Shown: positions 1 to 59,502 of the stretch, in pieces
How the letters are laid out: the number at the start of each line of letters is the position of its first letter
How positions within the stretch are numbered: position 1 is the stretch's first letter
NCBI GenBank assembly: GCA_947624645.1
Contig: CANQLG010000011.1
Location: 1 to 59,502 of the forward strand
DNA length: 59,502 nt
From: Candidatus Gastranaerophilales bacterium
GTDB taxonomy: Bacteria; Cyanobacteriota; Vampirovibrionia; Gastranaerophilales; Gastranaerophilaceae
Reading direction: 5' to 3'
Notes under the pieces: generated by a model
What the model saw: the letters and a program-made list of their open reading frames with translations, nothing else
Told to the model about the DNA's origin: nothing
The model's database searches: none
Position numbers and translations under genes: made by a program

Positions 1-1340
1 CACCGCCATATGAATCCTTAGCGCCTTGTGAATAGTTTTCAATAAAATCACCTGTTATTTTACCGATTATACTGTTACAGTTATCAATTACACCGCCATG
101 AGAGGTATTACCTTCGGTATAAGAATAGTTGCCTATAAAATCACTTTTTATATCACCGATTGAGGAACTCTTGTAATTATATATAGCGCCGCCATGTACA
201 TCCCAGTCTGATGTAGCATAATTTTTAATAAAATCACCTGTTATATTGCCTATTTTCGCATTGTTTTCGTTAAAAACAGCACCGCCGCTGGCTGTATTTT
301 TTCCTTTCGCATAATTTTCGATAAAATTGCCCGTTATGTTGCCTATTGAATTTTCGCCTTCAGAAACATCAAATCCGTCATTTTTAATTGCGCCGCCACT
401 TGCATTACTGTTTGTTGAACGGACATAGTTATAGGCAAAATTTCCTTCTATATCGCCTATTTTAGAATCATAATTCTCAATAGCTCCGCCGTACGCATAT
501 TCTTTAGCGTATGTATAATTTCCTATGAAATTACCTTTAATACCACCTATTTCGCTATTAACATTAGCTATTGCACCGCCTGAAGAATTATTTGTTTTAC
601 TATTTGTATAATTTTCGATAAAATCGCTTTCTATTTTTTCTATTTTTGCTTTGTTATTGTTGAATATAGCACCGCCCCTAGCATTCAAATAAGCATCACT
701 GTGATTACCTTTGAAATTACCTTTAATACCACCTATTTCGCTATTATTATCATTATCTATTGCACCGCCTTGAGCATTATTTGTTTTACTATTTGTATAA
801 TTTCCTATAAAATCACCTTCTATTTTTTGTATCTCTGCAATCTCGTTAAATATAGCGCCGCCATATGCCAAACCATTTTCTGAACGGGCATAGTTATATG
901 CAAAATTTCCTTCTATATTGCCTATTCTAGAACCGTAATTGAAATTTGTAATGGCTCCGCCGTCTGCAAATGTGTCACTGTATGCATAATTTCCTATGAA
1001 ATTACCTTTAATATCATCTATTTCACCCCAAAAATTAGCGATTGCTCCGCCTTCAGAATTATTTGTTTTACTATTTGTATAATTTCCAATAAAATCGCCT
1101 TCTATTTTTTGTATTTCTGCATTTTCATTATATATAGCGCCGCCTACGGCTTTATAAGTAGCACGGCTGTAATTACCGATAAAATCGCCTTCTATTTTTT
1201 GTATTTCTGCACTGTTACCGTTATATATAGCACCGCCCAAAACAAAATTTTCACCAACGCTATAATTATGTATATTGTTTCCAATAAAATCACTTATAAT
1301 ATTAGTAATGATATTACCATTATTATATATAGCACCGCCT
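1..1340 (-). repeat. In-frame tandem repeats encoding GGAI...FxxN units
   Basis: About 14 imperfect repeats of roughly 84-100 bp. Some are near-identical at DNA level: the block beginning ttatttgttttactatttg occurs near 580, 778 and 1061, and atttttTGTATTTCTGCA-type blocks recur near 1105 and 1195. They stay in one frame, so the array can gain or lose units by recombination without breaking the protein. Confidence 0.8.
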
Positions 1341-1720
1341 TGAGTATAGACAGGAGCTTGATCAATTGCCAAATTTACAAATTCTTGATTTATTTCGTTA
1401 GTAGGTTTATTAATTTCTTGTCTATTATTATCACTTATATTATAATGCACGGTTATTTGAGCATCTTGCTTATTGTTGACTTTTTCTAAAGAATAATTTC
1501 CATTATTGTCTTGTACCCATTTGAAATAGGCAATATCTTTTCCGGTACCATATTCGGATTTTTTCAAGTAAGTACCAGTATCTTCCGCATTTACGGGAAG
1601 AGAAGATAAGTTAAACACGGATACAATTGATACGGCAAGTAAAAGTCCAAAACTTGACCTAACTCCCTTAAATAAGCCTATTCTCGCTCCGGGGGGGGGT
1701 ACAGGTTTAATTTTCTTCAT
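1..1720 (-). CDS. PMP-like repeat surface protein, partial (C-terminus outside window)
   Basis: The reading frame is open from the ATG at 1720 to the window edge (573 codons) with no stop, so the 3' end is missing. After a Lys-rich start and PPPGAR, a hydrophobic stretch (about residues 24-40, SFGLLLAVSIVSVF) and VNA/ED look like a Sec signal peptide ending near residue 45. From about residue 128 the protein is a run of at least 14 degenerate units of about 30 residues, each opening GGAI(Y/F/A)N and carrying (D/N)F(I/A)xN in its second half. Alternating GGAI and FxxN motifs are the hallmark of chlamydial polymorphic outer-membrane proteins and predict a parallel beta-helix passenger. An autotransporter barrel would lie beyond the window, so secretion type is inferred. 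A TGAGGA ribosome-binding site precedes the ATG. A C9 tract on the coding strand encodes the three prolines, so slippage would shift the frame. Confidence 0.8.
   Translation of the reverse strand, partial: MKKIKPVPPPGARIGLFKGVRSSFGLLLAVSIVSVFNLSSLPVNAEDTGTYLKKSEYGTGKDIAYFKWVQDNNGNYSLEKVNNKQDAQITVHYNISDNNRQEINKPTNEINQEFVNLAIDQAPVYTQGGAIYNNGNIITNIISDFIGNNIHNYSVGENFVLGGAIYNGNSAEIQKIEGDFIGNYSRATYKAVGGAIYNENAEIQKIEGDFIGNYTNSKTNNSEGGAIANFWGEIDDIKGNFIGNYAYSDTFADGGAITNFNYGSRIGNIEGNFAYNYARSENGLAYGGAIFNEIAEIQKIEGDFIGNYTNSKTNNAQGGAIDNDNNSEIGGIKGNFKGNHSDAYLNARGGAIFNNNKAKIEKIESDFIENYTNSKTNNSSGGAIANVNSEIGGIKGNFIGNYTYAKEYAYGGAIENYDSKIGDIEGNFAYNYVRSTNSNASGGAIKNDGFDVSEGENSIGNITGNFIENYAKGKNTASGGAVFNENNAKIGNITGDFIKNYATSDWDVHGGAIYNYKSSSIGDIKSDFIGNYSYTEGNTSHGGVIDNCNSIIGKITGDFIENYSQGAKDSYGG
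1691..1699. repeat. G9 homopolymer (C9 on the coding strand) in signal-peptide coding region
   Basis: Nine consecutive G on the + strand in an otherwise very AT-rich area. On the coding strand it reads as three CCC proline codons at residues 8-10 of the surface protein. With nine residues the frame is open; C8 or C10 would shift it. It is a candidate slipped-strand phase-variation tract, though homopolymer sequencing error cannot be excluded. Confidence 0.75.
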
Positions 1721-1938
1721 ACTCTTATCCTCAACTATTTTAAATTACAAGTAAAAAAATAATATAAAATAACTATACTGCCAAACTATCTTTTTTTACA
1801 TTTTTCATTATAAATTATTTTTTATAAATATGTAAATATTTATTTAGTTTTTTATATCTCCGTTAAAAGTTGGATTTTCTACTAACATTTTATATATTAC
1901 CTCGGTTTACAAATTTTTAAACTTAATTTCTATAAATA
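1721..1938. other. AT-rich intergenic region (surface-protein promoter side)
   Basis: About 220 bp between the divergent-looking surface-protein start and the end of purA. It is strongly AT-rich with several TATAAT-like strings on the minus strand and one TTGGCA (about 1780), but spacing does not give one clear promoter. No gene or RNA is recognised. Confidence 0.4.
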
Positions 1939-3234
1939 TTATTTAAAAGGGTTTTCCAAAATTATTGTTTGTTCTCTGTCTGCACCTACGCTTATTATTT
2001 TTATCGGAATACCGACAAGTTCTTCAAGTTTCTTTAAATATATCCTTGCATTTTCCGGTAAATCACTTAAAGATTTAGCCCCCGAAATATCAGATTTCCA
2101 GCCTTTAAATGTTTCATAAACAGGTTCTAAATATTTGTGCATATTTATATTTGTGGGGTAGTCCTTATAAATTTTTCCGTCACGCTTGTCTTTATAAGCC
2201 ACACATACTTTTAGTTCATCAAAATCATTAAATACATCAATTTTAGTAATAGCCATTTGCGTTAAACCGCCCACCAAAACGCAATATCTTGATAAAACCG
2301 CATCAAACCATCCGCATCTTCTTGGTCTGCCTGTTGTCGTTCCAAATTCAGCTCCGATATTTCTTATTTTTTCTCCCGTGGTGTCTGTTAATTCCGTAAT
2401 AAAAGGACCTTCTCCCACCCTTGTAACATAAGCTTTTGTTACGCCTATTACGTTATCTATATGAGTCGGACCTACTCCGCTTCCTGTTGCGGCGCCTCCT
2501 CCTATCGGGCTTGAACTGGTTACGTATGGATATGTGCCGTAATCTATATCTAACATTATCCCTTGAGCACCCTCAAACAGGATTTTTTTGTTTTCTTTTA
2601 ATGTATTTGTAAGTCTTTCTACCCAATCCCAACAAACATAAGGCTTAAAAATTTCCGCATAATTTTTGCAGTATTCTGTTATTTCTTCTTTTGAATATGT
2701 TTTTGTTTCATATACTTTTCCTAATATTTTATTTTTTAAAGGTAAAATAACATCTAATCTGTCATTTAGCAGCTCTTCATCATATAAATCCTGAATTTTA
2801 AGCCCGTATCGCCCTACTTTATCCGAATATGTCGGCCCGATGCCTTTTTTTGTTGTACCTATTTTGCTTTTGCCTTTACTGCTTTCACTTATTCCGTCTA
2901 TATCTATATGATAAGGAAGTGTAATAGTAGCTAAAGGACTTATTTTAAGGCAAGATAAATCAACCCCTCTTGATATTAAATCTTGAGTTTCCTTTAAAAA
3001 AGTTTCGGGATGGATTACTGTACCTGCTCCGATAAAACAAAATTTATCTTTGTATAAAACTCCCGATGGTATAAGATGAAATTTATATGTTTCATTATTT
3101 ACAACGACTGTATGACCTGCGTTGCATCCGCCTTGGTATCTGATTATTACATCGGCATATTCTGCCAGTAAATCAGTTATCTTTGCCTTGCCTTCGTCAC
3201 CCCATTGGGCTCCTACTACTACCGTGTTTTTCAT
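1939..3234 (-). CDS. purA: Adenylosuccinate synthetase
   Basis: Cytoplasmic GTP-dependent ligase that joins IMP and aspartate in the first committed step to AMP. The start at 3234 (MKNTVVVG) gives 431 residues, the usual family length, and a GAGGT ribosome-binding site sits about 9 bases upstream; a longer in-frame extension to 3312 has no such site and is not family-like. Visible motifs: the N-terminal GTP loop as GAQWGDEGKAK, HTVVV, the GTTKKGIGP IMP loop, GxQGxMLDIDYGTYPYVTSS, and GTTTGRPRRCGW near residue 300. The GTP loop has Ala where the family nearly always has Gly (GDEGKGK), a small departure at an active-site loop. The gene appears to be transcribed alone, after a terminator at 3339-3368. 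Confidence 0.96.
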   Translation of the reverse strand: MKNTVVVGAQWGDEGKAKITDLLAEYADVIIRYQGGCNAGHTVVVNNETYKFHLIPSGVLYKDKFCFIGAGTVIHPETFLKETQDLISRGVDLSCLKISPLATITLPYHIDIDGISESSKGKSKIGTTKKGIGPTYSDKVGRYGLKIQDLYDEELLNDRLDVILPLKNKILGKVYETKTYSKEEITEYCKNYAEIFKPYVCWDWVERLTNTLKENKKILFEGAQGIMLDIDYGTYPYVTSSSPIGGGAATGSGVGPTHIDNVIGVTKAYVTRVGEGPFITELTDTTGEKIRNIGAEFGTTTGRPRRCGWFDAVLSRYCVLVGGLTQMAITKIDVFNDFDELKVCVAYKDKRDGKIYKDYPTNINMHKYLEPVYETFKGWKSDISGAKSLSDLPENARIYLKKLEELVGIPIKIISVGADREQTIILENPFK

Positions 3235-3338
3235 ACTAATAAACCTCATCTGCCAAGCTACTTTTTTATTATATAATAAAACTCCGGCATGGTTAAATTG
3301 TATTTTTGACACTTATAATATTTTTTATACTTATATAT

Positions 3339-3368
3339 AAAAAAAAGCCACTTGTATAAGTGGTTTTA
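3339..3368 (-). terminator. Rho-independent terminator of the radical SAM operon
   Basis: CCACTT (3348-3353) pairs with AAGTGG (3358-3363) around a GTAT loop, flanked by A8 and T4. Read on the minus strand the hairpin is followed by eight T, so it ends transcription coming from the permease/radical SAM pair before purA. Confidence 0.75.
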
Positions 3369-3534
3369 TTTCTGCATCCTAATGGTCTCTTTTGTGTTTA
3401 TTATTTAGGAGTTTATATGTGTTCGGGGTTGTAATGTTTCAATTAGTGTTTTGTTTACACTTAAATCTTACATTATTATTATGACACATATAAAATTCTT
3501 GTCAAGTGTATAAAATTCTATTTGTTAACTTTTT

Positions 3535-5088
3535 TTAATTTTTGGCTAAAAGGCGGTTATATTCTCTCTTTAAAAAGTCTTTGCCTGTTGAATATTCTAT
3601 AAAATTCCATGGCAAATCTTCATCTGATGAAAAATCTCTGTAAACGGCTTTTTCTATCGGTGCTAATCTGCCTGATTTTTCAAATTCCTTATAAACGGTT
3701 TTAAACGCTCCTATTGTGCCGCCTTGGTTAAAAACTTCTATAATATACGGAGTCAGTTCCCTGCCGCCCCGTGATAAAAGAGTTTGGATGAAATCCCACT
3801 TTACACTGGATGTCCTTGCTTTTATTCCAATCTTTGCAAATTCTTTTTTTATATATTCATTTTTTTTCTCTAAACTTTTTGTATCTTCTCTCTTTGCATA
3901 TTGAAACGGAGTTTGTGCTTTTGGTACAAATGTTGAAAAACTCGGTATTATATTAAATATTTTGTGTTTTTGCTTTATTTCTTTGCATAAATTTACAAAT
4001 TCATCCAAATCTTCATAAGTTTCTGTCGGAAGTCCCAGCATTCCGTATATTTTTAGCCCGTTAAAGTCATATTTTATCATTTTATCAACAACGGATATAA
4101 TATCTTCTTTTTTTAGTTCTTTATTTATAATTTTCCTTAATCTTTCACTTCCTGCTTCAATTGCTATTGTTGCAGTTTTTTGTCCGCATTTATGAAGCAT
4201 TTCAAGCGTTTTATCTGAAACATAATCAGCTCTGAGTGAAGATACGCTTAATTCGATTTTCACTCCCGAGTTAACTTTATCTATAATATATTGGCAAATA
4301 TCGTCGATTCTCGGATGAGAACATATAAGTGCGCCTAAAAATGCCAGTTTGTTTGTATGTTTAAGCCCAAGCTCTATTTTTTCAATAATTTCTTCATAAG
4401 GTACAAATCTTACGGGGTTATTTATGTATGAAGTCAGGCAAAAGCCGCACCTTTGCGGGCATCCGCGTTCAAGCTCTATTATATATGTATTTGCAAAAAA
4501 GCTCTCGGGGGTTAAAATCGGAGTTGCCGTGCAGGTTTTCATTTTTGATGAAACTTTTTTTACTGTATAACCTTCTTTTTTGTATGCCGGAATATAAATT
4601 CCCTCAATATTTGAAATTAATCTTAATTTTTCCTGTTTAGATTTATTTTTATTATCTTTTAATGTTTCAAAAACTTTTTTTATATTTGGTTCGGCGTCGC
4701 CTACCATTATAAAATCAAAAATCTGTGCAAAAGGTTCGGGATTTGAACTTAAAACAGGTCCGCCTCCATATATTAGCGGGTCGTTTTCATCTCGGTCTTT
4801 TGCCAAAAAATTTAGTCCGTATTTTTTTAATATACTTAAAATCCCTAAATAATCAGTTTCAAAAGAAAAAGAAAAGGCTATAACATCTGTTTGTTTCGGG
4901 TTTATTTTTGTTGTTTTGGTATCTGTAAAAATTCTTTCGGCATTTATTCCCTCAATTGTATCAATTAGTTTGAATACGCTTAAATATCCCAGTGCGGACA
5001 TCCCAAAATTATATACGGCAGGAAATGCACACCATACATTTAATTGGGAATCCTTTGTTTTATTTGAACTGTATAAATATGTTTCCAT
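3535..5088 (-). CDS. B12-binding-type radical SAM protein (TIGR03960-like)
   Basis: A 517-residue radical SAM protein. The iron-sulfur motif is C210-x3-C214-x2-C217 in ERGCPQRCGFC. The N-terminal half resembles the degenerate cobalamin-binding fold, with YGGGPVLSSNPEP and FIMVGDAEP typical of the TIGR03960 family. The radical SAM barrel continues with SVSSLRADYVSD, TATIAIEAGSERLRKIINK and GLKIYGMLGLPTET. The family is widespread in Cyanobacteria and Firmicutes and often carries or adjoins a DUF2344 partner; none is seen here. The substrate is unknown, though a role in RNA or tRNA modification has been suggested for relatives. Its ATG overlaps the stop of the upstream permease by one base (TAATG), so the two are probably translationally coupled. 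Confidence 0.82.
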   Translation of the reverse strand: METYLYSSNKTKDSQLNVWCAFPAVYNFGMSALGYLSVFKLIDTIEGINAERIFTDTKTTKINPKQTDVIAFSFSFETDYLGILSILKKYGLNFLAKDRDENDPLIYGGGPVLSSNPEPFAQIFDFIMVGDAEPNIKKVFETLKDNKNKSKQEKLRLISNIEGIYIPAYKKEGYTVKKVSSKMKTCTATPILTPESFFANTYIIELERGCPQRCGFCLTSYINNPVRFVPYEEIIEKIELGLKHTNKLAFLGALICSHPRIDDICQYIIDKVNSGVKIELSVSSLRADYVSDKTLEMLHKCGQKTATIAIEAGSERLRKIINKELKKEDIISVVDKMIKYDFNGLKIYGMLGLPTETYEDLDEFVNLCKEIKQKHKIFNIIPSFSTFVPKAQTPFQYAKREDTKSLEKKNEYIKKEFAKIGIKARTSSVKWDFIQTLLSRGGRELTPYIIEVFNQGGTIGAFKTVYKEFEKSGRLAPIEKAVYRDFSSDEDLPWNFIEYSTGKDFLKREYNRLLAKN

Positions 5089-6146
5089 TAATCTTTTATT
5101 TCTTGCTCAATCTTTTCTTTTTTATTGTTATTAATGGTCTTTAAATATAATTCATCAAATAAAGTTAAAAGAAGTGCCGCAATCGCAGGGGACAATATTA
5201 CTCCCCAAACGCCTAAAAACTGTGCAGCTATTAAGAATGCAAAGATGATTATTATCGGATGTAAATCCAGAAATTTGCCGAAAACAAGCGGTCTTATGAA
5301 GTTATTTGATACCCATTGAGCGGCTAAATATACCACTGCTGTTAAGATTACAGCAATCCATCCGTTTTGCGACGCACATAATATACCTAATATAAATGCC
5401 AATGTAGGACCTACTATCGGTACAATATCCAATAAACCCGCAATTAAACCTAAAAGAACCGCATATTGAACTTTTAAAATCATTAAACCGACTGCCGTAA
5501 ATATTGCGACAGTTGACATAGAAAGCACTTGGGCTATAACATATCCGCCGACTTTGTGTTCAATATTTTCATATACTTCTTTTGCTCTTGTTTTAAACTT
5601 TGGAGGAAAGAGCATTATTATTGCATCTTTAATCAGATTCTTTTCATTAACCATATAAAATACAATTACTCCCATGGTAATAATTATGGTTAAAGCCTCC
5701 ATAAATGCCATTGTAAAGTCCAATGATTTATTTAATACTCCTGATGCCAATTTTGATGATGTGCTTGTAATTGTATCTATATTTATATATTCAATTAATG
5801 ATTTACCCATAATTGTTTTATTGCTCAGAAAATCAATTAATTTTCTTATAAATTCGGGTATATTATTTATTACCTGATGAATTTCCTGTATTGATATCGT
5901 GATAATAGGTATTAAAAACAGTATTACAATTAAAAATACACCTAAAATAACTATGGTAGAAGCTAAAGAACGATTTAATTTTTTGCTTAATTTATCAACT
6001 GCGGGAATTAATGAACACGCTATTACAAAAGAAGCAAAAGCCAATAAGGCTATGGTTTTTATCTGTATGATAAACCATATCATAAATAATATTACTATGG
6101 TAAATAGTATATTTTTAAAATTAATTTTGTCATTATTCCAAAACAT
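5088..6146 (-). CDS. AI-2E family (PerM/YdiK-like) membrane transporter
   Basis: A 352-residue integral membrane protein with two N-terminal helices (about 11-50), one near 65-85, one around 145-165, and a C-terminal bundle from about 205 to 325. It carries the conserved GLIAGLLDIVPIVGPTLAFI and FGKFLDLHPIIIIFAFLIAAQFLGVWGVILSPAIAA-type segments of the AI-2E exporter family (UPF0118). Members have been linked to autoinducer-2 export or Na+/H+ antiport, so the substrate is not predictable. The ribosome-binding site AAAGGAGC is upstream of the ATG, and TATAAT at 6170-6175 may be its -10. It forms a coupled pair with the radical SAM gene. Confidence 0.88.
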   Translation of the reverse strand: MFWNNDKINFKNILFTIVILFMIWFIIQIKTIALLAFASFVIACSLIPAVDKLSKKLNRSLASTIVILGVFLIVILFLIPIITISIQEIHQVINNIPEFIRKLIDFLSNKTIMGKSLIEYINIDTITSTSSKLASGVLNKSLDFTMAFMEALTIIITMGVIVFYMVNEKNLIKDAIIMLFPPKFKTRAKEVYENIEHKVGGYVIAQVLSMSTVAIFTAVGLMILKVQYAVLLGLIAGLLDIVPIVGPTLAFILGILCASQNGWIAVILTAVVYLAAQWVSNNFIRPLVFGKFLDLHPIIIIFAFLIAAQFLGVWGVILSPAIAALLLTLFDELYLKTINNNKKEKIEQEIKD

Positions 6147-6169
6147 TTGATGCTCCTTTTGTTGAAAAA

Positions 6170-6175
6170 ATTATA
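6170..6175 (-). promoter_or_regulatory. -10 box for the AI-2E/radical SAM pair
   Basis: TATAAT on the minus strand, 23 bases upstream of the start codon at 6146. The -35 region is AT-rich and not clear. Confidence 0.45.
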
Positions 6176-6228
6176 ACACGTTAAATAATTAATTTAAATT
6201 GTACCTTTTAAAATCTGAAAAAATATTG

Positions 6229-6234
6229 TATAAT
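6229..6234 (+). promoter_or_regulatory. -10 box of the iron alcohol dehydrogenase gene
   Basis: TATAAT 26 bases before the ATG at 6261, followed by the strong ribosome-binding site AAAGGAGA (about 6247-6254). No good -35 hexamer is seen at standard spacing. Confidence 0.5.
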
Positions 6235-6260
6235 CGGGTATTCAAGAAAGGAGACAAAAT

Positions 6261-7475
6261 ATGTGGAGAAGTGATGTTGATATCAATTCCGTTGTTGAAC
6301 TGCGTGTAAAACCCAATGTATACTTTGGTTTTGGTGCTATTAATAAAATGGAAGATATAGCAAAAGATATGAAATCAAAAGGACTTGATAAGGTACTTGT
6401 TGTTTCTGGGCGAAATGCTTATAAATCTTCAGGTGCTTGGGATGTAATAGAAAAAGCTTTTAAAAACAACGGAATAAGTTATATAAATTATGCGGAAGTA
6501 ACTCCGAACCCGACAGCGGATGCTGTTGATGCTGCGGTAAAACTCGGCAGAGATTTTGGTGCTAAAGCGGTTATGGGTATAGGAGGAGGCTCTCCTATTG
6601 ATGCTGCTAAAACGGCTGCTATTATGCTTGCTAATGACGGTGTCAGTGCAAGAGATATTATGGAATTTAAGTTTATTCCATCAAAAGCCGTTCCGATTGT
6701 GGCAATTAATTTAACCCACGGTACGGGAACGGAAACTAACCGATTTGCGGTTGTTACTATTCCTGAAACTCAATATAAACCTGCTATTGCTTATGATTGT
6801 ATATATCCATCTTATTCAATTGATGACCCTGCTTTGATGATGAATTTATCACCCGAGCAAACTATTTATGTATCAATAGATGCGGTTAATCACTCGGTTG
6901 AAGCGGCAACATCTAAGGTTGCTTCACCCTTATCAGTATCAACCGCAAAAGAATGTATCGAGCTTGTAGGAAAATACTTGCCGAGGATTAATGCTAATCC
7001 TAACGACAAAGAGGCAAGATACTTCTTACTTTATGCATCAATACTGGGCGGTGTAAGTTTTGATAACGGTTTATTACACTTTACACACGCACTTGAACAC
7101 CCCTTGAGCGGTGTTAAACCGAAATTATCTCACGGATTAGGGCTTGCAATGATATTACCTGCGGTAATTAAGTATATCTACCCTGCAAAAGCAAAAACAA
7201 TTGCGACTTTGTTCCATACAATAATACCCGAATTAAAAGGAACACCTGATGAAGCGGAATTTGCTTCCAAAAAAGTTGAAGAATGGTTGTATTCAGTCGG
7301 TATTAAGAAAAAATTATCCGATGAGGGATTTTCTGAAGCCGATATAGATAAACTTGTTAATTTGACTTTTGAAACTCCGTCTTTATCGGGCTTACTTGCG
7401 ATTGCCCCCGTTGACGGTAATAGAGAAACAGTAAAAGCAATATTTACCGAGTCTTTAAGACCGTATAACAAATAA
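6261..7475 (+). CDS. Iron-containing alcohol dehydrogenase
   Basis: A 404-residue cytoplasmic NAD(P)-dependent oxidoreductase of the group III Fe-ADH family. The dinucleotide-binding loop is GIGGGSPIDAAK (107-117). Metal ligands are visible as D207 and H211 (DAVNHSVEA), H276 (HALEHPLSG, with H280 as the usual second-sphere His) and H291 (SHGLGLAMILP). A TGTETN stretch contacts the nicotinamide in relatives. Substrate is not certain; in a fermenter with pyruvate formate-lyase it plausibly reduces acetaldehyde or another small aldehyde to regenerate NAD+. It has a strong ribosome-binding site, is flanked by its own -10 and a strong terminator, and is thus a single-gene transcript. Confidence 0.92.
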   Translation: MWRSDVDINSVVELRVKPNVYFGFGAINKMEDIAKDMKSKGLDKVLVVSGRNAYKSSGAWDVIEKAFKNNGISYINYAEVTPNPTADAVDAAVKLGRDFGAKAVMGIGGGSPIDAAKTAAIMLANDGVSARDIMEFKFIPSKAVPIVAINLTHGTGTETNRFAVVTIPETQYKPAIAYDCIYPSYSIDDPALMMNLSPEQTIYVSIDAVNHSVEAATSKVASPLSVSTAKECIELVGKYLPRINANPNDKEARYFLLYASILGGVSFDNGLLHFTHALEHPLSGVKPKLSHGLGLAMILPAVIKYIYPAKAKTIATLFHTIIPELKGTPDEAEFASKKVEEWLYSVGIKKKLSDEGFSEADIDKLVNLTFETPSLSGLLAIAPVDGNRETVKAIFTESLRPYNK

Positions 7476-7496
7476 ATTATTATAATAAAAATATTG

Positions 7497-7532
7497 CGGT
7501 GAGCGGTAATATTTACTGCTCACCGCTTTTTA
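7497..7532. terminator. Bidirectional rho-independent terminator
   Basis: GCGGTGAGC (7497-7505) pairs with GCTCACCGC (7519-7527); the inner GGTAA/TTACT also pairs, giving a stem of about 14 bp with a TAT loop, then T5. It ends the alcohol dehydrogenase transcript and lies 13 bp beyond higA in the other direction, where the outgoing minus strand is also T-rich. Confidence 0.85.
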
Positions 7533-7545
7533 AATGTTTGAAATC

Positions 7546-7875
7546 CTAGAGTGCAATTTGTTTATTTCTTTTTGTTTGATTAAAAGGAATAATATTTGAA
7601 AGTACGCTTTCAATTTTTTGCCCTTCTTGCAATAATTCCAGATTAGATTGGAGTCTTAAAAAATAGCCTTTAGAAAGTCCAAAATATTTTGTTAATCTCA
7701 AATCAGTATCGGCAGTAATGCCCCTTTGCCCTCTAACAATAGCATTAATTCTGTTTGGTGGTACTTTAATAGCCTTGGCTAATGCATTTTGAGTTATATT
7801 TAGCGGGTCTAAAAATTCATCTTTTAGAATTTCTCCGATATGAGGTATTGGAATATTTTCATTATTTTTTAACAT
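7546..7875 (-). CDS. higA: HigA-type antitoxin (XRE family)
   Basis: A 109-residue DNA-binding antitoxin with the VapI/HigA pattern: IPIPHIGEILKDEFLDPLNITQNALAKAIKVPPNRINAIVRG holds the helix-turn-helix (about 20-55), followed by GITADTDLRLTKYFGLSKGYFLRLQ. The start chosen is the ATG at 7875, nine bases after AAAGGA; a TTG two codons upstream sits too near the ribosome-binding site. It lies 76 bp downstream of the HigB-like toxin and has its own promoter with an operator-like palindrome, so it can be made independently of the toxin. Confidence 0.88.
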   Translation of the reverse strand: MLKNNENIPIPHIGEILKDEFLDPLNITQNALAKAIKVPPNRINAIVRGQRGITADTDLRLTKYFGLSKGYFLRLQSNLELLQEGQKIESVLSNIIPFNQTKRNKQIAL

Positions 7876-7895
7876 AATCAAAATCCTTTATTTAT

Positions 7896-7924
7896 ATTAT
7901 ATATTACGTACAACGTAAAATCAA
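7896..7924 (-). promoter_or_regulatory. higA promoter with palindromic operator in the spacer
   Basis: On the minus strand TTGATT (7919-7924), a 17-bp spacer and TATAAT (7896-7901). The spacer contains TTACGT-N3-ACGTAA (7904-7918), a perfect inverted repeat in the place where a HigA repressor would block RNA polymerase. Confidence 0.7.
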
Positions 7925-7951
7925 GAGTGCAAAAAATATAATTAATAAAAA

Positions 7952-8236
7952 TTAATAATGGTAATCCGTAATTTCAACATTTAGGGCATTATTATCAACC
8001 CAGTTAAAGCAAATGCGGTATTGGTCATTAATTTTTATTGAATATTGTCCTTTTCTGTCCCCTGACAAAAATTCAAGATGATTTGATGGCGGGATACGTA
8101 AATCTTTAATATTTTCTGAAACGTCTAGAATGTGTAATTTAATTAAAGCTCGAGTTTGAATTTCATTGGGTAATTTTTTAGAAAACTTACCGTTAAATAT
8201 TTTTTCGGTTTCTTTACAAGCAAAATTTTTAATCAT
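7952..8236 (-). CDS. higB: HigB-type toxin (RelE superfamily mRNA interferase)
   Basis: A 94-residue toxin of the plasmid-maintenance killer family. Diagnostic parts are the N-terminal FACKETEKIFNGKFSKKLP, RALIKLHILDVSENIKDLRIPPSN, LEFLSGDRKGQYSIKINDQYRICF and the C-terminal NVEITDYHY. These toxins cleave mRNA in the ribosomal A site and are neutralised by HigA. The toxin-first order with the antitoxin downstream is the usual higBA order. No Shine-Dalgarno sequence precedes the ATG; TAAAAT lies six bases before it, suggesting a leaderless and perhaps weakly translated mRNA. Confidence 0.9.
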   Translation of the reverse strand: MIKNFACKETEKIFNGKFSKKLPNEIQTRALIKLHILDVSENIKDLRIPPSNHLEFLSGDRKGQYSIKINDQYRICFNWVDNNALNVEITDYHY

Positions 8237-8242
8237 AGTTTT

Positions 8243-8248
8243 ATTTTA
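8243..8248 (-). promoter_or_regulatory. -10-like hexamer six bases before the higB start
   Basis: TAAAAT, then AAAACT, then ATG on the minus strand, with no ribosome-binding site. The spacing would start the transcript at the A of the ATG. Confidence 0.4.
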
Positions 8249-8307
8249 GCATTTTTGATACTTTGTATTTTCATATAAAAAACTGAATTTGATAATTTAT
8301 ATCACTC

Positions 8308-8338
8308 TTGCTTCGGGGGGGGGTAAAAGTTGTATAAT
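8308..8338 (+). promoter_or_regulatory. Candidate phase-variable promoter of the lipoprotein gene
   Basis: TTGCTT (8308-8313) and TATAAT (8333-8338) are separated by 19 bp, and nine of those bases are a G9 run (8315-8323). Losing two G would restore 17-bp spacing. It lies 29 bp upstream of the lipoprotein start. Confidence 0.65.
8315..8323. repeat. G9 homopolymer in promoter spacer
   Basis: Second G9 tract of the window, in an AT-rich intergenic region. It shares the surroundings GCTTCG9TA with the tract at 1691-1699 (GCTCCG9TA). Confidence 0.8.
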
Positions 8339-8367
8339 GATTAAGCACTCAAGATTAGGAGTTTTTA

Positions 8368-9582
8368 ATGAAAAAGATATTTTTATTTTTTGTAATTATA
8401 TGTTTAATAGGTTTTACGGCAGGATGTAAAGCTCATAAAACAGTGGCGCAAGATGTTACATCAGATAGTTCACCCGTAGTTGAGGCACCCGAGCCGAGCG
8501 AATGCAATCTGCCTAAGAATGAAAACAGTTTTGCGGTTGAAACGGATGATGTTTGGGTCCCTACTTTTCAATTATGCTGGAATGAATTTATTAATCTGAT
8601 TGGTACTCCTAAGGTTGAATATGTCGAGGAAAATCCTAAACTTGCGGACGAACTTAATAAGCAAAAGTTTACTAAAGATGATTTAAACCCCGATGATTAC
8701 TATATTGCGGTAGGCAAACAAACTCTAAAGCTCAAAAAAAGTATTGAAAAAGGCATTTGGGATAAATTCAAAGAAAAAAGCGATATTTTGGATAACTTTA
8801 AGTTCCCTGATATTTCTGATGATAAAACAAATAAATGGTTTATTTATTCAATGCTTTTAAAGAATTTTCCTTTTATTGCCCAGTTTGATAACTTGCCCAA
8901 TGACTATTTCAATAAAATAGAAACTCAAAAATATAAATATTTTGGATTTATGAAAGATGTCCAATATCAAGACTGGGACTCCGATGAAAATAAAGATAAA
9001 CTTGAAGGCACTATTGAATCATTATTTTACGCAAATGATGATGATTTTGCTTTAAAAATAACGGATAAAAATGATAAAGAAGAAATGATTTTGTATTTAA
9101 CGGACTCAAATGCTTCATTTGAGCAATTGTATTCAGAAATTAAGGAAAAATCATTAAAAAAGAAAGAATATACTCAAAATAGGACAAAAGATGACATACA
9201 AAAACATCCTAATGCAATTATAAGCTTTGTTAATTACTATAAAATCCCTTATCTACATATAGATAGAACCATGAGTTTTGATAAAGAACTTGCAAATAAA
9301 GACATAAAGGGAAAAGATTATAAAAATAATAAAAAAGATATTTGGGTTATTTTACAAACTCTTCAAACAGTAAAATTTGATATGGATAACAAAGGTGCAA
9401 GATTAAAAAGCGAAGCTGCTATTAGTATGATGCAAGGTGCAATGTATGTAGAAAAAAAGATATATCTTGAAGATTTTTACTATTTTGACCGACCGTTTGT
9501 ATTATTCTTAAAGGAAAAAGGCAAAGATAAGCCATATTTCGCGGTTCGCATTAAAGACGGAAAATATTTGGTTAAAGGGTAA
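8368..9582 (+). CDS. Hypothetical lipoprotein
   Basis: A 404-residue exported protein. Its N-terminus MKK, the hydrophobic stretch IFLFFVIICLIGF and the lipobox TAGC with Cys20 identify a lipoprotein signal peptide. The mature part is rich in Lys and Asp, lacks further membrane segments, and I recognise no family. An AGGAG ribosome-binding site precedes the ATG. Its promoter contains the G9 tract described above, so expression may vary between cells, which would fit a surface-exposed lipoprotein. Transcription appears to end at the hairpin at 9641-9663. Confidence 0.85.
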   Translation: MKKIFLFFVIICLIGFTAGCKAHKTVAQDVTSDSSPVVEAPEPSECNLPKNENSFAVETDDVWVPTFQLCWNEFINLIGTPKVEYVEENPKLADELNKQKFTKDDLNPDDYYIAVGKQTLKLKKSIEKGIWDKFKEKSDILDNFKFPDISDDKTNKWFIYSMLLKNFPFIAQFDNLPNDYFNKIETQKYKYFGFMKDVQYQDWDSDENKDKLEGTIESLFYANDDDFALKITDKNDKEEMILYLTDSNASFEQLYSEIKEKSLKKKEYTQNRTKDDIQKHPNAIISFVNYYKIPYLHIDRTMSFDKELANKDIKGKDYKNNKKDIWVILQTLQTVKFDMDNKGARLKSEAAISMMQGAMYVEKKIYLEDFYYFDRPFVLFLKEKGKDKPYFAVRIKDGKYLVKG

Positions 9583-9640
9583 TATTTTAAAAATTATTTT
9601 GTGATAAAATTATTTTATGTCGAGTGGCACTCTGCCGAGT

Positions 9641-9663
9641 AAAAAGGTACAGTGTACCTTTTT
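9641..9663. terminator. Hairpin terminator after the lipoprotein gene
   Basis: AAAAAGGTAC (9641-9650), loop AGT, GTACCTTTTT (9654-9663): a perfect 10-bp inverted repeat ending in T5. GC content is low, so efficiency is uncertain. Confidence 0.55.
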
Positions 9664-9743
9664 AGGAGAGGGGTTTGAACGAAGTGAAAACTATGAGCCA
9701 CAGACGGCTGAGTTAATCTGACAACTGAATACTTAGAAACTAT
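9664..9743. other. Non-coding leader region upstream of tRNA-Leu
   Basis: No ORF. It holds a small hairpin (AGCC...GGCT around 9696-9709) and reads as unassigned transcribed or spacer sequence. A segment near 9617 (tatgtcgagtggca) resembles the tRNA 5' end at 9741 (tatgtcgaagtggc). No known RNA family is recognised. Confidence 0.3.
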
Positions 9744-9825
9744 GTCGAAGTGGCGAAATTGGTAGACGCGCATGATTCAGGTTCATGTGGTTCACGCCTT
9801 GTGGGTTCGAGTCCCATCTTCGACA
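9744..9825 (+). tRNA. tRNA-Leu (anticodon CAG)
   Basis: An 82-nt class II tRNA. Acceptor stem GTCGAAG (9744-9750) pairs with CTTCGAC (9818-9824), and the discriminator is A, as required for leucine. It has T8, a D-arm with AAATTGGTAGA, and the anticodon stem CATGA/TCATG with loop TTCAGGT, reading CAG for CUG codons. A long variable arm precedes the T-arm, with GTGGG, TTCGAGT and CCCAT. The CCA end is not encoded. Confidence 0.95.
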
Positions 9826-9832
9826 GTTTCTT
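9809..9832 (+). repeat. Direct repeat copy 1 (tRNA-Leu 3' end; att-like)
   Basis: 24 bp that begin in the T-loop of tRNA-Leu and run six or more bases beyond its 3' end. Repeated exactly at 9963-9986. Confidence 0.8.
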
Positions 9833-9962
9833 TTTTTATAAGGTTTTATAAAGAGAGGACTCTCACCGTATTGTTTGCTCAAGATATCGCAAACAATAGG
9901 TTCAGCTACGCATACTTATCCCGTAAGGCTCGTATTCCACATACTCGCTAACGGTCTAAGCA
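9833..9962. other. 130-bp non-coding segment between tRNA 3'-end repeats
   Basis: No ORF. It contains the inverted repeat ATTGTTTGC (9870-9878) / GCAAACAAT (9889-9897) and less AT-rich sequence than its surroundings. It may be a relic of an inserted element or an unrecognised structured RNA. Confidence 0.4.
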
Positions 9963-9986
9963 GAGTCCCATCTTCGACAGTTTCTT
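9963..9986 (+). repeat. Direct repeat copy 2 (tRNA-Leu 3' end; att-like)
   Basis: Exact copy of 9809-9832, starting GAGTCCCATCTTCGACAG, without the rest of a tRNA in front of it. Confidence 0.8.
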
Positions 9987-10009
9987 ATATTTATATAAAA
10001 TTGGTGAAA

Positions 10010-10026
10010 ATGGGACGAGAACCCAC
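10010..10026 (-). repeat. Inverted T-arm-like fragment
   Basis: Read on the minus strand it is GTGGGTTCTCGTCCCAT, the tRNA-Leu T-arm with the loop bases CGA replaced by CTC. It has no acceptor or anticodon stem, so it is not a functional tRNA. Confidence 0.5.
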
Positions 10027-10141
10027 AGAACGAAGTTTATATTTTTTTTATTAAAAATTGTAAATTACTTTTTATTTTAATAACAATTTTTTTTAGATTC
10101 TTATTTTACATTATTGTGATTACAAACGACAAGGAGTAAGT

Positions 10142-10567
10142 ATGGAAAATAATGTTAATGTTGTAAAAACAACTGCTGTCGCAGGTACAATCGCTGCAGG
10201 AGTCGGTGCTGCTGCAAACGCCGGTTTACAGAAAATGATATTTAAAAAACCTGATGAATTTATAAAAACTTTAGAAGGTCATATTGAAAGTACTAAAAAA
10301 TATAATAATCCATTTTTTAAAGGAACACAGGAAGCAGCAGACCTCGCTAATAAAAAATTGGATGATGTTTTAGCAAAATTTAAGGATTTTGCAACAAGCG
10401 GTAAAATTGACTTTAAGATGATAGCAAAAAATGCACTGAAAGTTGGTGCTATTGGTGCAGCTTTTGCCGGATTTTTCGCTTTATTATATAATTTGACCCA
10501 AAAAACAATTAGAAACAATGCAAAAATCGCTGCTGAAGAACTTAATAAAGTATCAGTAAACAAATAA
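10142..10567 (+). CDS. Hypothetical small membrane protein
   Basis: A 141-residue protein with two hydrophobic segments, an Ala/Gly-rich one at about 9-27 (TTAVAGTIAAGVGAAANAG) and one at about 104-121 (VGAIGAAFAGFFALLYNL), joined by a Lys-rich, probably helical region. No family recognised. The ribosome-binding site AAGGAG is well placed. The layout (Ala/Gly-rich helix plus basic soluble part) resembles the 246-residue protein at 54322-55062, so both may belong to a lineage-specific membrane protein group. Confidence 0.75.
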   Translation: MENNVNVVKTTAVAGTIAAGVGAAANAGLQKMIFKKPDEFIKTLEGHIESTKKYNNPFFKGTQEAADLANKKLDDVLAKFKDFATSGKIDFKMIAKNALKVGAIGAAFAGFFALLYNLTQKTIRNNAKIAAEELNKVSVNK

Positions 10568-10589
10568 ATAACAATAATATAATTTATAT

Positions 10590-10625
10590 AAATTTAGGAT
10601 GGGTTTATAAACTCATCCTAAATTT
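10590..10625 (+). terminator. Hairpin after the small membrane protein gene
   Basis: AAATTTAGGATG (10590-10601) pairs perfectly with CATCCTAAATTT (10614-10625); the loop contains the palindrome GTTTATAAAC. The T tail is short, so termination is plausible but not certain. Confidence 0.55.
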
Positions 10626-10710
10626 GTGTAAATAATTGTTATGCCTGTAATAAACCTAAAGATAAATATATTTATTTGGATTCGTTATATAATAATTATT
10701 AGGAGAGTGT

Positions 10711-12036
10711 ATGGAACAAAAATCCATTTTTGATAATAATAAAAATCAGCCCTTAGCTTCAAGATTAAGACCTCAAACTTTAGAAGAATTTGCAGGTCAA
10801 ACGCATCTTTTAGGCGAAGGGAAAATTTTAAGACGTTTAATAGAAAATGATCAAATATCTTCTTTAATCTTCTGGGGACCTCCCGGGGTGGGTAAAACTA
10901 CTTTGGCAAGGATTATAGCCAATAAAACTCACTCATCGTTTATTGACTTTTCGGCAGTAACAAGCGGAATAAAAGAAATAAGAACCGTTATGCAGCAGGC
11001 TGAAGATAACAGGCGGCTTGGAAAACGCACTATTATTTTTGTCGATGAAATCCATAGATTTAATAAGGCTCAGCAAGATGCTTTCTTACCGTTTGTCGAA
11101 AAAGGAAGTATCATATTGATTGGTGCCACAACCGAAAATCCGTCGTTTGAGGTTAACAGTGCTTTATTGTCAAGATCTAAAGTCTTTGTTTTACAACCCT
11201 TAAAAACTGATGAATTAGTTACACTGTTACGGCGTGCAATTAAGGATGAACGAGGATTTGGCGCTTATAAAATTAATATCTCCGAAGAAATGCTTAAAAT
11301 GATAGCCGAATTTGCTAACGGGGACGCCAGAAGTGCTTTATCTACTCTCGAAATGGTTATTATAAACGGTGATATTATTAATGAAAATGAAATTACAGTT
11401 ACTATGAACACCATGGAACAGTGTATTTCTAAAAAATCTTTATTGTATGATAAAAACGGCGAAGAACATTATAATGTTATTTCAGCTTTACATAAATCTA
11501 TGCGAAATTCTGACCCTGACGCTGCCGTATATTGGCTGGCAAGGATGCTGGAAGCCGGTGAAGACCCGTTATATATAGCAAGACGGGTTACAAGATTTGC
11601 AAGTGAAGATGTGGGTCTAGCTGACCCTCACGCTTTATCCGTTGCAGTTGCCGCATATCAGGCTTGCCACTTTATCGGCATGCCAGAATGCTCTGTTCAT
11701 CTTACTCAAGCCGTTATTTATATGGCTATGGCACCAAAATCAAATTCCATGGATGTTGCTTATTTAAGCGCAAAACAAGATGCAATTAAGCATTTGGCAG
11801 AACCTGTTCCGCTTATAATCAGAAATGCGCCTACTAAGTTAATGAAAGAATTAAATTATGGTAAAGGCTATAAATATGCACATGATTATGATGAAAAAAT
11901 AACCTCTATGCAGTGTCTGCCTGATTCGTTAGCGGATAGAGAATATTATAAACCTACGGAACAAGGGCTTGAAGCAAAATATAAGACTAAACTTGAGCAA
12001 ATTAAAGCTTGGAAAAAAGAACATAAAAATTCGTAG
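10711..12036 (+). CDS. rarA: Replication-associated recombination protein A (AAA+ ATPase)
   Basis: A 441-residue RarA/MgsA protein that acts at stalled replication forks, related to clamp-loader subunits. Walker A is GPPGVGKTT (56-64) and Walker B is FVDEIHRFN (110-118). Sensor 1 follows as GATTENPSFEVN and the arginine finger as LLSRSKVF. The C-terminal MgsA domain has SALHKSMRNSDPDAAVYWLARMLEAGEDP, RRVTRFASEDVG and the final GYKYAHDYD region. AGGAGAG precedes the ATG. It converges with priA, with only 8 bp between stop codons. Confidence 0.95.
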   Translation: MEQKSIFDNNKNQPLASRLRPQTLEEFAGQTHLLGEGKILRRLIENDQISSLIFWGPPGVGKTTLARIIANKTHSSFIDFSAVTSGIKEIRTVMQQAEDNRRLGKRTIIFVDEIHRFNKAQQDAFLPFVEKGSIILIGATTENPSFEVNSALLSRSKVFVLQPLKTDELVTLLRRAIKDERGFGAYKINISEEMLKMIAEFANGDARSALSTLEMVIINGDIINENEITVTMNTMEQCISKKSLLYDKNGEEHYNVISALHKSMRNSDPDAAVYWLARMLEAGEDPLYIARRVTRFASEDVGLADPHALSVAVAAYQACHFIGMPECSVHLTQAVIYMAMAPKSNSMDVAYLSAKQDAIKHLAEPVPLIIRNAPTKLMKELNYGKGYKYAHDYDEKITSMQCLPDSLADREYYKPTEQGLEAKYKTKLEQIKAWKKEHKNS

Positions 12037-12044
12037 TTATTTCC

Positions 12045-14300
12045 CTATAAAATATCAACGGGATCTATATCCGTAATAATTTTAATATCTTTTGCGGCGG
12101 AAGTATTTTTCATAAAAGTTGAAATTATGTATTGCCCTTTTTTATTTAATTTATTTTTAATGATTATTTGATATCTGTATTCTGAGTTAATCTTATACAT
12201 AATACATTTTAAAGCGCCGTTAATTTCCAAATATTCGGAGATAGCAAGTTTTTCAACCTGAGTGCGCAGCCTTTGTGCTATTTCTTCCGCACATTTTTGT
12301 GTTCGTTGTTCATCATTACCCGTTATAAGAATTTTTATAATTTGGCAGAAAGGAGGATAATCAAAAGCTTCCCGTCGCTGTATTTCTGTTTTATAAAAAG
12401 TAGAATAATTTTGAGATTTGGCATTTTCTATTGCGTATAAATCAGGATTATACGTTTGAAATATTACTTTCCCCGGAAACTCACCTCTGCCCGCTCTGCC
12501 TGCAACTTGCATTAATAATTGAAACCCTCTTTCACTTGAACGGTAATCAGGCAGAGTAAAACTTATATCGGCATCTAATACACCTACAACCGTAACATTT
12601 TTATTGTCCAATCCCTTAGCAAGAATCTGAGTGCCAATTAATATATCGGTTTCACCGTTTTGGAATCTATCTAATATTTCTATATATTTGGTTTTTGTTG
12701 ATAATACATCCGAGTCGAGCCTGTCAATTCTTGCTGTTGGAAAGAGTTTTTGAGCTATTGTTTCAATTCTTTGTGTTCCCATTCCTGACATTTTAAGGTT
12801 GACGGAAGAACAATTGGGACATTGTTTGGGCGTCGGTTTTACCGTATCACACCAATGGCATTTTAATGTTTTATCATTGTTATGGTATACCATAGGTATA
12901 TCACAATTTGGACATTTGATAACTTCACCGCAGGTTTGGCATTGAACGCTTGTGTAAAATCCCCGTCTGTTTAAAAGCAAAATTACCTGATTTTTGTTAT
13001 TTATTGCTTCATTTATAGCATTTATGAGCGTGTTTGAAAATATACTTCGTGATTCTTTATAAAACTCTTCCCTCATATCAACTATACTGACTTTTGCTAA
13101 ATCGGTATTATTAAATCTGTTATTTAAGGTTATTAAATTATCATTTGACAGAGCGTTAAAGTAAGAAGTGATATCGGGAGTGGCACTGCCTTTTATCAAT
13201 ACGGCATTATGAAATTCCGCTATTTTCTCCGCTGCAAGTCTTGCATCATATCGTGGAGCAGGGGTTGTCTGTTTATAAGTATTTTCGTGTTCTTCATCGA
13301 TTATTATCAAGCCAATATTATTTAAAGGTGCAAAAATGGCTGAACGTGCCCCTATTATAATTCGGATTTGATTATTTCTAATCTTATTCCAAACGTCAAA
13401 TTTTTCACCATCCGATATGGAACTGTGCCATATTGCAATATATTCGGGGTCAAATCGTTTCATTAATCTCAATGTTAATTGTGATGCAAGCGCTATTTCG
13501 GGCGCTAGAAATAATATATTTCTGCCCTCTTCAAGTGTCTTTTTTATAAGCTTAAAATATATTTCGGTTTTTCCTGAACCTGTTATTCCGTTTAATAATA
13601 TGGGTTTATGTTTGGCTGTTTTTTCAATAATTTTATTATAAGCATCTTGCTGCTCTTGAGACAGAACGGGAAATTCATCTTTTTTTATATTTTTAAATAC
13701 GTTTAAGGGATTTCTGTATAATTGCTTTTCGATAATCTCAACAAAGCCTTCTTCTTGTAATTTTAAAATGGTTGCTCTTGTTGTTTTTGCCTGTTTTTCA
13801 AATTCAATGAGAGGCGATTCTCCGAGCTGTTCAAGTTTTTCTAATATATGAGCTCTTCTTGGTAAAATTCCCGTTTTGGTTTTTAATTTTATAAATTTTT
13901 GACTTTTTTCTTGTTTATTTTCTTTCAAAAATTTCATCGGAACGGCTGCTTGAATTACGGTATTTATATCACAGCAATAGTAATTTGCTATCCAGTCAAG
14001 AAGTTTTAAATAGTCAATATTAAAAACAGCCCTTTTGTCTATGATTTTTATAATTTCTTTTGCTTTTATGCCTTCTTCAAGATAATTCGAAAATCCTGCG
14101 ATAAAGCCTATAATATTGTTTTTTCTGTTTCCGAACGGAACCAGAACGGCTTGTCCTATTTTAATTTCCCGTTTCAATTCCTGCGGTATAAGATAGGAAA
14201 ACGTTCTTGTTCCTAAATTTTTTACGTCAACAATACACAGGGCATATTTATTGGATATGCCCTGCTGTGTATTTTTTATTTGTTGAGCTTTATTTGTCAT
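12045..14300 (-). CDS. priA: Primosomal protein N', replication restart helicase
   Basis: A 751-residue PriA, the 3'-5' DNA helicase that restarts collapsed forks. In order: the N-terminal 3' DNA-binding domain (FSYLIPQEL... AVLVPFGNRK), Walker A GITGSGKTE (238-246), DEEH box (335-338), GSATPDITS, LLNRRGFY, then the zinc cysteines CQTCGEVIKCPNCDIPM and CHWCD/CPNCSS. It ends with the helicase motifs GTQILAKGLDNKNVTVVGVLDAD and QVAGRAGRGEFPG. Its ATG overlaps the stop of the PC4-like gene by one base, so the two are coupled. The first residues (MTNKAQQIKNTQQGIS) are poorly conserved. Confidence 0.96.
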   Translation of the reverse strand: MTNKAQQIKNTQQGISNKYALCIVDVKNLGTRTFSYLIPQELKREIKIGQAVLVPFGNRKNNIIGFIAGFSNYLEEGIKAKEIIKIIDKRAVFNIDYLKLLDWIANYYCCDINTVIQAAVPMKFLKENKQEKSQKFIKLKTKTGILPRRAHILEKLEQLGESPLIEFEKQAKTTRATILKLQEEGFVEIIEKQLYRNPLNVFKNIKKDEFPVLSQEQQDAYNKIIEKTAKHKPILLNGITGSGKTEIYFKLIKKTLEEGRNILFLAPEIALASQLTLRLMKRFDPEYIAIWHSSISDGEKFDVWNKIRNNQIRIIIGARSAIFAPLNNIGLIIIDEEHENTYKQTTPAPRYDARLAAEKIAEFHNAVLIKGSATPDITSYFNALSNDNLITLNNRFNNTDLAKVSIVDMREEFYKESRSIFSNTLINAINEAINNKNQVILLLNRRGFYTSVQCQTCGEVIKCPNCDIPMVYHNNDKTLKCHWCDTVKPTPKQCPNCSSVNLKMSGMGTQRIETIAQKLFPTARIDRLDSDVLSTKTKYIEILDRFQNGETDILIGTQILAKGLDNKNVTVVGVLDADISFTLPDYRSSERGFQLLMQVAGRAGRGEFPGKVIFQTYNPDLYAIENAKSQNYSTFYKTEIQRREAFDYPPFCQIIKILITGNDEQRTQKCAEEIAQRLRTQVEKLAISEYLEINGALKCIMYKINSEYRYQIIIKNKLNKKGQYIISTFMKNTSAAKDIKIITDIDPVDIL

Positions 14301-14542
14301 TATTCTGCTTCAATCGTTAAAAGTTCCTGCATTGCTGTTTCTACCGCATCTTTTAAGGTCATAAGATTATCGGGAGATACTGTTACACCTTTTTTTGTGG
14401 GGAGCCAATTTGCGCCGTCGTCAGTTGTATAATAGATTCTTAAATCCAAATATTTTTTTTCTTTGTAAGAATTAATACTGATTTGAAGCTGTTCCGTTGC
14501 GTTTCTCGGAATTGTCGCTAATATTTTTGCATCATCTGCCAT
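14300..14542 (-). CDS. PC4/YdbC-like ssDNA-binding protein
   Basis: An 80-residue protein matching the transcriptional coactivator p15 (PC4) fold: IPRNATEQLQISINSYKEKKYLDLRIYYTTDDGANWLPTKKGVTVSPDN followed by a C-terminal helix. Bacterial members dimerise and bind single-stranded DNA or RNA. The stop overlaps the priA start by one base (TAATG), so it is expressed with a replication-restart helicase, which fits an ssDNA-binding role. AAGGAG precedes the ATG. Confidence 0.85.
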   Translation of the reverse strand: MADDAKILATIPRNATEQLQISINSYKEKKYLDLRIYYTTDDGANWLPTKKGVTVSPDNLMTLKDAVETAMQELLTIEAE

Positions 14543-14552
14543 GTTTTTCTCC

Positions 14553-16823
14553 TTATATTCCTAATGTCTTATTGTAGTCGGGAATTTCAAAAATTCTTTT
14601 ATCCGCATCTTTATTTGTAAATTTTAAATATTCCTGCATTGATTTTTCTTTAGCCATATTGTAATAATCTTTCGGTATTATTGCAAGATATTCTTCACTA
14701 ATTTCTCCCGAATAATTGCCCAATATCCGTGCAAATTCCGAAATATCTTCTTTTACACTGCCAGCCCCGTATGCTTTTGTTTTGGCATCTGTTCCCGATG
14801 GTCTTATTTCTATAAATTTATCACTGAATTTAAGATAAGTACCGTCGCCTACAAATTTTATATCAATCAAATTATCAAAATTTAAGTTTTTAAAAGTTGA
14901 GTTCAGAATTGATTTTACTTGTTCCAATGATATTTTGCCGTCAAAATGGGTTAGAGCCATTGTTAAATAAAACAAATCATTCTTGGTTCTTAATGCTTCG
15001 CCTTCTTTTTTTGCTTGAGTTAATTTATCTATATCCGGTTCAGATTCGTTATAATACGCAATATCTTCCCTTACATCGTATTTGGCAATAATTTTATTGG
15101 AAATAAATATTTCATCTAAAGCTTTGGACAGAGTTTTATCTTCTTTCTCAAGTTTTGCTGCTAAAGCGGAAGCAACAATAATTGCTTCAGAAGCACTTTT
15201 TTCTCTCATTGCAATTGCCATTCTGCCTGCTTTTGATTTTATTGCCTCTTCGGCTCCTATTATCATTCCGCCCGATTCTTCGCCGCCAAAAAGCATTCTC
15301 GGATTTTTTCCGAGATTTATTTCATTGCCCAATACATCCGTAACAATTACATCTTTTTCGGGATTGTTGATAATTTGCTGTTCGACTTTTTTCATAATAT
15401 TAGCTATTTCTTTAAAGCCGACAGGTACGTTTACAACTTTTACTTTATTATATTCAGCCCACTCATCCCAAGATTTTGCGCTTGCAGTTGTTTTTATTAT
15501 GAATCTCGGATGATTATTCCATTTATTTGAAGCTTTCAATTGTTTTGCCCAAAAGTCCATTATTAATAAAAATGACTGATTTGCACTGTATACGCATAAT
15601 ATTCTGTCGTTATCAAGTTTGGAATAGTTTATCCCTGTTTTTTCCAAAAATGGAATTTCAGATTCTGTTTCAATTTGGCAGACTGTCAATCTGTCATGAT
15701 CAGGGTCGGTTATAAATACTACCGTACCGGTCGGATATTGTTTCAATTTATTTGTATAATCTAATGTATCAATGACGGGGAAGAATATTTTCCCTTCTTT
15801 ATCTTTTGCTATAACTGTTGCATCTACCGAATAATCGTAAAAACAAGGGTTACCTTTAGGATCTGTATCATATTTGCCTATACCGTGGAAAAACGGATCT
15901 TCTTCCGTGTTCATCCAATCAAATTTTTCATTTATTTTAAATGCTTTAAGAAGTTTATCCAATGTTTTGTAAGCACTTCCGCCAACATTTTCTATTACAA
16001 TTTTTTCTTTCTGATTTTTTATTAAGTCAATATTCTCTTTATTTGCAACACCGTTTTCAAGATATTCTTTGTATAAATCAATGCCGTTATTTATTGATTT
16101 CATATAGTTTTCATTTATTAAAGGGTTATTTGATGCGGATATTTTTATATCGTAGCTGCCTTTTTCTCTTACAATGTCAAATATTTCTTTTATTTTATTG
16201 ACAAATTCCAGGGATTCTTCGGGTAAATATTGACTGCCTTGAGAGTTTAAGTCTTTTGTGGCGTTTTTAACACTGATGCCATGGCTTGAAGTAATGTATT
16301 CTCCGCCAATAAGGTCAAGCTTAAAAGCTAAAAAAGAAGCAAGCCATATCGGCATCGTTTTTCTTTCATAAGTTGTCAGTGTTTCTATCCCTTGGGCTGC
16401 TTGTACTCTTGCTATAAGGTCTAAAAATTGTTCGGAATTATATCTTACTTCACGCCCAACCAATTTTAATAATTTTTTATCCTTGTATTTTTCTTTTGCA
16501 ACCAGTGCTTTAGCATAAGTTGCAAGCATTATTCCCATAATATTTATGGGAAATCTTACATCATAAGGGTATAAAATATTTTGCGGACCTCTTATTCCTG
16601 CCGTTGAAACGGCAGCTTCTTTTTCGTAATTTTTTAACCAATTATCAAGATTCAGTCCCTCGGGGTTTTTTATTTCATCATAAGGTAAAAGATGAGCGGT
16701 TTTTAATGTAAAAATTAATTCATTTTTATTATTAATATCGATATATTTGTTATTCTTTATATAATCCGGAGTATTTTTTTCAACCGATTTATACAGTTCT
16801 TGCTCTAATGTTTCACGCTTCAT
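14553..16823 (-). CDS. Large phosphohexomutase (phosphoglucomutase/phosphomannomutase superfamily)
   Basis: A 756-residue alpha-D-phosphohexomutase, longer than the usual 450-580. It has the N-terminal STAGIRGP signature (73-80) and the active-site loop TSSHG with S180 as likely phosphoserine. The metal loop is DPDHDR (about 373), the sugar loop GGEESGG (about 514) and the phosphate loop RPSGTDAKTKAYG (about 673). The active-site loop (TSSHG instead of TASHNP) and the metal loop (DPDHDR instead of DGDGDR) both differ from textbook forms, so substrate is uncertain. It would interconvert hexose 1- and 6-phosphates for glycolysis, glycogen or envelope sugars. AGGGGA precedes the ATG, and it ends 10 bp before the PC4-like gene, so an operon with priA is likely. 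Confidence 0.88.
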   Translation of the reverse strand: MKRETLEQELYKSVEKNTPDYIKNNKYIDINNKNELIFTLKTAHLLPYDEIKNPEGLNLDNWLKNYEKEAAVSTAGIRGPQNILYPYDVRFPINIMGIMLATYAKALVAKEKYKDKKLLKLVGREVRYNSEQFLDLIARVQAAQGIETLTTYERKTMPIWLASFLAFKLDLIGGEYITSSHGISVKNATKDLNSQGSQYLPEESLEFVNKIKEIFDIVREKGSYDIKISASNNPLINENYMKSINNGIDLYKEYLENGVANKENIDLIKNQKEKIVIENVGGSAYKTLDKLLKAFKINEKFDWMNTEEDPFFHGIGKYDTDPKGNPCFYDYSVDATVIAKDKEGKIFFPVIDTLDYTNKLKQYPTGTVVFITDPDHDRLTVCQIETESEIPFLEKTGINYSKLDNDRILCVYSANQSFLLIMDFWAKQLKASNKWNNHPRFIIKTTASAKSWDEWAEYNKVKVVNVPVGFKEIANIMKKVEQQIINNPEKDVIVTDVLGNEINLGKNPRMLFGGEESGGMIIGAEEAIKSKAGRMAIAMREKSASEAIIVASALAAKLEKEDKTLSKALDEIFISNKIIAKYDVREDIAYYNESEPDIDKLTQAKKEGEALRTKNDLFYLTMALTHFDGKISLEQVKSILNSTFKNLNFDNLIDIKFVGDGTYLKFSDKFIEIRPSGTDAKTKAYGAGSVKEDISEFARILGNYSGEISEEYLAIIPKDYYNMAKEKSMQEYLKFTNKDADKRIFEIPDYNKTLGI

Positions 16824-16947
16824 ATTATCCCCTTAAAAATACTTTTTTAAATAATACTAAACATAAAAAAATATAACAAGTATTAATCTTTTACTATTAA
16901 ATTTGTTTATATTAAAATGTTCTATGGAAAATTATAAAGGTGGTATT

Positions 16948-19779
16948 ATGGAGCAGAGTACGAAAAAGGATTATAAAGACAGTATAAATTTACCAAAAAC
17001 AACTCTTGAGATGAGGGCTAATGCAACCGTAAAAGAACCTCAAACACAAAAGTTTTGGGAAGATAATAAAATTTATGAAAAAAGTTTGGAAAATAAAGAT
17101 AAATTAAATAAATTTATTCTGCATGACGGTCCTCCTTATTTAAGTTCGGCAAAAATACACGTAGGGACGGCTTTAAATAAGATTTTAAAGGATATTATTA
17201 TAAAATATAAATCACAAAGGGGATATTATGCACCTTATGTTCCCGGGTATGATGCCCATGGGCTGCCGATTGAAAATGCCGTTGTAAAAACGATAAAAGG
17301 CGGCAGAGAATCATTAACCCCCGGTGAATTGCGAGCTAAATGCCGTGAATTTGCAATGGAAAACCTTAAAGGTCAAGAGGCTGAATTTAAAAGACTTGGA
17401 GTTTGGGGTAACTGGGAAAATCCTTATTTGACTATTAAGCCTGAATTTGAAGCTGAACAAATCAGGGTTTTTGGTGAAATGTACAAAAAAGGCTATATAC
17501 AAAAAGGTTTAAAACCTGTTTATTGGTGTGCATCTTGTGAAACGGCTTTGGCTGAAGCTGAGGTTGAATATGCGGATCATACCTCTACCAGTATTTATGT
17601 CCGCTTTAAATTTAATGAAGATGACAAAAATAAGGTTTATAATCTTATAAATTCTAAAAGAAATCATGATTTATATGTTGTTATATGGACGACAACTCCT
17701 TGGACGATTCCGTCAAACCTTGCTGTATGCTTAAATTCAAGGCTTGAATATAGCGTTTTTGAATATAAAAATGAAAATTACGTTGTTGCAACTGAACTTT
17801 TAAAAAACTTTATAAATGATGTCAATTGGGAGGAATCGGATATTAAATTAATTGGCACAATAAAAGGTGCTGATTTAGAGAATATGACGGTATTCCATCC
17901 TTTATATAACAGGGAAAGTAAAGTTATACTTGGCGACCATGTTACGCTCGATGCAGGTACGGGATGTGTTCATACCGCCCCCGGGCATGGTCTTGAAGAC
18001 TGGGAAGTCTGCCAAAAATATTCTATTCCGACATTTTCTCCGCTTGATTCAAAAGGTATTTGGCAGAAATCCGATATTTTTGATGATGCTGATTTAATAG
18101 GTGTGCCATATTATAAAGGCAATGAAATAGTTATTAAAAAACTGGAAGATAAAAAGGCTTTGCTTGCCAAAGCAGATATAACTCACAGTTACCCGCACTG
18201 CTGGAGATGTAAAAAACCTGTTATATACAGGGCAACCGATCAATGGTTTGTTAAGGTTGATATGTTTAAACAGCAAACCTTGGATGAAATAAAAAAGGTT
18301 AAATGGATTCCTGCGGCAGGTGAAACAAGAATTTCCAATATGGTGGAAAATCGTTCCGACTGGTGTATATCTCGTCAAAGGGCTTGGGGTGTACCTATCC
18401 CCGTATTCTATTGTGAGGATTGCGGTGAAGTGATAGTTAATGATGAAACTATTAACCATATTGCCGAGTTATTTGAAAAAGAAAGTTCTGATGCTTGGGT
18501 AAATCACAGTGTTGAGGAGCTTATGCCCAAAGGCTATAAATGTCCTAAATGCGGCGGTGTACATTTCAGAAAAGAAACTGATATTATGGATGTTTGGTTT
18601 GACTCGGGTGTTACCCACAGAGCCGTTGTTCAAAAAAGAAAAGATGAACTCGGTGAACTTCCCGTTGAAATGTATTTGGAAGGTTCAGACCAACATAGAG
18701 GCTGGTTCCAGTCATCGCTTTTAACTTCTGTTGCCACAACAGGGAAAGCTCCATATAAAACCGTATTAACACACGGATTCGTTTTCGGTGAAGACGGCAG
18801 AAAAATGTCTAAGTCGCTCGGCAATTATATCAGACCTGATGATATTATTAAAAATTACGGAGCAGATATTCTAAGACTTTGGGCAGCTTCCGTTGATTAC
18901 AGAAATGATACCAAAATCGGTGATAATATTATTAAACAGCTGGCTGAAATCTTCAAAAAAACCAGAAATACCGCAAGATTCTTGCTTGGTAATTTGTTTG
19001 ATTTTGATCCTCAAAAAAATTATGTAAAATATGAAGATTTAAAAGCTATTGATAAATTTGCGCTTCATAAGTTAAATGTTCTTATTGAAAATGTTACTGA
19101 AGCATTTGATGCTTATGAATTTTACAGATATTTTCAATATTTGCAGAACTTTGCTGCTGTTGATTTAAGTGCGTTTTATCTTGATATTGTGAAAGACAGA
19201 TTATATACAAGCGGAAAAAATTCATTATCAAGAAGAGCTTGTCAAACCGTACTGTATGAGATAGCTCAAGCTTTAACCAGAATTTTGGTTCCCGTTATGC
19301 CTCATCAGGCTGAAGATATTTGGCAGAATACTCCCGAATGCCAAAGAAACGATTTAGAAAGTATTTTGCTTTCCGATTGGCCTAAAATAAGACCTCAATG
19401 GCATAATAGTGAGCTTGATGAAGAATTTACACAAATTTTAAAACTTAGAGAAATTGTTACCAAAGCAATAGAACCTTTAAGAGCCGATAAAATAATAGGT
19501 AGTTCACTCGAAACAGCTGTTTATATTATGGGCGGTAATCAAAGTTTACTTAAAAAATATGAAAATGAACTTTGCAATATATTTATTACTTCGCAGGCCT
19601 TTGTTGTTAACAATAAACCTGATGATATTTTAAATGAATATTTAGAAGAGGGTTACAGTGTCTATGTTAAACATGCAATCGGAGAAAAATGTGAACGGTG
19701 CTGGAAATATAGAACATTAGGTAATCATGCGGGTCACGAAACAATTTGTGATGATTGCTTTGAAGCAATTACGGAATAA
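16948..19779 (+). CDS. ileS: Isoleucyl-tRNA synthetase
   Basis: A 943-residue class Ia aminoacyl-tRNA synthetase charging tRNA-Ile. The start at 16948 is preceded by AAAGGTGGT; an in-frame ATG at 16903 lacks such a site. Motifs: the catalytic HIGH box appears as KIHVGTALNKILKD (HVGT, 71-74), the editing domain has TTTPWTIPSNLAV and DAGTGCVHTAPGHG, then CISRQRAWGVPIPVFYC, DVWFDSG and KMSKS (619-623). The C-terminal zinc finger is CERCWKYR...CDDC, as in the bacterial type. The Thr in place of the final His in HIGH is unusual but the first His is kept. It ends in a strong bidirectional terminator. Confidence 0.97.
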   Translation: MEQSTKKDYKDSINLPKTTLEMRANATVKEPQTQKFWEDNKIYEKSLENKDKLNKFILHDGPPYLSSAKIHVGTALNKILKDIIIKYKSQRGYYAPYVPGYDAHGLPIENAVVKTIKGGRESLTPGELRAKCREFAMENLKGQEAEFKRLGVWGNWENPYLTIKPEFEAEQIRVFGEMYKKGYIQKGLKPVYWCASCETALAEAEVEYADHTSTSIYVRFKFNEDDKNKVYNLINSKRNHDLYVVIWTTTPWTIPSNLAVCLNSRLEYSVFEYKNENYVVATELLKNFINDVNWEESDIKLIGTIKGADLENMTVFHPLYNRESKVILGDHVTLDAGTGCVHTAPGHGLEDWEVCQKYSIPTFSPLDSKGIWQKSDIFDDADLIGVPYYKGNEIVIKKLEDKKALLAKADITHSYPHCWRCKKPVIYRATDQWFVKVDMFKQQTLDEIKKVKWIPAAGETRISNMVENRSDWCISRQRAWGVPIPVFYCEDCGEVIVNDETINHIAELFEKESSDAWVNHSVEELMPKGYKCPKCGGVHFRKETDIMDVWFDSGVTHRAVVQKRKDELGELPVEMYLEGSDQHRGWFQSSLLTSVATTGKAPYKTVLTHGFVFGEDGRKMSKSLGNYIRPDDIIKNYGADILRLWAASVDYRNDTKIGDNIIKQLAEIFKKTRNTARFLLGNLFDFDPQKNYVKYEDLKAIDKFALHKLNVLIENVTEAFDAYEFYRYFQYLQNFAAVDLSAFYLDIVKDRLYTSGKNSLSRRACQTVLYEIAQALTRILVPVMPHQAEDIWQNTPECQRNDLESILLSDWPKIRPQWHNSELDEEFTQILKLREIVTKAIEPLRADKIIGSSLETAVYIMGGNQSLLKKYENELCNIFITSQAFVVNNKPDDILNEYLEEGYSVYVKHAIGEKCERCWKYRTLGNHAGHETICDDCFEAITE

Positions 19780-19807
19780 AAAAAGACCGCTTAAGCGGTC
19801 TTTTTTT
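19780..19807. terminator. Bidirectional rho-independent terminator
   Basis: GACCGC (19785-19790), loop TTAA, GCGGTC (19795-19800), with A5 before and T7 after. It serves ileS on the plus strand and the pseudopilin gene on the minus strand, overlapping the latter's stop codon. Confidence 0.9.
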
Positions 19808-20906
19808 ATTTTAAGTTATATCTGAACATTGGTTTAATATTTTCAATTAAACATAAATCAGCAGGTTGTTTTGATTTATCATTTGTAATTGGTAGATCTG
19901 AAGGAGGACATATATCCAGTTTTTCTATTCCGTTGCAATAATTAGTCAATACCGGTTCATTAGTGACGGAACAATATGCTTGTCTGTATGAGAAAAATGA
20001 CATTTTTATTCCGTTTTTAAGTTCTTTACCTTGCGGATTTTGTAAATATGATACTGCATAATTACATATTTGCATTGTACCGTCTTTTGTTTTTACATGA
20101 CAATCTTCCGGAACACCTTCTTTTCTGTCTTTTGCATTACCATAATAATATCCTTTTACTTTAGAGTTAATATAAGTAATAGTTTTGCCATTTCCTTTTG
20201 ATTTGGTATTGTCAGCAGCTATACCAATGGGTAAAACTTCCCCGTTATCCAATACCAAAAAAGTGACAATATCAGGGATTTGATTATTTGTCTGGCGCTC
20301 TGACATATTAGGTCTTGATGAACCGTTTAAGTCAATTGAAACCAATCTGTATCCGTAGTCTTTTGAAACTTGGGTATTATAATCCCATTTTGAAATATAA
20401 TATCTCATTCCGTTTGTAGTAATGAAATTAGGTTCGCCGAAATTTTGAATATATGGTTCTTTTGTATCGCTATTTATTGTTGAATCTTTTAGATTTTCAC
20501 AATCTGTTTTTCCTACCGTATTTGCCATTGATACTATTGATTTACAAAATATATTTTTTTTAGTACCTTGTTCTTTTTTAGAAAATAAATCATTACAACT
20601 AATATATTTATTTGGAGCACCATCAGGTTTTAGTATTATTCGCATAATACCGTTTGTTCCTTGGCAAGCCATTATAGCTGATTCCAATTTTTTCCCATCA
20701 TTATCCAATAATGCGTCATCTAGTTTATCTCCTGAATACAGTTCACCAACGGCATCTCTTACCGTATTAAATGCATAATATGTTAAAGCGGTATATGATG
20801 ACCTTACTATCTTGAGCGCCCTAACCGAAAGGGCCATTATTATTCCGATAATAGCTACACAAATTAATACTTCTCCCAAAGTAAACCCTGATTTATTTAG
20901 TTTCAT
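19806..20906 (-). CDS. Type II/IV prepilin-like protein (long pseudopilin)
   Basis: A 366-residue protein with a class III signal: MKLNKSG/FTLGEVLICVAIIGIIMALSVRAL, cleavage after Gly, F+1 N-methylated, E+5 present, and one N-terminal helix. The large globular part is rich in Asn and Cys and includes FMTTNGMRYYISKW-like text (ITTNGMRYY), also seen as MTTDGIRYW in the prepilin at 58569. It is probably assembled in a type IV pilus or type II secretion pseudopilus. The start chosen is the ATG at 20906 after AAAGGA; a TTG two codons upstream is less likely. It overlaps the end of the DUF3326 gene by 14 bases. Confidence 0.85.
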   Translation of the reverse strand: MKLNKSGFTLGEVLICVAIIGIIMALSVRALKIVRSSYTALTYYAFNTVRDAVGELYSGDKLDDALLDNDGKKLESAIMACQGTNGIMRIILKPDGAPNKYISCNDLFSKKEQGTKKNIFCKSIVSMANTVGKTDCENLKDSTINSDTKEPYIQNFGEPNFITTNGMRYYISKWDYNTQVSKDYGYRLVSIDLNGSSRPNMSERQTNNQIPDIVTFLVLDNGEVLPIGIAADNTKSKGNGKTITYINSKVKGYYYGNAKDRKEGVPEDCHVKTKDGTMQICNYAVSYLQNPQGKELKNGIKMSFFSYRQAYCSVTNEPVLTNYCNGIEKLDICPPSDLPITNDKSKQPADLCLIENIKPMFRYNLK

Positions 20907-21900
20907 AGACAAAATCCTTTATTTTTTGAATACAACTTTTATAAGTTTCTGTTTCAATTATATCATTTTTCTTTAAAATTTCCTTTGTGATTTTTAAAAC
21001 AGTATTGTTTTCTTTTACGGCAAAAACCCTGATATTATTCTTAATTGCATCCGCAACGATTGAACTTCCGAGTGAATTATAAGGCATTATTAAAGCTTTA
21101 ATATCTTTTATACTTATATTATGTTCCACTTTTTCATAAGAAATTAACGGAGCATTAGATAATGCAATAAGCAAGCACGGCAGAAAGGTTGGAGTTATAT
21201 ATTCGGCTGCGGATTTTTTGTCAACTATATTTTGGGTTATTGTTATATTTTCAAAAGCGGGTGAATGCACAACCTGAACTTTTAATTCACGTGTTAAATA
21301 ATGAGATATAACAGCTTCAACTCCGCCTACTATATCTACGCCTTCTCCGTTTATATACTCATCTTCAGGCGGTTCTTCAAATTTACATACTACCGCTAAA
21401 ACCTGAGCACCCCTATCTAACAATTTTTTCCCTGCCTCAACAAGTGTTTTTTCATTTTTTACACTGCCGGATGATATTCCTGATGAAGTATTATAAAATT
21501 CTACACAGCAAGGCTCTTTTGTTATTTCGTATCCTATGATATTTGTTCCGTATATTAAGCTCACTGCCTTCATTGTATTTATGTGAACATTAATAATTCC
21601 TTGTGATATTCCTTTATCAAAAATTATACCGATTTTGTTATTATATGATGGTTTTAGACTTATATTCCCTTTAAATAATTGGGAGAAAGTCCAACCTTCT
21701 GTATAAAGCATATTGTTTGTTATTCCGGAAAAACACGCAGCATTAACGATATTAGGGTTAACAATTAAATTAAAATCTCTTGCAATCATTTTAGCGATAG
21801 GAGAAGCATCACCCGCATATCCTCCGATGGAAGCACCTATACCTGTTGGTACTGCCATTGCCACTATGGGTTTTTCTTTATCATAATTCCACATATTCAT
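20893..21900 (-). CDS. DUF3326 family protein
   Basis: A 335-residue cytoplasmic protein of the DUF3326 family, known mainly from cyanobacteria and plants and without an assigned function. Recognisable parts are MAVPTGIGASIGGYAGDASP, VNPNIVNAACFSG, MLYTEGW, VVCKFEEPP, DIVGGVEAVISHYLTREL and HSPAF. The glycine-rich beginning suggests nucleotide or cofactor binding, but that is inference. Either ATG at 21900 or 21894 could be the start; AAAGG is better spaced for the second. It overlaps the UPF0173 hydrolase gene upstream by 20 bases and the pseudopilin downstream by 14, so the three are probably co-transcribed. Confidence 0.85.
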   Translation of the reverse strand: MNMWNYDKEKPIVAMAVPTGIGASIGGYAGDASPIAKMIARDFNLIVNPNIVNAACFSGITNNMLYTEGWTFSQLFKGNISLKPSYNNKIGIIFDKGISQGIINVHINTMKAVSLIYGTNIIGYEITKEPCCVEFYNTSSGISSGSVKNEKTLVEAGKKLLDRGAQVLAVVCKFEEPPEDEYINGEGVDIVGGVEAVISHYLTRELKVQVVHSPAFENITITQNIVDKKSAAEYITPTFLPCLLIALSNAPLISYEKVEHNISIKDIKALIMPYNSLGSSIVADAIKNNIRVFAVKENNTVLKITKEILKKNDIIETETYKSCIQKIKDFVYETK

Positions 21901-22558
21901 TTGCCTTTAACGGCAGACATTTTTGTCCTTGCTCTTCTATCATATCTTTAAATTTATTAACATCTGCTTTTATGTTTTGGAATGTATTATAATGCATAGG
22001 AATAATTTCCATAGCAAAAAGCATTTTTGCTGCAATTGCAGCGTCTTCCATATCCATTGTATAATGACCGCCTATCGGGAGCAGGGCATAATATGGATTA
22101 TATAACTCTCCTATTATTTTAAAATCAGGCATTAAGGCTGTATCACCTGCGTGATATATTGTTGTACCTTCTATATCAAAAAGTAAACTTGCTGCTACTC
22201 CGCCGTATGGCAAATCAGGCGCAGAACTTGTATGTATTGCGGGTAAAAATTTTACCGTTCCCCAATTAAATTTCAATTTTCCGCCTATATTTACTCCGAT
22301 TGCTTTTGCTCCCTTTTCCATACAATAATTTGCAAGCTCTACTACCGCTATAATTTGTGCACCTGTATGTTTTGATATTGCAATTGCATCACCTAAGTGG
22401 TCTAAATGAGCATGAGTTACTAAAATATATGTAATTCGTTTCTTTTTGTAATCAAATTCACAAAACGGATTTCCGGTTATATACGGGTCAATTAAAATTC
22501 CGTCCCAATCTTTTTCAATAAAAAAAGCACTATGTCCTAAATACGTCAGCCGCCTCAT
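21881..22558 (-). CDS. UPF0173 metal-dependent hydrolase (metallo-beta-lactamase fold)
   Basis: A 225-residue MBL-fold hydrolase. The metal-binding signature is THAHLDHLGDA (H49, H51, D53, H54). Further ligands are HTSS, YHAGDTALMPDF and the C-terminal PMHYNTF, all typical of UPF0173. The substrate is unknown. AAGGAGAG precedes the ATG at 22558, and its end overlaps the DUF3326 gene. Confidence 0.9.
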   Translation of the reverse strand: MRRLTYLGHSAFFIEKDWDGILIDPYITGNPFCEFDYKKKRITYILVTHAHLDHLGDAIAISKHTGAQIIAVVELANYCMEKGAKAIGVNIGGKLKFNWGTVKFLPAIHTSSAPDLPYGGVAASLLFDIEGTTIYHAGDTALMPDFKIIGELYNPYYALLPIGGHYTMDMEDAAIAAKMLFAMEIIPMHYNTFQNIKADVNKFKDMIEEQGQKCLPLKANEYVEL

Positions 22559-22603
22559 ACGTTTCTCTCCTTAATATAAGAATTGTATCAAATTTAGTTC
22601 CAC

Positions 22604-22987
22604 TTAACAACACATAAACTTTTTTAGCTGAGAAATAATTCCTTTTAGTGTTTTATTGCTTTTAGGTGTTAACGGTTCATCATGATACGGAATATATGCA
22701 TTAACAATATTTTCGGGCAGTGATTCACCTTTTTCCAGAACATTGGCGATATATTCTATATATTCATCCTGCTCAATACAGTATTCTTTATCTCGTTTTC
22801 TTATATCTTCATCCGCTTCCAAATGACACAATGCATGCCAGCTTGCTATTATTGTTTTATCTTCACAAGCTTTTGGAAATCGCAATAAAGCCTCTCTTAC
22901 GGGCAATTTTTTTGTTAAAACCCCGTAAAACAGCCGTGCTACTCTTTGCCTTTGATGGGTATAATCTATACTTTCAGACCTGTGCAT
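22604..22987 (-). CDS. Hypothetical protein coupled to a BlaI-type repressor
   Basis: A 127-residue predicted soluble protein without signal peptide. It is rich in Glu, Lys and His and has a possibly metal-binding set (SWHALCHLEADED) and a CC C-terminus (KKFMCC). I do not recognise a family. Its start lies 22 bases inside the end of the BlaI-like gene, so it is translationally coupled and likely under the same control. No BlaR-type sensor protease is seen in the neighbourhood. Confidence 0.7.
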   Translation of the reverse strand: MHRSESIDYTHQRQRVARLFYGVLTKKLPVREALLRFPKACEDKTIIASWHALCHLEADEDIRKRDKEYCIEQDEYIEYIANVLEKGESLPENIVNAYIPYHDEPLTPKSNKTLKGIISQLKKFMCC

Positions 22988-23316
22988 TGTTTTTCTACCG
23001 CTCTCATTAATGAGCGTACATCATTATTAAAAAATTGTCCCGCAAGTTTATTTATTGCATTTTGTGCCATTGTTTCTCTTGATTCAACAGAATAATAGCA
23101 GAACTTTTTCCCTATTTTTTCACGTTTTAATAAATCTTTATCTACTAGTCTGTCCATTACTGTTTTTACTGTTGTATAGGCTCTTATATTGCCGTTATTA
23201 TTAATATGAGATAAAACTTCACTTACTGATATATCTTTTGCATTTATACCATTTTCTTCCATAGTCCAAACGGCATTTAATATTTCGTTTTCCAAGCTTC
23301 CGTGTGTAAACGTCAT
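22966..23316 (-). CDS. BlaI/MecI/CopY family transcriptional repressor
   Basis: A 116-residue winged-helix repressor. Features: SLENEILNAVWTMEENG, SVSEVLSHIN, RAYTTVKTVMDRLVDKDLLKREKIGKKFCYYSV, all standard for the BlaI/MecI fold (about 5-80), followed by a C-terminal dimerisation helix (NKLAGQFFNNDVRSLMRAV). Such repressors usually control beta-lactamase, penicillin-binding protein or copper genes; here the only coupled gene is the 127-residue unknown. AAGGAAGG precedes the ATG. Confidence 0.88.
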   Translation of the reverse strand: MTFTHGSLENEILNAVWTMEENGINAKDISVSEVLSHINNNGNIRAYTTVKTVMDRLVDKDLLKREKIGKKFCYYSVESRETMAQNAINKLAGQFFNNDVRSLMRAVEKQCTGLKV

Positions 23317-23382
23317 AAATCCTTCCTTTAATATATTAACTTATTTATAAAAACAAATGATTTTATTTTATCAATTACTACT

Positions 23383-23388
23383 ATTATA
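23383..23388 (-). promoter_or_regulatory. -10 box of the blaI-like operon
   Basis: TATAAT on the minus strand in GTGCTATAATAG, 67 bases upstream of the start. The -35 region is a poly-A/T stretch and not convincing. No clear BlaI operator palindrome is seen. Confidence 0.4.
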
Positions 23389-23438
23389 GCACTTGTTTTT
23401 TAAAAAAACATCTGTCTGTAAAATATTATTAATAAAAG

Positions 23439-26400
23439 TTAAATCAAATTTTCATATAATTTTGATAATTTTACTTTTTTATTTCGCTGATATGATTTTG
23501 CACTTGTGATGTATAATCCTTGTTTTGCTCTTGTAAAAGCTACATATAAAAGTCTCAGGGTCTCTTGTTGTTGTTCTTCTTTTTGTTTATCGGGGGTTTG
23601 AAGCGGAGTGAGTTCGCTTAAATGTTTTATTGTTTGATAAAAATGAGTTCCGCTCTTTAGTTTAATATTTTCTGTTTGGGTTGGGAAATTATCCTCATGC
23701 ATTTGGGCTAAAAATACATAATCAAATTCATCCCCCTTTGATTTATGCACAGTCATAATCTGTATGCCGTAATTATTTTGCTGCTGTTCATCTTCAAATA
23801 ATTTAAAAGTGCTTAACGGCTTTTTGGATATGTTTTCAAGCTGTTTTATTGCATCTTGTGAATTTGTATCCGTTATAAGTTTTTTTATTATTGTTGAAAT
23901 AATATATGTGTTTGCTTTATCAGTGTCGGTTTTTGCATAGTATAAACCTGATTTCAAGGCTAAATTTTCAATTGAACATGCTGATTCATTTAACCAATAT
24001 TCTATGTCCCAGTACAATTGACTTAAACTCTCCGATGGCAGATTATCAAATGACAGATTTATAAAAGGTTCTTTTAATGTTTTTAAAAAATCTATATCTT
24101 CTTTATTGAATTTGCTGATTCCGTATTGATTATAATTATCTGCAAGCTCTGCTATCAGTTTATTATTTATAGGATTTTGCGTTATATTTATAACGGAATA
24201 TATAAGTTTAAAAATATTTTTTTGCGATAAACAGTCTGTTCTTATTGAAGTTTTTATTCCGTTTGAAATGAAAAATTCGTTATAATCATTGACTTGGGTG
24301 TTAAGTCTCAAAAGCAGTGCAATTGAGCTTTTGGGATTCGTCGATATTATCTGTTTTACTTTATTTAATATATAGTTTTTTTCTTCTTTTTCATTGTCAA
24401 ATAGTAAAAACTCAGGTTTTTCGGTTGTTTTGGGATTATTTTGGGTGCCTTTTATTTCTATATCATAAAATGCTTGTTTATAGTCATTGTTTTTTATTAA
24501 ATGGTTTGCAAGCTCATATATGGGTTTTGAACATCTTTGAGAGTAGTTCATTTCTACTTTTTTATTATTATTTATAAAGGTTTTAAAACTTTCGGTGTCA
24601 CTGTTTGTAAAAGTTGAAGTAATTGCCTGATTAATATCTCCGCATCTGACCAGATTATTGTATTTTCCGCTTAAAAGTTCAAGCAATTTTTGCTGAATTT
24701 TGGTTGAGTCTTGTGCCTCATCTTCGATTATGTATTTACAAAGATTCTGATAATATGCACGGATTTGCTGATTTTCTTCAAGTAATTTTACCGCATAATA
24801 CAGCATATCATCATAATCCAAAAGATTTTTATTTTTTAGAACGATGTTATATTCCTTATAAAATTCCAAAAAATCTTTTATCTGCTTATGCGGCGAGGTT
24901 ATATTATTACAGGAAAGTTTTACCAAAGATAAACATTTTAAATAATTTTCGTAATTATCTTCATCAATTTTAAGCTTATAAAAAAGCTCTTTGATAATTT
25001 TTTCTTTTAATGTATCATCACAGATTTCAAAATCTTCATCAAGCCCTATTTTTGCATAGTTTGCATTTTCTTTGATAATTCTTAGTGCGAGCCCATGGAT
25101 GGTAGAAATATTAGGCAGATTGGCATTTTGAGGCAGGGCATTTTTTAATCTTTCCTTAAAATTTTTAGCCGCTGATTCCATATATGTCAGCACAAATATA
25201 TTTTCGCTTGAAATATTTTCATTGAGAAGTTTTATTACAAGTGCCAATAATATCGTGGTTTTTCCTGCTCCGGGGACTGCCATTATACCCATTTTTCCGC
25301 ATTTATATTCCAAAACGCCTTTTTGATCATCTCTTGGTGTAATATTAAATTCCGCTTTTTTCTCTTCAACGGTCTCTATATAGTCATTTATTGCCCCGTA
25401 ATTTTCATTTCCGTTATTATCATAAATACTTGAATATAAATATATATGTTCTTGCGCACATAATATTAATTTTCTTATTAGGGCAGATGTTCTTTCTTTT
25501 GTTAACGTTATATTATCTTCAAGTGAATATGTTGTTTTTTTATAATCACGATTAAAAACCCAAGCGTTATATAATGTGCCGGTATCTTGTTTCATCCAGT
25601 CACTGTGTGATATATCAAGCCATATTTGATATTTTGTTTTTATTGAAAAATCCGTTATTTTTTGAGGACTTGCTATGATTATACTATTTGGGTCAATTTT
25701 AAATATTTCCTGTGAATTTTCGCTTATGATACTGTTTTCGATTTGAATTATAAAGTCTTTTATGAGATTGGATTTTACATCTTTAAATGCAGTTTCAAAA
25801 CTTTGAGCTTCTTTTATAAGAAAATCGTTTATTTTTATATTTAAATTTGAACTTATTATTTTTATTTGCTCCGAAATATTCATTACGGAGGGCAGTATTG
25901 ATTTTTTTAGGCTTAATAGTTTTTTATAAGGAATATCATAGACTTCATTTTCAAAGTCAAAATCTTTGAGTTTATTGTTTTTTATATATTCGTTAATAAT
26001 AATCCTGCATTTTTTATAAGGGATTTTTAAAAGATTTATCAATAAATTTTTAAGTTCAAAGTCATTTAAAGATATGTTATTTATTAATTTAAGAATTGTC
26101 AAAAGATGTTTTATTTGAGAATCCTGAGCAAGTTTTTCATTTCCCGAGAGCAGTTGAAAAGGAGTTTTTGATTTATTTTTTATAAAGTTTTCTATCAGTA
26201 CATCATCAATTACGGGTGTAATAACCGCAATTTCTTTAGGCTCCGTGCCTTTTGAAAGAAGTGAAATTATCTTAGAGTATGCCTTATTAAACATATCAAA
26301 ACGTTTTAAGTCTGATTCATAATTAAACTCTTGAGCTTTAAGTTTTTTCCCGTTTTTAACGGCTTGAGCAAATTCTTTTGCAAGATTGGCATATTTGGAT

Positions 26401-27191
26401 TTATCTTCAAGCTTGATAATTTGAGGATGATATTTGTTTATAAAATCCGAGATACCTGATTTATAAGCGCATAAAAATCCCTGACGTGAAGATCCGTCTT
26501 TATCGTATGCTATATAATAATCCTTTAAATCAGGCATGATTGCTTCAATGAATTGCCAAAAAACGTATGGCATTTCATCTGCGTCATCAACAAATATGTA
26601 TTTTATATTTTTAAAATAGTTTGTATTCTTGTAAATTAATGAAAGGCAAGAAAGCTGCCTCAGATAATCAAAGCTTTTATATTCTATTGTTTTTGCTTTA
26701 TAATCTTCAATTGCCTTTTGGGCTTCAGGATAAAAAGTTTCATTTAATATTTTAGAGCGCTCTTCAACTTCTTTTTTTGATAAATCGTTTTGGACAATTA
26801 AAGAATAGCGCCTGAACAATTGATGCAGCAAATTTACTTTTGATATGTAATCCGAAAAATTATTTTCTTTTATACATTCTTTAAATATATATTGTGAAAC
26901 CTCAAGTCCGCATAAGTTTGGTGTTTGAGTTTGTTCTGCTTTTATCAGCTTTGAAATATATTCCCAATTATCAAGAAAGGCGTTATAGCATAATCCGTAC
27001 AGCGTATATATTTTAGCTTTTTGGGGTTCCGTAATTGATTTTTTTATTTTTTCGGTAAATTCCGATTTTTTATAGGCATTTAAATTAAGCACAAGAATAT
27101 CGGATATCTTTTCCCCGCTTTTTATAAGTTCAAGATATTTTTCGCATAATATATCAGTTTTATTTGTGTTTACGGAACCTTCTATTAACAT
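23439..27191 (-). CDS. Tandem SF1 (UvrD/PcrA-type) helicase with degenerate first copy
   Basis: A 1250-residue protein. The second half is a full UvrD-like helicase: Walker A AVPGAGKTT (about 640), FVLTYMESAAKNFKERL, TIHGLALRI, DEAQD (about 825), RCGDINQAIT, QIMTVHKSKGDEFDYVFLAQ and LRLLYVAFTRAKQGLYITSA (motif VI, about 1222). The first 600 residues look like a decayed copy: a Walker-like EGSVNTNKTDIL at the very N-terminus, motif Ia-like LVLNLNAYKK, TLYGLCYNAF, a motif II-like FVDDADE (about 200) and a motif III-like YIAYDKDGSSRQGF. This recalls paired helicase/helicase-like architectures of AddAB-type repair enzymes, but no C-terminal nuclease or Fe-S cysteines are visible. It probably acts in DNA repair. 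No ribosome-binding site precedes the ATG. Confidence 0.85.
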   Translation of the reverse strand: MLIEGSVNTNKTDILCEKYLELIKSGEKISDILVLNLNAYKKSEFTEKIKKSITEPQKAKIYTLYGLCYNAFLDNWEYISKLIKAEQTQTPNLCGLEVSQYIFKECIKENNFSDYISKVNLLHQLFRRYSLIVQNDLSKKEVEERSKILNETFYPEAQKAIEDYKAKTIEYKSFDYLRQLSCLSLIYKNTNYFKNIKYIFVDDADEMPYVFWQFIEAIMPDLKDYYIAYDKDGSSRQGFLCAYKSGISDFINKYHPQIIKLEDKSKYANLAKEFAQAVKNGKKLKAQEFNYESDLKRFDMFNKAYSKIISLLSKGTEPKEIAVITPVIDDVLIENFIKNKSKTPFQLLSGNEKLAQDSQIKHLLTILKLINNISLNDFELKNLLINLLKIPYKKCRIIINEYIKNNKLKDFDFENEVYDIPYKKLLSLKKSILPSVMNISEQIKIISSNLNIKINDFLIKEAQSFETAFKDVKSNLIKDFIIQIENSIISENSQEIFKIDPNSIIIASPQKITDFSIKTKYQIWLDISHSDWMKQDTGTLYNAWVFNRDYKKTTYSLEDNITLTKERTSALIRKLILCAQEHIYLYSSIYDNNGNENYGAINDYIETVEEKKAEFNITPRDDQKGVLEYKCGKMGIMAVPGAGKTTILLALVIKLLNENISSENIFVLTYMESAAKNFKERLKNALPQNANLPNISTIHGLALRIIKENANYAKIGLDEDFEICDDTLKEKIIKELFYKLKIDEDNYENYLKCLSLVKLSCNNITSPHKQIKDFLEFYKEYNIVLKNKNLLDYDDMLYYAVKLLEENQQIRAYYQNLCKYIIEDEAQDSTKIQQKLLELLSGKYNNLVRCGDINQAITSTFTNSDTESFKTFINNNKKVEMNYSQRCSKPIYELANHLIKNNDYKQAFYDIEIKGTQNNPKTTEKPEFLLFDNEKEEKNYILNKVKQIISTNPKSSIALLLRLNTQVNDYNEFFISNGIKTSIRTDCLSQKNIFKLIYSVINITQNPINNKLIAELADNYNQYGISKFNKEDIDFLKTLKEPFINLSFDNLPSESLSQLYWDIEYWLNESACSIENLALKSGLYYAKTDTDKANTYIISTIIKKLITDTNSQDAIKQLENISKKPLSTFKLFEDEQQQNNYGIQIMTVHKSKGDEFDYVFLAQMHEDNFPTQTENIKLKSGTHFYQTIKHLSELTPLQTPDKQKEEQQQETLRLLYVAFTRAKQGLYITSAKSYQRNKKVKLSKLYENLI

Positions 27192-27197
27192 ATTTAT

Positions 27198-27203
27198 AAT
27201 ATA
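27198..27203 (-). promoter_or_regulatory. -10-like hexamer six bases before the helicase start
   Basis: TATATT, then ATAAAT, then ATG on the minus strand, with no Shine-Dalgarno sequence. It fits the leaderless pattern found elsewhere in the window. Confidence 0.35.
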
Positions 27204-27229
27204 ATATTTTATATTAATCGGAGAAAATT

Positions 27230-27856
27230 ATGCGAGAAATTCTAAAATATCCTTTGATATATAATTTTTATCAGCATTTAATAGGATGTGATAAGTATTT
27301 AAAAGTGTTAACAAAAGAATTTCTTGTAAATCCCTCGGTTTATTCGGTTGATAAAAAAGAATTGAAAATACTTGAGATTGGATGTGCAACCGGTAATATA
27401 ATTAAATTTTTGAAAAAATATAGAAATATTAATTATACAGGAATTGATATTTCTAAAGAATATATTAAATATGCTGTTTCAAAGTACCCGGAATATAAGT
27501 TTATATGTACAAAAGTGGATAAGAATACTAATTTTAATACTATATACAATGTAATATTTTTAGAAGGTGTTCTGTCAGGTGTGAATGATAATGATGTTAT
27601 TGAAATATTTTCTTTTATTTTAAATCATTCAGATCAAAATACCGTAATTTTTATTTCTGATACAAACTATAAAAAGGATTTATCATATATTAAGAGATTC
27701 TTATATAGTAAAGAGCGGAATAAATATATGAGAACGGAAGATAAATATAAATTATTATTGGAAAAGTACTTTTATATAGAAAAAATATCCGTAAATAAGC
27801 ATCCTTATATTATTCCGTACGAAAAAATAATATTTGAACTTCGTAAAACATATTAA
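27230..27856 (+). CDS. Class I SAM-dependent methyltransferase
   Basis: A 208-residue protein with motif I LEIGCATGNIIKFLKKY (about 45-62), motif II YTGIDIS and a motif IV-like FLEGVLSGVNDNDVIEI. The substrate is not indicated. GGAGA precedes the ATG. It starts 38 bp from the divergent helicase start, so the two share a very AT-rich control region. Its codons are particularly AT-rich. Confidence 0.8.
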   Translation: MREILKYPLIYNFYQHLIGCDKYLKVLTKEFLVNPSVYSVDKKELKILEIGCATGNIIKFLKKYRNINYTGIDISKEYIKYAVSKYPEYKFICTKVDKNTNFNTIYNVIFLEGVLSGVNDNDVIEIFSFILNHSDQNTVIFISDTNYKKDLSYIKRFLYSKERNKYMRTEDKYKLLLEKYFYIEKISVNKHPYIIPYEKIIFELRKTY

Positions 27857-28060
27857 GCAATATTACAGAAAATGTTCAATTTTGAATTATAACTTAACAT
27901 GTCTTTACAAAAGGATTGATTTTGAAATCTCAAAATGATATATTAAGTATATACATTTTATATAATAATTTTTGCATTAATAACAAAAAATAGGTCCAAA
28001 TAAGGGTCGGTTTTGCAATTCAAAAAATATGTGTGTTAACAAGTAAATAGGAGATTAATT
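27857..28060. other. Intergenic region upstream of the sigma factor gene
   Basis: About 200 bp with no gene. It holds the inverted repeat ATTTTGA-AATC-TCAAAAT (27919-27936), which resembles a palindrome upstream of the S1-domain gene. TATATAAT (about 27959-27966) may be a -10. Confidence 0.4.
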
Positions 28061-28954
28061 ATGGTATTAAATTTTGCATCCGAAGTTGATACGGATTTTA
28101 ATTCTTCAAAAGCTATGTTTAAAGATAATAATATCCTCAGTTACATAAAAAAAATATCAAAATATAAATCCTTAAGTGCCGAAGAAGAGCAGAATCTGGC
28201 AAGGTTATCAAAACAAGGGGTTAAAGAAGCAAAGACAGCTTTAATAAAAGCAAATTTAAAATTGGTTATTACAATAGCAAAAAAAGTAATTCATACAAGT
28301 AAACTTCCTATGACTGATTTAATACAGGAAGGCAATATAGGTTTAATGGTTGCGGTTGATAAGTTTAATTGGAAATTTGGGTACAGGTTTGCCACATACG
28401 CAACATGGTGGATAAAACAAGCTATGTTTAAGGCGATATCGGAACAATCTCATAGTGTAAAAATCCCTGTATATATACAAGAAACCTTATCTAAATATTC
28501 CAAAATTAAGTCCGAACTGGAAAAAGAAGGTATGGAGGATGTCTCAATTAATACCGTTTCTAAAAAGATGAACATAGAAACTGATAAAATAAATAATTAT
28601 CTGAATGCATATAAAAAGACATTGTCTCTGGAAGGTGATTATGAAATGCTTAACGGCTCCGAAGTCAGATTGGCAGATATTATAGAAGATAAAACAAGTT
28701 CCGTAACTAAGGAGCTTGAGTATAATTATTTGAAAAAGGAAATATCTTCAATAATAAGCAAGCTTAAGGACAGAGAACAAAAGGTAATAGCACTAAGATT
28801 TGGCTTGAACGGAGGAGACAGACAAACGCTTGAACAAATCGGTAAATTGTACGGTGTTACTAAAGAATGTATACGCCAAACTGAAACAAGGGCTCTAAAC
28901 AAGTTGAAATCTGATGTTTGTTCTTTTGACTTGCTTAAAACGTATGTATATTAA
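28061..28954 (+). CDS. RNA polymerase sigma factor (sigma-70 family, RpoD/group 2-like)
   Basis: A 297-residue sigma factor. Region 1.2 (NILSYIKKISKYKSLSAEEEQNLARL), region 2 (LVITIAKKVI, DLIQEGNIGLMVAVDKFNWKFGYRFATYATWWIKQAMFKAI), region 3 (HSVKIPVYIQETLSKY) and region 4 (REQKVIALRFGL...TLEQIGKLYGVTKECIRQTETRALNKLK) are all present. It lacks the long region 1.1 of a primary sigma, so it is most likely an alternative group 2 or 3 factor. AGGAG precedes the ATG. A palindrome in the upstream region could be a control site. Confidence 0.93.
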   Translation: MVLNFASEVDTDFNSSKAMFKDNNILSYIKKISKYKSLSAEEEQNLARLSKQGVKEAKTALIKANLKLVITIAKKVIHTSKLPMTDLIQEGNIGLMVAVDKFNWKFGYRFATYATWWIKQAMFKAISEQSHSVKIPVYIQETLSKYSKIKSELEKEGMEDVSINTVSKKMNIETDKINNYLNAYKKTLSLEGDYEMLNGSEVRLADIIEDKTSSVTKELEYNYLKKEISSIISKLKDREQKVIALRFGLNGGDRQTLEQIGKLYGVTKECIRQTETRALNKLKSDVCSFDLLKTYVY

Positions 28955-29011
28955 AGCTATTATGGAATAGTCTCTATATAAAATTCACTTAGGACAGTAA
29001 TAGTAGGTATT

Positions 29012-29024
29012 TTGAGAATCTCAA
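29012..29024. promoter_or_regulatory. 13-bp palindrome upstream of the S1-domain gene
   Basis: TTGAGA-A-TCTCAA, a perfect inverted repeat about 90 bp before the start at 29115. A related palindrome (TTGA-AATC-TCAA core) occurs at 27919-27936 before the sigma factor gene. Regulator unknown. Confidence 0.4.
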
Positions 29025-29114
29025 TTGTGAAAATGCTTGCAATTAAAGATTAAAAGTTGTACAATTTGGGAATAAGATATTTACATGTCTGTGAACTAAC
29101 GAGGTAAAAAAGAG

Positions 29115-30173
29115 ATGACTGAACAAAACTATACGGATGCTGAATTTGAGGAATTGCTTAAGAATTATGATTATAGCTTTCAAAAAGGTGATTTGGTAAA
29201 AGGTATAGTTTGTTCTTACGATTCTACGGGAGTTATTGTTGATATAGGTGCTAAAACAGCTGCATATTGCCCTATAAAAGAAGCAGTTGTTGATAAAGCG
29301 GTATCGGTTGAAGAAACACTCAAGAAAAATAACGAATATGAATTTTTAATTATTAAAGAAGAAGATGAAGACGGCAGATTTACACTTTCGTATAAGAAAG
29401 TTGCTTTGGCATACAGTTGGAGAGAACTTGAAGAACTTAAAGCTAATGATGCTACCGTTGAGGGTGTTATAGTATCGGTTGTCAAAGGTGGTGTTTTAGT
29501 TGATGTTAAAGGTGTCAGAGGTTTTGTACCTTCAAGTCATCTGAAATTAAAATCTTCGGATAATGCCGTCGGTGAAACTTTAGAGTTAAAAATTCTTACT
29601 ATGGATATCCAACAGGGCAACTTTATTCTTTCCAACAGAAAATCATATTCCGATGATAAGGAAGATAATAAAAAAGACTTGTTTAATTCTTTTGAGATAG
29701 GTCAGATTGTAACGGGTGAAGTAGTCAGAATTACTGATTTCGGCGCATTCGTTGATATAGGCGGTATTGATGCTTTGCTGCCTTTATCTCAAATCTCTTG
29801 GAGATGGGTTGATAATCCTTCTGATATCTTAAAAGTTGGCGAAAATATTAAGGTTGAAATTATTGTTATTGATCAGGATAAACAACGTATAAGTCTTAGT
29901 CTTAAAAGTCTTGAAAAAGACCCTTGGGTTGAAGCTAAAGATAAAATTAAAGACGGTGATAAAATTGAAGGCACTATTACAAGGATTAAACATTTCGGAG
30001 CTTTTGTCGAAGTATTCCCCGGTGTTGAAGCTTTATTGCCTAACAATGAATTGATAGAATATCAAAATTCAGAAAATACTATTCTTAAAGTCGGAGATAA
30101 AATTAATACTACTATTCTAAAATTTAATCCTGATGACAGAAGAATAAGTCTCAGCATTAAAAATGATAATTAA
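29115..30173 (+). CDS. S1 RNA-binding domain protein (ribosomal protein S1-like)
   Basis: A 352-residue protein made of four S1 OB-folds: about 16-97 (KGDLVKGIVCSYDSTGVIVDIG), 105-175 (VEGVIVSVVKGGVLVDVKGVRGFVPSSHL), 193-267 (GQIVTGEVVRITDFGAFVDIGGIDALLPLSQISW) and 280-349 (KIEGTITRIKHFGAFVEVFPGVEALLPNNEL). The third repeat is the most canonical. Its length is near that of the short cyanobacterial S1 proteins, so it is probably the ribosomal protein S1 that helps mRNA bind the 30S subunit. A weak GAGG lies upstream of the ATG. Confidence 0.9.
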   Translation: MTEQNYTDAEFEELLKNYDYSFQKGDLVKGIVCSYDSTGVIVDIGAKTAAYCPIKEAVVDKAVSVEETLKKNNEYEFLIIKEEDEDGRFTLSYKKVALAYSWRELEELKANDATVEGVIVSVVKGGVLVDVKGVRGFVPSSHLKLKSSDNAVGETLELKILTMDIQQGNFILSNRKSYSDDKEDNKKDLFNSFEIGQIVTGEVVRITDFGAFVDIGGIDALLPLSQISWRWVDNPSDILKVGENIKVEIIVIDQDKQRISLSLKSLEKDPWVEAKDKIKDGDKIEGTITRIKHFGAFVEVFPGVEALLPNNELIEYQNSENTILKVGDKINTTILKFNPDDRRISLSIKNDN

Positions 30174-30196
30174 TATACGGCTTAAGTCCTGTATGA

Positions 30197-30202
30197 TATA
30201 AT
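30197..30202 (+). promoter_or_regulatory. -10 box six bases before the SH3-like gene start
   Basis: TATAAT, then AATATT, then ATG at 30209, with no Shine-Dalgarno sequence. This spacing would start the mRNA at the ATG. Confidence 0.5.
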
Positions 30203-30208
30203 AATATT

Positions 30209-30877
30209 ATGAAGAATTTTTTAATATTTATAGTATTAATAATATTATCATTATTTGTGCTGCCGGTTAGAGCTGACGTTCTTCCGTTAAGTACAAACAG
30301 TATTAAATATTACGGAATAGGTGTATTAAATCTGCCTGATAATTATACCGTTTATGAAGAACCCAGTGAAAATTCGAATATTATTCGGCAAATAAATTAT
30401 AACAACTTGAAAAAGTCTGCGATTGTGAATACGAACGATATGAAAAAAATCTCTTATATCGCTTATGTACCTAAAAACAATGTAGCTTTGGTATCGGTTG
30501 AATCTGCCTTAGAAAATGATTGGTATTGTGTTTATATAAACCAGCAAACAGGAGAAACAGGCTGGGTGTATAATAATGATAAAAATTCTTTTTTAACATA
30601 CCGTCAGCTTTTCTATATATATGGAAAAAAATATGGGGTCAGGATTTTTAATGATTTACCTAAAGATAAAAAAGTATTACACTCTGCTGAGGCTCAGAAT
30701 TCACAGGTTATTGACGAACTAACATTTCCTACATTTGTTAATTTTACTGTTATTAGAGGAAATTGGATTCTGATTTCGGTTAATGATTTAACGAAACAGG
30801 CAAAAGTGGGTTGGTTTAATTGGCGCAATGATGACGGAACGTTAAATATGTTTCCTAATTTTCAATATCAACAGTAA
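30209..30877 (+). CDS. Secreted protein with two SH3-like repeats
   Basis: A 222-residue protein with a Sec signal peptide (MKNFLIFIVLIILSLFVLPVRA/DV, cleavage near 22-23). The mature part looks like two SH3b-type units: NYTVYEEPSENSNIIRQI...WYCVYINQQTGETGWVYNN (about 48-130) and GVRIFNDLPKDKKVLHSAEAQNSQVI...WILISVNDLTKQAKVGWFNWRN (about 145-212). Such domains often bind cell-wall peptides, so a periplasmic role is likely but unproven. No ribosome-binding site is seen; a TATAAT box ends six bases before the ATG. Confidence 0.75.
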   Translation: MKNFLIFIVLIILSLFVLPVRADVLPLSTNSIKYYGIGVLNLPDNYTVYEEPSENSNIIRQINYNNLKKSAIVNTNDMKKISYIAYVPKNNVALVSVESALENDWYCVYINQQTGETGWVYNNDKNSFLTYRQLFYIYGKKYGVRIFNDLPKDKKVLHSAEAQNSQVIDELTFPTFVNFTVIRGNWILISVNDLTKQAKVGWFNWRNDDGTLNMFPNFQYQQ

Positions 30878-30963
30878 TGTAAACTTTTTTTATTACAAAT
30901 TTTATTAGTTTGTCAAAATAAATTTTTACGGTGTTTATTACATATAAATGGAGAAAAGATATT

Positions 30964-31977
30964 ATGAAAATAGCACCTGTTTCGTTTGGTAAAATATATA
31001 ACGCACAACATGTTAATAAACCTATATTTATGGGACTTGAAAAGGATACATTTCAAAAGTCATTTAAAGGTTCAGCCGTTAATGACTTTATAAAAACAGA
31101 AAATGAAACAGGTATAATCAAAAAAAATCTTGAAATGATTTTGACGGATTCCAAATATGAGCTTGGAAGCGGATTTTCTCATAAGACATATTTAATCCCC
31201 GATAATGAAGATTATATTTTAAGAACTGATGTTATTGATATTTCAGACTTAGATTTCAATAAAATTGATATTCAAGATACGGAAGATAAGAATCTTGATA
31301 TAAACATAGGACAACAGGTTGCTGTTATTAATGTTAATTCCAAGGGGAAATATCCGATTCCTTACCAAATCGAGGTATTAAAAAAGCAAACGGGTAAATC
31401 TGTGGGCGTGCCGCCATATCAAGCCATTGCAATAGAGGGCTTGGGACAATTAAGACAAGGTGAAAAACCTTATGAAGATATCTCAAGAAAGGAAACTTTT
31501 GCAAAAAGTCTTGATGAATTGGCACAACTTCCTGTAAGTGCTTATGAAAAACTTATTGATGATATACAAAAAGCAGGTGAATGCGGTTATAGTTTAGATT
31601 ATTTAAATTCCAATAATATTCTCTATGATTCAGCAACTCAAAGTATTAATCTTATAGATATGGAAAAAAGACAAATAAAACCTGATTATGGAAATGTTTT
31701 ATATGCTCTAACCAACAGTTATTATTTAAATACATTTACAAGCCGTACGGATTCTGTCAGAATGCCTGATGATAAAGTAAATAAAGCAATTGATGATACT
31801 ATAACAATAATTACAAAATATACTCAAGCAATGAAAAATAAGCATGTTAAATTTGACAGGAAAAATCATTCTTACGAATTTTCTCAATTGATGAAGAATT
31901 TTCCTTTTGCGATATTCTGTCAGGAATTTGATTCCGGAAAACAATGGGAAATCTTACAAAATATGGGACTTGCTTAA
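30964..31977 (+). CDS. Kinase-fold-like hypothetical protein
   Basis: A 337-residue protein without close family. The start at 30964 follows GGAGA; an extension to 30931 is unlikely. Kinase-like features: a glycine loop YELGSGFSHKTYLI (65-78), YILRTD (84-89) where the ATP Lys would be, and SLDYLNSNNILYD (210-222) followed by INLIDMEK (228-235). D212 and N217 have the D-x4-N spacing of the kinase catalytic loop, and D232 sits where the metal-binding Asp is expected. The His before the catalytic Asp is absent and Arg88 replaces the usual Lys. It may be a divergent small-molecule or effector-like kinase, or an inactive relative. The N-terminus MKIAPVSFGK is of a kind I associate with this bacterial group, which is inference. 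Confidence 0.6.
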   Translation: MKIAPVSFGKIYNAQHVNKPIFMGLEKDTFQKSFKGSAVNDFIKTENETGIIKKNLEMILTDSKYELGSGFSHKTYLIPDNEDYILRTDVIDISDLDFNKIDIQDTEDKNLDINIGQQVAVINVNSKGKYPIPYQIEVLKKQTGKSVGVPPYQAIAIEGLGQLRQGEKPYEDISRKETFAKSLDELAQLPVSAYEKLIDDIQKAGECGYSLDYLNSNNILYDSATQSINLIDMEKRQIKPDYGNVLYALTNSYYLNTFTSRTDSVRMPDDKVNKAIDDTITIITKYTQAMKNKHVKFDRKNHSYEFSQLMKNFPFAIFCQEFDSGKQWEILQNMGLA

Positions 31978-32244
31978 TTATACATTATCTTTATTATGAG
32001 AAGGCAAAGAGGCGGAATATTCCGCAAGTATTCTTGCTATGTCTGCGCCTTTTATAACAACTTCAAGGATTAATTGAGCATTAATTAAAATTTTATCGGT
32101 GTATTCAAGCGCTTCGGTATCAAAGATTTCAAATTCAAGGAAATCATGCCCCACGTAGTTAATTCTTCCGTATCCTTCAGAATTGCCCCAGCGCATAAAT
32201 ACCATTTGTCTTTCAAATAATTTGAGTTTATCTACCATACGCAT
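31978..32244 (-). CDS. Conserved hypothetical protein
   Basis: An 88-residue soluble protein, probably mixed beta/alpha: KLFERQMVFMRWGNSEGYGRINYVGHDFLEFEIFD resembles a small beta-barrel, followed by a helical LINAQLILEVVIKGADIARILAEYSASLP. No family assigned. GCGGAG is six bases before the ATG. It converges with the kinase-like gene with no gap. Confidence 0.65.
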   Translation of the reverse strand: MRMVDKLKLFERQMVFMRWGNSEGYGRINYVGHDFLEFEIFDTEALEYTDKILINAQLILEVVIKGADIARILAEYSASLPSHNKDNV

Positions 32245-32413
32245 ATTAATATCTCCGCATATCCTTAATAATATGATAATTATTTTATGTATTTAAGTCA
32301 AATTAAAAAGGGGTATTTTTTGTAAATTTTCTTGAGTTAATCTTTACAAATCGAATAAAAATATTTTGTTTAAGATTTTATTTTGATATAGTCATGGAAA
32401 AAGGAAAAATCTC

Positions 32414-33289
32414 GTGACCGTAGCACTTAGTCAAAACGTTAAAGAAACGGATAAATTTAATAATAAATATACTTCTTCCCCTTTAAAAAATGATTCGGAA
32501 ATAGAAAAAGAGCTTTTAGCACTATTTAAAGAAGAAAAAGAAAAAGGTTCTGTAATACTTGATTTTAAGCCTGTTGCAATATATAAACTGGCAAAATTTA
32601 TTACGGGAGAAATAACACGCAGCGCATCAATAGGTATAGCAGGCGAAACTGCAAGCGGTAAATCAACCATTACACTTGATATTATCGATACAATAGAAAA
32701 TTTTGCGGAAAAATTTTCAATTAAAGATACTATAACCCGTGTAAATACTGATGATTATTATTATGATCGTTCCGAAGAAGTAAAAAAAGCGGGCGGAATG
32801 GCTGAATTTGCAAAGCACTATGATTTTGACGTGCCTGAAGCTTTAGAACTTGATTTAATGTATAAGCACATTAAAGAACTTCTTGCGGGAAGACCTTGTA
32901 TGCTGCCTAAGTATGATATGTCAGGTACAACAATCCGTTGGGATAATTATACACCTGCTTTTCCCTCAAAAATAATTATTTCAGAGGGTTTATTTACGCT
33001 GACAAATAATATCAGAGATGCTTTTGACTTTAAAATATATGTTCATACCGATAATAAAGTACAGAGAGAAAGATTTTTTATAAGAGCAAACGAAAGAGGC
33101 TTGGGAGAAAGCGCTCAGGCTATTTATGATAATGCTTCAAACAAAGCGGATATATATATCCGCCCCTGTATAGAGATTGCGGATATTGTACTTTCAGGCG
33201 AAGCGGACAGGGCAAATTATAAAATCTTTTTGGATAAAATACTTAATATTATTGAACGAACTCACTTTTTAAAACAGGCAGTTTTATAA
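32414..33289 (+). CDS. Uridine kinase/phosphoribulokinase-family protein
   Basis: A 291-residue P-loop kinase: Walker A GIAGETASGKST (74-85), VNTDDYYYDRS, a C-rich substrate region YKHIKELLAGRPCMLPKYDMSGTTIR, IISEGLFTLTN, IYVHTDNKVQRERFFIRANERG and a final helix. This matches Udk-like kinases that phosphorylate uridine or a related nucleoside; the exact substrate is not certain. It starts with GTG, supported by AAGGA about nine bases upstream, since the nearby ATG at 32394 runs into a stop. Its TAA overlaps the ATG of nadD, so they form an operon with yqeK. Confidence 0.85.
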   Translation: MTVALSQNVKETDKFNNKYTSSPLKNDSEIEKELLALFKEEKEKGSVILDFKPVAIYKLAKFITGEITRSASIGIAGETASGKSTITLDIIDTIENFAEKFSIKDTITRVNTDDYYYDRSEEVKKAGGMAEFAKHYDFDVPEALELDLMYKHIKELLAGRPCMLPKYDMSGTTIRWDNYTPAFPSKIIISEGLFTLTNNIRDAFDFKIYVHTDNKVQRERFFIRANERGLGESAQAIYDNASNKADIYIRPCIEIADIVLSGEADRANYKIFLDKILNIIERTHFLKQAVL

Positions 33290-33882
33290 TGACGGAATGT
33301 ATTTATCCAGGGAGCTTTAATCCTATACATAATGCGCATATAGCTGTGGCGAAATGTGCTTTTGAAACATTTAACTTTAAAAAAATAGTATTTATTCCCG
33401 CATTTAGACCTCCTCATAAAAATTTAAAAGAATTTGATGCTGATAATGCAATGCACAGACTCAATATGGTTCAACTTGCCGTTCAAGATTACCCTTATTT
33501 TGATGTTTCGGCTATTGAATATACAAGAAATAAACCGTCTTATACGTATGATACTGTGGTTCAAATTTATGATATAGTTAAACCCAATGATAAAATAAAT
33601 CTTATAATAGGTACGGATGCGTTTATTCAGATAGAGTCTTGGTATCAAACAGATAAAATAAAAGAACTGGTACATTTTATCTTGTTTGTGCGTGAGAATA
33701 ATTTTGACGAAGCTCCTTTTATAAAACTGAAAGAAAAAGGCTACGATTATACGCTGATGCCGATGCCGTTTAATGATATATCAGCAAGCGAAATAAGGGA
33801 AAAAATAAGACAAAATACGGATATTTATGATATACTGCCCTTAAGTGTAGCTAATTATATAAAAGAAAATCATGTATATTGA
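33289..33882 (+). CDS. nadD: Nicotinate-nucleotide adenylyltransferase
   Basis: A 197-residue NAD biosynthesis enzyme that joins ATP and nicotinate mononucleotide. The nucleotidyltransferase signature is GSFNPIHNAH (8-17, HxxH-like with Asn in place of a Gly). FIPAFRPPHK, LIIGTDAFIQIESWYQ and SASEIREKI follow at the expected places. The start overlaps the upstream kinase stop by one base and the end overlaps yqeK by 11 bases. Confidence 0.94.
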   Translation: MTECIYPGSFNPIHNAHIAVAKCAFETFNFKKIVFIPAFRPPHKNLKEFDADNAMHRLNMVQLAVQDYPYFDVSAIEYTRNKPSYTYDTVVQIYDIVKPNDKINLIIGTDAFIQIESWYQTDKIKELVHFILFVRENNFDEAPFIKLKEKGYDYTLMPMPFNDISASEIREKIRQNTDIYDILPLSVANYIKENHVY

Positions 33883-34441
33883 GGAATTAAAAGAGAGATT
33901 AAAAACCTGTTTAAATGAAGAAAGATACTGGCATTCAATCGGTACAATGGAGATGGCGGTTGAACTTGCTAAAAGGTTTAACTGCGACGAAGAAAAAGCA
34001 CAAATTGCGGGGCTTTTGCATGACTGCGCTAAATGTTTATCCGATAAGGAACTAATGGAATACAAAGATAATTTTGAAGAATGTGAGAAAATCAGCCCTA
34101 AAACATGGCATGCACCTGTCGGAGCTATTATTGCAAAGCGTGATTGGGGTATAACTGATGAAGAAATCCTATCTGCCATAAGATTTCACACTATCGGTAA
34201 AAAAGGAATGAGCGATTTTGAAAAAATTATATTTATTGCCGATAAAATAGAAAAACGTACGAGAGAAGATAAATTCAGAGAAAAAATTGAAAAAACTTTG
34301 AATAAGACAAATAATCTTGATGCAGCTATGCTAAAGAGTTTTAAAATAACGATAAAAAGTCTTTTAAAACGCAAGCTCCCCATTTGTTTTCAAACTGTTG
34401 ATGTGTATAATGATTTGCTTAATTTAGTACAAAATAACTAA
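33872..34441 (+). CDS. yqeK: HD-domain hydrolase YqeK (Ap4A hydrolase family)
   Basis: A 189-residue HD-domain protein. H21 (YWHSIGTMEMA), H50-D51 (GLLHDCAK), WHAPVGAIIAK and later IRFHTIGK with FIADKIE make up the metal site of YqeK enzymes, which split diadenosine tetraphosphate symmetrically. It follows nadD directly, as in many bacteria, but the usual next gene rsfS is absent; the restriction-modification gene begins 43 bp later. Confidence 0.93.
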   Translation: MYIEELKERLKTCLNEERYWHSIGTMEMAVELAKRFNCDEEKAQIAGLLHDCAKCLSDKELMEYKDNFEECEKISPKTWHAPVGAIIAKRDWGITDEEILSAIRFHTIGKKGMSDFEKIIFIADKIEKRTREDKFREKIEKTLNKTNNLDAAMLKSFKITIKSLLKRKLPICFQTVDVYNDLLNLVQNN

Positions 34442-34484
34442 AATATGTTATATTTATTTTATGTCATATAAGGAAATTATTTGA

Positions 34485-37286
34485 ATGTCTGATGCAAAAC
34501 AAAGAACATCTGTTAGGGAATTTGTTGATTTTTGGAAAGATAAAGAAGGCTATGAAAAAGGGGAAAGTCAGTCATTCTGGATTTCATTATTAAGAGATGT
34601 TTTAGGCATTGAACATCCTGAACAATTTATTACTTTTGAAGAACAAGTAAAATTAGACCATACAAGTTTTATAGACGGTTATATTGAAAAAACAAAAGTT
34701 TTGATTGAACAAAAAAGCTCTAAGATAGATTTAAACAAAGCTATTAAACAATCAGACGGAAGTTTATTAACTCCATTTCAGCAAGCAAAAAGATATAGAG
34801 CCGAATTACCATTTTCTAAACAACCAAGGTGGGTTATTATATCTAATTTTAAGAAATTTTGTATATATGATATGGAAGAGCCAAACGGCGAACCTCAAGA
34901 AATTTTACTTAAAGATTTAGAAAAAGAATATTATCGTTTGTCTTTTTTAACAGATACAGGAAATGAACATTTAAGAAAAGAAATGGAAGTTTCAATAAAA
35001 GCCGGAGATATAGTCGGGCTTTTATATGATGCTTTATTGAATCAGTATATTGATAAAACAAACGAAGAAACTCTAAAAAGTTTGAATATATTATGTGTTA
35101 GGTTAGTATTTTGTTTGTATGCGGAAGATGCGGGAATTTTCGGCAAACATGATATGTTTCTTGATTATATGAAACAGTTTGATACAAACCACATGAGAAA
35201 AGCCTTAATTGATTTATTCCAAATATTAAATACAAAAATTGAAGATAGAGACCCGTATTTAGAACCTGAATTAAAAGCATTCCCTTATGTAAATGGCGGA
35301 CTTTTTGCTAATAACAATATTGAAATACCATATTTTACCGATGATATTAGAGAATTACTTTTAAATAAAGCAAGTGCTGATTTTGATTGGTCTGAAATAA
35401 GCCCGACGATATTCGGTGCTGTTTTTGAAAGCACTTTAAACCCAGAAACAAGAAGAAAAGGCGGAATGCATTATACTTCAATAGAGAATATCCATAAAGT
35501 AATTGACCCGTTATTTATGGATGATTTAAATAAAGAATTTGAAGTTATAAAGAAACTGCCTGACAATAAAACAAGAGATAAAAAATTAACAGAATTCCAA
35601 AACAAAATTGCATGTTTGAATTTTTTAGACCCTGCTTGCGGTAGCGGAAACTTTTTAACTGAAACTTATATTTCTTTAAGAAAATTGGAAAATGAAATTT
35701 TATTTGAACTTTTAAAAGGTCAAAAGACCCTGGGCTCAATTGTTAATCCAATTAAAGTTTCCATAAAGCAATTTTACGGAATTGAAATAAATGATTTCGC
35801 CGTAACTGTTGCAAAAACTGCATTATGGATAGCTGAAAGCCAAATGATGAAAAAAACGGAAGATATAGTCCATATGGATTTAGATTTTCTTCCGCTAAAA
35901 ACATACGCAAATATTGTTGAAGGAAATGCCCTAAGGTTGAATTGGGAAGATGTTATATCAAAAGATAAACTTAATTATATTATGGGGAATCCACCTTTCG
36001 TTGGTGCATCAATGCAAACAAAAGAACAGAAGTCAGATATTATTGAAGTTTATAAAAAAAATAATAAAGTATATAATAAATCAGGTAAGTTAGACTATGT
36101 AGCAGGATGGTATGCAAAGTCTGCAGAGATTATGCATAATTCTAAAATAAAAACTGCATTAGTATCGACAAATAGCATTTGTCAAGGAGAATTAGTAGAA
36201 GATATATGGAAACCTTTATATTCCAAATTTAACATAAATATAGATTTTGCTTACCAAACTTTTAGATGGGATAGTGAATCTAATTTAAAAGCACATGTAC
36301 ATTGTGTTATCATTGGATTTAATTGTATTAATAATAAATCACCTAAAAAATTATACTCGGGTGAAAGACTTCAATTAGTAGAAAATATAAATGCCTATCT
36401 TATTAATGCGTCCAACATATTTATAGAAAGTCGTAAGAATCCCATTTCAAACGTTCCAAAATGTTCAAGAGGTAATCAACCAACAGATGGAGGCAATTTA
36501 ATTATTGAAGCTTCTGATTACAAAGACTTTATACAAAAGGAACCTAATTCAAAAAAATATATAAAAAAACTAATTGGTTCTTTTGAATTTATAAATTCAA
36601 AAGAACGATATTGTTTATGGTTGGTAAATGCCTCTCCAAATGAATTAAGAAGTATGCCTTTAGTAATGGATAGAATTAATAAAGTTAAAGAAATGCGGTT
36701 ATCAAGTACTTTTGAACAAACAAGAGAACTTGCCAATAAACCAACTATTTTCAGAGAGACATTAAATCCGGAACATTATATAATTATTCCACGTGTATCA
36801 TCTGAAAGACGAAGATATATACCAATGGGGTTCTTAAATTCAGATACAATTCCAACAGACTCCGTTATTATTGTCCCTGATACATCACTTTATCACTTTG
36901 GTATTTTAACTTCAAATGTTCACATGGCTTGGGTAAGAGCGGTTTGCGGTAGATTAAAAAGTGATTACAGATATTCAAAAGATATTGTTTACAATAATTT
37001 CCCATGGTGTAACCCGACTGATGAGCAAAAAGCAAAAATAGAGCACACTGCACAAGCAATTTTGGATGCCAGAGTGCTATATCCCGATTGTTCTTTAGCT
37101 GATTTATATGACGAACTCACAATGCCGCCTGAATTAAGAAAAGCACACCAAGAAAACGACAAAGCCGTAATGGAAGCATATGGCTTTAAAAAGAAAGATG
37201 AAAACGGTAAATACCATTGGCTAACAGAATCCGAAACCGTAGCAGAATTAATGAAAATGTATCAGGAGATTACACATGGTAAATAA
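34485..37286 (+). CDS. MmeI-like type IIG/IIL restriction-modification enzyme
   Basis: A 933-residue single-chain nuclease-methyltransferase. The N-terminal PD-(D/E)xK site is D64 with E75-x-K77 (IDGYIEKTKVLIEQKSS). A helical connector follows, then FGAVFE and the SAM motif DPACGSGNF (about 382). The adenine-N6 catalytic motif is NPPF (502). A target-recognition region (about 620-850) precedes the very conserved MmeI C-terminus (AQAILDARVLYPDCSLADLYDELTMPPELRKAHQENDKAVMEAYGF). Relatives bind an asymmetric site, methylate one strand and cut about 20 bp away. AAGGA lies ten bases upstream of the ATG. Its last 11 bases overlap the SIR2-like gene, so the two are translationally coupled. Confidence 0.92.
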   Translation: MSDAKQRTSVREFVDFWKDKEGYEKGESQSFWISLLRDVLGIEHPEQFITFEEQVKLDHTSFIDGYIEKTKVLIEQKSSKIDLNKAIKQSDGSLLTPFQQAKRYRAELPFSKQPRWVIISNFKKFCIYDMEEPNGEPQEILLKDLEKEYYRLSFLTDTGNEHLRKEMEVSIKAGDIVGLLYDALLNQYIDKTNEETLKSLNILCVRLVFCLYAEDAGIFGKHDMFLDYMKQFDTNHMRKALIDLFQILNTKIEDRDPYLEPELKAFPYVNGGLFANNNIEIPYFTDDIRELLLNKASADFDWSEISPTIFGAVFESTLNPETRRKGGMHYTSIENIHKVIDPLFMDDLNKEFEVIKKLPDNKTRDKKLTEFQNKIACLNFLDPACGSGNFLTETYISLRKLENEILFELLKGQKTLGSIVNPIKVSIKQFYGIEINDFAVTVAKTALWIAESQMMKKTEDIVHMDLDFLPLKTYANIVEGNALRLNWEDVISKDKLNYIMGNPPFVGASMQTKEQKSDIIEVYKKNNKVYNKSGKLDYVAGWYAKSAEIMHNSKIKTALVSTNSICQGELVEDIWKPLYSKFNINIDFAYQTFRWDSESNLKAHVHCVIIGFNCINNKSPKKLYSGERLQLVENINAYLINASNIFIESRKNPISNVPKCSRGNQPTDGGNLIIEASDYKDFIQKEPNSKKYIKKLIGSFEFINSKERYCLWLVNASPNELRSMPLVMDRINKVKEMRLSSTFEQTRELANKPTIFRETLNPEHYIIIPRVSSERRRYIPMGFLNSDTIPTDSVIIVPDTSLYHFGILTSNVHMAWVRAVCGRLKSDYRYSKDIVYNNFPWCNPTDEQKAKIEHTAQAILDARVLYPDCSLADLYDELTMPPELRKAHQENDKAVMEAYGFKKKDENGKYHWLTESETVAELMKMYQEITHGK

Positions 37287-38298
37287 AGTATTTTTTCTTG
37301 GTGCGGGTTTTTCAATTGCTCTTGCTCAACAGTGTGTAACCAATAGTAAAAAATATCCTACACTAAAAAATTTGTCCAATGAAATATTAAATAACTTCTC
37401 AAAAAATTCTATATATGCCCATTTGAATGAAATTTCAAAAAAATATAAAAATAACATTGAACATTTATTAACATATTTGTATTCTGACTTACCTTGGCAA
37501 AATCCACAGATGTTACATTTGGATAAAGCATTGTATTTTGAACTTTCAAATAAAATTGCAGATTATTTTAATAATATAGATAATAACTCCGAGTATGATT
37601 TTCAAAAGAGTGATATTTTGGCAAAATATATTATAGATAATAAAATTCCAACTATTACACTAAATTACGATACTTTGTTAGAAAAATTGTTGTTTTATCA
37701 TCTATTTAAAGAAGATTCTTATGGCAAATTTTTTAATTATTTTTATAATCAAGCTATTACTGATATAACCGAAAGAACACCACAAGGGTATGCTTGCCTT
37801 GAAGATTATTTTACAATCAAAGTACTTCAAGAAAAAAATAATTTTCCCGCTATTCATAAACTCCATGGCTCAATAAATTGGCTTTGGTCCGGTACAAATC
37901 CCGCTGACCCTATATATATCACCCATGGAAATGCAGATAAATATTTGCGAAAGGATTTGACTTCATATATTATTCCACCCGTACTTGATAAAACAAAGTT
38001 TTATAATCACAATATATTAAAAAGTATATGGGCAGATGCGTATGATGTCCTTAAAAATGCGGATGAAATATATATTATTGGTTTTTCGTTTCCGGTAACA
38101 GATTTATCTGTAAGGTTTTTATTTAATTCAGCATTAAATAATAAAGAAAAACAAGTAAATATATATGCAATTAATACAGACGAGAAAATTAAAAGCAGAT
38201 ACAAAGAAATATTTGGAAATAATGTTGATTTTACATACTGTTGTGAAAATGCATTAAATGAGTTTATAAACAAATATATTGGAGAAGAAACTAAATAA
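37276..38298 (+). CDS. SIR2-like domain protein (putative NADase defence effector)
   Basis: A 340-residue protein with SIR2-fold signatures: GAGFS (10-13 within FFLGAGFS), TLNYD with N130, KLHGS with H197, and IIGFSFPVTD (about 270). These match the SIR2-2 type seen in anti-phage systems (Thoeris, DSR, Avs), where it destroys NAD. No second domain is apparent. It starts 11 bases inside the MmeI-like gene, the strongest clue to its role: the pair would be made together in fixed ratio. Whether it is an effector, a regulator or a passenger is inference. Confidence 0.8.
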   Translation: MVNKVFFLGAGFSIALAQQCVTNSKKYPTLKNLSNEILNNFSKNSIYAHLNEISKKYKNNIEHLLTYLYSDLPWQNPQMLHLDKALYFELSNKIADYFNNIDNNSEYDFQKSDILAKYIIDNKIPTITLNYDTLLEKLLFYHLFKEDSYGKFFNYFYNQAITDITERTPQGYACLEDYFTIKVLQEKNNFPAIHKLHGSINWLWSGTNPADPIYITHGNADKYLRKDLTSYIIPPVLDKTKFYNHNILKSIWADAYDVLKNADEIYIIGFSFPVTDLSVRFLFNSALNNKEKQVNIYAINTDEKIKSRYKEIFGNNVDFTYCCENALNEFINKYIGEETK

Positions 38299-38320
38299 AT
38301 CAAAGAGATTATATATTAAC

Positions 38321-38626
38321 TTAAATATTTTTAGAGGATTTATTTCGTTTTTTGACTTTTTTATATGAATCATCATGATTATCAATTGACATTATAGTTA
38401 CAAACATTTTTTCTTCATCAATTTTAAAAAGGATTCTATAACCTTTATTCCAATCCATTCCCCTAATTCCTTGCAAATCTCCTGTTTTTGCTCTTGAACT
38501 ACCATAAGGATTAGTTTCTAATTTTTTTATTGACCTATAAAGTGCCTCTAAATTAATACCCGATTTTTTCAATTTTGGTATATCTTCATCAAGCACGCTT
38601 TTTATTAATTTTACTTGATACACCAA
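38321..38626 (-). CDS. RelE/ParE-type toxin
   Basis: A 101-residue toxin: YQVKLIKSVLDEDIPKLKKSGINLEALYRSIKKLETNPYGSSRAKTGDLQGIRGMDWNKGYRILFKIDEEKMFVTIMSIDNHDDSYK fits the RelE/ParE fold with conserved YRILFKID and a final basic tail. It is probably a ribosome-dependent mRNA interferase or a gyrase poison; the two cannot be told apart here. Its start overlaps the MerR-like antitoxin gene by 38 bases. Confidence 0.82.
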   Translation of the reverse strand: MVYQVKLIKSVLDEDIPKLKKSGINLEALYRSIKKLETNPYGSSRAKTGDLQGIRGMDWNKGYRILFKIDEEKMFVTIMSIDNHDDSYKKVKKRNKSSKNI

Positions 38627-39158
38627 AAATACTTCCCTCTATCTCTTCTAATGAAATCAAAGAATCATTCGCTTCTTGTTCTTCAGCTTCTTTTATTCTT
38701 TCATTATATTTTTTTATTGCAGCGTCAATAGTTTGAGTTATTGCACCTAAAGGTACTACAAAAGGCATTACAAGCTGACCACCTTTATTTGCAGCAAGCC
38801 ATTTCGCACTATAATCATTTATATTAATTTTAGATTCTGGGGCACATAATACATCTTGACCATTAGAAATTAATAATAACTCCGATAAAGGTGAAGAATA
38901 ATCAAAAGTATTTTGAAGATATGATATTGCAAGCTTTATATTAGATAGGCTAATTTTATTCGCTCTTAAATATACAACTGTTTTTATTTCAATAATATCT
39001 TTAAATGAATATAGTCTGATTGTTCCCCGCCCTGACGACTTAATAATGCTTGGAGATACAAGTCCTTTTCTATCCCATAAATTTAACTGAGATACACTTG
39101 CACCAGTCAAGGAAGAAACAAAATTAGTATTAAATGCTATTTTTAAATTATTATCCAT
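38589..39158 (-). CDS. MerR-like HTH antitoxin
   Basis: A 189-residue DNA-binding protein with an N-terminal MerR-like helix-turn-helix (FVSSLTGASVSQLNLWDRKGLVSPS, RLYSFKDIIEIKTVVYLRA, about 15-65). The middle is mixed alpha/beta and the tail (about 150-189, AEEQEANDSLISLEEIEGSIF) probably holds the toxin-binding part. Antitoxin-first order and long overlap with the RelE-like toxin indicate one operon with autoregulation. TAAAAT lies six bases before the ATG and there is no Shine-Dalgarno sequence. Confidence 0.78.
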   Translation of the reverse strand: MDNNLKIAFNTNFVSSLTGASVSQLNLWDRKGLVSPSIIKSSGRGTIRLYSFKDIIEIKTVVYLRANKISLSNIKLAISYLQNTFDYSSPLSELLLISNGQDVLCAPESKININDYSAKWLAANKGGQLVMPFVVPLGAITQTIDAAIKKYNERIKEAEEQEANDSLISLEEIEGSIFGVSSKINKKRA

Positions 39159-39164
39159 ATATAT

Positions 39165-39170
39165 ATTTTA
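39165..39170 (-). promoter_or_regulatory. -10-like hexamer six bases before the MerR-like antitoxin start
   Basis: TAAAAT, then ATATAT, then ATG on the minus strand. Same arrangement as higB. Confidence 0.4.
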
Positions 39171-39256
39171 ACATACTTAATAATTTTTTAAAGTGTCCAG
39201 ATAATTTATTAAAACTATCATATTATTAAAAAACACTATTTATAATATAAGATTAA

Positions 39257-39646
39257 TTAATTCAATACAAAATAGCTAAGGTTCAAATAGAAAGCGAAGC
39301 TTACCCAAACCAAATAAGGTACAAGCAGGATTGAAGCAAGTTTAGAGTGCTTAAAGAAAAATATAACGGTAAGTAAAATAAACAGCCACATAAAAATTAT
39401 TATGGCAAGTGCGCCTCCGATGCTTTCAAGACGAAAAAATACGGGCGACCAAGCAAAATTTAAGAGCATTTGTATTATGAAAAAAGCCAAAGGCAGTCTT
39501 TTTTCTTTTGTCATTCCGCCTTTTATAAACAGTATAAATGAAATCGCAATAAGAATGTATAAAATTGTCCACACCGGAGCAAACAGCCAATCGGGCGGGC
39601 TCAAAAAGGGTTTATTAAGACTATCAAACCATTCCATGTTTTTCAT
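39257..39646 (-). CDS. TspO/MBR family membrane protein
   Basis: A 129-residue five-helix membrane protein: WFDSLNKPFLSPPDWLFAPVWTILYILIAISFILF opens it, with the family Pro/Trp-rich PPxWxFxPVWT signature, and LNFAWSPVFFR and YLVWVSFAFYLNLSYFVLN follow. TspO proteins bind porphyrins or sterols and are often stress-linked. The start used is ATG 39646; a TTG six codons earlier is less plausible. TATAAT at 39673-39678 lies upstream; no clear ribosome-binding site. Confidence 0.9.
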   Translation of the reverse strand: MKNMEWFDSLNKPFLSPPDWLFAPVWTILYILIAISFILFIKGGMTKEKRLPLAFFIIQMLLNFAWSPVFFRLESIGGALAIIIFMWLFILLTVIFFFKHSKLASILLVPYLVWVSFAFYLNLSYFVLN

Positions 39647-39684
39647 ATAGCTAATATATGCCAAATTTAAAAATTATACCTTAG

Positions 39685-40413
39685 TTATTCGGTTATAGCC
39701 TTTATGATAATTTCTTTTGCCTTAATTGCTTCTTGTTTTGTTAAAGGTTTTGTATCTTTTAGTGTATAGTCTATATTTAATTGCTTATATTTTTCTTTTG
39801 CCATATCGTGGTAAGGCAATACATCCAGAATCTTTACGCTTTTTAGCGTTTTTATAAATTTGCCCAAGTTGATTAAATCTTCTTTTTTATCTGTCAGGTT
39901 TGGAACAACAACATGCCTTATCCACATAGGAATATTGTTATTTGAAAGATATTTTGCAAATTCAAGCACTGATTTATTGGAATGTCCCGTTAATTTTTTA
40001 TGTGCTTCTTCATCAATATGCTTGATATCAAGTAAAACAAGGTCTGTATATTTTATAAGCTCATCGTATTTTTTTGTGTTATCAAATAAAATCCCTGAAG
40101 TATCAAGAGCGGTATGGATATTTTTTTCTTTTGCACCTTTGAATAACTCAATAATAAAATCTATCTGTAATAACGGTTCGCCGCCTGATACGGTAAGTCC
40201 GCCGTTTCGCAAAAATTCTTTTACTCCGTCATATTGAGATAATATTTCTCGGACTGATATATGTCTGTTTACTGCCATATTCCAAGTGTCAGGATTATGA
40301 CAGTACTTACACCGCATAGGACAGCCTTGCATAAATACAACAAATCTTACCCCGGGGCCATCCACAGTTCCAAAGGTTTCTATTGAATGAATATTACCCT
40401 TATTTTCTTTCAT
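39685..40413 (-). CDS. pflA: Pyruvate formate-lyase activating enzyme
   Basis: A 242-residue radical SAM activase: iron-sulfur motif C31-x3-C35-x2-C38 (QGCPMRCKYCHNPDTW), GGEPLLQ, DTSGI and DIKHID. It inserts the glycyl radical in pyruvate formate-lyase. It is last in the minus-strand cluster after the two PFL ORFs and the TonB-like gene, overlapping the latter by 14 bases. Confidence 0.95.
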   Translation of the reverse strand: MKENKGNIHSIETFGTVDGPGVRFVVFMQGCPMRCKYCHNPDTWNMAVNRHISVREILSQYDGVKEFLRNGGLTVSGGEPLLQIDFIIELFKGAKEKNIHTALDTSGILFDNTKKYDELIKYTDLVLLDIKHIDEEAHKKLTGHSNKSVLEFAKYLSNNNIPMWIRHVVVPNLTDKKEDLINLGKFIKTLKSVKILDVLPYHDMAKEKYKQLNIDYTLKDTKPLTKQEAIKAKEIIIKAITE

Positions 40414-40924
40414 TTTTATCTAATTTCATATTTAAAATATTATAATCAAAGTTAAATAATATATCTACGTCATCAAACTCACAATCTTTTGGCAAAGGCG
40501 GCAAAGGACTTGATTCTAATACCGCATCTATTGCGGAATTATCCATTTCTTTATTACCGGAAGATTTTTTTACTTTTATATCGGTAACTTTTCCGTCTTT
40601 ATAAACTTTAAAAAGCAATATAACTTTCTTACTCTCATTAGTTTTTACAGGATTCCAATTTTCTTTAATTTTTTGTTGGATGTCAGATATATAATCTTGA
40701 AAAATAGGGGGATTTTCATCCTGCTTTTCTATTTTTTTTATATTTTCAGATGCTATTTTTTTGTATTTATTATAAAGCTTTTTTACTTCAACTTTGTCAA
40801 AGCAAAAAATTAACATAAAAACAATGTCTATAAGTAATAGAGCCAAAAATAATATTAATAATTTTCCCCAAGACTTTTTTATAGGTTTTATCTCCGTTTC
40901 ATTATCATTTGTTGGAGAATACAT
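40400..40924 (-). CDS. TonB C-terminal-like envelope protein inside the pfl operon
   Basis: A 174-residue protein with a cytoplasmic N-terminus, one membrane helix (about 21-43, [22 protein letters not shown]), a basic linker, and a C-terminal TonB/TolA-like domain (about 83-165): [61 protein letters not shown]. This resembles the periplasmic domain of TonB-family transducers. Its ATG is 20 bases inside the glycyl-radical ORF, and its end overlaps pflA, so it is physically committed to the PFL operon although no functional link is known. Confidence 0.75.
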
Positions 40925-41180
40925 TAGTCATAGCCTTATTACTTCCGATTTGAGAATGAAAAGTTCTTGAGATGACATCATTTTGTTGTTCTTTTGTTAA
41001 TTTATGGAAATTAACCGCATAACCCGAAACTCTTACAGTTAATTGAGGGTACTTTTCGGGATGTTGTTGAGCATCCAAAAGAGTTTCACGGTTAAAAACA
41101 TTAACGTTTAAATGGTGTCCGCCTTTTTCAACGTAACCGTCAAGTAAACTGATTAAATTTTCTTCTTGCATTGTAGCCAT
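40905..41180 (-). CDS. Glycyl-radical subunit of a split pyruvate formate-lyase
   Basis: A 91-residue ORF equal to the C-terminal glycyl-radical domain of [42 protein letters not shown], with G53 in RVSGYAV as the radical site, then [15 protein letters not shown], which ends E. coli PflB. It has its own ATG and a strong ribosome-binding site (GAGGGGAG). It is in a different frame from the large subunit, 22 bases after its stop, and its N-terminus duplicates in alignment the last part of the large subunit, so a simple sequencing frameshift does not explain it. It resembles the free domain GrcA (YfiD). It must join the large subunit to form active PFL. Confidence 0.88.
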
Positions 41181-41202
41181 TATAAATCTCCCCTCACCAA
41201 AA

Positions 41203-43284
41203 TTAATTTAAATTGTTATCGCAACAACCTTTATCTAAGTTAAAAATCAAATCTCCCATAATTATTTCATCTTTACCAAGCGCATCAGGAATGATGGAAA
41301 AAGTATTGGAAATACCGTCTTGAGCATCTTCAAACGGTAATTTTGCAACCGAAGAAAGTGAAGCTAAAGCACCGCTGGAATCACGTCCGTGCATTGGGTT
41401 AGCACCGGGGGCTAAAGGAACTCCCGCTTTTCTTCCGTCAGGTGTATTACCTGTCTTTTTGCCGTATACAACGTTCGATGTTATTGTTAAAATTGACATT
41501 GTAGGGATTGAATTACGATAAGTATAGTGTTTTCTGATTTTTGCCATAAATGATTTTACCAAATGTACGGCTAAATCATCTACTCTGTCATCGTTATTAC
41601 CATATTTCGGAAAATCTCCTTCGACTTCATAATCAACAACTATACCGTTTTCATCCCTTATTGTTCTGACTTTCGCATATTTTATAGCTGAAAGCGAATC
41701 CGCAACAACAGATAAACCTGCAATACCCGTTGCAAAATAACGTTTTACGTCTTTATCCATAAGTGCCATTTGGGCTTTTTCGTAGCAGTATTTATCATGC
41801 ATATAATGAATAACATTTAATGTATTCACATAAAGTACGGCCAGCCATTCCATCATAGCATCATACTTTTCCATAACTTCATTAAATTCCAAATACTCGG
41901 AAGTAACAGGCTGATACTTAGGCCCTATCTGCTCTTTAAGTCTTTCATCCACACCGCCGTTAATAGCGTATAGCAAACATTTTGCAAGATTTGCTCTTGC
42001 TCCGAAAAATTGCATTTCTTTACCAACTACCATAGAAGAAACGCAGCAGGCTATTGCATAGTCATCACCATGCATAACTCGCATTAAATCATCATTTTCA
42101 TACTGGATAGAAGATGTTTTTATTGAGATATGCGCACAATATTCTTTGAACCCTTTTGGTAAATTTTTAGACCATAAAACAGTCATATTAGGTTCAGGAG
42201 CACTGCCTAAATTTTCAAGTGTATGAAGATATCTGAATGAATTTTTAGTTACAAGCGGGCGCCCGTCTACTCCCATACCTGCAATGGATTCCGTAACCCA
42301 TACGGGATCACCCGAGAAAAGCTCGTTATATTCGGGAGTTCTTGCAAACCTTATTAATCTTAATTTCATTATAAAATGGTCAATAAGCTCTTGAGCTTGG
42401 ACTTCAGTCAATGTGCCGTTTCTTAAATCACGTTCAATATATATATCCAAAAAAGTGGAAGTTCTGCCAAGGCTCATAGCAGCACCATTTTGCTCTTTTA
42501 CGGCAGCAAGATAGCCGAAATATAACCATTGAACAGCTTCTTTAGCGTTTTGAGCGGGTTTTGAAATGTCAAAACCGTAAATCTGACCCAGCTGCTTCAT
42601 TTCTTCAAGCGCTCTTATCTGGTCTGTGACTTCTTCTCGCAATTGAATTCTATCGGGTGTCATTTCACCCTCTAAAGACTTAAATTGATATTGTTTATCT
42701 TCAATCAATCTGTCAATTCCATAGAGAGCAACCCGTCTGTAATCACCGATAATTCTTCCTCTGCCGTATGCATCAGGTAAACCCGTAATAATTGCCGAAT
42801 GTCTTGCCGCTTTCATCTCCGGAGTATATACATCAAATACTCCCTGATTGTGGGTTTTTCTATATTTTGTAAAAATTTCTGATATTTCTTCGTCAACTTT
42901 ATAGCCGTAGGAAAAACATGCTGCCTGTGCCATTCTTATCCCGCCAAAAGGCTGCATAGAACGTTTAAGCGGCTTATCAGTTTGCAGTCCGACAATTTGT
43001 TCAAGTTCTCTGTCTATATAACCTGCATCATGAGAAGTAATTGTGGAAACAACTTTTGTATCCATATCAAGAACGCCACCCTTTTCACGTTCCTGTCTGA
43101 AAAGCTCGGTGCATTCCTGCCATAATCTGTTTGTAGCTTCGGTCGGTTCGGCCAAAAAAGATGCTTCACCCTCATAAGGAGTATAATTTGTTTGAATAAA
43201 ATCCCTTACATCAATTTCATGCTGCCATTTTCCCGATTTAAAATCCAAAGTTTCAGATACATATTCCCCTGCAATGTCTTGCAT
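41203..43284 (-). CDS. pflB: Pyruvate formate-lyase large subunit (lacks glycyl-radical domain)
   Basis: A 693-residue PFL that converts pyruvate and CoA to acetyl-CoA and formate. It matches PflB from [10 protein letters not shown] through the catalytic pair C413-C414 (AIACCVSSM) and [24 protein letters not shown] to [14 protein letters not shown]. It stops shortly after (CCDNNLN) just where PflB would enter the glycyl-radical domain, which is encoded by the next ORF. AAGGGAG precedes the ATG at 43284. A TATACT at 43342-43347 may be the -10. Confidence 0.93.
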
Positions 43285-43341
43285 AAATACTCCCTTTTAA
43301 ATTTTTACGACTAGCAGAATATCCCTAAACGCTATCAGAAA

Positions 43342-43347
43342 AGTATA
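43342..43347 (-). promoter_or_regulatory. Candidate -10 box of the pfl operon
   Basis: TATACT on the minus strand, 57 bases upstream of the pflB start, in a short inverted repeat (GCTAT...ATAGC). The -35 (GTTAAT) is weak. Confidence 0.35.
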
Positions 43348-43445
43348 GCATAAATGAGTTCTTATTAACAGTCTTTAAATAAAATTTTAAAAATTTTGAT
43401 TATGTGATAAAATCTAAAATACAGGTGATAAAAGAGGGCAGGCAT

Positions 43446-44093
43446 TTGAAAGAAATTATCAGTGCAAAACAAGCCGCAAAACTGATAAAAAGTAATTCAA
43501 CCGTTATGGTTGGCGGGTTTTTAAGCTGCGGCGCTCCCGATAAAATTCTTGATGAACTTGTTAATGAAAATATAAAAAACTTAACAATGATTTGCAATGA
43601 TACTTCATTTGAAGATGTTGATAAGGGTAAACTTATTAAAAACGGTCATGTTAAAAAAGTTATTACTACCCATATAGGTACAAATCCCGTAACCGGAGCT
43701 AAAATGCAATCCGGTGAAATAGAAGTTGAGTTTTATCCGATGGGTACCTTAGTGGAAAAAATTCATGCCAAAGGTTCGGGGCTTGGCGGTGTTCTTACCC
43801 CGACAGGTATCGGTACTGTTTTGGAAGAGGGTAAACAAATAGTAGAAATAAAAGGCAAAAAATATATCTTTGAAGAGCCTTTAGGTGCTGATTTTGCTAT
43901 TATCTACGGGACAAAAGTTGATATATACGGCAATGTTTGCTTTGAAGGTACTACAAGAAATTTTAACACATCTATGGCAACTGCCGCAGATGTCGTTATA
44001 GTTCAGGCAGATGAGCTTGTTGAATGCCTTAATCCCAATGAAGTTGTAATCCCTGGGATTTTTATTGATTATATCGTTAAAAGAGAGAGTTGA
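43446..44093 (+). CDS. CoA-transferase subunit A (3-oxoacid/acetate type)
   Basis: A 215-residue alpha subunit of a class I CoA-transferase: LKEIISAKQAAKLIKSNSTVMVGGFLSCGAPD, KGSGLGGVLTPTGIGT, and LGADFAIIYGTKVDIYGNVCFEGTTRNFNTSMATAADVVIVQAD. A TTG at 43446 after AGAGGG gives the family length; the GTG at 43404 adds 14 unconserved residues. The beta subunit overlaps nothing but begins four bases after the stop. The enzyme moves CoA between acetyl- or butyryl-CoA and acetoacetate or acetate; the substrate is not certain. Divergent from the pfl operon, with a shared 160-bp control region. Confidence 0.88.
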   Translation: MKEIISAKQAAKLIKSNSTVMVGGFLSCGAPDKILDELVNENIKNLTMICNDTSFEDVDKGKLIKNGHVKKVITTHIGTNPVTGAKMQSGEIEVEFYPMGTLVEKIHAKGSGLGGVLTPTGIGTVLEEGKQIVEIKGKKYIFEEPLGADFAIIYGTKVDIYGNVCFEGTTRNFNTSMATAADVVIVQADELVECLNPNEVVIPGIFIDYIVKRES

Positions 44094-44097
44094 TAAA

Positions 44098-44778
44098 ATG
44101 ACTTTAACTGCTGATAACCTTTCAAAAGATAAAATAAAAGAAATAATTGCAAAGCGTATAGCAAAAGAGTTTCATCCTAATGATATTGTAACTCTCGGAA
44201 TCGGGCTCCCGACTGAGGCTGCAAATTATATTGATGAGAATATGCATATAATATTTCAATCCGAAAACGGTATTTTGGGTATGGGAAAAAATCAAAAAGG
44301 CCCGAGATATAATACAAAAATAGTTAATGCGGGCGGAACATACGTTGAGGTTAATAAAGGTGCAAGTTTTTATGATTCTCAAATGGCTTTTACCATTATG
44401 CGTGGCGGGCATATTGATGTAACAGTACTGGGGGCATTACAAGTTGATGCCGAAGGTTCTATCGCAAGCTGGCAAATCCCAGGTAAATTTGTACCGGGTA
44501 TAGGCGGGTCTATGGACTTAATTGTAGGCTCTAAAAAAGTTATTGTTGCCATGACACATACTTCTAAACAGGAATCCAAAATCGTTAAAAAATGTACCCT
44601 GCCTTTAACCGCTTATCGTCAGGTAGATATAATTGTTACCGAAAGAGCAGTATTTCAGGTTGCAAAAGATGGTCTTATCCTTACTGAAATTAATCCGCTG
44701 TTTTCTGTTCAAGATATTAAAAATTCGACTGATGCAGACTTTTTTATAAGTAAATCCCTTATATCAATGCAAATTTAG
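44098..44778 (+). CDS. CoA-transferase subunit B
   Basis: A 226-residue beta subunit with the catalytic glutamate motif SENGILGMG (about 58-66; E59 forms the CoA thioester) and the GGHIDVTVLGALQVDAEGSIASWQIPG stretch. The ATG at 44098 follows GAGAGAG directly after subunit A; the longer frame start at 44065 is inside subunit A and unlikely. It converges with the radical SAM gene, overlapping four bases. Confidence 0.9.
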   Translation: MTLTADNLSKDKIKEIIAKRIAKEFHPNDIVTLGIGLPTEAANYIDENMHIIFQSENGILGMGKNQKGPRYNTKIVNAGGTYVEVNKGASFYDSQMAFTIMRGGHIDVTVLGALQVDAEGSIASWQIPGKFVPGIGGSMDLIVGSKKVIVAMTHTSKQESKIVKKCTLPLTAYRQVDIIVTERAVFQVAKDGLILTEINPLFSVQDIKNSTDADFFISKSLISMQI

Positions 44779-45758
44779 GCTTTTCCTTCCTTTAAAATTT
44801 GCTTAACATAATCGCATATATTCATTTCAATACCTTTTGAAGCTGAATATTTTTCCGCTTCGTTTATGATATTATAATAATGCTGCGGTATGATAAATTC
44901 ATCTCTGTCTACAATATGAAGTATATCTCTATAATCAATATCTATATCAAAAAAGTTTATATTTAATTCGCTTACTATATCTATGAATTTTTTTAATTCT
45001 TCTATGTTATCATTAATGCCTTTTACGATAATATATTTCATAAACATTATATAGTTATGCTGCATTAATTTTTTAATATTTTCGATAACAATATCAAAAG
45101 CATCAACCTGTTTAATTTTAAGAAAAGTTTCTCTTGTTCCGCAATCTAATGATATACCAAATGCAATATTGCCTTTATTTTCAAATTTATCAAAAGAATC
45201 CAAATATTTTATACCGTTAGTTAAGATTTTAACATTTTTGCAATTGTTGTTTATAAGTTCATTAACAATATCGTCAAATTCTTCAAGACAAGAAATATTT
45301 CCGCCTTGAAAATCAACTTTGATATTTTCTTTATCAATCATATTGCTCTTATATAAACTTTTTATTACATTTGACAATCGATAATTATTTTCAATGTTTT
45401 TCCATATTAACTTTTGCGAGCAATATAAACAATTGCAATCACAATTTTTAAAATGGTTAACAATTATATAATTAAATTTCTTTTTCTTTTTAAATATTTT
45501 TTGAAAAATATTTGGTTTTGGGCTCGAAACTTTTTCTTTGTATTCAATACATCCCTTGCATTCATTTGGGATTATTCCCTGAGCTAACATATCCATAAAA
45601 TATTTTTGCCTTTTTAGAATATCTTTTTTATTTAAGACTTGATTATAATCTTCAATTTTATAGCCGGGACCTTCTCCCCAAGCACAACAAAAATTAACCC
45701 TGTCAGGCAAAAAATTTAAAGTAGATTCTAATCTTTCGCAATAATATGATTTTTCCAT
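44775..45758 (-). CDS. Radical SAM protein linked to a sugar aminotransferase
   Basis: A 327-residue radical SAM protein: C106-x3-C110-x2-C113 (NCDCNCLYC), QGGNISCLEEFDDIV, ILTNGI, GISLDCGTRETF, and IIVKGINDNIEELK. N-terminal cysteines (CCAW, ECKGC) suggest an extra iron-sulfur or metal site ahead of the barrel, an inverted form of the auxiliary-cluster idea. Substrate unknown. It lies 51 bp after a DegT aminotransferase, which points to modification of a sugar or surface glycan, an inference. The start at 45758 is preceded by TATAAT six bases upstream and no ribosome-binding site. Confidence 0.82.
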   Translation of the reverse strand: MEKSYYCERLESTLNFLPDRVNFCCAWGEGPGYKIEDYNQVLNKKDILKRQKYFMDMLAQGIIPNECKGCIEYKEKVSSPKPNIFQKIFKKKKKFNYIIVNHFKNCDCNCLYCSQKLIWKNIENNYRLSNVIKSLYKSNMIDKENIKVDFQGGNISCLEEFDDIVNELINNNCKNVKILTNGIKYLDSFDKFENKGNIAFGISLDCGTRETFLKIKQVDAFDIVIENIKKLMQHNYIMFMKYIIVKGINDNIEELKKFIDIVSELNINFFDIDIDYRDILHIVDRDEFIIPQHYYNIINEAEKYSASKGIEMNICDYVKQILKEGKA

Positions 45759-45764
45759 AAGATA

Positions 45765-45770
45765 ATTATA
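45765..45770 (-). promoter_or_regulatory. -10 box six bases before the radical SAM start
   Basis: TATAAT, then TATCTT, then ATG on the minus strand. Leaderless arrangement. Confidence 0.5.
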
Positions 45771-45809
45771 CACCAGTTTATAAAATAAAAACAATATAAA
45801 ACTTAAATT

Positions 45810-46895
45810 TTAATATTGGTTGATAATTTTGACTGTTTTTTTTACTTCATCTTCCGTCATAACAGGTGATATAGGAATTGATACAACTTCTTTATGAATT
45901 TTTTCGGTTATTGGTAAGGTTATACTGTTATATTCCTTATATGCACCTTGTTTATTTGGCGGTGTAGGATAATGTATATTTGTTTGAATGTCGTGTTTTT
46001 CAAGATATTTAATTAATTCATCTCTTCTTTCCGTTCGTATTACAAACACATGCCAAACATGTGAGTTTTCATTATATGTTTGAGGAAGTATTATATTGGG
46101 ATTGGTGATATTTCCCCTATAATATTTTGAAATTTTACGTCTTTTTTCATTATCTTCATCAAGGTATTTTAATTTGACATCCAATATTGCAGCTTGAATT
46201 TCATCAAGTCTTGAATTTATACCTTTATAAATATGATGATATTTATAATCGGAACCGTAGTTTGCAATTGCTCTAATTTTTACTGCAAGTTCATCATCAT
46301 TAGTTGTTACACATCCGCTATCACCCATACAACCTAAATTTTTACCGGGATAAAATGAAAAACCCGATGCATCACCGAGATTGCCCGTGTGTTTCCCTTG
46401 ATATATTGCTCCATGCGATTGGGCTGAATCTTCTATAACTTTTAAACCGTATTTTTTAGCTAACATCCATATTTTATCCATTTGAACAGCCTGCCCATAC
46501 AGATGAACAACCATTATTGCTTTTGTTTTTTCGGTTATTTTTTCTTCTATTAATTCAGGATTAATATTATATGTATTTATATCGGGTTCAACAAGTACAG
46601 GTGTACAACCGTTTTCCGAAATGGCTAAAATTGATGCTATATAGGTATTGGCAGGAACTATTATTTCATCACCGCTGCTAAATCCGTAGCCTCTTATTAT
46701 GAGATTTAAAGCATCTAACCCGTTTGCACATCCTATACAGTGCTTTACTCCTATATATTCGGCATAATGTTTTTCAAACAGTTTATTTTGTTCGCCTAAA
46801 ATATACCATCCGGAATCAAGTACTGATTTTATTCTCTCATCTATCTCGTTTCTGTATCTTTCATTTATTTTATATAAATCTAAAAACTTAATCAT
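45810..46895 (-). CDS. DegT/DnrJ/EryC1/StrS family aminotransferase
   Basis: A 361-residue PLP enzyme: G-rich NGLDAL (58-63), the PLP-contacting EDSAQSHGA (155-163) and the lysine motif [10 protein letters not shown] with K185. It is of the type that aminates keto-sugars for nucleotide-sugar and surface-glycan synthesis. AGGGG precedes the ATG at 46895. It starts 56 bp from the divergent MFS gene. Confidence 0.92.
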
Positions 46896-46937
46896 ATATA
46901 TTAACCCCTGATTTTTATACTAGCATAATTTTTATGT

Positions 46938-46943
46938 TAATAT
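46938..46943 (+). promoter_or_regulatory. -10-like hexamer seven bases before the MFS start
   Basis: TAATAT, then CAATAAT, then ATG at 46951, with no Shine-Dalgarno sequence. Confidence 0.35.
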
Positions 46944-46950
46944 CAATAAT

Positions 46951-48165
46951 ATGAAATCGGTTTTTAGGGCGTTAAAATATAGAAATTTTAGGCTGTTTTT
47001 TCCGGGGTTGATGATAGCACAAATCGGGATGTGGACTCAAAATGTAGCTATTGCTTGGATAGTATATGATATTACAAAATCCCCGTTTGTTATGGGCACA
47101 ATTATGTTCTTGAGTGCACTGCCTTTATTCATAATTACACCTTTTGCGGGTGTTATTATTGATAAATTTGATAAACATAAATTGTTAAAAATTATACAAA
47201 ATTTACTGGCACTGCAAGCATTTTTGTTAGCTGTACTAACATTATCGGGTAATATAAATATATACAGTATTGCAATACTGGGGATTTTCCTTAATATTAT
47301 TGCTGCAATAGACAGCCCCCTAAGGCAGTCGATGTTTGTTTTGCTTGTTGATGATAAACATGACTTGAATAATGCGATAGCATTAAATGCTACATGTTTT
47401 AACGTAGCAAGACTTATAGGACCTGCGGCAGCAGGTATGCTTATTGCTTATGTAGGAGCCGGATTTTGTTTTCTTATTAACTTTCTATGTATAATTCCCG
47501 TTAATATTTTGGTACTTTTTATGAATATTAACGAAGAGAAAGATGAAAGAATTAAAAATGAAACTGTTTTGCAAGGGCTTCAAGAAGGTATAAAATATGT
47601 ACTATGTACTCCCAAGATAGGTTTATTATTAATATACATAGCACTTTTTAGTTTCTTAGGGATGACATATCCAATGTTAATGCCCATTTATACTGCTGAT
47701 ATACTTCATAAAAATGCCGATACACTGGGATTTTTAATGAGTGTGGCAGGTATTGGCGCTATTTGTGTATCTTTAATTCTCGCCGCTAAATCTTCGGTTA
47801 AAGGATTAAAAACCTTCCTCTCTGTTTCCGTGTTCGCTTTCGGAATAGGATTTGTTATTCTCGGAATTTCAAATTGCTATTTTTTGGATCTTTTTGCAAT
47901 GTTATTGGTCGGACTTGGCACCATCGGTACTTTAACTTCAATCAATACATTGATTCAAGCGGTTGTTGCAGATGATATAAGAGGCAGGGTAATGAGTATT
48001 CATTCTATTTGTTATTTGGGTACGGTTTCAGTCAGCAACTTCTTTGCAGGCTCTTTTACCCATATTTTAGGTATAGCCTCCGCCTTGTTATATCTGGGAA
48101 TTCTATTAATTCTAATTAGTATTATTTTCTTTTTTAAACTCAAAAAATATAATTATATTCAATAA
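46951..48165 (+). CDS. MFS transporter (EntS/MFS_3-type)
   Basis: A 404-residue permease with about 12 membrane helices. The N-terminus FRALKYRNFRLFFPGLMIAQIGMWTQNVAIAWIVYDITKSPFVMG and the loop DRFDKHK-like IDKFDKHKLL are typical of the MFS_3 group, which exports siderophores or drugs. The substrate is not indicated. It lies next to the aminotransferase/radical SAM pair in the opposite direction and could export their product, though that is only suggested by position. Confidence 0.9.
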   Translation: MKSVFRALKYRNFRLFFPGLMIAQIGMWTQNVAIAWIVYDITKSPFVMGTIMFLSALPLFIITPFAGVIIDKFDKHKLLKIIQNLLALQAFLLAVLTLSGNINIYSIAILGIFLNIIAAIDSPLRQSMFVLLVDDKHDLNNAIALNATCFNVARLIGPAAAGMLIAYVGAGFCFLINFLCIIPVNILVLFMNINEEKDERIKNETVLQGLQEGIKYVLCTPKIGLLLIYIALFSFLGMTYPMLMPIYTADILHKNADTLGFLMSVAGIGAICVSLILAAKSSVKGLKTFLSVSVFAFGIGFVILGISNCYFLDLFAMLLVGLGTIGTLTSINTLIQAVVADDIRGRVMSIHSICYLGTVSVSNFFAGSFTHILGIASALLYLGILLILISIIFFFKLKKYNYIQ

Positions 48166-48176
48166 TATTTTAAATT

Positions 48177-48404
48177 TTATATTTGTTTTTCTCGTCTGTA
48201 ATTTTGTAAATATAAGAATATTCTTTCTTTAAATATAATAAAGAATACGCCGACACCCACAAGCATAATCGTATTTATAAATATAAATAAAATTATTTTA
48301 TTTCCGCTTAACAATAACGGCATATTAAAGTATATGACGCTAAATAACATTGATAATGCCAGTAATATAAAAATTACCGAAAAACATGCTGCAAATTTAT
48401 GCAT
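48177..48404 (-). CDS. Small hypothetical membrane protein
   Basis: A 75-residue protein with two membrane segments (about 5-30 and 38-60) and a basic C-terminus (NYRREKQI). No family. AGGAAG is upstream of the ATG. It converges with the MFS gene, 11 bp apart. Confidence 0.6.
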   Translation of the reverse strand: MHKFAACFSVIFILLALSMLFSVIYFNMPLLLSGNKIILFIFINTIMLVGVGVFFIIFKERIFLYLQNYRREKQI

Positions 48405-48542
48405 ACAAAACCGCCTTTTCTTCCTTAAATTAAAAATGTGACACTAAAAAATGAAACACTCACTTCAGGTGTCAGATGAATAAGAAGATAAACAGTTTAA
48501 TAATATTTTTCTCATACCGCAATTATAACATGATTTTTAAAT

Positions 48543-48577
48543 AAAAAAAAGCCCCCTTATTTTAAGGGAGCTTTTTT
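48543..48577 (-). terminator. Rho-independent terminator of clpC
   Basis: AGC-CCCTTA/TAAGGG-GCT stem with one mismatch and loop TTT, flanked by A8 and T6; on the minus strand it ends in T8 just after clpC. Confidence 0.8.
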
Positions 48578-48595
48578 ATTAAGTTTTATTCTATA

Positions 48596-51037
48596 TTATG
48601 CTTTCTCACATTCAAAGACTATTTTTTCGTCTTTGAGCTTTAAGACTATTTTATTACCTTCGGAATATTTTCCGGATAATATTTCTTCGGCTAAACCATC
48701 TTCTATTCGTTTTTGAATTAACCTTCTTAATGGTCTTGCTCCGTATGCTTCCGAATATCCGGCTTCACCTAAATAATCTTTTACTTCTTCCGTTACTTCT
48801 ATTGTTAAATTCTTTGATTCTAAACGTTTAAATAAATCATTAAGCATCAAATCAACAATTTCACGTATTTCCGGTTTAGATAAATGCGCAAATACTATGA
48901 TATCGTCTATTCTGTTTAAAAATTCCGGACGGAATGCTTTTTTCATTTCTTCCATAACGGTATCTTTTAATTTTTCGTATTTATCTTTTTGTTCATCTTC
49001 CGCAACACTAAATCCGAGCCTGCTTGTATTTGTTATCATACTTGCACCTACGTTGCTGGTCATGATTATGATTGTATTTTTAAAGTTAATATGTCTGCCT
49101 TTAGAATCAGTTAATCGACCGTCATCCAGTATTTGAAGCATTATATTAAATACATCCGGATGTGCTTTTTCGATTTCATCAAAAAGAATTACGCTGTACG
49201 GTTTCTTTCTGATTAATTCGGTCAAATGCCCGCCGTCATCGTAGCCTACGTACCCCGGAGGTGAGCCGATTAATTTTGCGGTTGAATGCTTTTCCATAAA
49301 TTCTGACATATCAACACGTATCATATTATCTTCACTGCCAAATACAGCTTCTGCCAATGCTTTAGCAAGCTCGGTTTTACCTACGCCCGTAGGCCCTGAA
49401 AATATAAAGCTTCCGATGGGTCTATTAGGTGATTTTAACCCGACTCTTGCACGCCTTATGGCTTTTGATAACGCTACAACCGCTTGATCTTGACCGATTA
49501 CTCTCTTATGTAGAGTTTCTTCAAGCTTTAATAGTCTTTCGCTTTCACCCTCTGTAATTTTTGTTGTAGGTATACCTGTCATCATACTAACAACTTGGGC
49601 TACCTGCTCTGCTGTGACAACCGGCTTATTTTCTTCGTTATCTTCTCTCCATTTTGCCGACATTTCACGGATTCTTTCTTTTAAATCCGCTTCATCATCT
49701 CTCAAGTTTGATGCTGTTTCAAACTCTTGATTTCTTATGGCATCTTCTTTTTGCTTTATTATTTCTTTAAGCTGCTTTTCTAACTCTTTACCTTCAGGAG
49801 GAAGCGCACTTGTTTGGATTCTTAATTTTGATGCAGCTTCATCTATTATATCTATTGCTTTATCAGGTAAAAATCTGTCTGTTATATATTTATATGAAAG
49901 TTCGGTTGCAGCTACTATTGCTTCATCAGAAATAGTCAGTTTATGGTGTTCTTCATATTTAGGCTTTAACCCCTTTATGATTTCAATGGTATCTTCTACC
50001 GATGGTTCTTCAATTATTATGGGTTGGAATCGTCTTTCCAATGCAGGATCTTTTTCTACGTATTTTCTGTATTCGTCGGAGGTTGTTGCACCTATTACCT
50101 GTATTTCACCTCTTGATAAAGCAGGCTTTAATATATTAGCCGCATCTATTGCGCCTTCTGCTGCCCCTGCTCCGATTAGGGTATGCATTTCGTCTATTAT
50201 TAATATAATATTTCCTGCCTGACGAATTTCATCCATTATCTTTTTCAGACGTTCTTCAAATTCACCTCTGTATTTGGTACCTGCTACCAATAGCCCCATA
50301 TCAAGCTGAATAACTTTTTTTCCGTCTAATATATCAGGTACTTCAGAATTTACTATTCGTGCAGCTAAACCTTCCACTACTGCCGTCTTACCGACACCCG
50401 GTTCTCCCAATAGTACGGGATTATTTTTAGTCCTTCTTGCAAGAATTTGTATAACACGTTCTATTTCTTTTTCTCTGCCGACAACAGGGTCAAGACGCTG
50501 TTCTTGGGCAGCTAATGTTAAATCAGTACCAAACTCATCCAAACTTGGGGTCTTTGTTTTACCGGAACTTGAAGTTGATGCGGTTGATGTCTGGGTAGGC
50601 TTTGTTTCGCCCAGCATTTTTATGACATTGCTTCTTACCTTGTTTAAATCAACGCCCAAGTTTTCCAATACTCTTGCGGCTACACCTTCACCTTCACGAA
50701 TCAAACCTAATAACAGGTGTTCCGTTCCAATATAATTATGCCCTAATTGTCTTGCCTCATCCCATGATAACTCTAATACTCTTTTTGCCCTAGGCGTAAA
50801 AGGAATTTCTACTGCCACAAATCCCGAACCCCTGCCTATAATTTTTTCAACCTCAACTCGAGCATCTTTTAATGTTACACCCATTGTCTTTAATGTTTTG
50901 GCTGCAACTCCGGTGCCCTCGCCGATTAACCCGAGCAATACCTGCTCTGTACCTACAAAATTATGACCTAGTCTTCTCGCTTCTTCTTGAGCCAGCATTA
51001 TTACTTTTATAGCCTTCTCGGTAAAACGTTCAAACAT
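48596..51037 (-). CDS. clpC: ATP-dependent Clp protease ATP-binding subunit ClpC
   Basis: An 813-residue Hsp100 unfoldase that feeds ClpP. It opens [20 protein letters not shown] with two N-domain repeats (about 1-145), the first AAA+ with [10 protein letters not shown], the UVR-like linker [25 protein letters not shown], the second AAA+ with [10 protein letters not shown] and SEFMEKHS, and a D2 C-terminal domain. This N-terminus and the [22 protein letters not shown] segment are almost those of cyanobacterial ClpC. The first linker ([16 protein letters not shown]) is Ser/Thr-rich. It is apparently alone in its transcript. Confidence 0.97.
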
Positions 51038-51100
51038 TACTTTGCTTCTCCTAATAAGACTCTATATTATATATTTTACATCATAATATAAATTATACAA

Positions 51101-51700
51101 TCAGTTGGTTAATTTTTTTAGCTTATTTTTTGCCGGAATATATTCTCCTGTTGGTTCATTTGCTTTTTTGTATTCGGAGATTGCTTCTTTATATTTATTT
51201 TCTTCTTCGTATATTTCTCCCAGCATATAATGAGTTTCGGGATCGTTATAAAATATATCTAAACTCTTTTGTAACATATTTTTGGCAATCTCGTTATATC
51301 TGTTATTTTTTAGTACTCTTGCACTGTATTTATATATTTCTTTGTTATATTTTTCTAAATATTTTTGATTTTCCATTATTTTTTTTATATATGATTTTCT
51401 GTCATATTTAAATAACATTTCTAAATCTTGTTCATAATAATTTCTGATTTGAAAATATGTTGGAGCTTTGAAATTTTTATTTTCTATTATCGAGATTAGC
51501 GATAATAGCCATTCTGCAAAAGAAGAACTGCCTTTTATCAGATTAAGTATTACTTTTGCTTGTTCTGTTTCTCCCGATAAAAATTTACAGTAGGCTTCTC
51601 CTACTGTAAATCCTGCTTTCTTAAAATTCTGATATGCTTCTTCCAGATTCCCTTTTTCCAAGGCTTCTATGCTTTGATATTTATATTCCGTCTGATGCAT
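51101..51700 (-). CDS. TPR-repeat protein
   Basis: A 199-residue helical protein: YQSIEALEKGNLEEAYQNFKKAGF (about 10-33) and YNDPETHYMLGEIYEEENKYKEAISEYKKANEPTGEYIPAKNKLKKL (about 150-195) are TPR units. No signal peptide is seen. It overlaps the end of the upstream exported TPR protein by 20 bases, so the two are coupled and probably act together. Confidence 0.8.
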   Translation of the reverse strand: MHQTEYKYQSIEALEKGNLEEAYQNFKKAGFTVGEAYCKFLSGETEQAKVILNLIKGSSSFAEWLLSLISIIENKNFKAPTYFQIRNYYEQDLEMLFKYDRKSYIKKIMENQKYLEKYNKEIYKYSARVLKNNRYNEIAKNMLQKSLDIFYNDPETHYMLGEIYEEENKYKEAISEYKKANEPTGEYIPAKNKLKKLTN

Positions 51701-52259
51701 TGATTTCCGTTTGCTTCATCTTTATACGCTCTTGTCTTATAAATTCTTGAGCATCAGGGTGTATATTATTTGCATAACTGCCATTTATCAGATTTTCTAT
51801 TTGAACGGTTTGTTCGTCTTTTTCTACTACTTCATCTTTTTTATTAAAATATTCTTCTAAAAACGCATTCGGATCTGCTTTTAATTTCTTTATTTCATCC
51901 AATGTGAAATTTTGATATTTACATTTTTCAACATTTTCCATACATAGTTCAGCTTGAATGGCGTATGATGTTAATTTGGGTACGGTATTTAATGTTACTA
52001 CTTTTTCGAATGCCTCATGTGCTTCAGGCTTCATAGCTATATTCATATATGAATTCCCAAGATAATACCACGCCGTTGCACTATTAGGATCTTTTTGCGT
52101 ATATAGCTTTAGGTCTGATATACAACCCAGGTAATTTTTATCTTTGTATTTTTTTATTGCGCTCTTTATCGCAGCCGTATCTTCGGCTCCGATTACTTGT
52201 ATACCGCTCATCATTATTCCCGTTAAAAGAATTAATCCGACTATAAATCCTTTTTTCAT
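51681..52259 (-). CDS. Exported TPR protein
   Basis: A 192-residue protein with a Sec signal peptide (MKKGFIVGLILLTGIMMSGIQVIGA/EDT) and two TPR-like units: IKSAIKKYKDKNYLGCISDLKLYTQKDPNSATAWYYLGNSYMNIAMKPEAHEAFEKVVTLN. It is likely periplasmic and involved in assembly of an envelope complex. AGAGGATG precedes the ATG and a good promoter lies upstream. Confidence 0.8.
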   Translation of the reverse strand: MKKGFIVGLILLTGIMMSGIQVIGAEDTAAIKSAIKKYKDKNYLGCISDLKLYTQKDPNSATAWYYLGNSYMNIAMKPEAHEAFEKVVTLNTVPKLTSYAIQAELCMENVEKCKYQNFTLDEIKKLKADPNAFLEEYFNKKDEVVEKDEQTVQIENLINGSYANNIHPDAQEFIRQERIKMKQTEINASDGI

Positions 52260-52283
52260 ATATCATCCTCTTATATTTCTCTT

Positions 52284-52311
52284 ATTATAAATTATATACC
52301 CAATTTATCAA
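52284..52311 (-). promoter_or_regulatory. Promoter of the TPR operon
   Basis: On the minus strand TTGATA (52306-52311), 16-bp spacer, TATAAT (52284-52289), 24 bases before the start at 52259. Confidence 0.65.
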
Positions 52312-52491
52312 AAATCCTAATTTTATTTACATTATATATGTTACATTTAATTATCCTTTCTATTATACTCAATTTAATTGAATTTTCATTTTTTTATACT
52401 TTAAAAGATGTATATATTTTTTTATTTAGTATATTAACTTTTGTAACATGTGTATAATGATATATATGTTTGTTGAATATGGGAGAGAGAA

Positions 52492-52722
52492 ATGAAAATT
52501 AAAATAAAGGAAACCGTAAAGTCCAAAAAAGGTTGGAGCTTATATAAACTTGCTCAAGTTTTAAATCTTCCGCAGCAAACCGTATATTCTTGGGCATCAG
52601 GCAGAACTCAGCCGTCTTATGAAAATATGGACAGATTGTGTGAAACTATCTGTTGTTCAATCGGTGAATTATTTGAAGCGGAACCTGTTCAACAAAAACT
52701 TAATCTTGTTGTTAATCAATAG
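52492..52722 (+). CDS. XRE-family HTH regulator
   Basis: A 76-residue DNA-binding protein: KIKETVKSKKGWSLYKLAQVLNLPQQTVYSWASGRTQPSYENMDRLCETICCSIGELFE is a complete Cro/C1-type helix-turn-helix domain. The ribosome-binding site GGGAGAGAG and TATAAT at 52453-52458 precede it. It converges with tlyA, overlapping 11 bases. Its target is unknown. Confidence 0.9.
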   Translation: MKIKIKETVKSKKGWSLYKLAQVLNLPQQTVYSWASGRTQPSYENMDRLCETICCSIGELFEAEPVQQKLNLVVNQ

Positions 52723-53524
52723 CCAAAGTCTTTTGTGCAGTGTCAACTGTTTCTTGAACGTTAATGTTGTTTGGGTGTTCTTCTGCAGTTAAATATATAA
52801 GATATTCTATATTCCCTTTGGCTCCCTTAATTGGCGAGTATGTCAGTCCTTTAGGGTATAAATTTATTCCCTTGCAATAATCAATAATTTTATTTATGAC
52901 TTCAGTATGGATTTGTTTTTCTCTTACTATTCCGTTTTTCCCGACTTGCTCTTTTCCCGCTTCAAACTGTGGCTTTATTAATGATACTATTTCAGCTTCT
53001 TTTTTTGATAATTTTTTTATATTTTCAAGTACTTTTGTTATTGATATAAAAGATAAATCCATTGTAATAAAATCTGCGGTTTCATCTTGCTCATCATAAA
53101 TATCGGAATAGCTGCAATTTTTGATATTAATTTTTTCAATTACTTTTACTCTCTTATCTGTTCTCAGTTTCCAAGCGATTTGTCCGTATCCTACATCAAT
53201 ACTGTATACTTTTTTTGCACCGTTTTGAAGCATGCAGTCAGTAAATCCGCCTGTTGAAGCACCTGCATCCATACATATTTTATTATTTAAATCTATACCA
53301 AATTCTTTTATCGCTTTTTCCAGCTTATATCCGCCTCGTGATACATAAGGCATCATTTTTATTTCTATTTTGGTATTCTCTTTTAATTCCAATTGATATC
53401 CCGCTTTGGTTATTATATTGCCGTCTATTTTAACATCCCCTGCCATGATTGCAGCTTGAGCTTTACTTTTTGTATCAAAATAACCTCTATCGGTCAGTAT
53501 TTTATCCAATCGTTCCTTTGTCAT
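52712..53524 (-). CDS. tlyA: TlyA family rRNA 2'-O-methyltransferase
   Basis: A 270-residue protein with an N-terminal S4 RNA-binding domain (RLDKILTDRGYFDTKSKAQAAIMAGDVKIDG) and an FtsJ-like methyltransferase (CMDAGASTGGFTDCMLQNGAKKVYSIDVGYGQI). TlyA methylates 16S and 23S rRNA. Its start overlaps the tatD stop by one base, so it is coupled to tatD. Confidence 0.93.
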   Translation of the reverse strand: MTKERLDKILTDRGYFDTKSKAQAAIMAGDVKIDGNIITKAGYQLELKENTKIEIKMMPYVSRGGYKLEKAIKEFGIDLNNKICMDAGASTGGFTDCMLQNGAKKVYSIDVGYGQIAWKLRTDKRVKVIEKINIKNCSYSDIYDEQDETADFITMDLSFISITKVLENIKKLSKKEAEIVSLIKPQFEAGKEQVGKNGIVREKQIHTEVINKIIDYCKGINLYPKGLTYSPIKGAKGNIEYLIYLTAEEHPNNINVQETVDTAQKTLAID

Positions 53525-54270
53525 CAGAATTTAAATATCCTTTTTGCATTACAGGTCGTTTGTGTTTTGACTTCTTCCGGGTCGATATTTTTTATAAGGG
53601 CTATTTCTTTGGCAATATATATTAAATATTCGGGAGAATTAATTTTTCCCCGATATGGGACAGGTGCAAGATATGGAGCATCTGTTTCCAATAAAAGTTT
53701 ATTTAATGGCGTATATTTTACAACGGATTTTAGTTCTTGAGCATTCTTAAACGTTATAATGCCGCCGATTGCTATATAATATCCTTTATCCAGACATTTT
53801 TTGACAAATTCAATATCGCCTGAAAAACAATGAAAAACTACATCTTTTAGTTTAAAGTCTTGTAAAATGGCAAAAGTATCTTCGTGAGCTTCTCTGTCAT
53901 GGATTAAAACAGGCAATTCAAGCTGAGCAGCTGTTTCAAGCTGGCTGTTAAAAACTTGTTTTTGTAATTCTTTTGTTTCTGTTTCCCAATAGTAATCCAA
54001 GCCGATTTCACCTATTGCTACGGTCTTATTGGTGCCGGATATTATATTTAAACTATCGGGTGTATATGTTTGTGCTTCGCTCGGATGAATACCAATTGCG
54101 TTATAAAGCATGTCATATTTATTGCATAAAGTTATTATTTCATTAAAAGAATCAGGTTCGACTCCGGGTATTATTACCTTTTCTACTCCGCTATCTTTTA
54201 TTCTGCAAAGTAAATCTTCAAAATTTTCTTTGTATTCATCAAAATTTATGTGTGAGTGTGTATCTATCAT
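53524..54270 (-). CDS. tatD: TatD family metal-dependent DNase
   Basis: A 248-residue hydrolase: metal ligands H5 and H7 (MIDTHSHINF), GEIGLDYYW with its Glu, LPVLIHDREAHED, VVFHCFSGD and LLLETDAPYLAP. TatD proteins trim DNA or RNA ends in quality control. It starts 51 bp from the divergent membrane-protein gene; both starts lack a ribosome-binding site and have a -10-like box close by. Confidence 0.94.
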   Translation of the reverse strand: MIDTHSHINFDEYKENFEDLLCRIKDSGVEKVIIPGVEPDSFNEIITLCNKYDMLYNAIGIHPSEAQTYTPDSLNIISGTNKTVAIGEIGLDYYWETETKELQKQVFNSQLETAAQLELPVLIHDREAHEDTFAILQDFKLKDVVFHCFSGDIEFVKKCLDKGYYIAIGGIITFKNAQELKSVVKYTPLNKLLLETDAPYLAPVPYRGKINSPEYLIYIAKEIALIKNIDPEEVKTQTTCNAKRIFKF

Positions 54271-54277
54271 AGTTATT

Positions 54278-54283
54278 ATTATG
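54278..54283 (-). promoter_or_regulatory. -10-like hexamer seven bases before the tatD start
   Basis: CATAAT, then AATAACT, then ATG on the minus strand. Confidence 0.35.
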
Positions 54284-54309
54284 ATAACAAAAAAATTTTT
54301 TTTTATGTT

Positions 54310-54315
54310 TATAAT
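54310..54315 (+). promoter_or_regulatory. -10 box six bases before the membrane-protein start
   Basis: TATAAT, then AAGTGT, then ATG at 54322. Confidence 0.5.
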
Positions 54316-54321
54316 AAGTGT

Positions 54322-55062
54322 ATGGTAAACATTTCAAATAATACGTCGGCATTTTATGATTTTATTAATAAACCGCAAAGTTATATGATAAAAAAAGAAA
54401 ATGCAAATAATAAGAAGAAAGTAATTGCTGCATCTGTTGCAGGCAGTGCAGTCGGTATAATTGCAGCTACGGTCGGTGTTTTTTCACTTGCAAAAGGTAA
54501 AAATCCCGGCCTAACGCTTAATAAAATGGTTTATGATGAAAAAGATGCTTTGATAATCGGAGCAGGCTCTGTATTAGGCGGGCTTATTGGCGGACTTGTT
54601 TCGGATAAAAATAAAGAAAATAAAAATCTTAAATTAAGAGAAGCTTCTCAGCAATTTATTGGCAATATGGCTTTTCCTATTACTATTCTTGCGTGTGCTA
54701 ATAAATTGCTTGATAAATCGGGATTTAAGCTGCCAAAAATCAATTCATCTTCAAAACCTGCCGGAGCGTTGAATGTTCTAATCGAAGCTCTTCCTAAAAT
54801 GGTTGTTTGTATTGCTTCTTTGGTTGGCGGTATGGAGCTTGGTAATAAAGTCATGAACCGTGTTAATAATAAAATCTTTAAAGAAGAGATAAAACACGAT
54901 GTTCAAGCTGAAGATTATCTTGTTCATGCCGATGATATTTGTTTAACCGCTAATATGCTTTTAAAGGATTTTAAATCAATTTCTGCCGTAACATCCAAAC
55001 TTTTACCTTTATCTTTTATTGTTGCTGGCAGTAAAACAGGTATTCAGCAGAAAGAAAATTAA
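54322..55062 (+). CDS. Hypothetical multi-spanning membrane protein
   Basis: A 246-residue protein starting MVNISNNTSAF at 54322; a longer in-frame start at 54256 lies within tatD and is unlikely. Hydrophobic Ala/Gly-rich segments: about 35-55 (KVIAASVAGSAVGIIAATVGVFSLA), 75-95 (DALIIGAGSVLGGLIGGLV), 115-130, 160-175 (PKMVVCIASLVGGMELG) and a final weak one. No known family. It resembles the small protein at 10142 in style and may be lineage-specific. The start is without a ribosome-binding site but has TATAAT six bases upstream. It converges with hemW, overlapping four bases. Confidence 0.7.
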   Translation: MVNISNNTSAFYDFINKPQSYMIKKENANNKKKVIAASVAGSAVGIIAATVGVFSLAKGKNPGLTLNKMVYDEKDALIIGAGSVLGGLIGGLVSDKNKENKNLKLREASQQFIGNMAFPITILACANKLLDKSGFKLPKINSSSKPAGALNVLIEALPKMVVCIASLVGGMELGNKVMNRVNNKIFKEEIKHDVQAEDYLVHADDICLTANMLLKDFKSISAVTSKLLPLSFIVAGSKTGIQQKEN

Positions 55063-56132
55063 TCGATAAATTCAGACATGATTTCGTTGCTTAACAGCAT
55101 GCCGTTTTCATTCAGCGATATTCTTGAATCTTGAAAATTAATTAAATTTTTGTATTTATTAATTATTTTTTTATACTTATCCAAAAAATCAATATTGTAT
55201 TTTTTGTTAAATTCTTTTATGTTAATTCCTTCTTTAAGTCTTAACGCAAGAAATATTTCTTCTTCCATAATTTGGATAGGCGTTAAAATAGATTTTTCTT
55301 CGATTTTATTAGGATTATTCAGATATAATTCCATTTCGGATTGATTTTTATACCTCATATTTCCTATATATCCGCTTGCATTTAGTCCGAACCCGTAATA
55401 ATTTTTGTTTTGCCAATAACAAAGATTATGTTTTGATTCAAATTTTTCTAATGCAAAATTACTTATTTCATAATGAATATAGCCGTTTTTTTTAAGTTCA
55501 TTTGATAATAATATATATAATTCTGACTGTATATCTTCATTGGGCAAATTTTGAGGCGGATTTTTGTAAAAATAGCAGCCTTTTTCTATTTTTAATCCGT
55601 ATGAGGATATATGAGGCACTTTTAGCTCTAACACTTGTTTTATATCATTTTGAAAACTTTCTTGTGTTTGATAGGGAAGCCCATACATTAAATCTATACT
55701 TATATTTTTAAAATCCGCTTGTTTTATATCATTTACAGCTTTATAGATTGTTTCTTTATTATGATTTCTGCCTAAAATTTTAAGTATTTTATCATCGAAT
55801 GTTTGTATTCCTAGGGAAATTCTGTTAACGCCCGCTAATTTATATTCTTTTGTTATTGTTGTTTCGGGATTGACTTCAAGCGTTATTTCACAGTTATTTG
55901 TAATGTTAAATTGAGAAATTATCATTTGTATATCGGAAGCATCTAATAAAGACGGTGTTCCGCCACCTATATATATTGTTTTTAACTTTTCTTGTTTATA
56001 TTTCGACTTTATTTCATATATAAGCGTGTTAAGATAACATTCTTTCAGTTCTATATTTTTACCTGAAACAAATGAACAATAATTACATTTTCTCTTGCAA
56101 AAAGGTATGTGAATGTATACGTGCTCTGTCAT
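55059..56132 (-). CDS. hemW: Radical SAM heme chaperone HemW
   Basis: A 357-residue protein: C12-x3-C16-x2-C19 followed by Ser-Phe (HIPFCKRKCNYCSF), as in HemW rather than HemN. GGGTPSLL, TLEVNPETTT, RISLGIQTFDDKILKILGRNH and SIDLMYGLPYQTQESF follow, then the HemN C-terminal domain with NLCYWQNKNYYGFGLNASGY. HemW carries heme to proteins or acts in related chemistry. TATAAT ends six bases before the ATG and there is no ribosome-binding site. Confidence 0.93.
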   Translation of the reverse strand: MTEHVYIHIPFCKRKCNYCSFVSGKNIELKECYLNTLIYEIKSKYKQEKLKTIYIGGGTPSLLDASDIQMIISQFNITNNCEITLEVNPETTITKEYKLAGVNRISLGIQTFDDKILKILGRNHNKETIYKAVNDIKQADFKNISIDLMYGLPYQTQESFQNDIKQVLELKVPHISSYGLKIEKGCYFYKNPPQNLPNEDIQSELYILLSNELKKNGYIHYEISNFALEKFESKHNLCYWQNKNYYGFGLNASGYIGNMRYKNQSEMELYLNNPNKIEEKSILTPIQIMEEEIFLALRLKEGINIKEFNKKYNIDFLDKYKKIINKYKNLINFQDSRISLNENGMLLSNEIMSEFID

Positions 56133-56138
56133 TATTAA

Positions 56139-56144
56139 ATTATA
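56139..56144 (-). promoter_or_regulatory. -10 box six bases before the hemW start
   Basis: TATAAT, then TTAATA, then ATG on the minus strand. Confidence 0.5.
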
Positions 56145-56201
56145 TCATTTAATTGAATCTTTAATTTCTATTTGTTACAATTTTTGAGAGGATAGTGAAA
56201 A

Positions 56202-56729
56202 ATGGATCAGGTAAAAGTTGAAAAAATGACCACAGATGATGTTGATGAAGTTTTTCAAATTGAAGAACTTATTCATCCCGAACATCACTGGTCTAAAGAT
56301 TCATTTTATAATGAACTGGCAAATAAGTTGGCATCATATTATTGTGTAAAAGATAATTCGGGTAAAATATTAGCCTATATAGGTTTTTGGAAGATTATTG
56401 ATGAAGCTCATATTACTTCGCTTGCCGTTCATCCGGATTATAGAAAAAAACAACTGGCGCAAGTACTTCTAATCCAAGCCGTTAATGATTGCTATAAGGA
56501 TATGATTAAATATATTACACTGGAAGTTAGGGAAAGTAACGTGCCTGCAATTAAACTTTATGAAAAGTTTTTGTTTGATTCAATAGGAAAACGAAAGAAC
56601 TATTATCAGGATAACGGAGAAAATGCCATTATCATGTTTACTCAAAATATTTGGTATGATACATTTAAGAATAATTTTAAAAATTTATCGGATTCAATAA
56701 ATAAGGTTTCGGTTTCTTATGATAAATAA
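56202..56729 (+). CDS. rimI: Ribosomal-protein-alanine N-acetyltransferase (GNAT)
   Basis: A 175-residue GNAT enzyme: HHWSKDSFYNEL, GKILAYIGFWKIIDEAHITSLAVHPDYRKKQLAQVLLIQAV and LEVRESNVPAIKLYEKFLFDSIGKRKNYYQDNGENAIIM are RimI signatures, with the acetyl-CoA loop RKKQLA (RxxGxG/A). It acetylates the N-terminus of ribosomal protein S18. GAGAGGA precedes the ATG. Its stop overlaps bioY by 11 bases. Confidence 0.92.
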   Translation: MDQVKVEKMTTDDVDEVFQIEELIHPEHHWSKDSFYNELANKLASYYCVKDNSGKILAYIGFWKIIDEAHITSLAVHPDYRKKQLAQVLLIQAVNDCYKDMIKYITLEVRESNVPAIKLYEKFLFDSIGKRKNYYQDNGENAIIMFTQNIWYDTFKNNFKNLSDSINKVSVSYDK

Positions 56730-57360
56730 AAGAGTAAAAGAAGAAATAAAAAAATATCATAAACCTAATATAAAAATAAGATTTGGACTCGGCACAATTG
56801 CAATAGTTTCAGTGTGTTTACTGATATTAGTTATAGCTACTTTTACTCAAATAAAAATAAGTTTTAACGTGCCTGATGGCGGAATAATATCTTATCTTAA
56901 GTTCGAATACATACCGCAAATTCCTGCCGTATTATTTATTGCGGCTCTATTAGGTGAATATTGGGGATTATTTACGCTGATTTTGTATATATTACTGGGA
57001 CTAACTCCGTGGTATCCGGTTTTTGCATTGGGTGGCGGGTTATCTTATATATTTCAGTACAATTTCGGATATATTTTTGCCTTTATTTTTGCAATAATTT
57101 TTACTGCAAAAGAATTAAAAAATTCAAAATCCCTGCTAAATATAATACTTGCCGTATTTTACGGCGTCTTTTCCATTCATTTAATAGGTATATTATATAT
57201 GATAATTATTGCCCTGATAAGACATGACAATTGGGAATTTATCGGGCAATGGATATATTTCCAATCACTTGTAAAAATCTTATATGATATTGTTTTTGGC
57301 TTCCTTGCTATTATTATTGCAAAAAATATAAGAAAGCTTCTTTGGCTTGTTTTGGGATAA
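56719..57360 (+). CDS. BioY family (biotin transporter) protein
   Basis: A 213-residue membrane protein: YIPQIPAVLFIAALLGEYWGLFTLILYILLGLTPWYPVFALGGGLSYIFQYNFGYIFAFIFA carries the BioY signature (GxYLGxxxxxxYLxxGxxxxPVF). It has about six helices. BioY takes up biotin alone or with an ECF module; no ECF ATPases are nearby. It begins inside rimI. Confidence 0.85.
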   Translation: MINKRVKEEIKKYHKPNIKIRFGLGTIAIVSVCLLILVIATFTQIKISFNVPDGGIISYLKFEYIPQIPAVLFIAALLGEYWGLFTLILYILLGLTPWYPVFALGGGLSYIFQYNFGYIFAFIFAIIFTAKELKNSKSLLNIILAVFYGVFSIHLIGILYMIIIALIRHDNWEFIGQWIYFQSLVKILYDIVFGFLAIIIAKNIRKLLWLVLG

Positions 57361-57377
57361 CTGGTTAATTCTAATTA

Positions 57378-57641
57378 TTATAGTCCAAAATGCATTAATA
57401 GTTTTACAATAAACTGTTCAAGCAGCTGTAAAATAATAAAAGCAATTAAAGGTGAAATATCTATCATTCCGATAGGGGGTATTATTGCCTTAAATGGTGC
57501 CATTATTATATTATAAAGCTTGATTAATGATGCTATGGGTTCTTTTCGTACATCAAATATCGGTATCCAGCTGAGTATTACAACTATTAATATGATTAAA
57601 TATATTATTCTGAATAATATTGATACTATATAAGAAATCAT
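57378..57641 (-). CDS. YggT family membrane protein
   Basis: An 87-residue protein with two membrane segments and the YggT motif: ILSWIPIFDVRKEPIASLIKLYNIIMAPFKAIIPPIGMIDISPLIAFIILQLLE. YggT homologs in cyanobacteria (YlmG) act in nucleoid or division-site organisation. AAGGGAG precedes the ATG. It follows mtnP by 14 bp in the same direction. Confidence 0.9.
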   Translation of the reverse strand: MISYIVSILFRIIYLIILIVVILSWIPIFDVRKEPIASLIKLYNIIMAPFKAIIPPIGMIDISPLIAFIILQLLEQFIVKLLMHFGL

Positions 57642-57655
57642 AAAATAATCTCCCT

Positions 57656-58465
57656 TTATGAAGTATGTGAAATGTTATAACATTCACAATTATTTCTTTC
57701 AATCGGAATGTTTTCTATAATTGCTATTAATAAACTTTTTAATCTTGTAATATTGGATTTAAATACTTGCATAACCTCTTGATGCGTAACGGGAGGTACA
57801 TCACCGACAAGTCCGGCATCATAATCGGTAATTAAAGCAATAGTAACGGGACACATATCAAGCTCATGAACAAGGTGTACTTCAGGATATTGGCTCATAT
57901 TAATAACTTCCCAGCCTTGATTTGTGAAGAATTTGGATTCGGCTTTTGTGGTAAATCTCGGGCCGTTTATAACTACTACTGTTCCTGATTCATGGACATT
58001 TATACCGAGTTTTTTAGCCTGTTCAATCGCAATTTTTCTAAGTTCGGGACAGTATGGATCTGCTGCCGAGGGATGAACACAAACAGGACCTTCAAAAAAT
58101 GTATTTTTTCTTCCGTCTGTCCAATCAACAAATTGATCGCATATAACAAAATCACCGGGTTTAACGTGTTTTTGCAAACTTCCTGCCGCACAAGGCGAAA
58201 TAACTCTTGTTACTCCCAATGATTTTAGTGCCCATACATTTGCTCTATAATTAACTAAATGCGGTAAAAACCTGTGGTCTCTTCCATGTCGAGGAATAAA
58301 AGCTACTTTTTTCCCGAATAATTCTCCGATTGTGATTGGATCTGACGGTTTTCCGTAAGGTGTATCTATTGTTACTTCCGTAACATTAGTGCCTGATTCT
58401 TCAAAAAAACTGTAAAATCCGCTTCCGCCTATTATACCTATTTGTGCAGTTGTTTTTTCGCTCAT
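57656..58465 (-). CDS. mtnP: S-methyl-5'-thioadenosine phosphorylase
   Basis: A 269-residue purine phosphorylase-type enzyme: GIIGGSGFYSF (10-20), FIPRHGRDHRFLPHLVNYRANVWALKSLGV, SPCAAGSLQKHVKPGDFVICDQFVDWT, VVINGPRFTTKAESKFF, and INMSQYPEVHLVHELDMCPVTIALITDYD. It cleaves methylthioadenosine to adenine in polyamine and methionine salvage. GGAGGG precedes the ATG. Confidence 0.95.
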   Translation of the reverse strand: MSEKTTAQIGIIGGSGFYSFFEESGTNVTEVTIDTPYGKPSDPITIGELFGKKVAFIPRHGRDHRFLPHLVNYRANVWALKSLGVTRVISPCAAGSLQKHVKPGDFVICDQFVDWTDGRKNTFFEGPVCVHPSAADPYCPELRKIAIEQAKKLGINVHESGTVVVINGPRFTTKAESKFFTNQGWEVINMSQYPEVHLVHELDMCPVTIALITDYDAGLVGDVPPVTHQEVMQVFKSNITRLKSLLIAIIENIPIERNNCECYNISHTS

Positions 58466-58511
58466 ATTCCCTCCAAAATATATATTCTATTCTATTTTTA
58501 TCACAGATTAC

Positions 58512-58545
58512 AAAAAAAGGGAACTATAATTAGTTCCCTTTTTTT
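58512..58545. terminator. Bidirectional rho-independent terminator
   Basis: GGGAACTA (58519-58526), loop TAAT, TAGTTCCC (58531-58538), with A7 before and T7 after. It ends the prepilin transcript on the minus strand. Confidence 0.88.
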
Positions 58546-58568
58546 GTAAATATAAATCTTTATTATTT

Positions 58569-59153
58569 CTATGTTGAAGTTTTATTTGCTGAAACTTGAA
58601 GTGAACTTTCGATTAATTCATTTTCGTATTCGAAAGAATCATCTTTACTGTCAGGAGTTTGAACTTTACCATCGTATCTTACTTGGATTCTTAATCCTTC
58701 CGCATCACTTCCACGTTTAGAAGCAATAGTACGAAGTTCATGAGAATTTAAAGTACGGTCAACATAAATAGTACGAGTATTACCGTCAAAAGCACCTTCT
58801 AATCCCCAATATCTTATACCGTCAGTTGTCATAAAGTTAGGACTATCATAACTTGACGGACCGGTACAATTGATTGGTCCCGCAGTATTTAATGAATCAG
58901 CAACTGCTTCACAAAATGCTGATGCTGAAATATTTTTATCTTTCCAATATGCACTTGAATTTGCTGCCGCCAAATACTCGGTTGAATCCATTGCATTTGA
59001 TATTGCACCTTGCATATTGTATAATGCCTTTTTGTAAGTAATTTTATCTTTGTCCGGTCTTACATTATTGATTACAGGTATTAAAATCGCTGCCAAAACA
59101 CCCAGTATTGCTAATGTAATCAATGCTTCTGAAAGAGTAAATGCTTTTTTCAT
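58569..59153 (-). CDS. Prepilin-type protein
   Basis: A 194-residue protein with the class III signal MKKA/FTLSEALITLAILGVLAAILIPVI, E+5 and one N-terminal helix; Ala rather than Gly lies before the cleavage site. The globular part contains MTTDGIRYWGLEGAFDGNTRTIYVD and two Cys. The ATG at 59153 is seven bases after AAAGGA; the ATG at 59159 is too near. It is probably a minor pilin or pseudopilin. It has a strong promoter (59200-59228), so it is likely well expressed. Confidence 0.9.
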   Translation of the reverse strand: MKKAFTLSEALITLAILGVLAAILIPVINNVRPDKDKITYKKALYNMQGAISNAMDSTEYLAAANSSAYWKDKNISASAFCEAVADSLNTAGPINCTGPSSYDSPNFMTTDGIRYWGLEGAFDGNTRTIYVDRTLNSHELRTIASKRGSDAEGLRIQVRYDGKVQTPDSKDDSFEYENELIESSLQVSANKTST

Positions 59154-59199
59154 TTTCATTTCCTTTAACTCTCATTTATAGTTACTTCTGCACTCTTTT

Positions 59200-59228
59200 A
59201 TTATAATACCACATTTTTACAATTTCAA
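59200..59228 (-). promoter_or_regulatory. Promoter of the prepilin gene
   Basis: On the minus strand TTGAAA (59223-59228), 17-bp spacer, TATAAT (59200-59205), 46 bases before the start. Confidence 0.75.
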
Positions 59229-59355
59229 CTCTCTTTTTGAAAATAAGTTAACACTTTCAAATTTATATGTTAGTTTTGCTACGTATTTATAATTATTGCA
59301 TATACAGCTTTTTTTAAATTATATTTCATATTTATCCGTATTGCAAATAAATTAC

Positions 59356-59383
59356 TTGATATAAAATTTTTAGGTATTATAAT
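59356..59383 (+). promoter_or_regulatory. Promoter of rpmE
   Basis: TTGATA (59356-59361), 16-bp spacer, TATAAT (59378-59383), 46 bases before the rpmE ATG. Confidence 0.7.
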
Positions 59384-59429
59384 CTTATTAAAATAATAGA
59401 TATATGATTGTTAATTAGAGGAAAGTAAA

Positions 59430-59502
59430 ATGAAAAAAGACATACATCCCGAATACAAAAAAACAGTTATAAAATGTGTATGCGGTAATGAAATTGAAAC
59501 AG
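59430..59502 (+). CDS. rpmE: 50S ribosomal protein L31, partial (C-terminus outside window)
   Basis: Twenty-four codons are visible before the window ends: MKKDIHPEYKKTVIKCVCGN and EIET, the standard L31 opening with the CVC zinc cysteines kept. AGAGGAAAG precedes the ATG. It is the zinc-binding form of L31. Confidence 0.93.
   Translation, partial: MKKDIHPEYKKTVIKCVCGNEIET

Follow-up and report, generated by a model that had tools for sequence, protein, structure and literature searches.

Why should the promoter of a lipoprotein gene hold nine consecutive G residues between its -35 and -10 elements, and what might such a tract do for the gene behind it? The question is raised by one site in the window, which is the whole 59,502-nucleotide stretch of DNA analysed here and represents one complete contig of a 71-contig draft genome from a Candidatus Gastranaerophilales bacterium. 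The probable answer is a phase-variable promoter, where slippage changes the -35/-10 spacing, and which is part of a family of exchangeable promoter-gene units.

A poly-G promoter and its family

The initial annotation had placed TTGCTT and TATAAT 19 bp apart, on either side of a G9 tract and ahead of a lipoprotein gene, and these coordinates were confirmed when the sequence was read (Table 1), with TATAAT lying 29 nt before the ATG of the lipoprotein gene. The site is unreported by a generic sigma-70 scan in which spacers were limited to 16-18 bp.

Table 1. Features at the window promoter, and recurrent elements beside other copies of the family. Positions are those of the window unless a locus is named.
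Feature	Position	Strand	Basis or remark
-35 element TTGCTT	8308..8313	+	sequence read; TTGC conserved across promoter family
Single C between TTGCTT and G tract	8314	+	sequence read
G9 contingency tract	8315..8323	+	sequence read; family range 8-11 G
Conserved 9-bp spacer half TAAAAGTTG (consensus TAAAAGTGG)	8324..8332	+	family comparison
-10 element TATAAT	8333..8338	+	sequence read and family comparison
Short leader with Shine-Dalgarno AGGAG (8357-8361)	8339..8367	+	ATG 26-30 nt past -10 in most copies
Predicted serpin-like lipoprotein ORF, 404 aa	8368..9582	+	ATG 8368; structure prediction and Foldseek
Upstream module, HigA-like antitoxin and HigB-like toxin	7537..8307	-	reassorted relative to promoter-gene unit
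HigA-like antitoxin	7546-7881	-	within upstream module
HigB-like toxin	7952-8236	-	within upstream module
~300-bp upstream block	upstream flanks of L126, L130, L137, L140, L148, L149, L153
~164-aa protein copies	L172 5560-6054; L141 1705-2202, 3767-4261, 5479-5973

Within its own genome the promoter motif is present in 11 copies with 0-1 mismatch, the next matches having 3 mismatches, which is the control level, and about 50 copies of the family are found in 13 of the 41 species genomes of the genus, each species being represented by one draft MAG assembly. The family consensus is TTGC-N3-G(8-11)-TAAAAGTGG-TATAAT-28 nt-ATG, where the conservation of TATAAT and of the G tract is partly the result of selection because the family searches required TATAAT and at least 6 Gs. 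An open search (G7, 3-28 free bases, TATAAT) found 12 different tracts in the own genome, and in 11 of these TAAAA[GA]TNN exactly fills the 9 nt between tract and -10. With the -35 left unspecified in the search, TTG was found exactly 7 nt ahead of the tract in all nine own-genome copies that have upstream sequence; across the genus it lies at -7 in 44 of 49 copies and at -8 in four, and the adjacent columns hold little information. The ATG falls 26-30 nt past TATAAT in most copies. The fixed TTG and the fixed distance to the ATG therefore show the -35/-10 promoter to be real and its leader to be fixed; judged from its sequence, the window promoter is a member of a multi-copy family and no chance occurrence.

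Between TTGC and the tract, the three bases at -3 to -1 are unusually variable in all copies; among 15 pairs with upstream flanks of at least 90% identity, 10 differ there. In one copy ACTTTGT-TT-ACAAAGT was considered as a hairpin of the 5' leader or as an operator palindrome and rejected, the other copies being just partly symmetric.

Could the tract have arisen by chance, or as an assembly artefact such as the poly-G of two-colour sequencing? The data are all draft MAGs, and copies are found at the ends of contigs C30, C52 and C63, but an origin of this kind is hardly credible when 13 species from separate samples share the same element, 15 bases of its 3' side being conserved. The named genomes with homologous loci are Candidatus Gastranaerophilales MAGs labelled Lapin (rabbit), and the window genome is presumed to come likewise from rabbit gut; the sole named match outside the Gastranaerophilales, a contig of 3.2 kb, belongs to a 'Bacilli' MAG of the same set of samples and is probably misbinned. 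The promoter was unmatched in IMG/VR, so there is no sign there of a phage element.

Tract length and promoter spacing

Among 49 copies the tract is G8 in three, G9 in 30, G10 in 14 and G11 in two, as given by the assembly consensus, and across the family the spacers between the hexamers are mostly 18-21 bp, with a mode of 19. In pairs of copies with homologous genes (at least 80% over at least 250 bp), tract length is unequal in eight of 21, for instance G10 against G8 or G11 against G9, although these copy pairs are not independent of one another. No full-length copy has 6 or 7 Gs, though the searches accepted such lengths, and the alternative G7 form with a 17-bp spacer that had been proposed for the lipoprotein promoter is accordingly absent from the family. 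The variation in length that had been expected does occur from copy to copy (G8-G11), but not at the lipoprotein gene itself, where the versions in three genomes (G000, G011 and G034) all have G9; the version in a fourth, G006, has decayed to G7A8. Given the three G9 versions, the support for phase variation comes from the family and the genome-wide spectrum of runs, not from direct variation at this gene.

This spectrum was taken from a 443-kb sample of the window genome (31.8% GC), in which there are 5, 0 and 2 G/C runs of length 6, 7 and 8, then 18 of length 9, 8 of length 10 and 4 that are longer, where a first-order model expects about 28, 5.5, 1.1 and 0.2 at lengths 6, 7, 8 and 9. The distribution is thus two-humped, with runs of 6-8 scarce and runs of 9-10 plentiful, and is of the contingency type. 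Over the whole genome there are 47 runs of at least nine G (fewer than one expected per 440 kb), many of which are inside surface-protein or glycosyltransferase genes; many are placed early in genes or at frame ends, a glycosyltransferase locus included. The window alone has 4 overlapping matches to runs of eight or more G against 0.15 expected. Across the genus, counts of runs of at least nine range from near 0-8 in some species to 16-119 in others.

Several tracts lie outside the promoter family. A C9 tract in the window (1691-1699, minus strand) falls at about codon 7 of a 573-aa ORF, and its context, TAAATAAGCCTATT.TCGCTCC-G9, is found again at L180 (G000:C40), which suggests that a further poly-G family exists in the N-terminal parts of coding regions. 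A glycan-synthesis locus, L173 (G000:C63), has three poly-G tracts (7-18, 2308-2317 and 2804-2816) at or inside glycosyltransferase-like genes, one of which has a frame that stops at its tract. At L160 (G000:C3:60000-79999) four tracts with similar flanks follow in a row, near 10738, 12524, 14329 and 15829, apparently in tandem paralogues, and at two of them ORFs end. The 119 tracts of at least nine G in genome G032, mostly preceded by a C among those listed, occur where the promoter family is absent and probably represent another repeat or phasome type.

How might the tract act at the promoter? Slipped-strand replication errors within the population would alter the number of Gs between TTGC and TATAAT, and the altered spacing would lead RNA polymerase to engage the serpin-like gene with a different strength from cell to cell. 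By analogy with the porA and tp0126 promoters described below, shortening of the tract should raise transcription and lengthening should lower it. Phase variation through the promoter spacer is the best reading because the G tract varies within a fixed frame and because runs of at least nine are in excess genome-wide. The idea of a spacer switch put forward in the initial annotation stands as regards a -35/-10 pair with a contingency-type tract between them, and not as regards the form it was expected to switch to. Counted against phase variation is the length of the dominant spacers, 19-20 bp, a wide departure from 17 bp, the usual value.

That all the spacers are 18-21 bp and never 17 would also fit a tract that affects expression through DNA shape, promoter melting or regulator binding, and not through spacer length. 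The conservation of TAAAAGTGG and of the leader goes beyond what sigma-70 needs and points the same way, and opc and tprL (PMC7864442) offer precedents by which a similar effect is possible at these promoters. However, the -35 element keeps its place beside the tract within unrelated flanks, which suggests that the distance to the -10 matters, and the ordinary promoters of the genome have a weak TTG excess at 16-18 bp, albeit in numbers too few to decide. An effect that bypasses spacing is therefore considered unlikely, and altered spacing is retained as the preferred explanation.

Reassortment at the promoter

The second property of the family is that promoters, genes and flanks have been reassorted. 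In 18 of the 21 gene-homologous pairs the upstream flanks are unrelated and homology begins near TTGC; conversely, among 30 pairs that are alike in their upstream flank, three have the same gene downstream and 27 have different genes. The window locus has both kinds of relative. In G019 the HigB/HigA-like module together with the promoter (7537-8340) is 90.6% identical but precedes a different gene, the homology stopping two bases past TATAAT, whereas in G034 homology breaks after the terminator of the preceding gene (7532), restarts at TTGC (8308) and runs as far as the stop codon of the lipoprotein gene; the toxin-antitoxin module is replaced by 180 bp of unrelated sequence. In the pair L148/L153 both flanks match and the gene differs from leader to stop codon, which has the form of an in-place gene swap. 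From these breakpoints the promoter is seen to be a reassortment junction. A block of ~300 bp right upstream of the promoter is common to at least seven copies that have different genes downstream (Table 1).

In mechanistic terms, the promoter and short leader would be the part that stays the same at the 5' end of exchangeable promoter-gene units, and through recombination between copies one promoter would come to stand before different genes, and one gene behind different flanks. Homologous recombination over the roughly 60-bp promoter-leader is, we infer, the simplest explanation. Although the genome has 12 tyrosine recombinases, none was identified as dedicated to the family; the only one found beside a copy, at C52, was discounted as part of a prophage-like replication/integration module.

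The clear swapping of promoters between loci raises a further possibility, namely that recombination homogenises a constitutive promoter in which the tract is passive, its length neutral and the gene unswitched. The predominance of G9, shared by the three closest versions of the window promoter, would be in keeping with this. It is nevertheless quite improbable, given that length varies in the tract while the rest of the element is rigid, and that the scarcity of runs of 6-8 and the enrichment of runs of 9-10 are genome-wide, extending to tracts within genes. It can be tentatively proposed, at rather less than even confidence, that in this non-pathogenic gut relative of Cyanobacteria the poly-G promoter is doubly used, as a per-gene slippage switch and as a recombination junction for in-place swaps of surface genes such as those for kelch propellers, a serpin and others.

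The genes behind the promoter

The product of the window gene, a predicted lipoprotein, has a signal peptide and a lipobox-like FTAGC, and its N-terminal match to NCBIfam PG1828_fam_lipo is under the cut-off. The suggestion that it is a surface antigen is better reworded as a serpin-like lipoprotein. An AlphaFold2 model of the 404-aa protein (pLDDT 77, pTM 0.75) matches serpins of the PDB in Foldseek with E 1e-10 and aligns to them structurally with Z 18.0 and rmsd 4.3 over 287 residues, from which the lipoprotein family is predicted to have a serpin fold. PF00079 gives a weak match in nine of 30 homologues (best E 4.3e-5), the window protein itself being unmatched, and C-terminal peptides of antitrypsin reach E 0.3. 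The family has a C-terminal FDRPFVLFL. The modelled loop 344-361 is unstructured where the reactive-centre loop lies, and G343 and K347-S348-E349-A350 are invariant among the 30 homologues; G343 and K347-A350 resemble a serpin hinge with extra residues, and an inhibitory role is putative. Miropin and chloropin have the predicted fold in common with the window protein (Z 17.5 and 17.8, respectively), which differs from them in its 9-16% identity and in the hinge-like segment with extra residues. Miropin is a lipoprotein, as is predicted for the window protein. The same genome encodes a 46% identical paralogue with no poly-G upstream, and more distant homologues in the genus lack it too, which is why the poly-G-driven copy probably derived within an older family.

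The other genes of the promoter family mostly encode predicted membrane kelch propellers, in which kelch repeats follow a membrane or signal segment at the N-terminus, and Pfam Kelch_1/2/4/6 score above their cut-offs in several of them. The model of one of them has a propeller preceded by a transmembrane helix, and for this protein Foldseek returned galactose oxidases and Keap1 (E 1e-13). When Kelch_4 was searched genome-wide, nothing passed the threshold used, a single repeat being too short, though the whole proteins match. Across 20 aligned kelch proteins mean column identity is 26%, with promoters that are nearly identical. The near-identical promoters, about 11 in the genome, would drive membrane kelch propellers together with other, mostly envelope-type proteins.

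Two further elements accompany the kelch genes. A REP-like palindrome, GGTTGGGTTAGCGGAGCGTAACCCAACA, follows the stop codons of several of them (L132, L136, L149 and others); the genome has no REP/IS200 Y1 transposase (PF01797), and the palindromes thus lack a resident enzyme of this type. Convergent to kelch units lies a recurrent protein of ~164 aa (..NESPEQV..PNPRTIRI..), which belongs to no known family (Table 1).

Comparison with known systems

In porA of Neisseria meningitidis and in tp0126 of Treponema pallidum a poly-G tract lies between -35 and -10, with an optimum spacing of 17 bp; in porA the hexamer spacing is set by tract length (PMC7864442). The likeness to porA, a poly-G spacer at a surface protein gene, upholds it as a precedent, whereas opc, which had been cited beside it, is no clean spacer switch since its poly-C overlaps the -35 (PMC7864442). 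porA is also a single gene, unlike the multi-copy family with 18-21 bp spacers in an unrelated lineage described here. Treponema is closer in having poly-G promoters at several surface-protein genes (tp0126 and tpr), and the tprL tract (7-11, mode 9) is near the family's G8-G11 with mode G9; in tprL, however, the tract lies at the -10/start site, outside the spacer, and promoter-gene reassortment, as found here, goes undescribed for Treponema in the portion available (PMC7864442).

The phasomes of Campylobacter and Helicobacter likewise have dozens of G8-11 tracts at surface and glycan genes (PMC6321876, PMC2823697). Their tracts differ in being mostly coding. We know of no shared promoter cassette in these phasomes. 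The Vpma system of Mycoplasma agalactiae resembles the present one in that promoter-gene combinations of surface lipoproteins are shuffled by recombination (PMC5634654), but there Xer1 carries out site-specific inversion with one promoter, whereas here the units have a poly-G promoter each and the window genome yielded no dedicated recombinase.

Significance for the Gastranaerophilales

Multi-locus phase variation, a recent review notes, looks confined to pathogens, perhaps through database bias (PMC11868660), and no report of phase variation in Gastranaerophilales was found in the open-access literature. Here a large predicted poly-G phasome is present in uncultured gut Gastranaerophilales. 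The system is larger than first described, the window promoter being one copy of a genus-wide, reshuffled family that probably allows surface proteins to be switched and reshuffled. If a slippage switch and a gene-swap junction are truly combined, this would be a design unlike the known single-gene promoters. The sharing of one promoter by many surface-type genes makes the system testable from existing rabbit metagenome reads, and the predicted serpin offers a concrete candidate product, which may inhibit proteases at the gut surface in a switchable manner.
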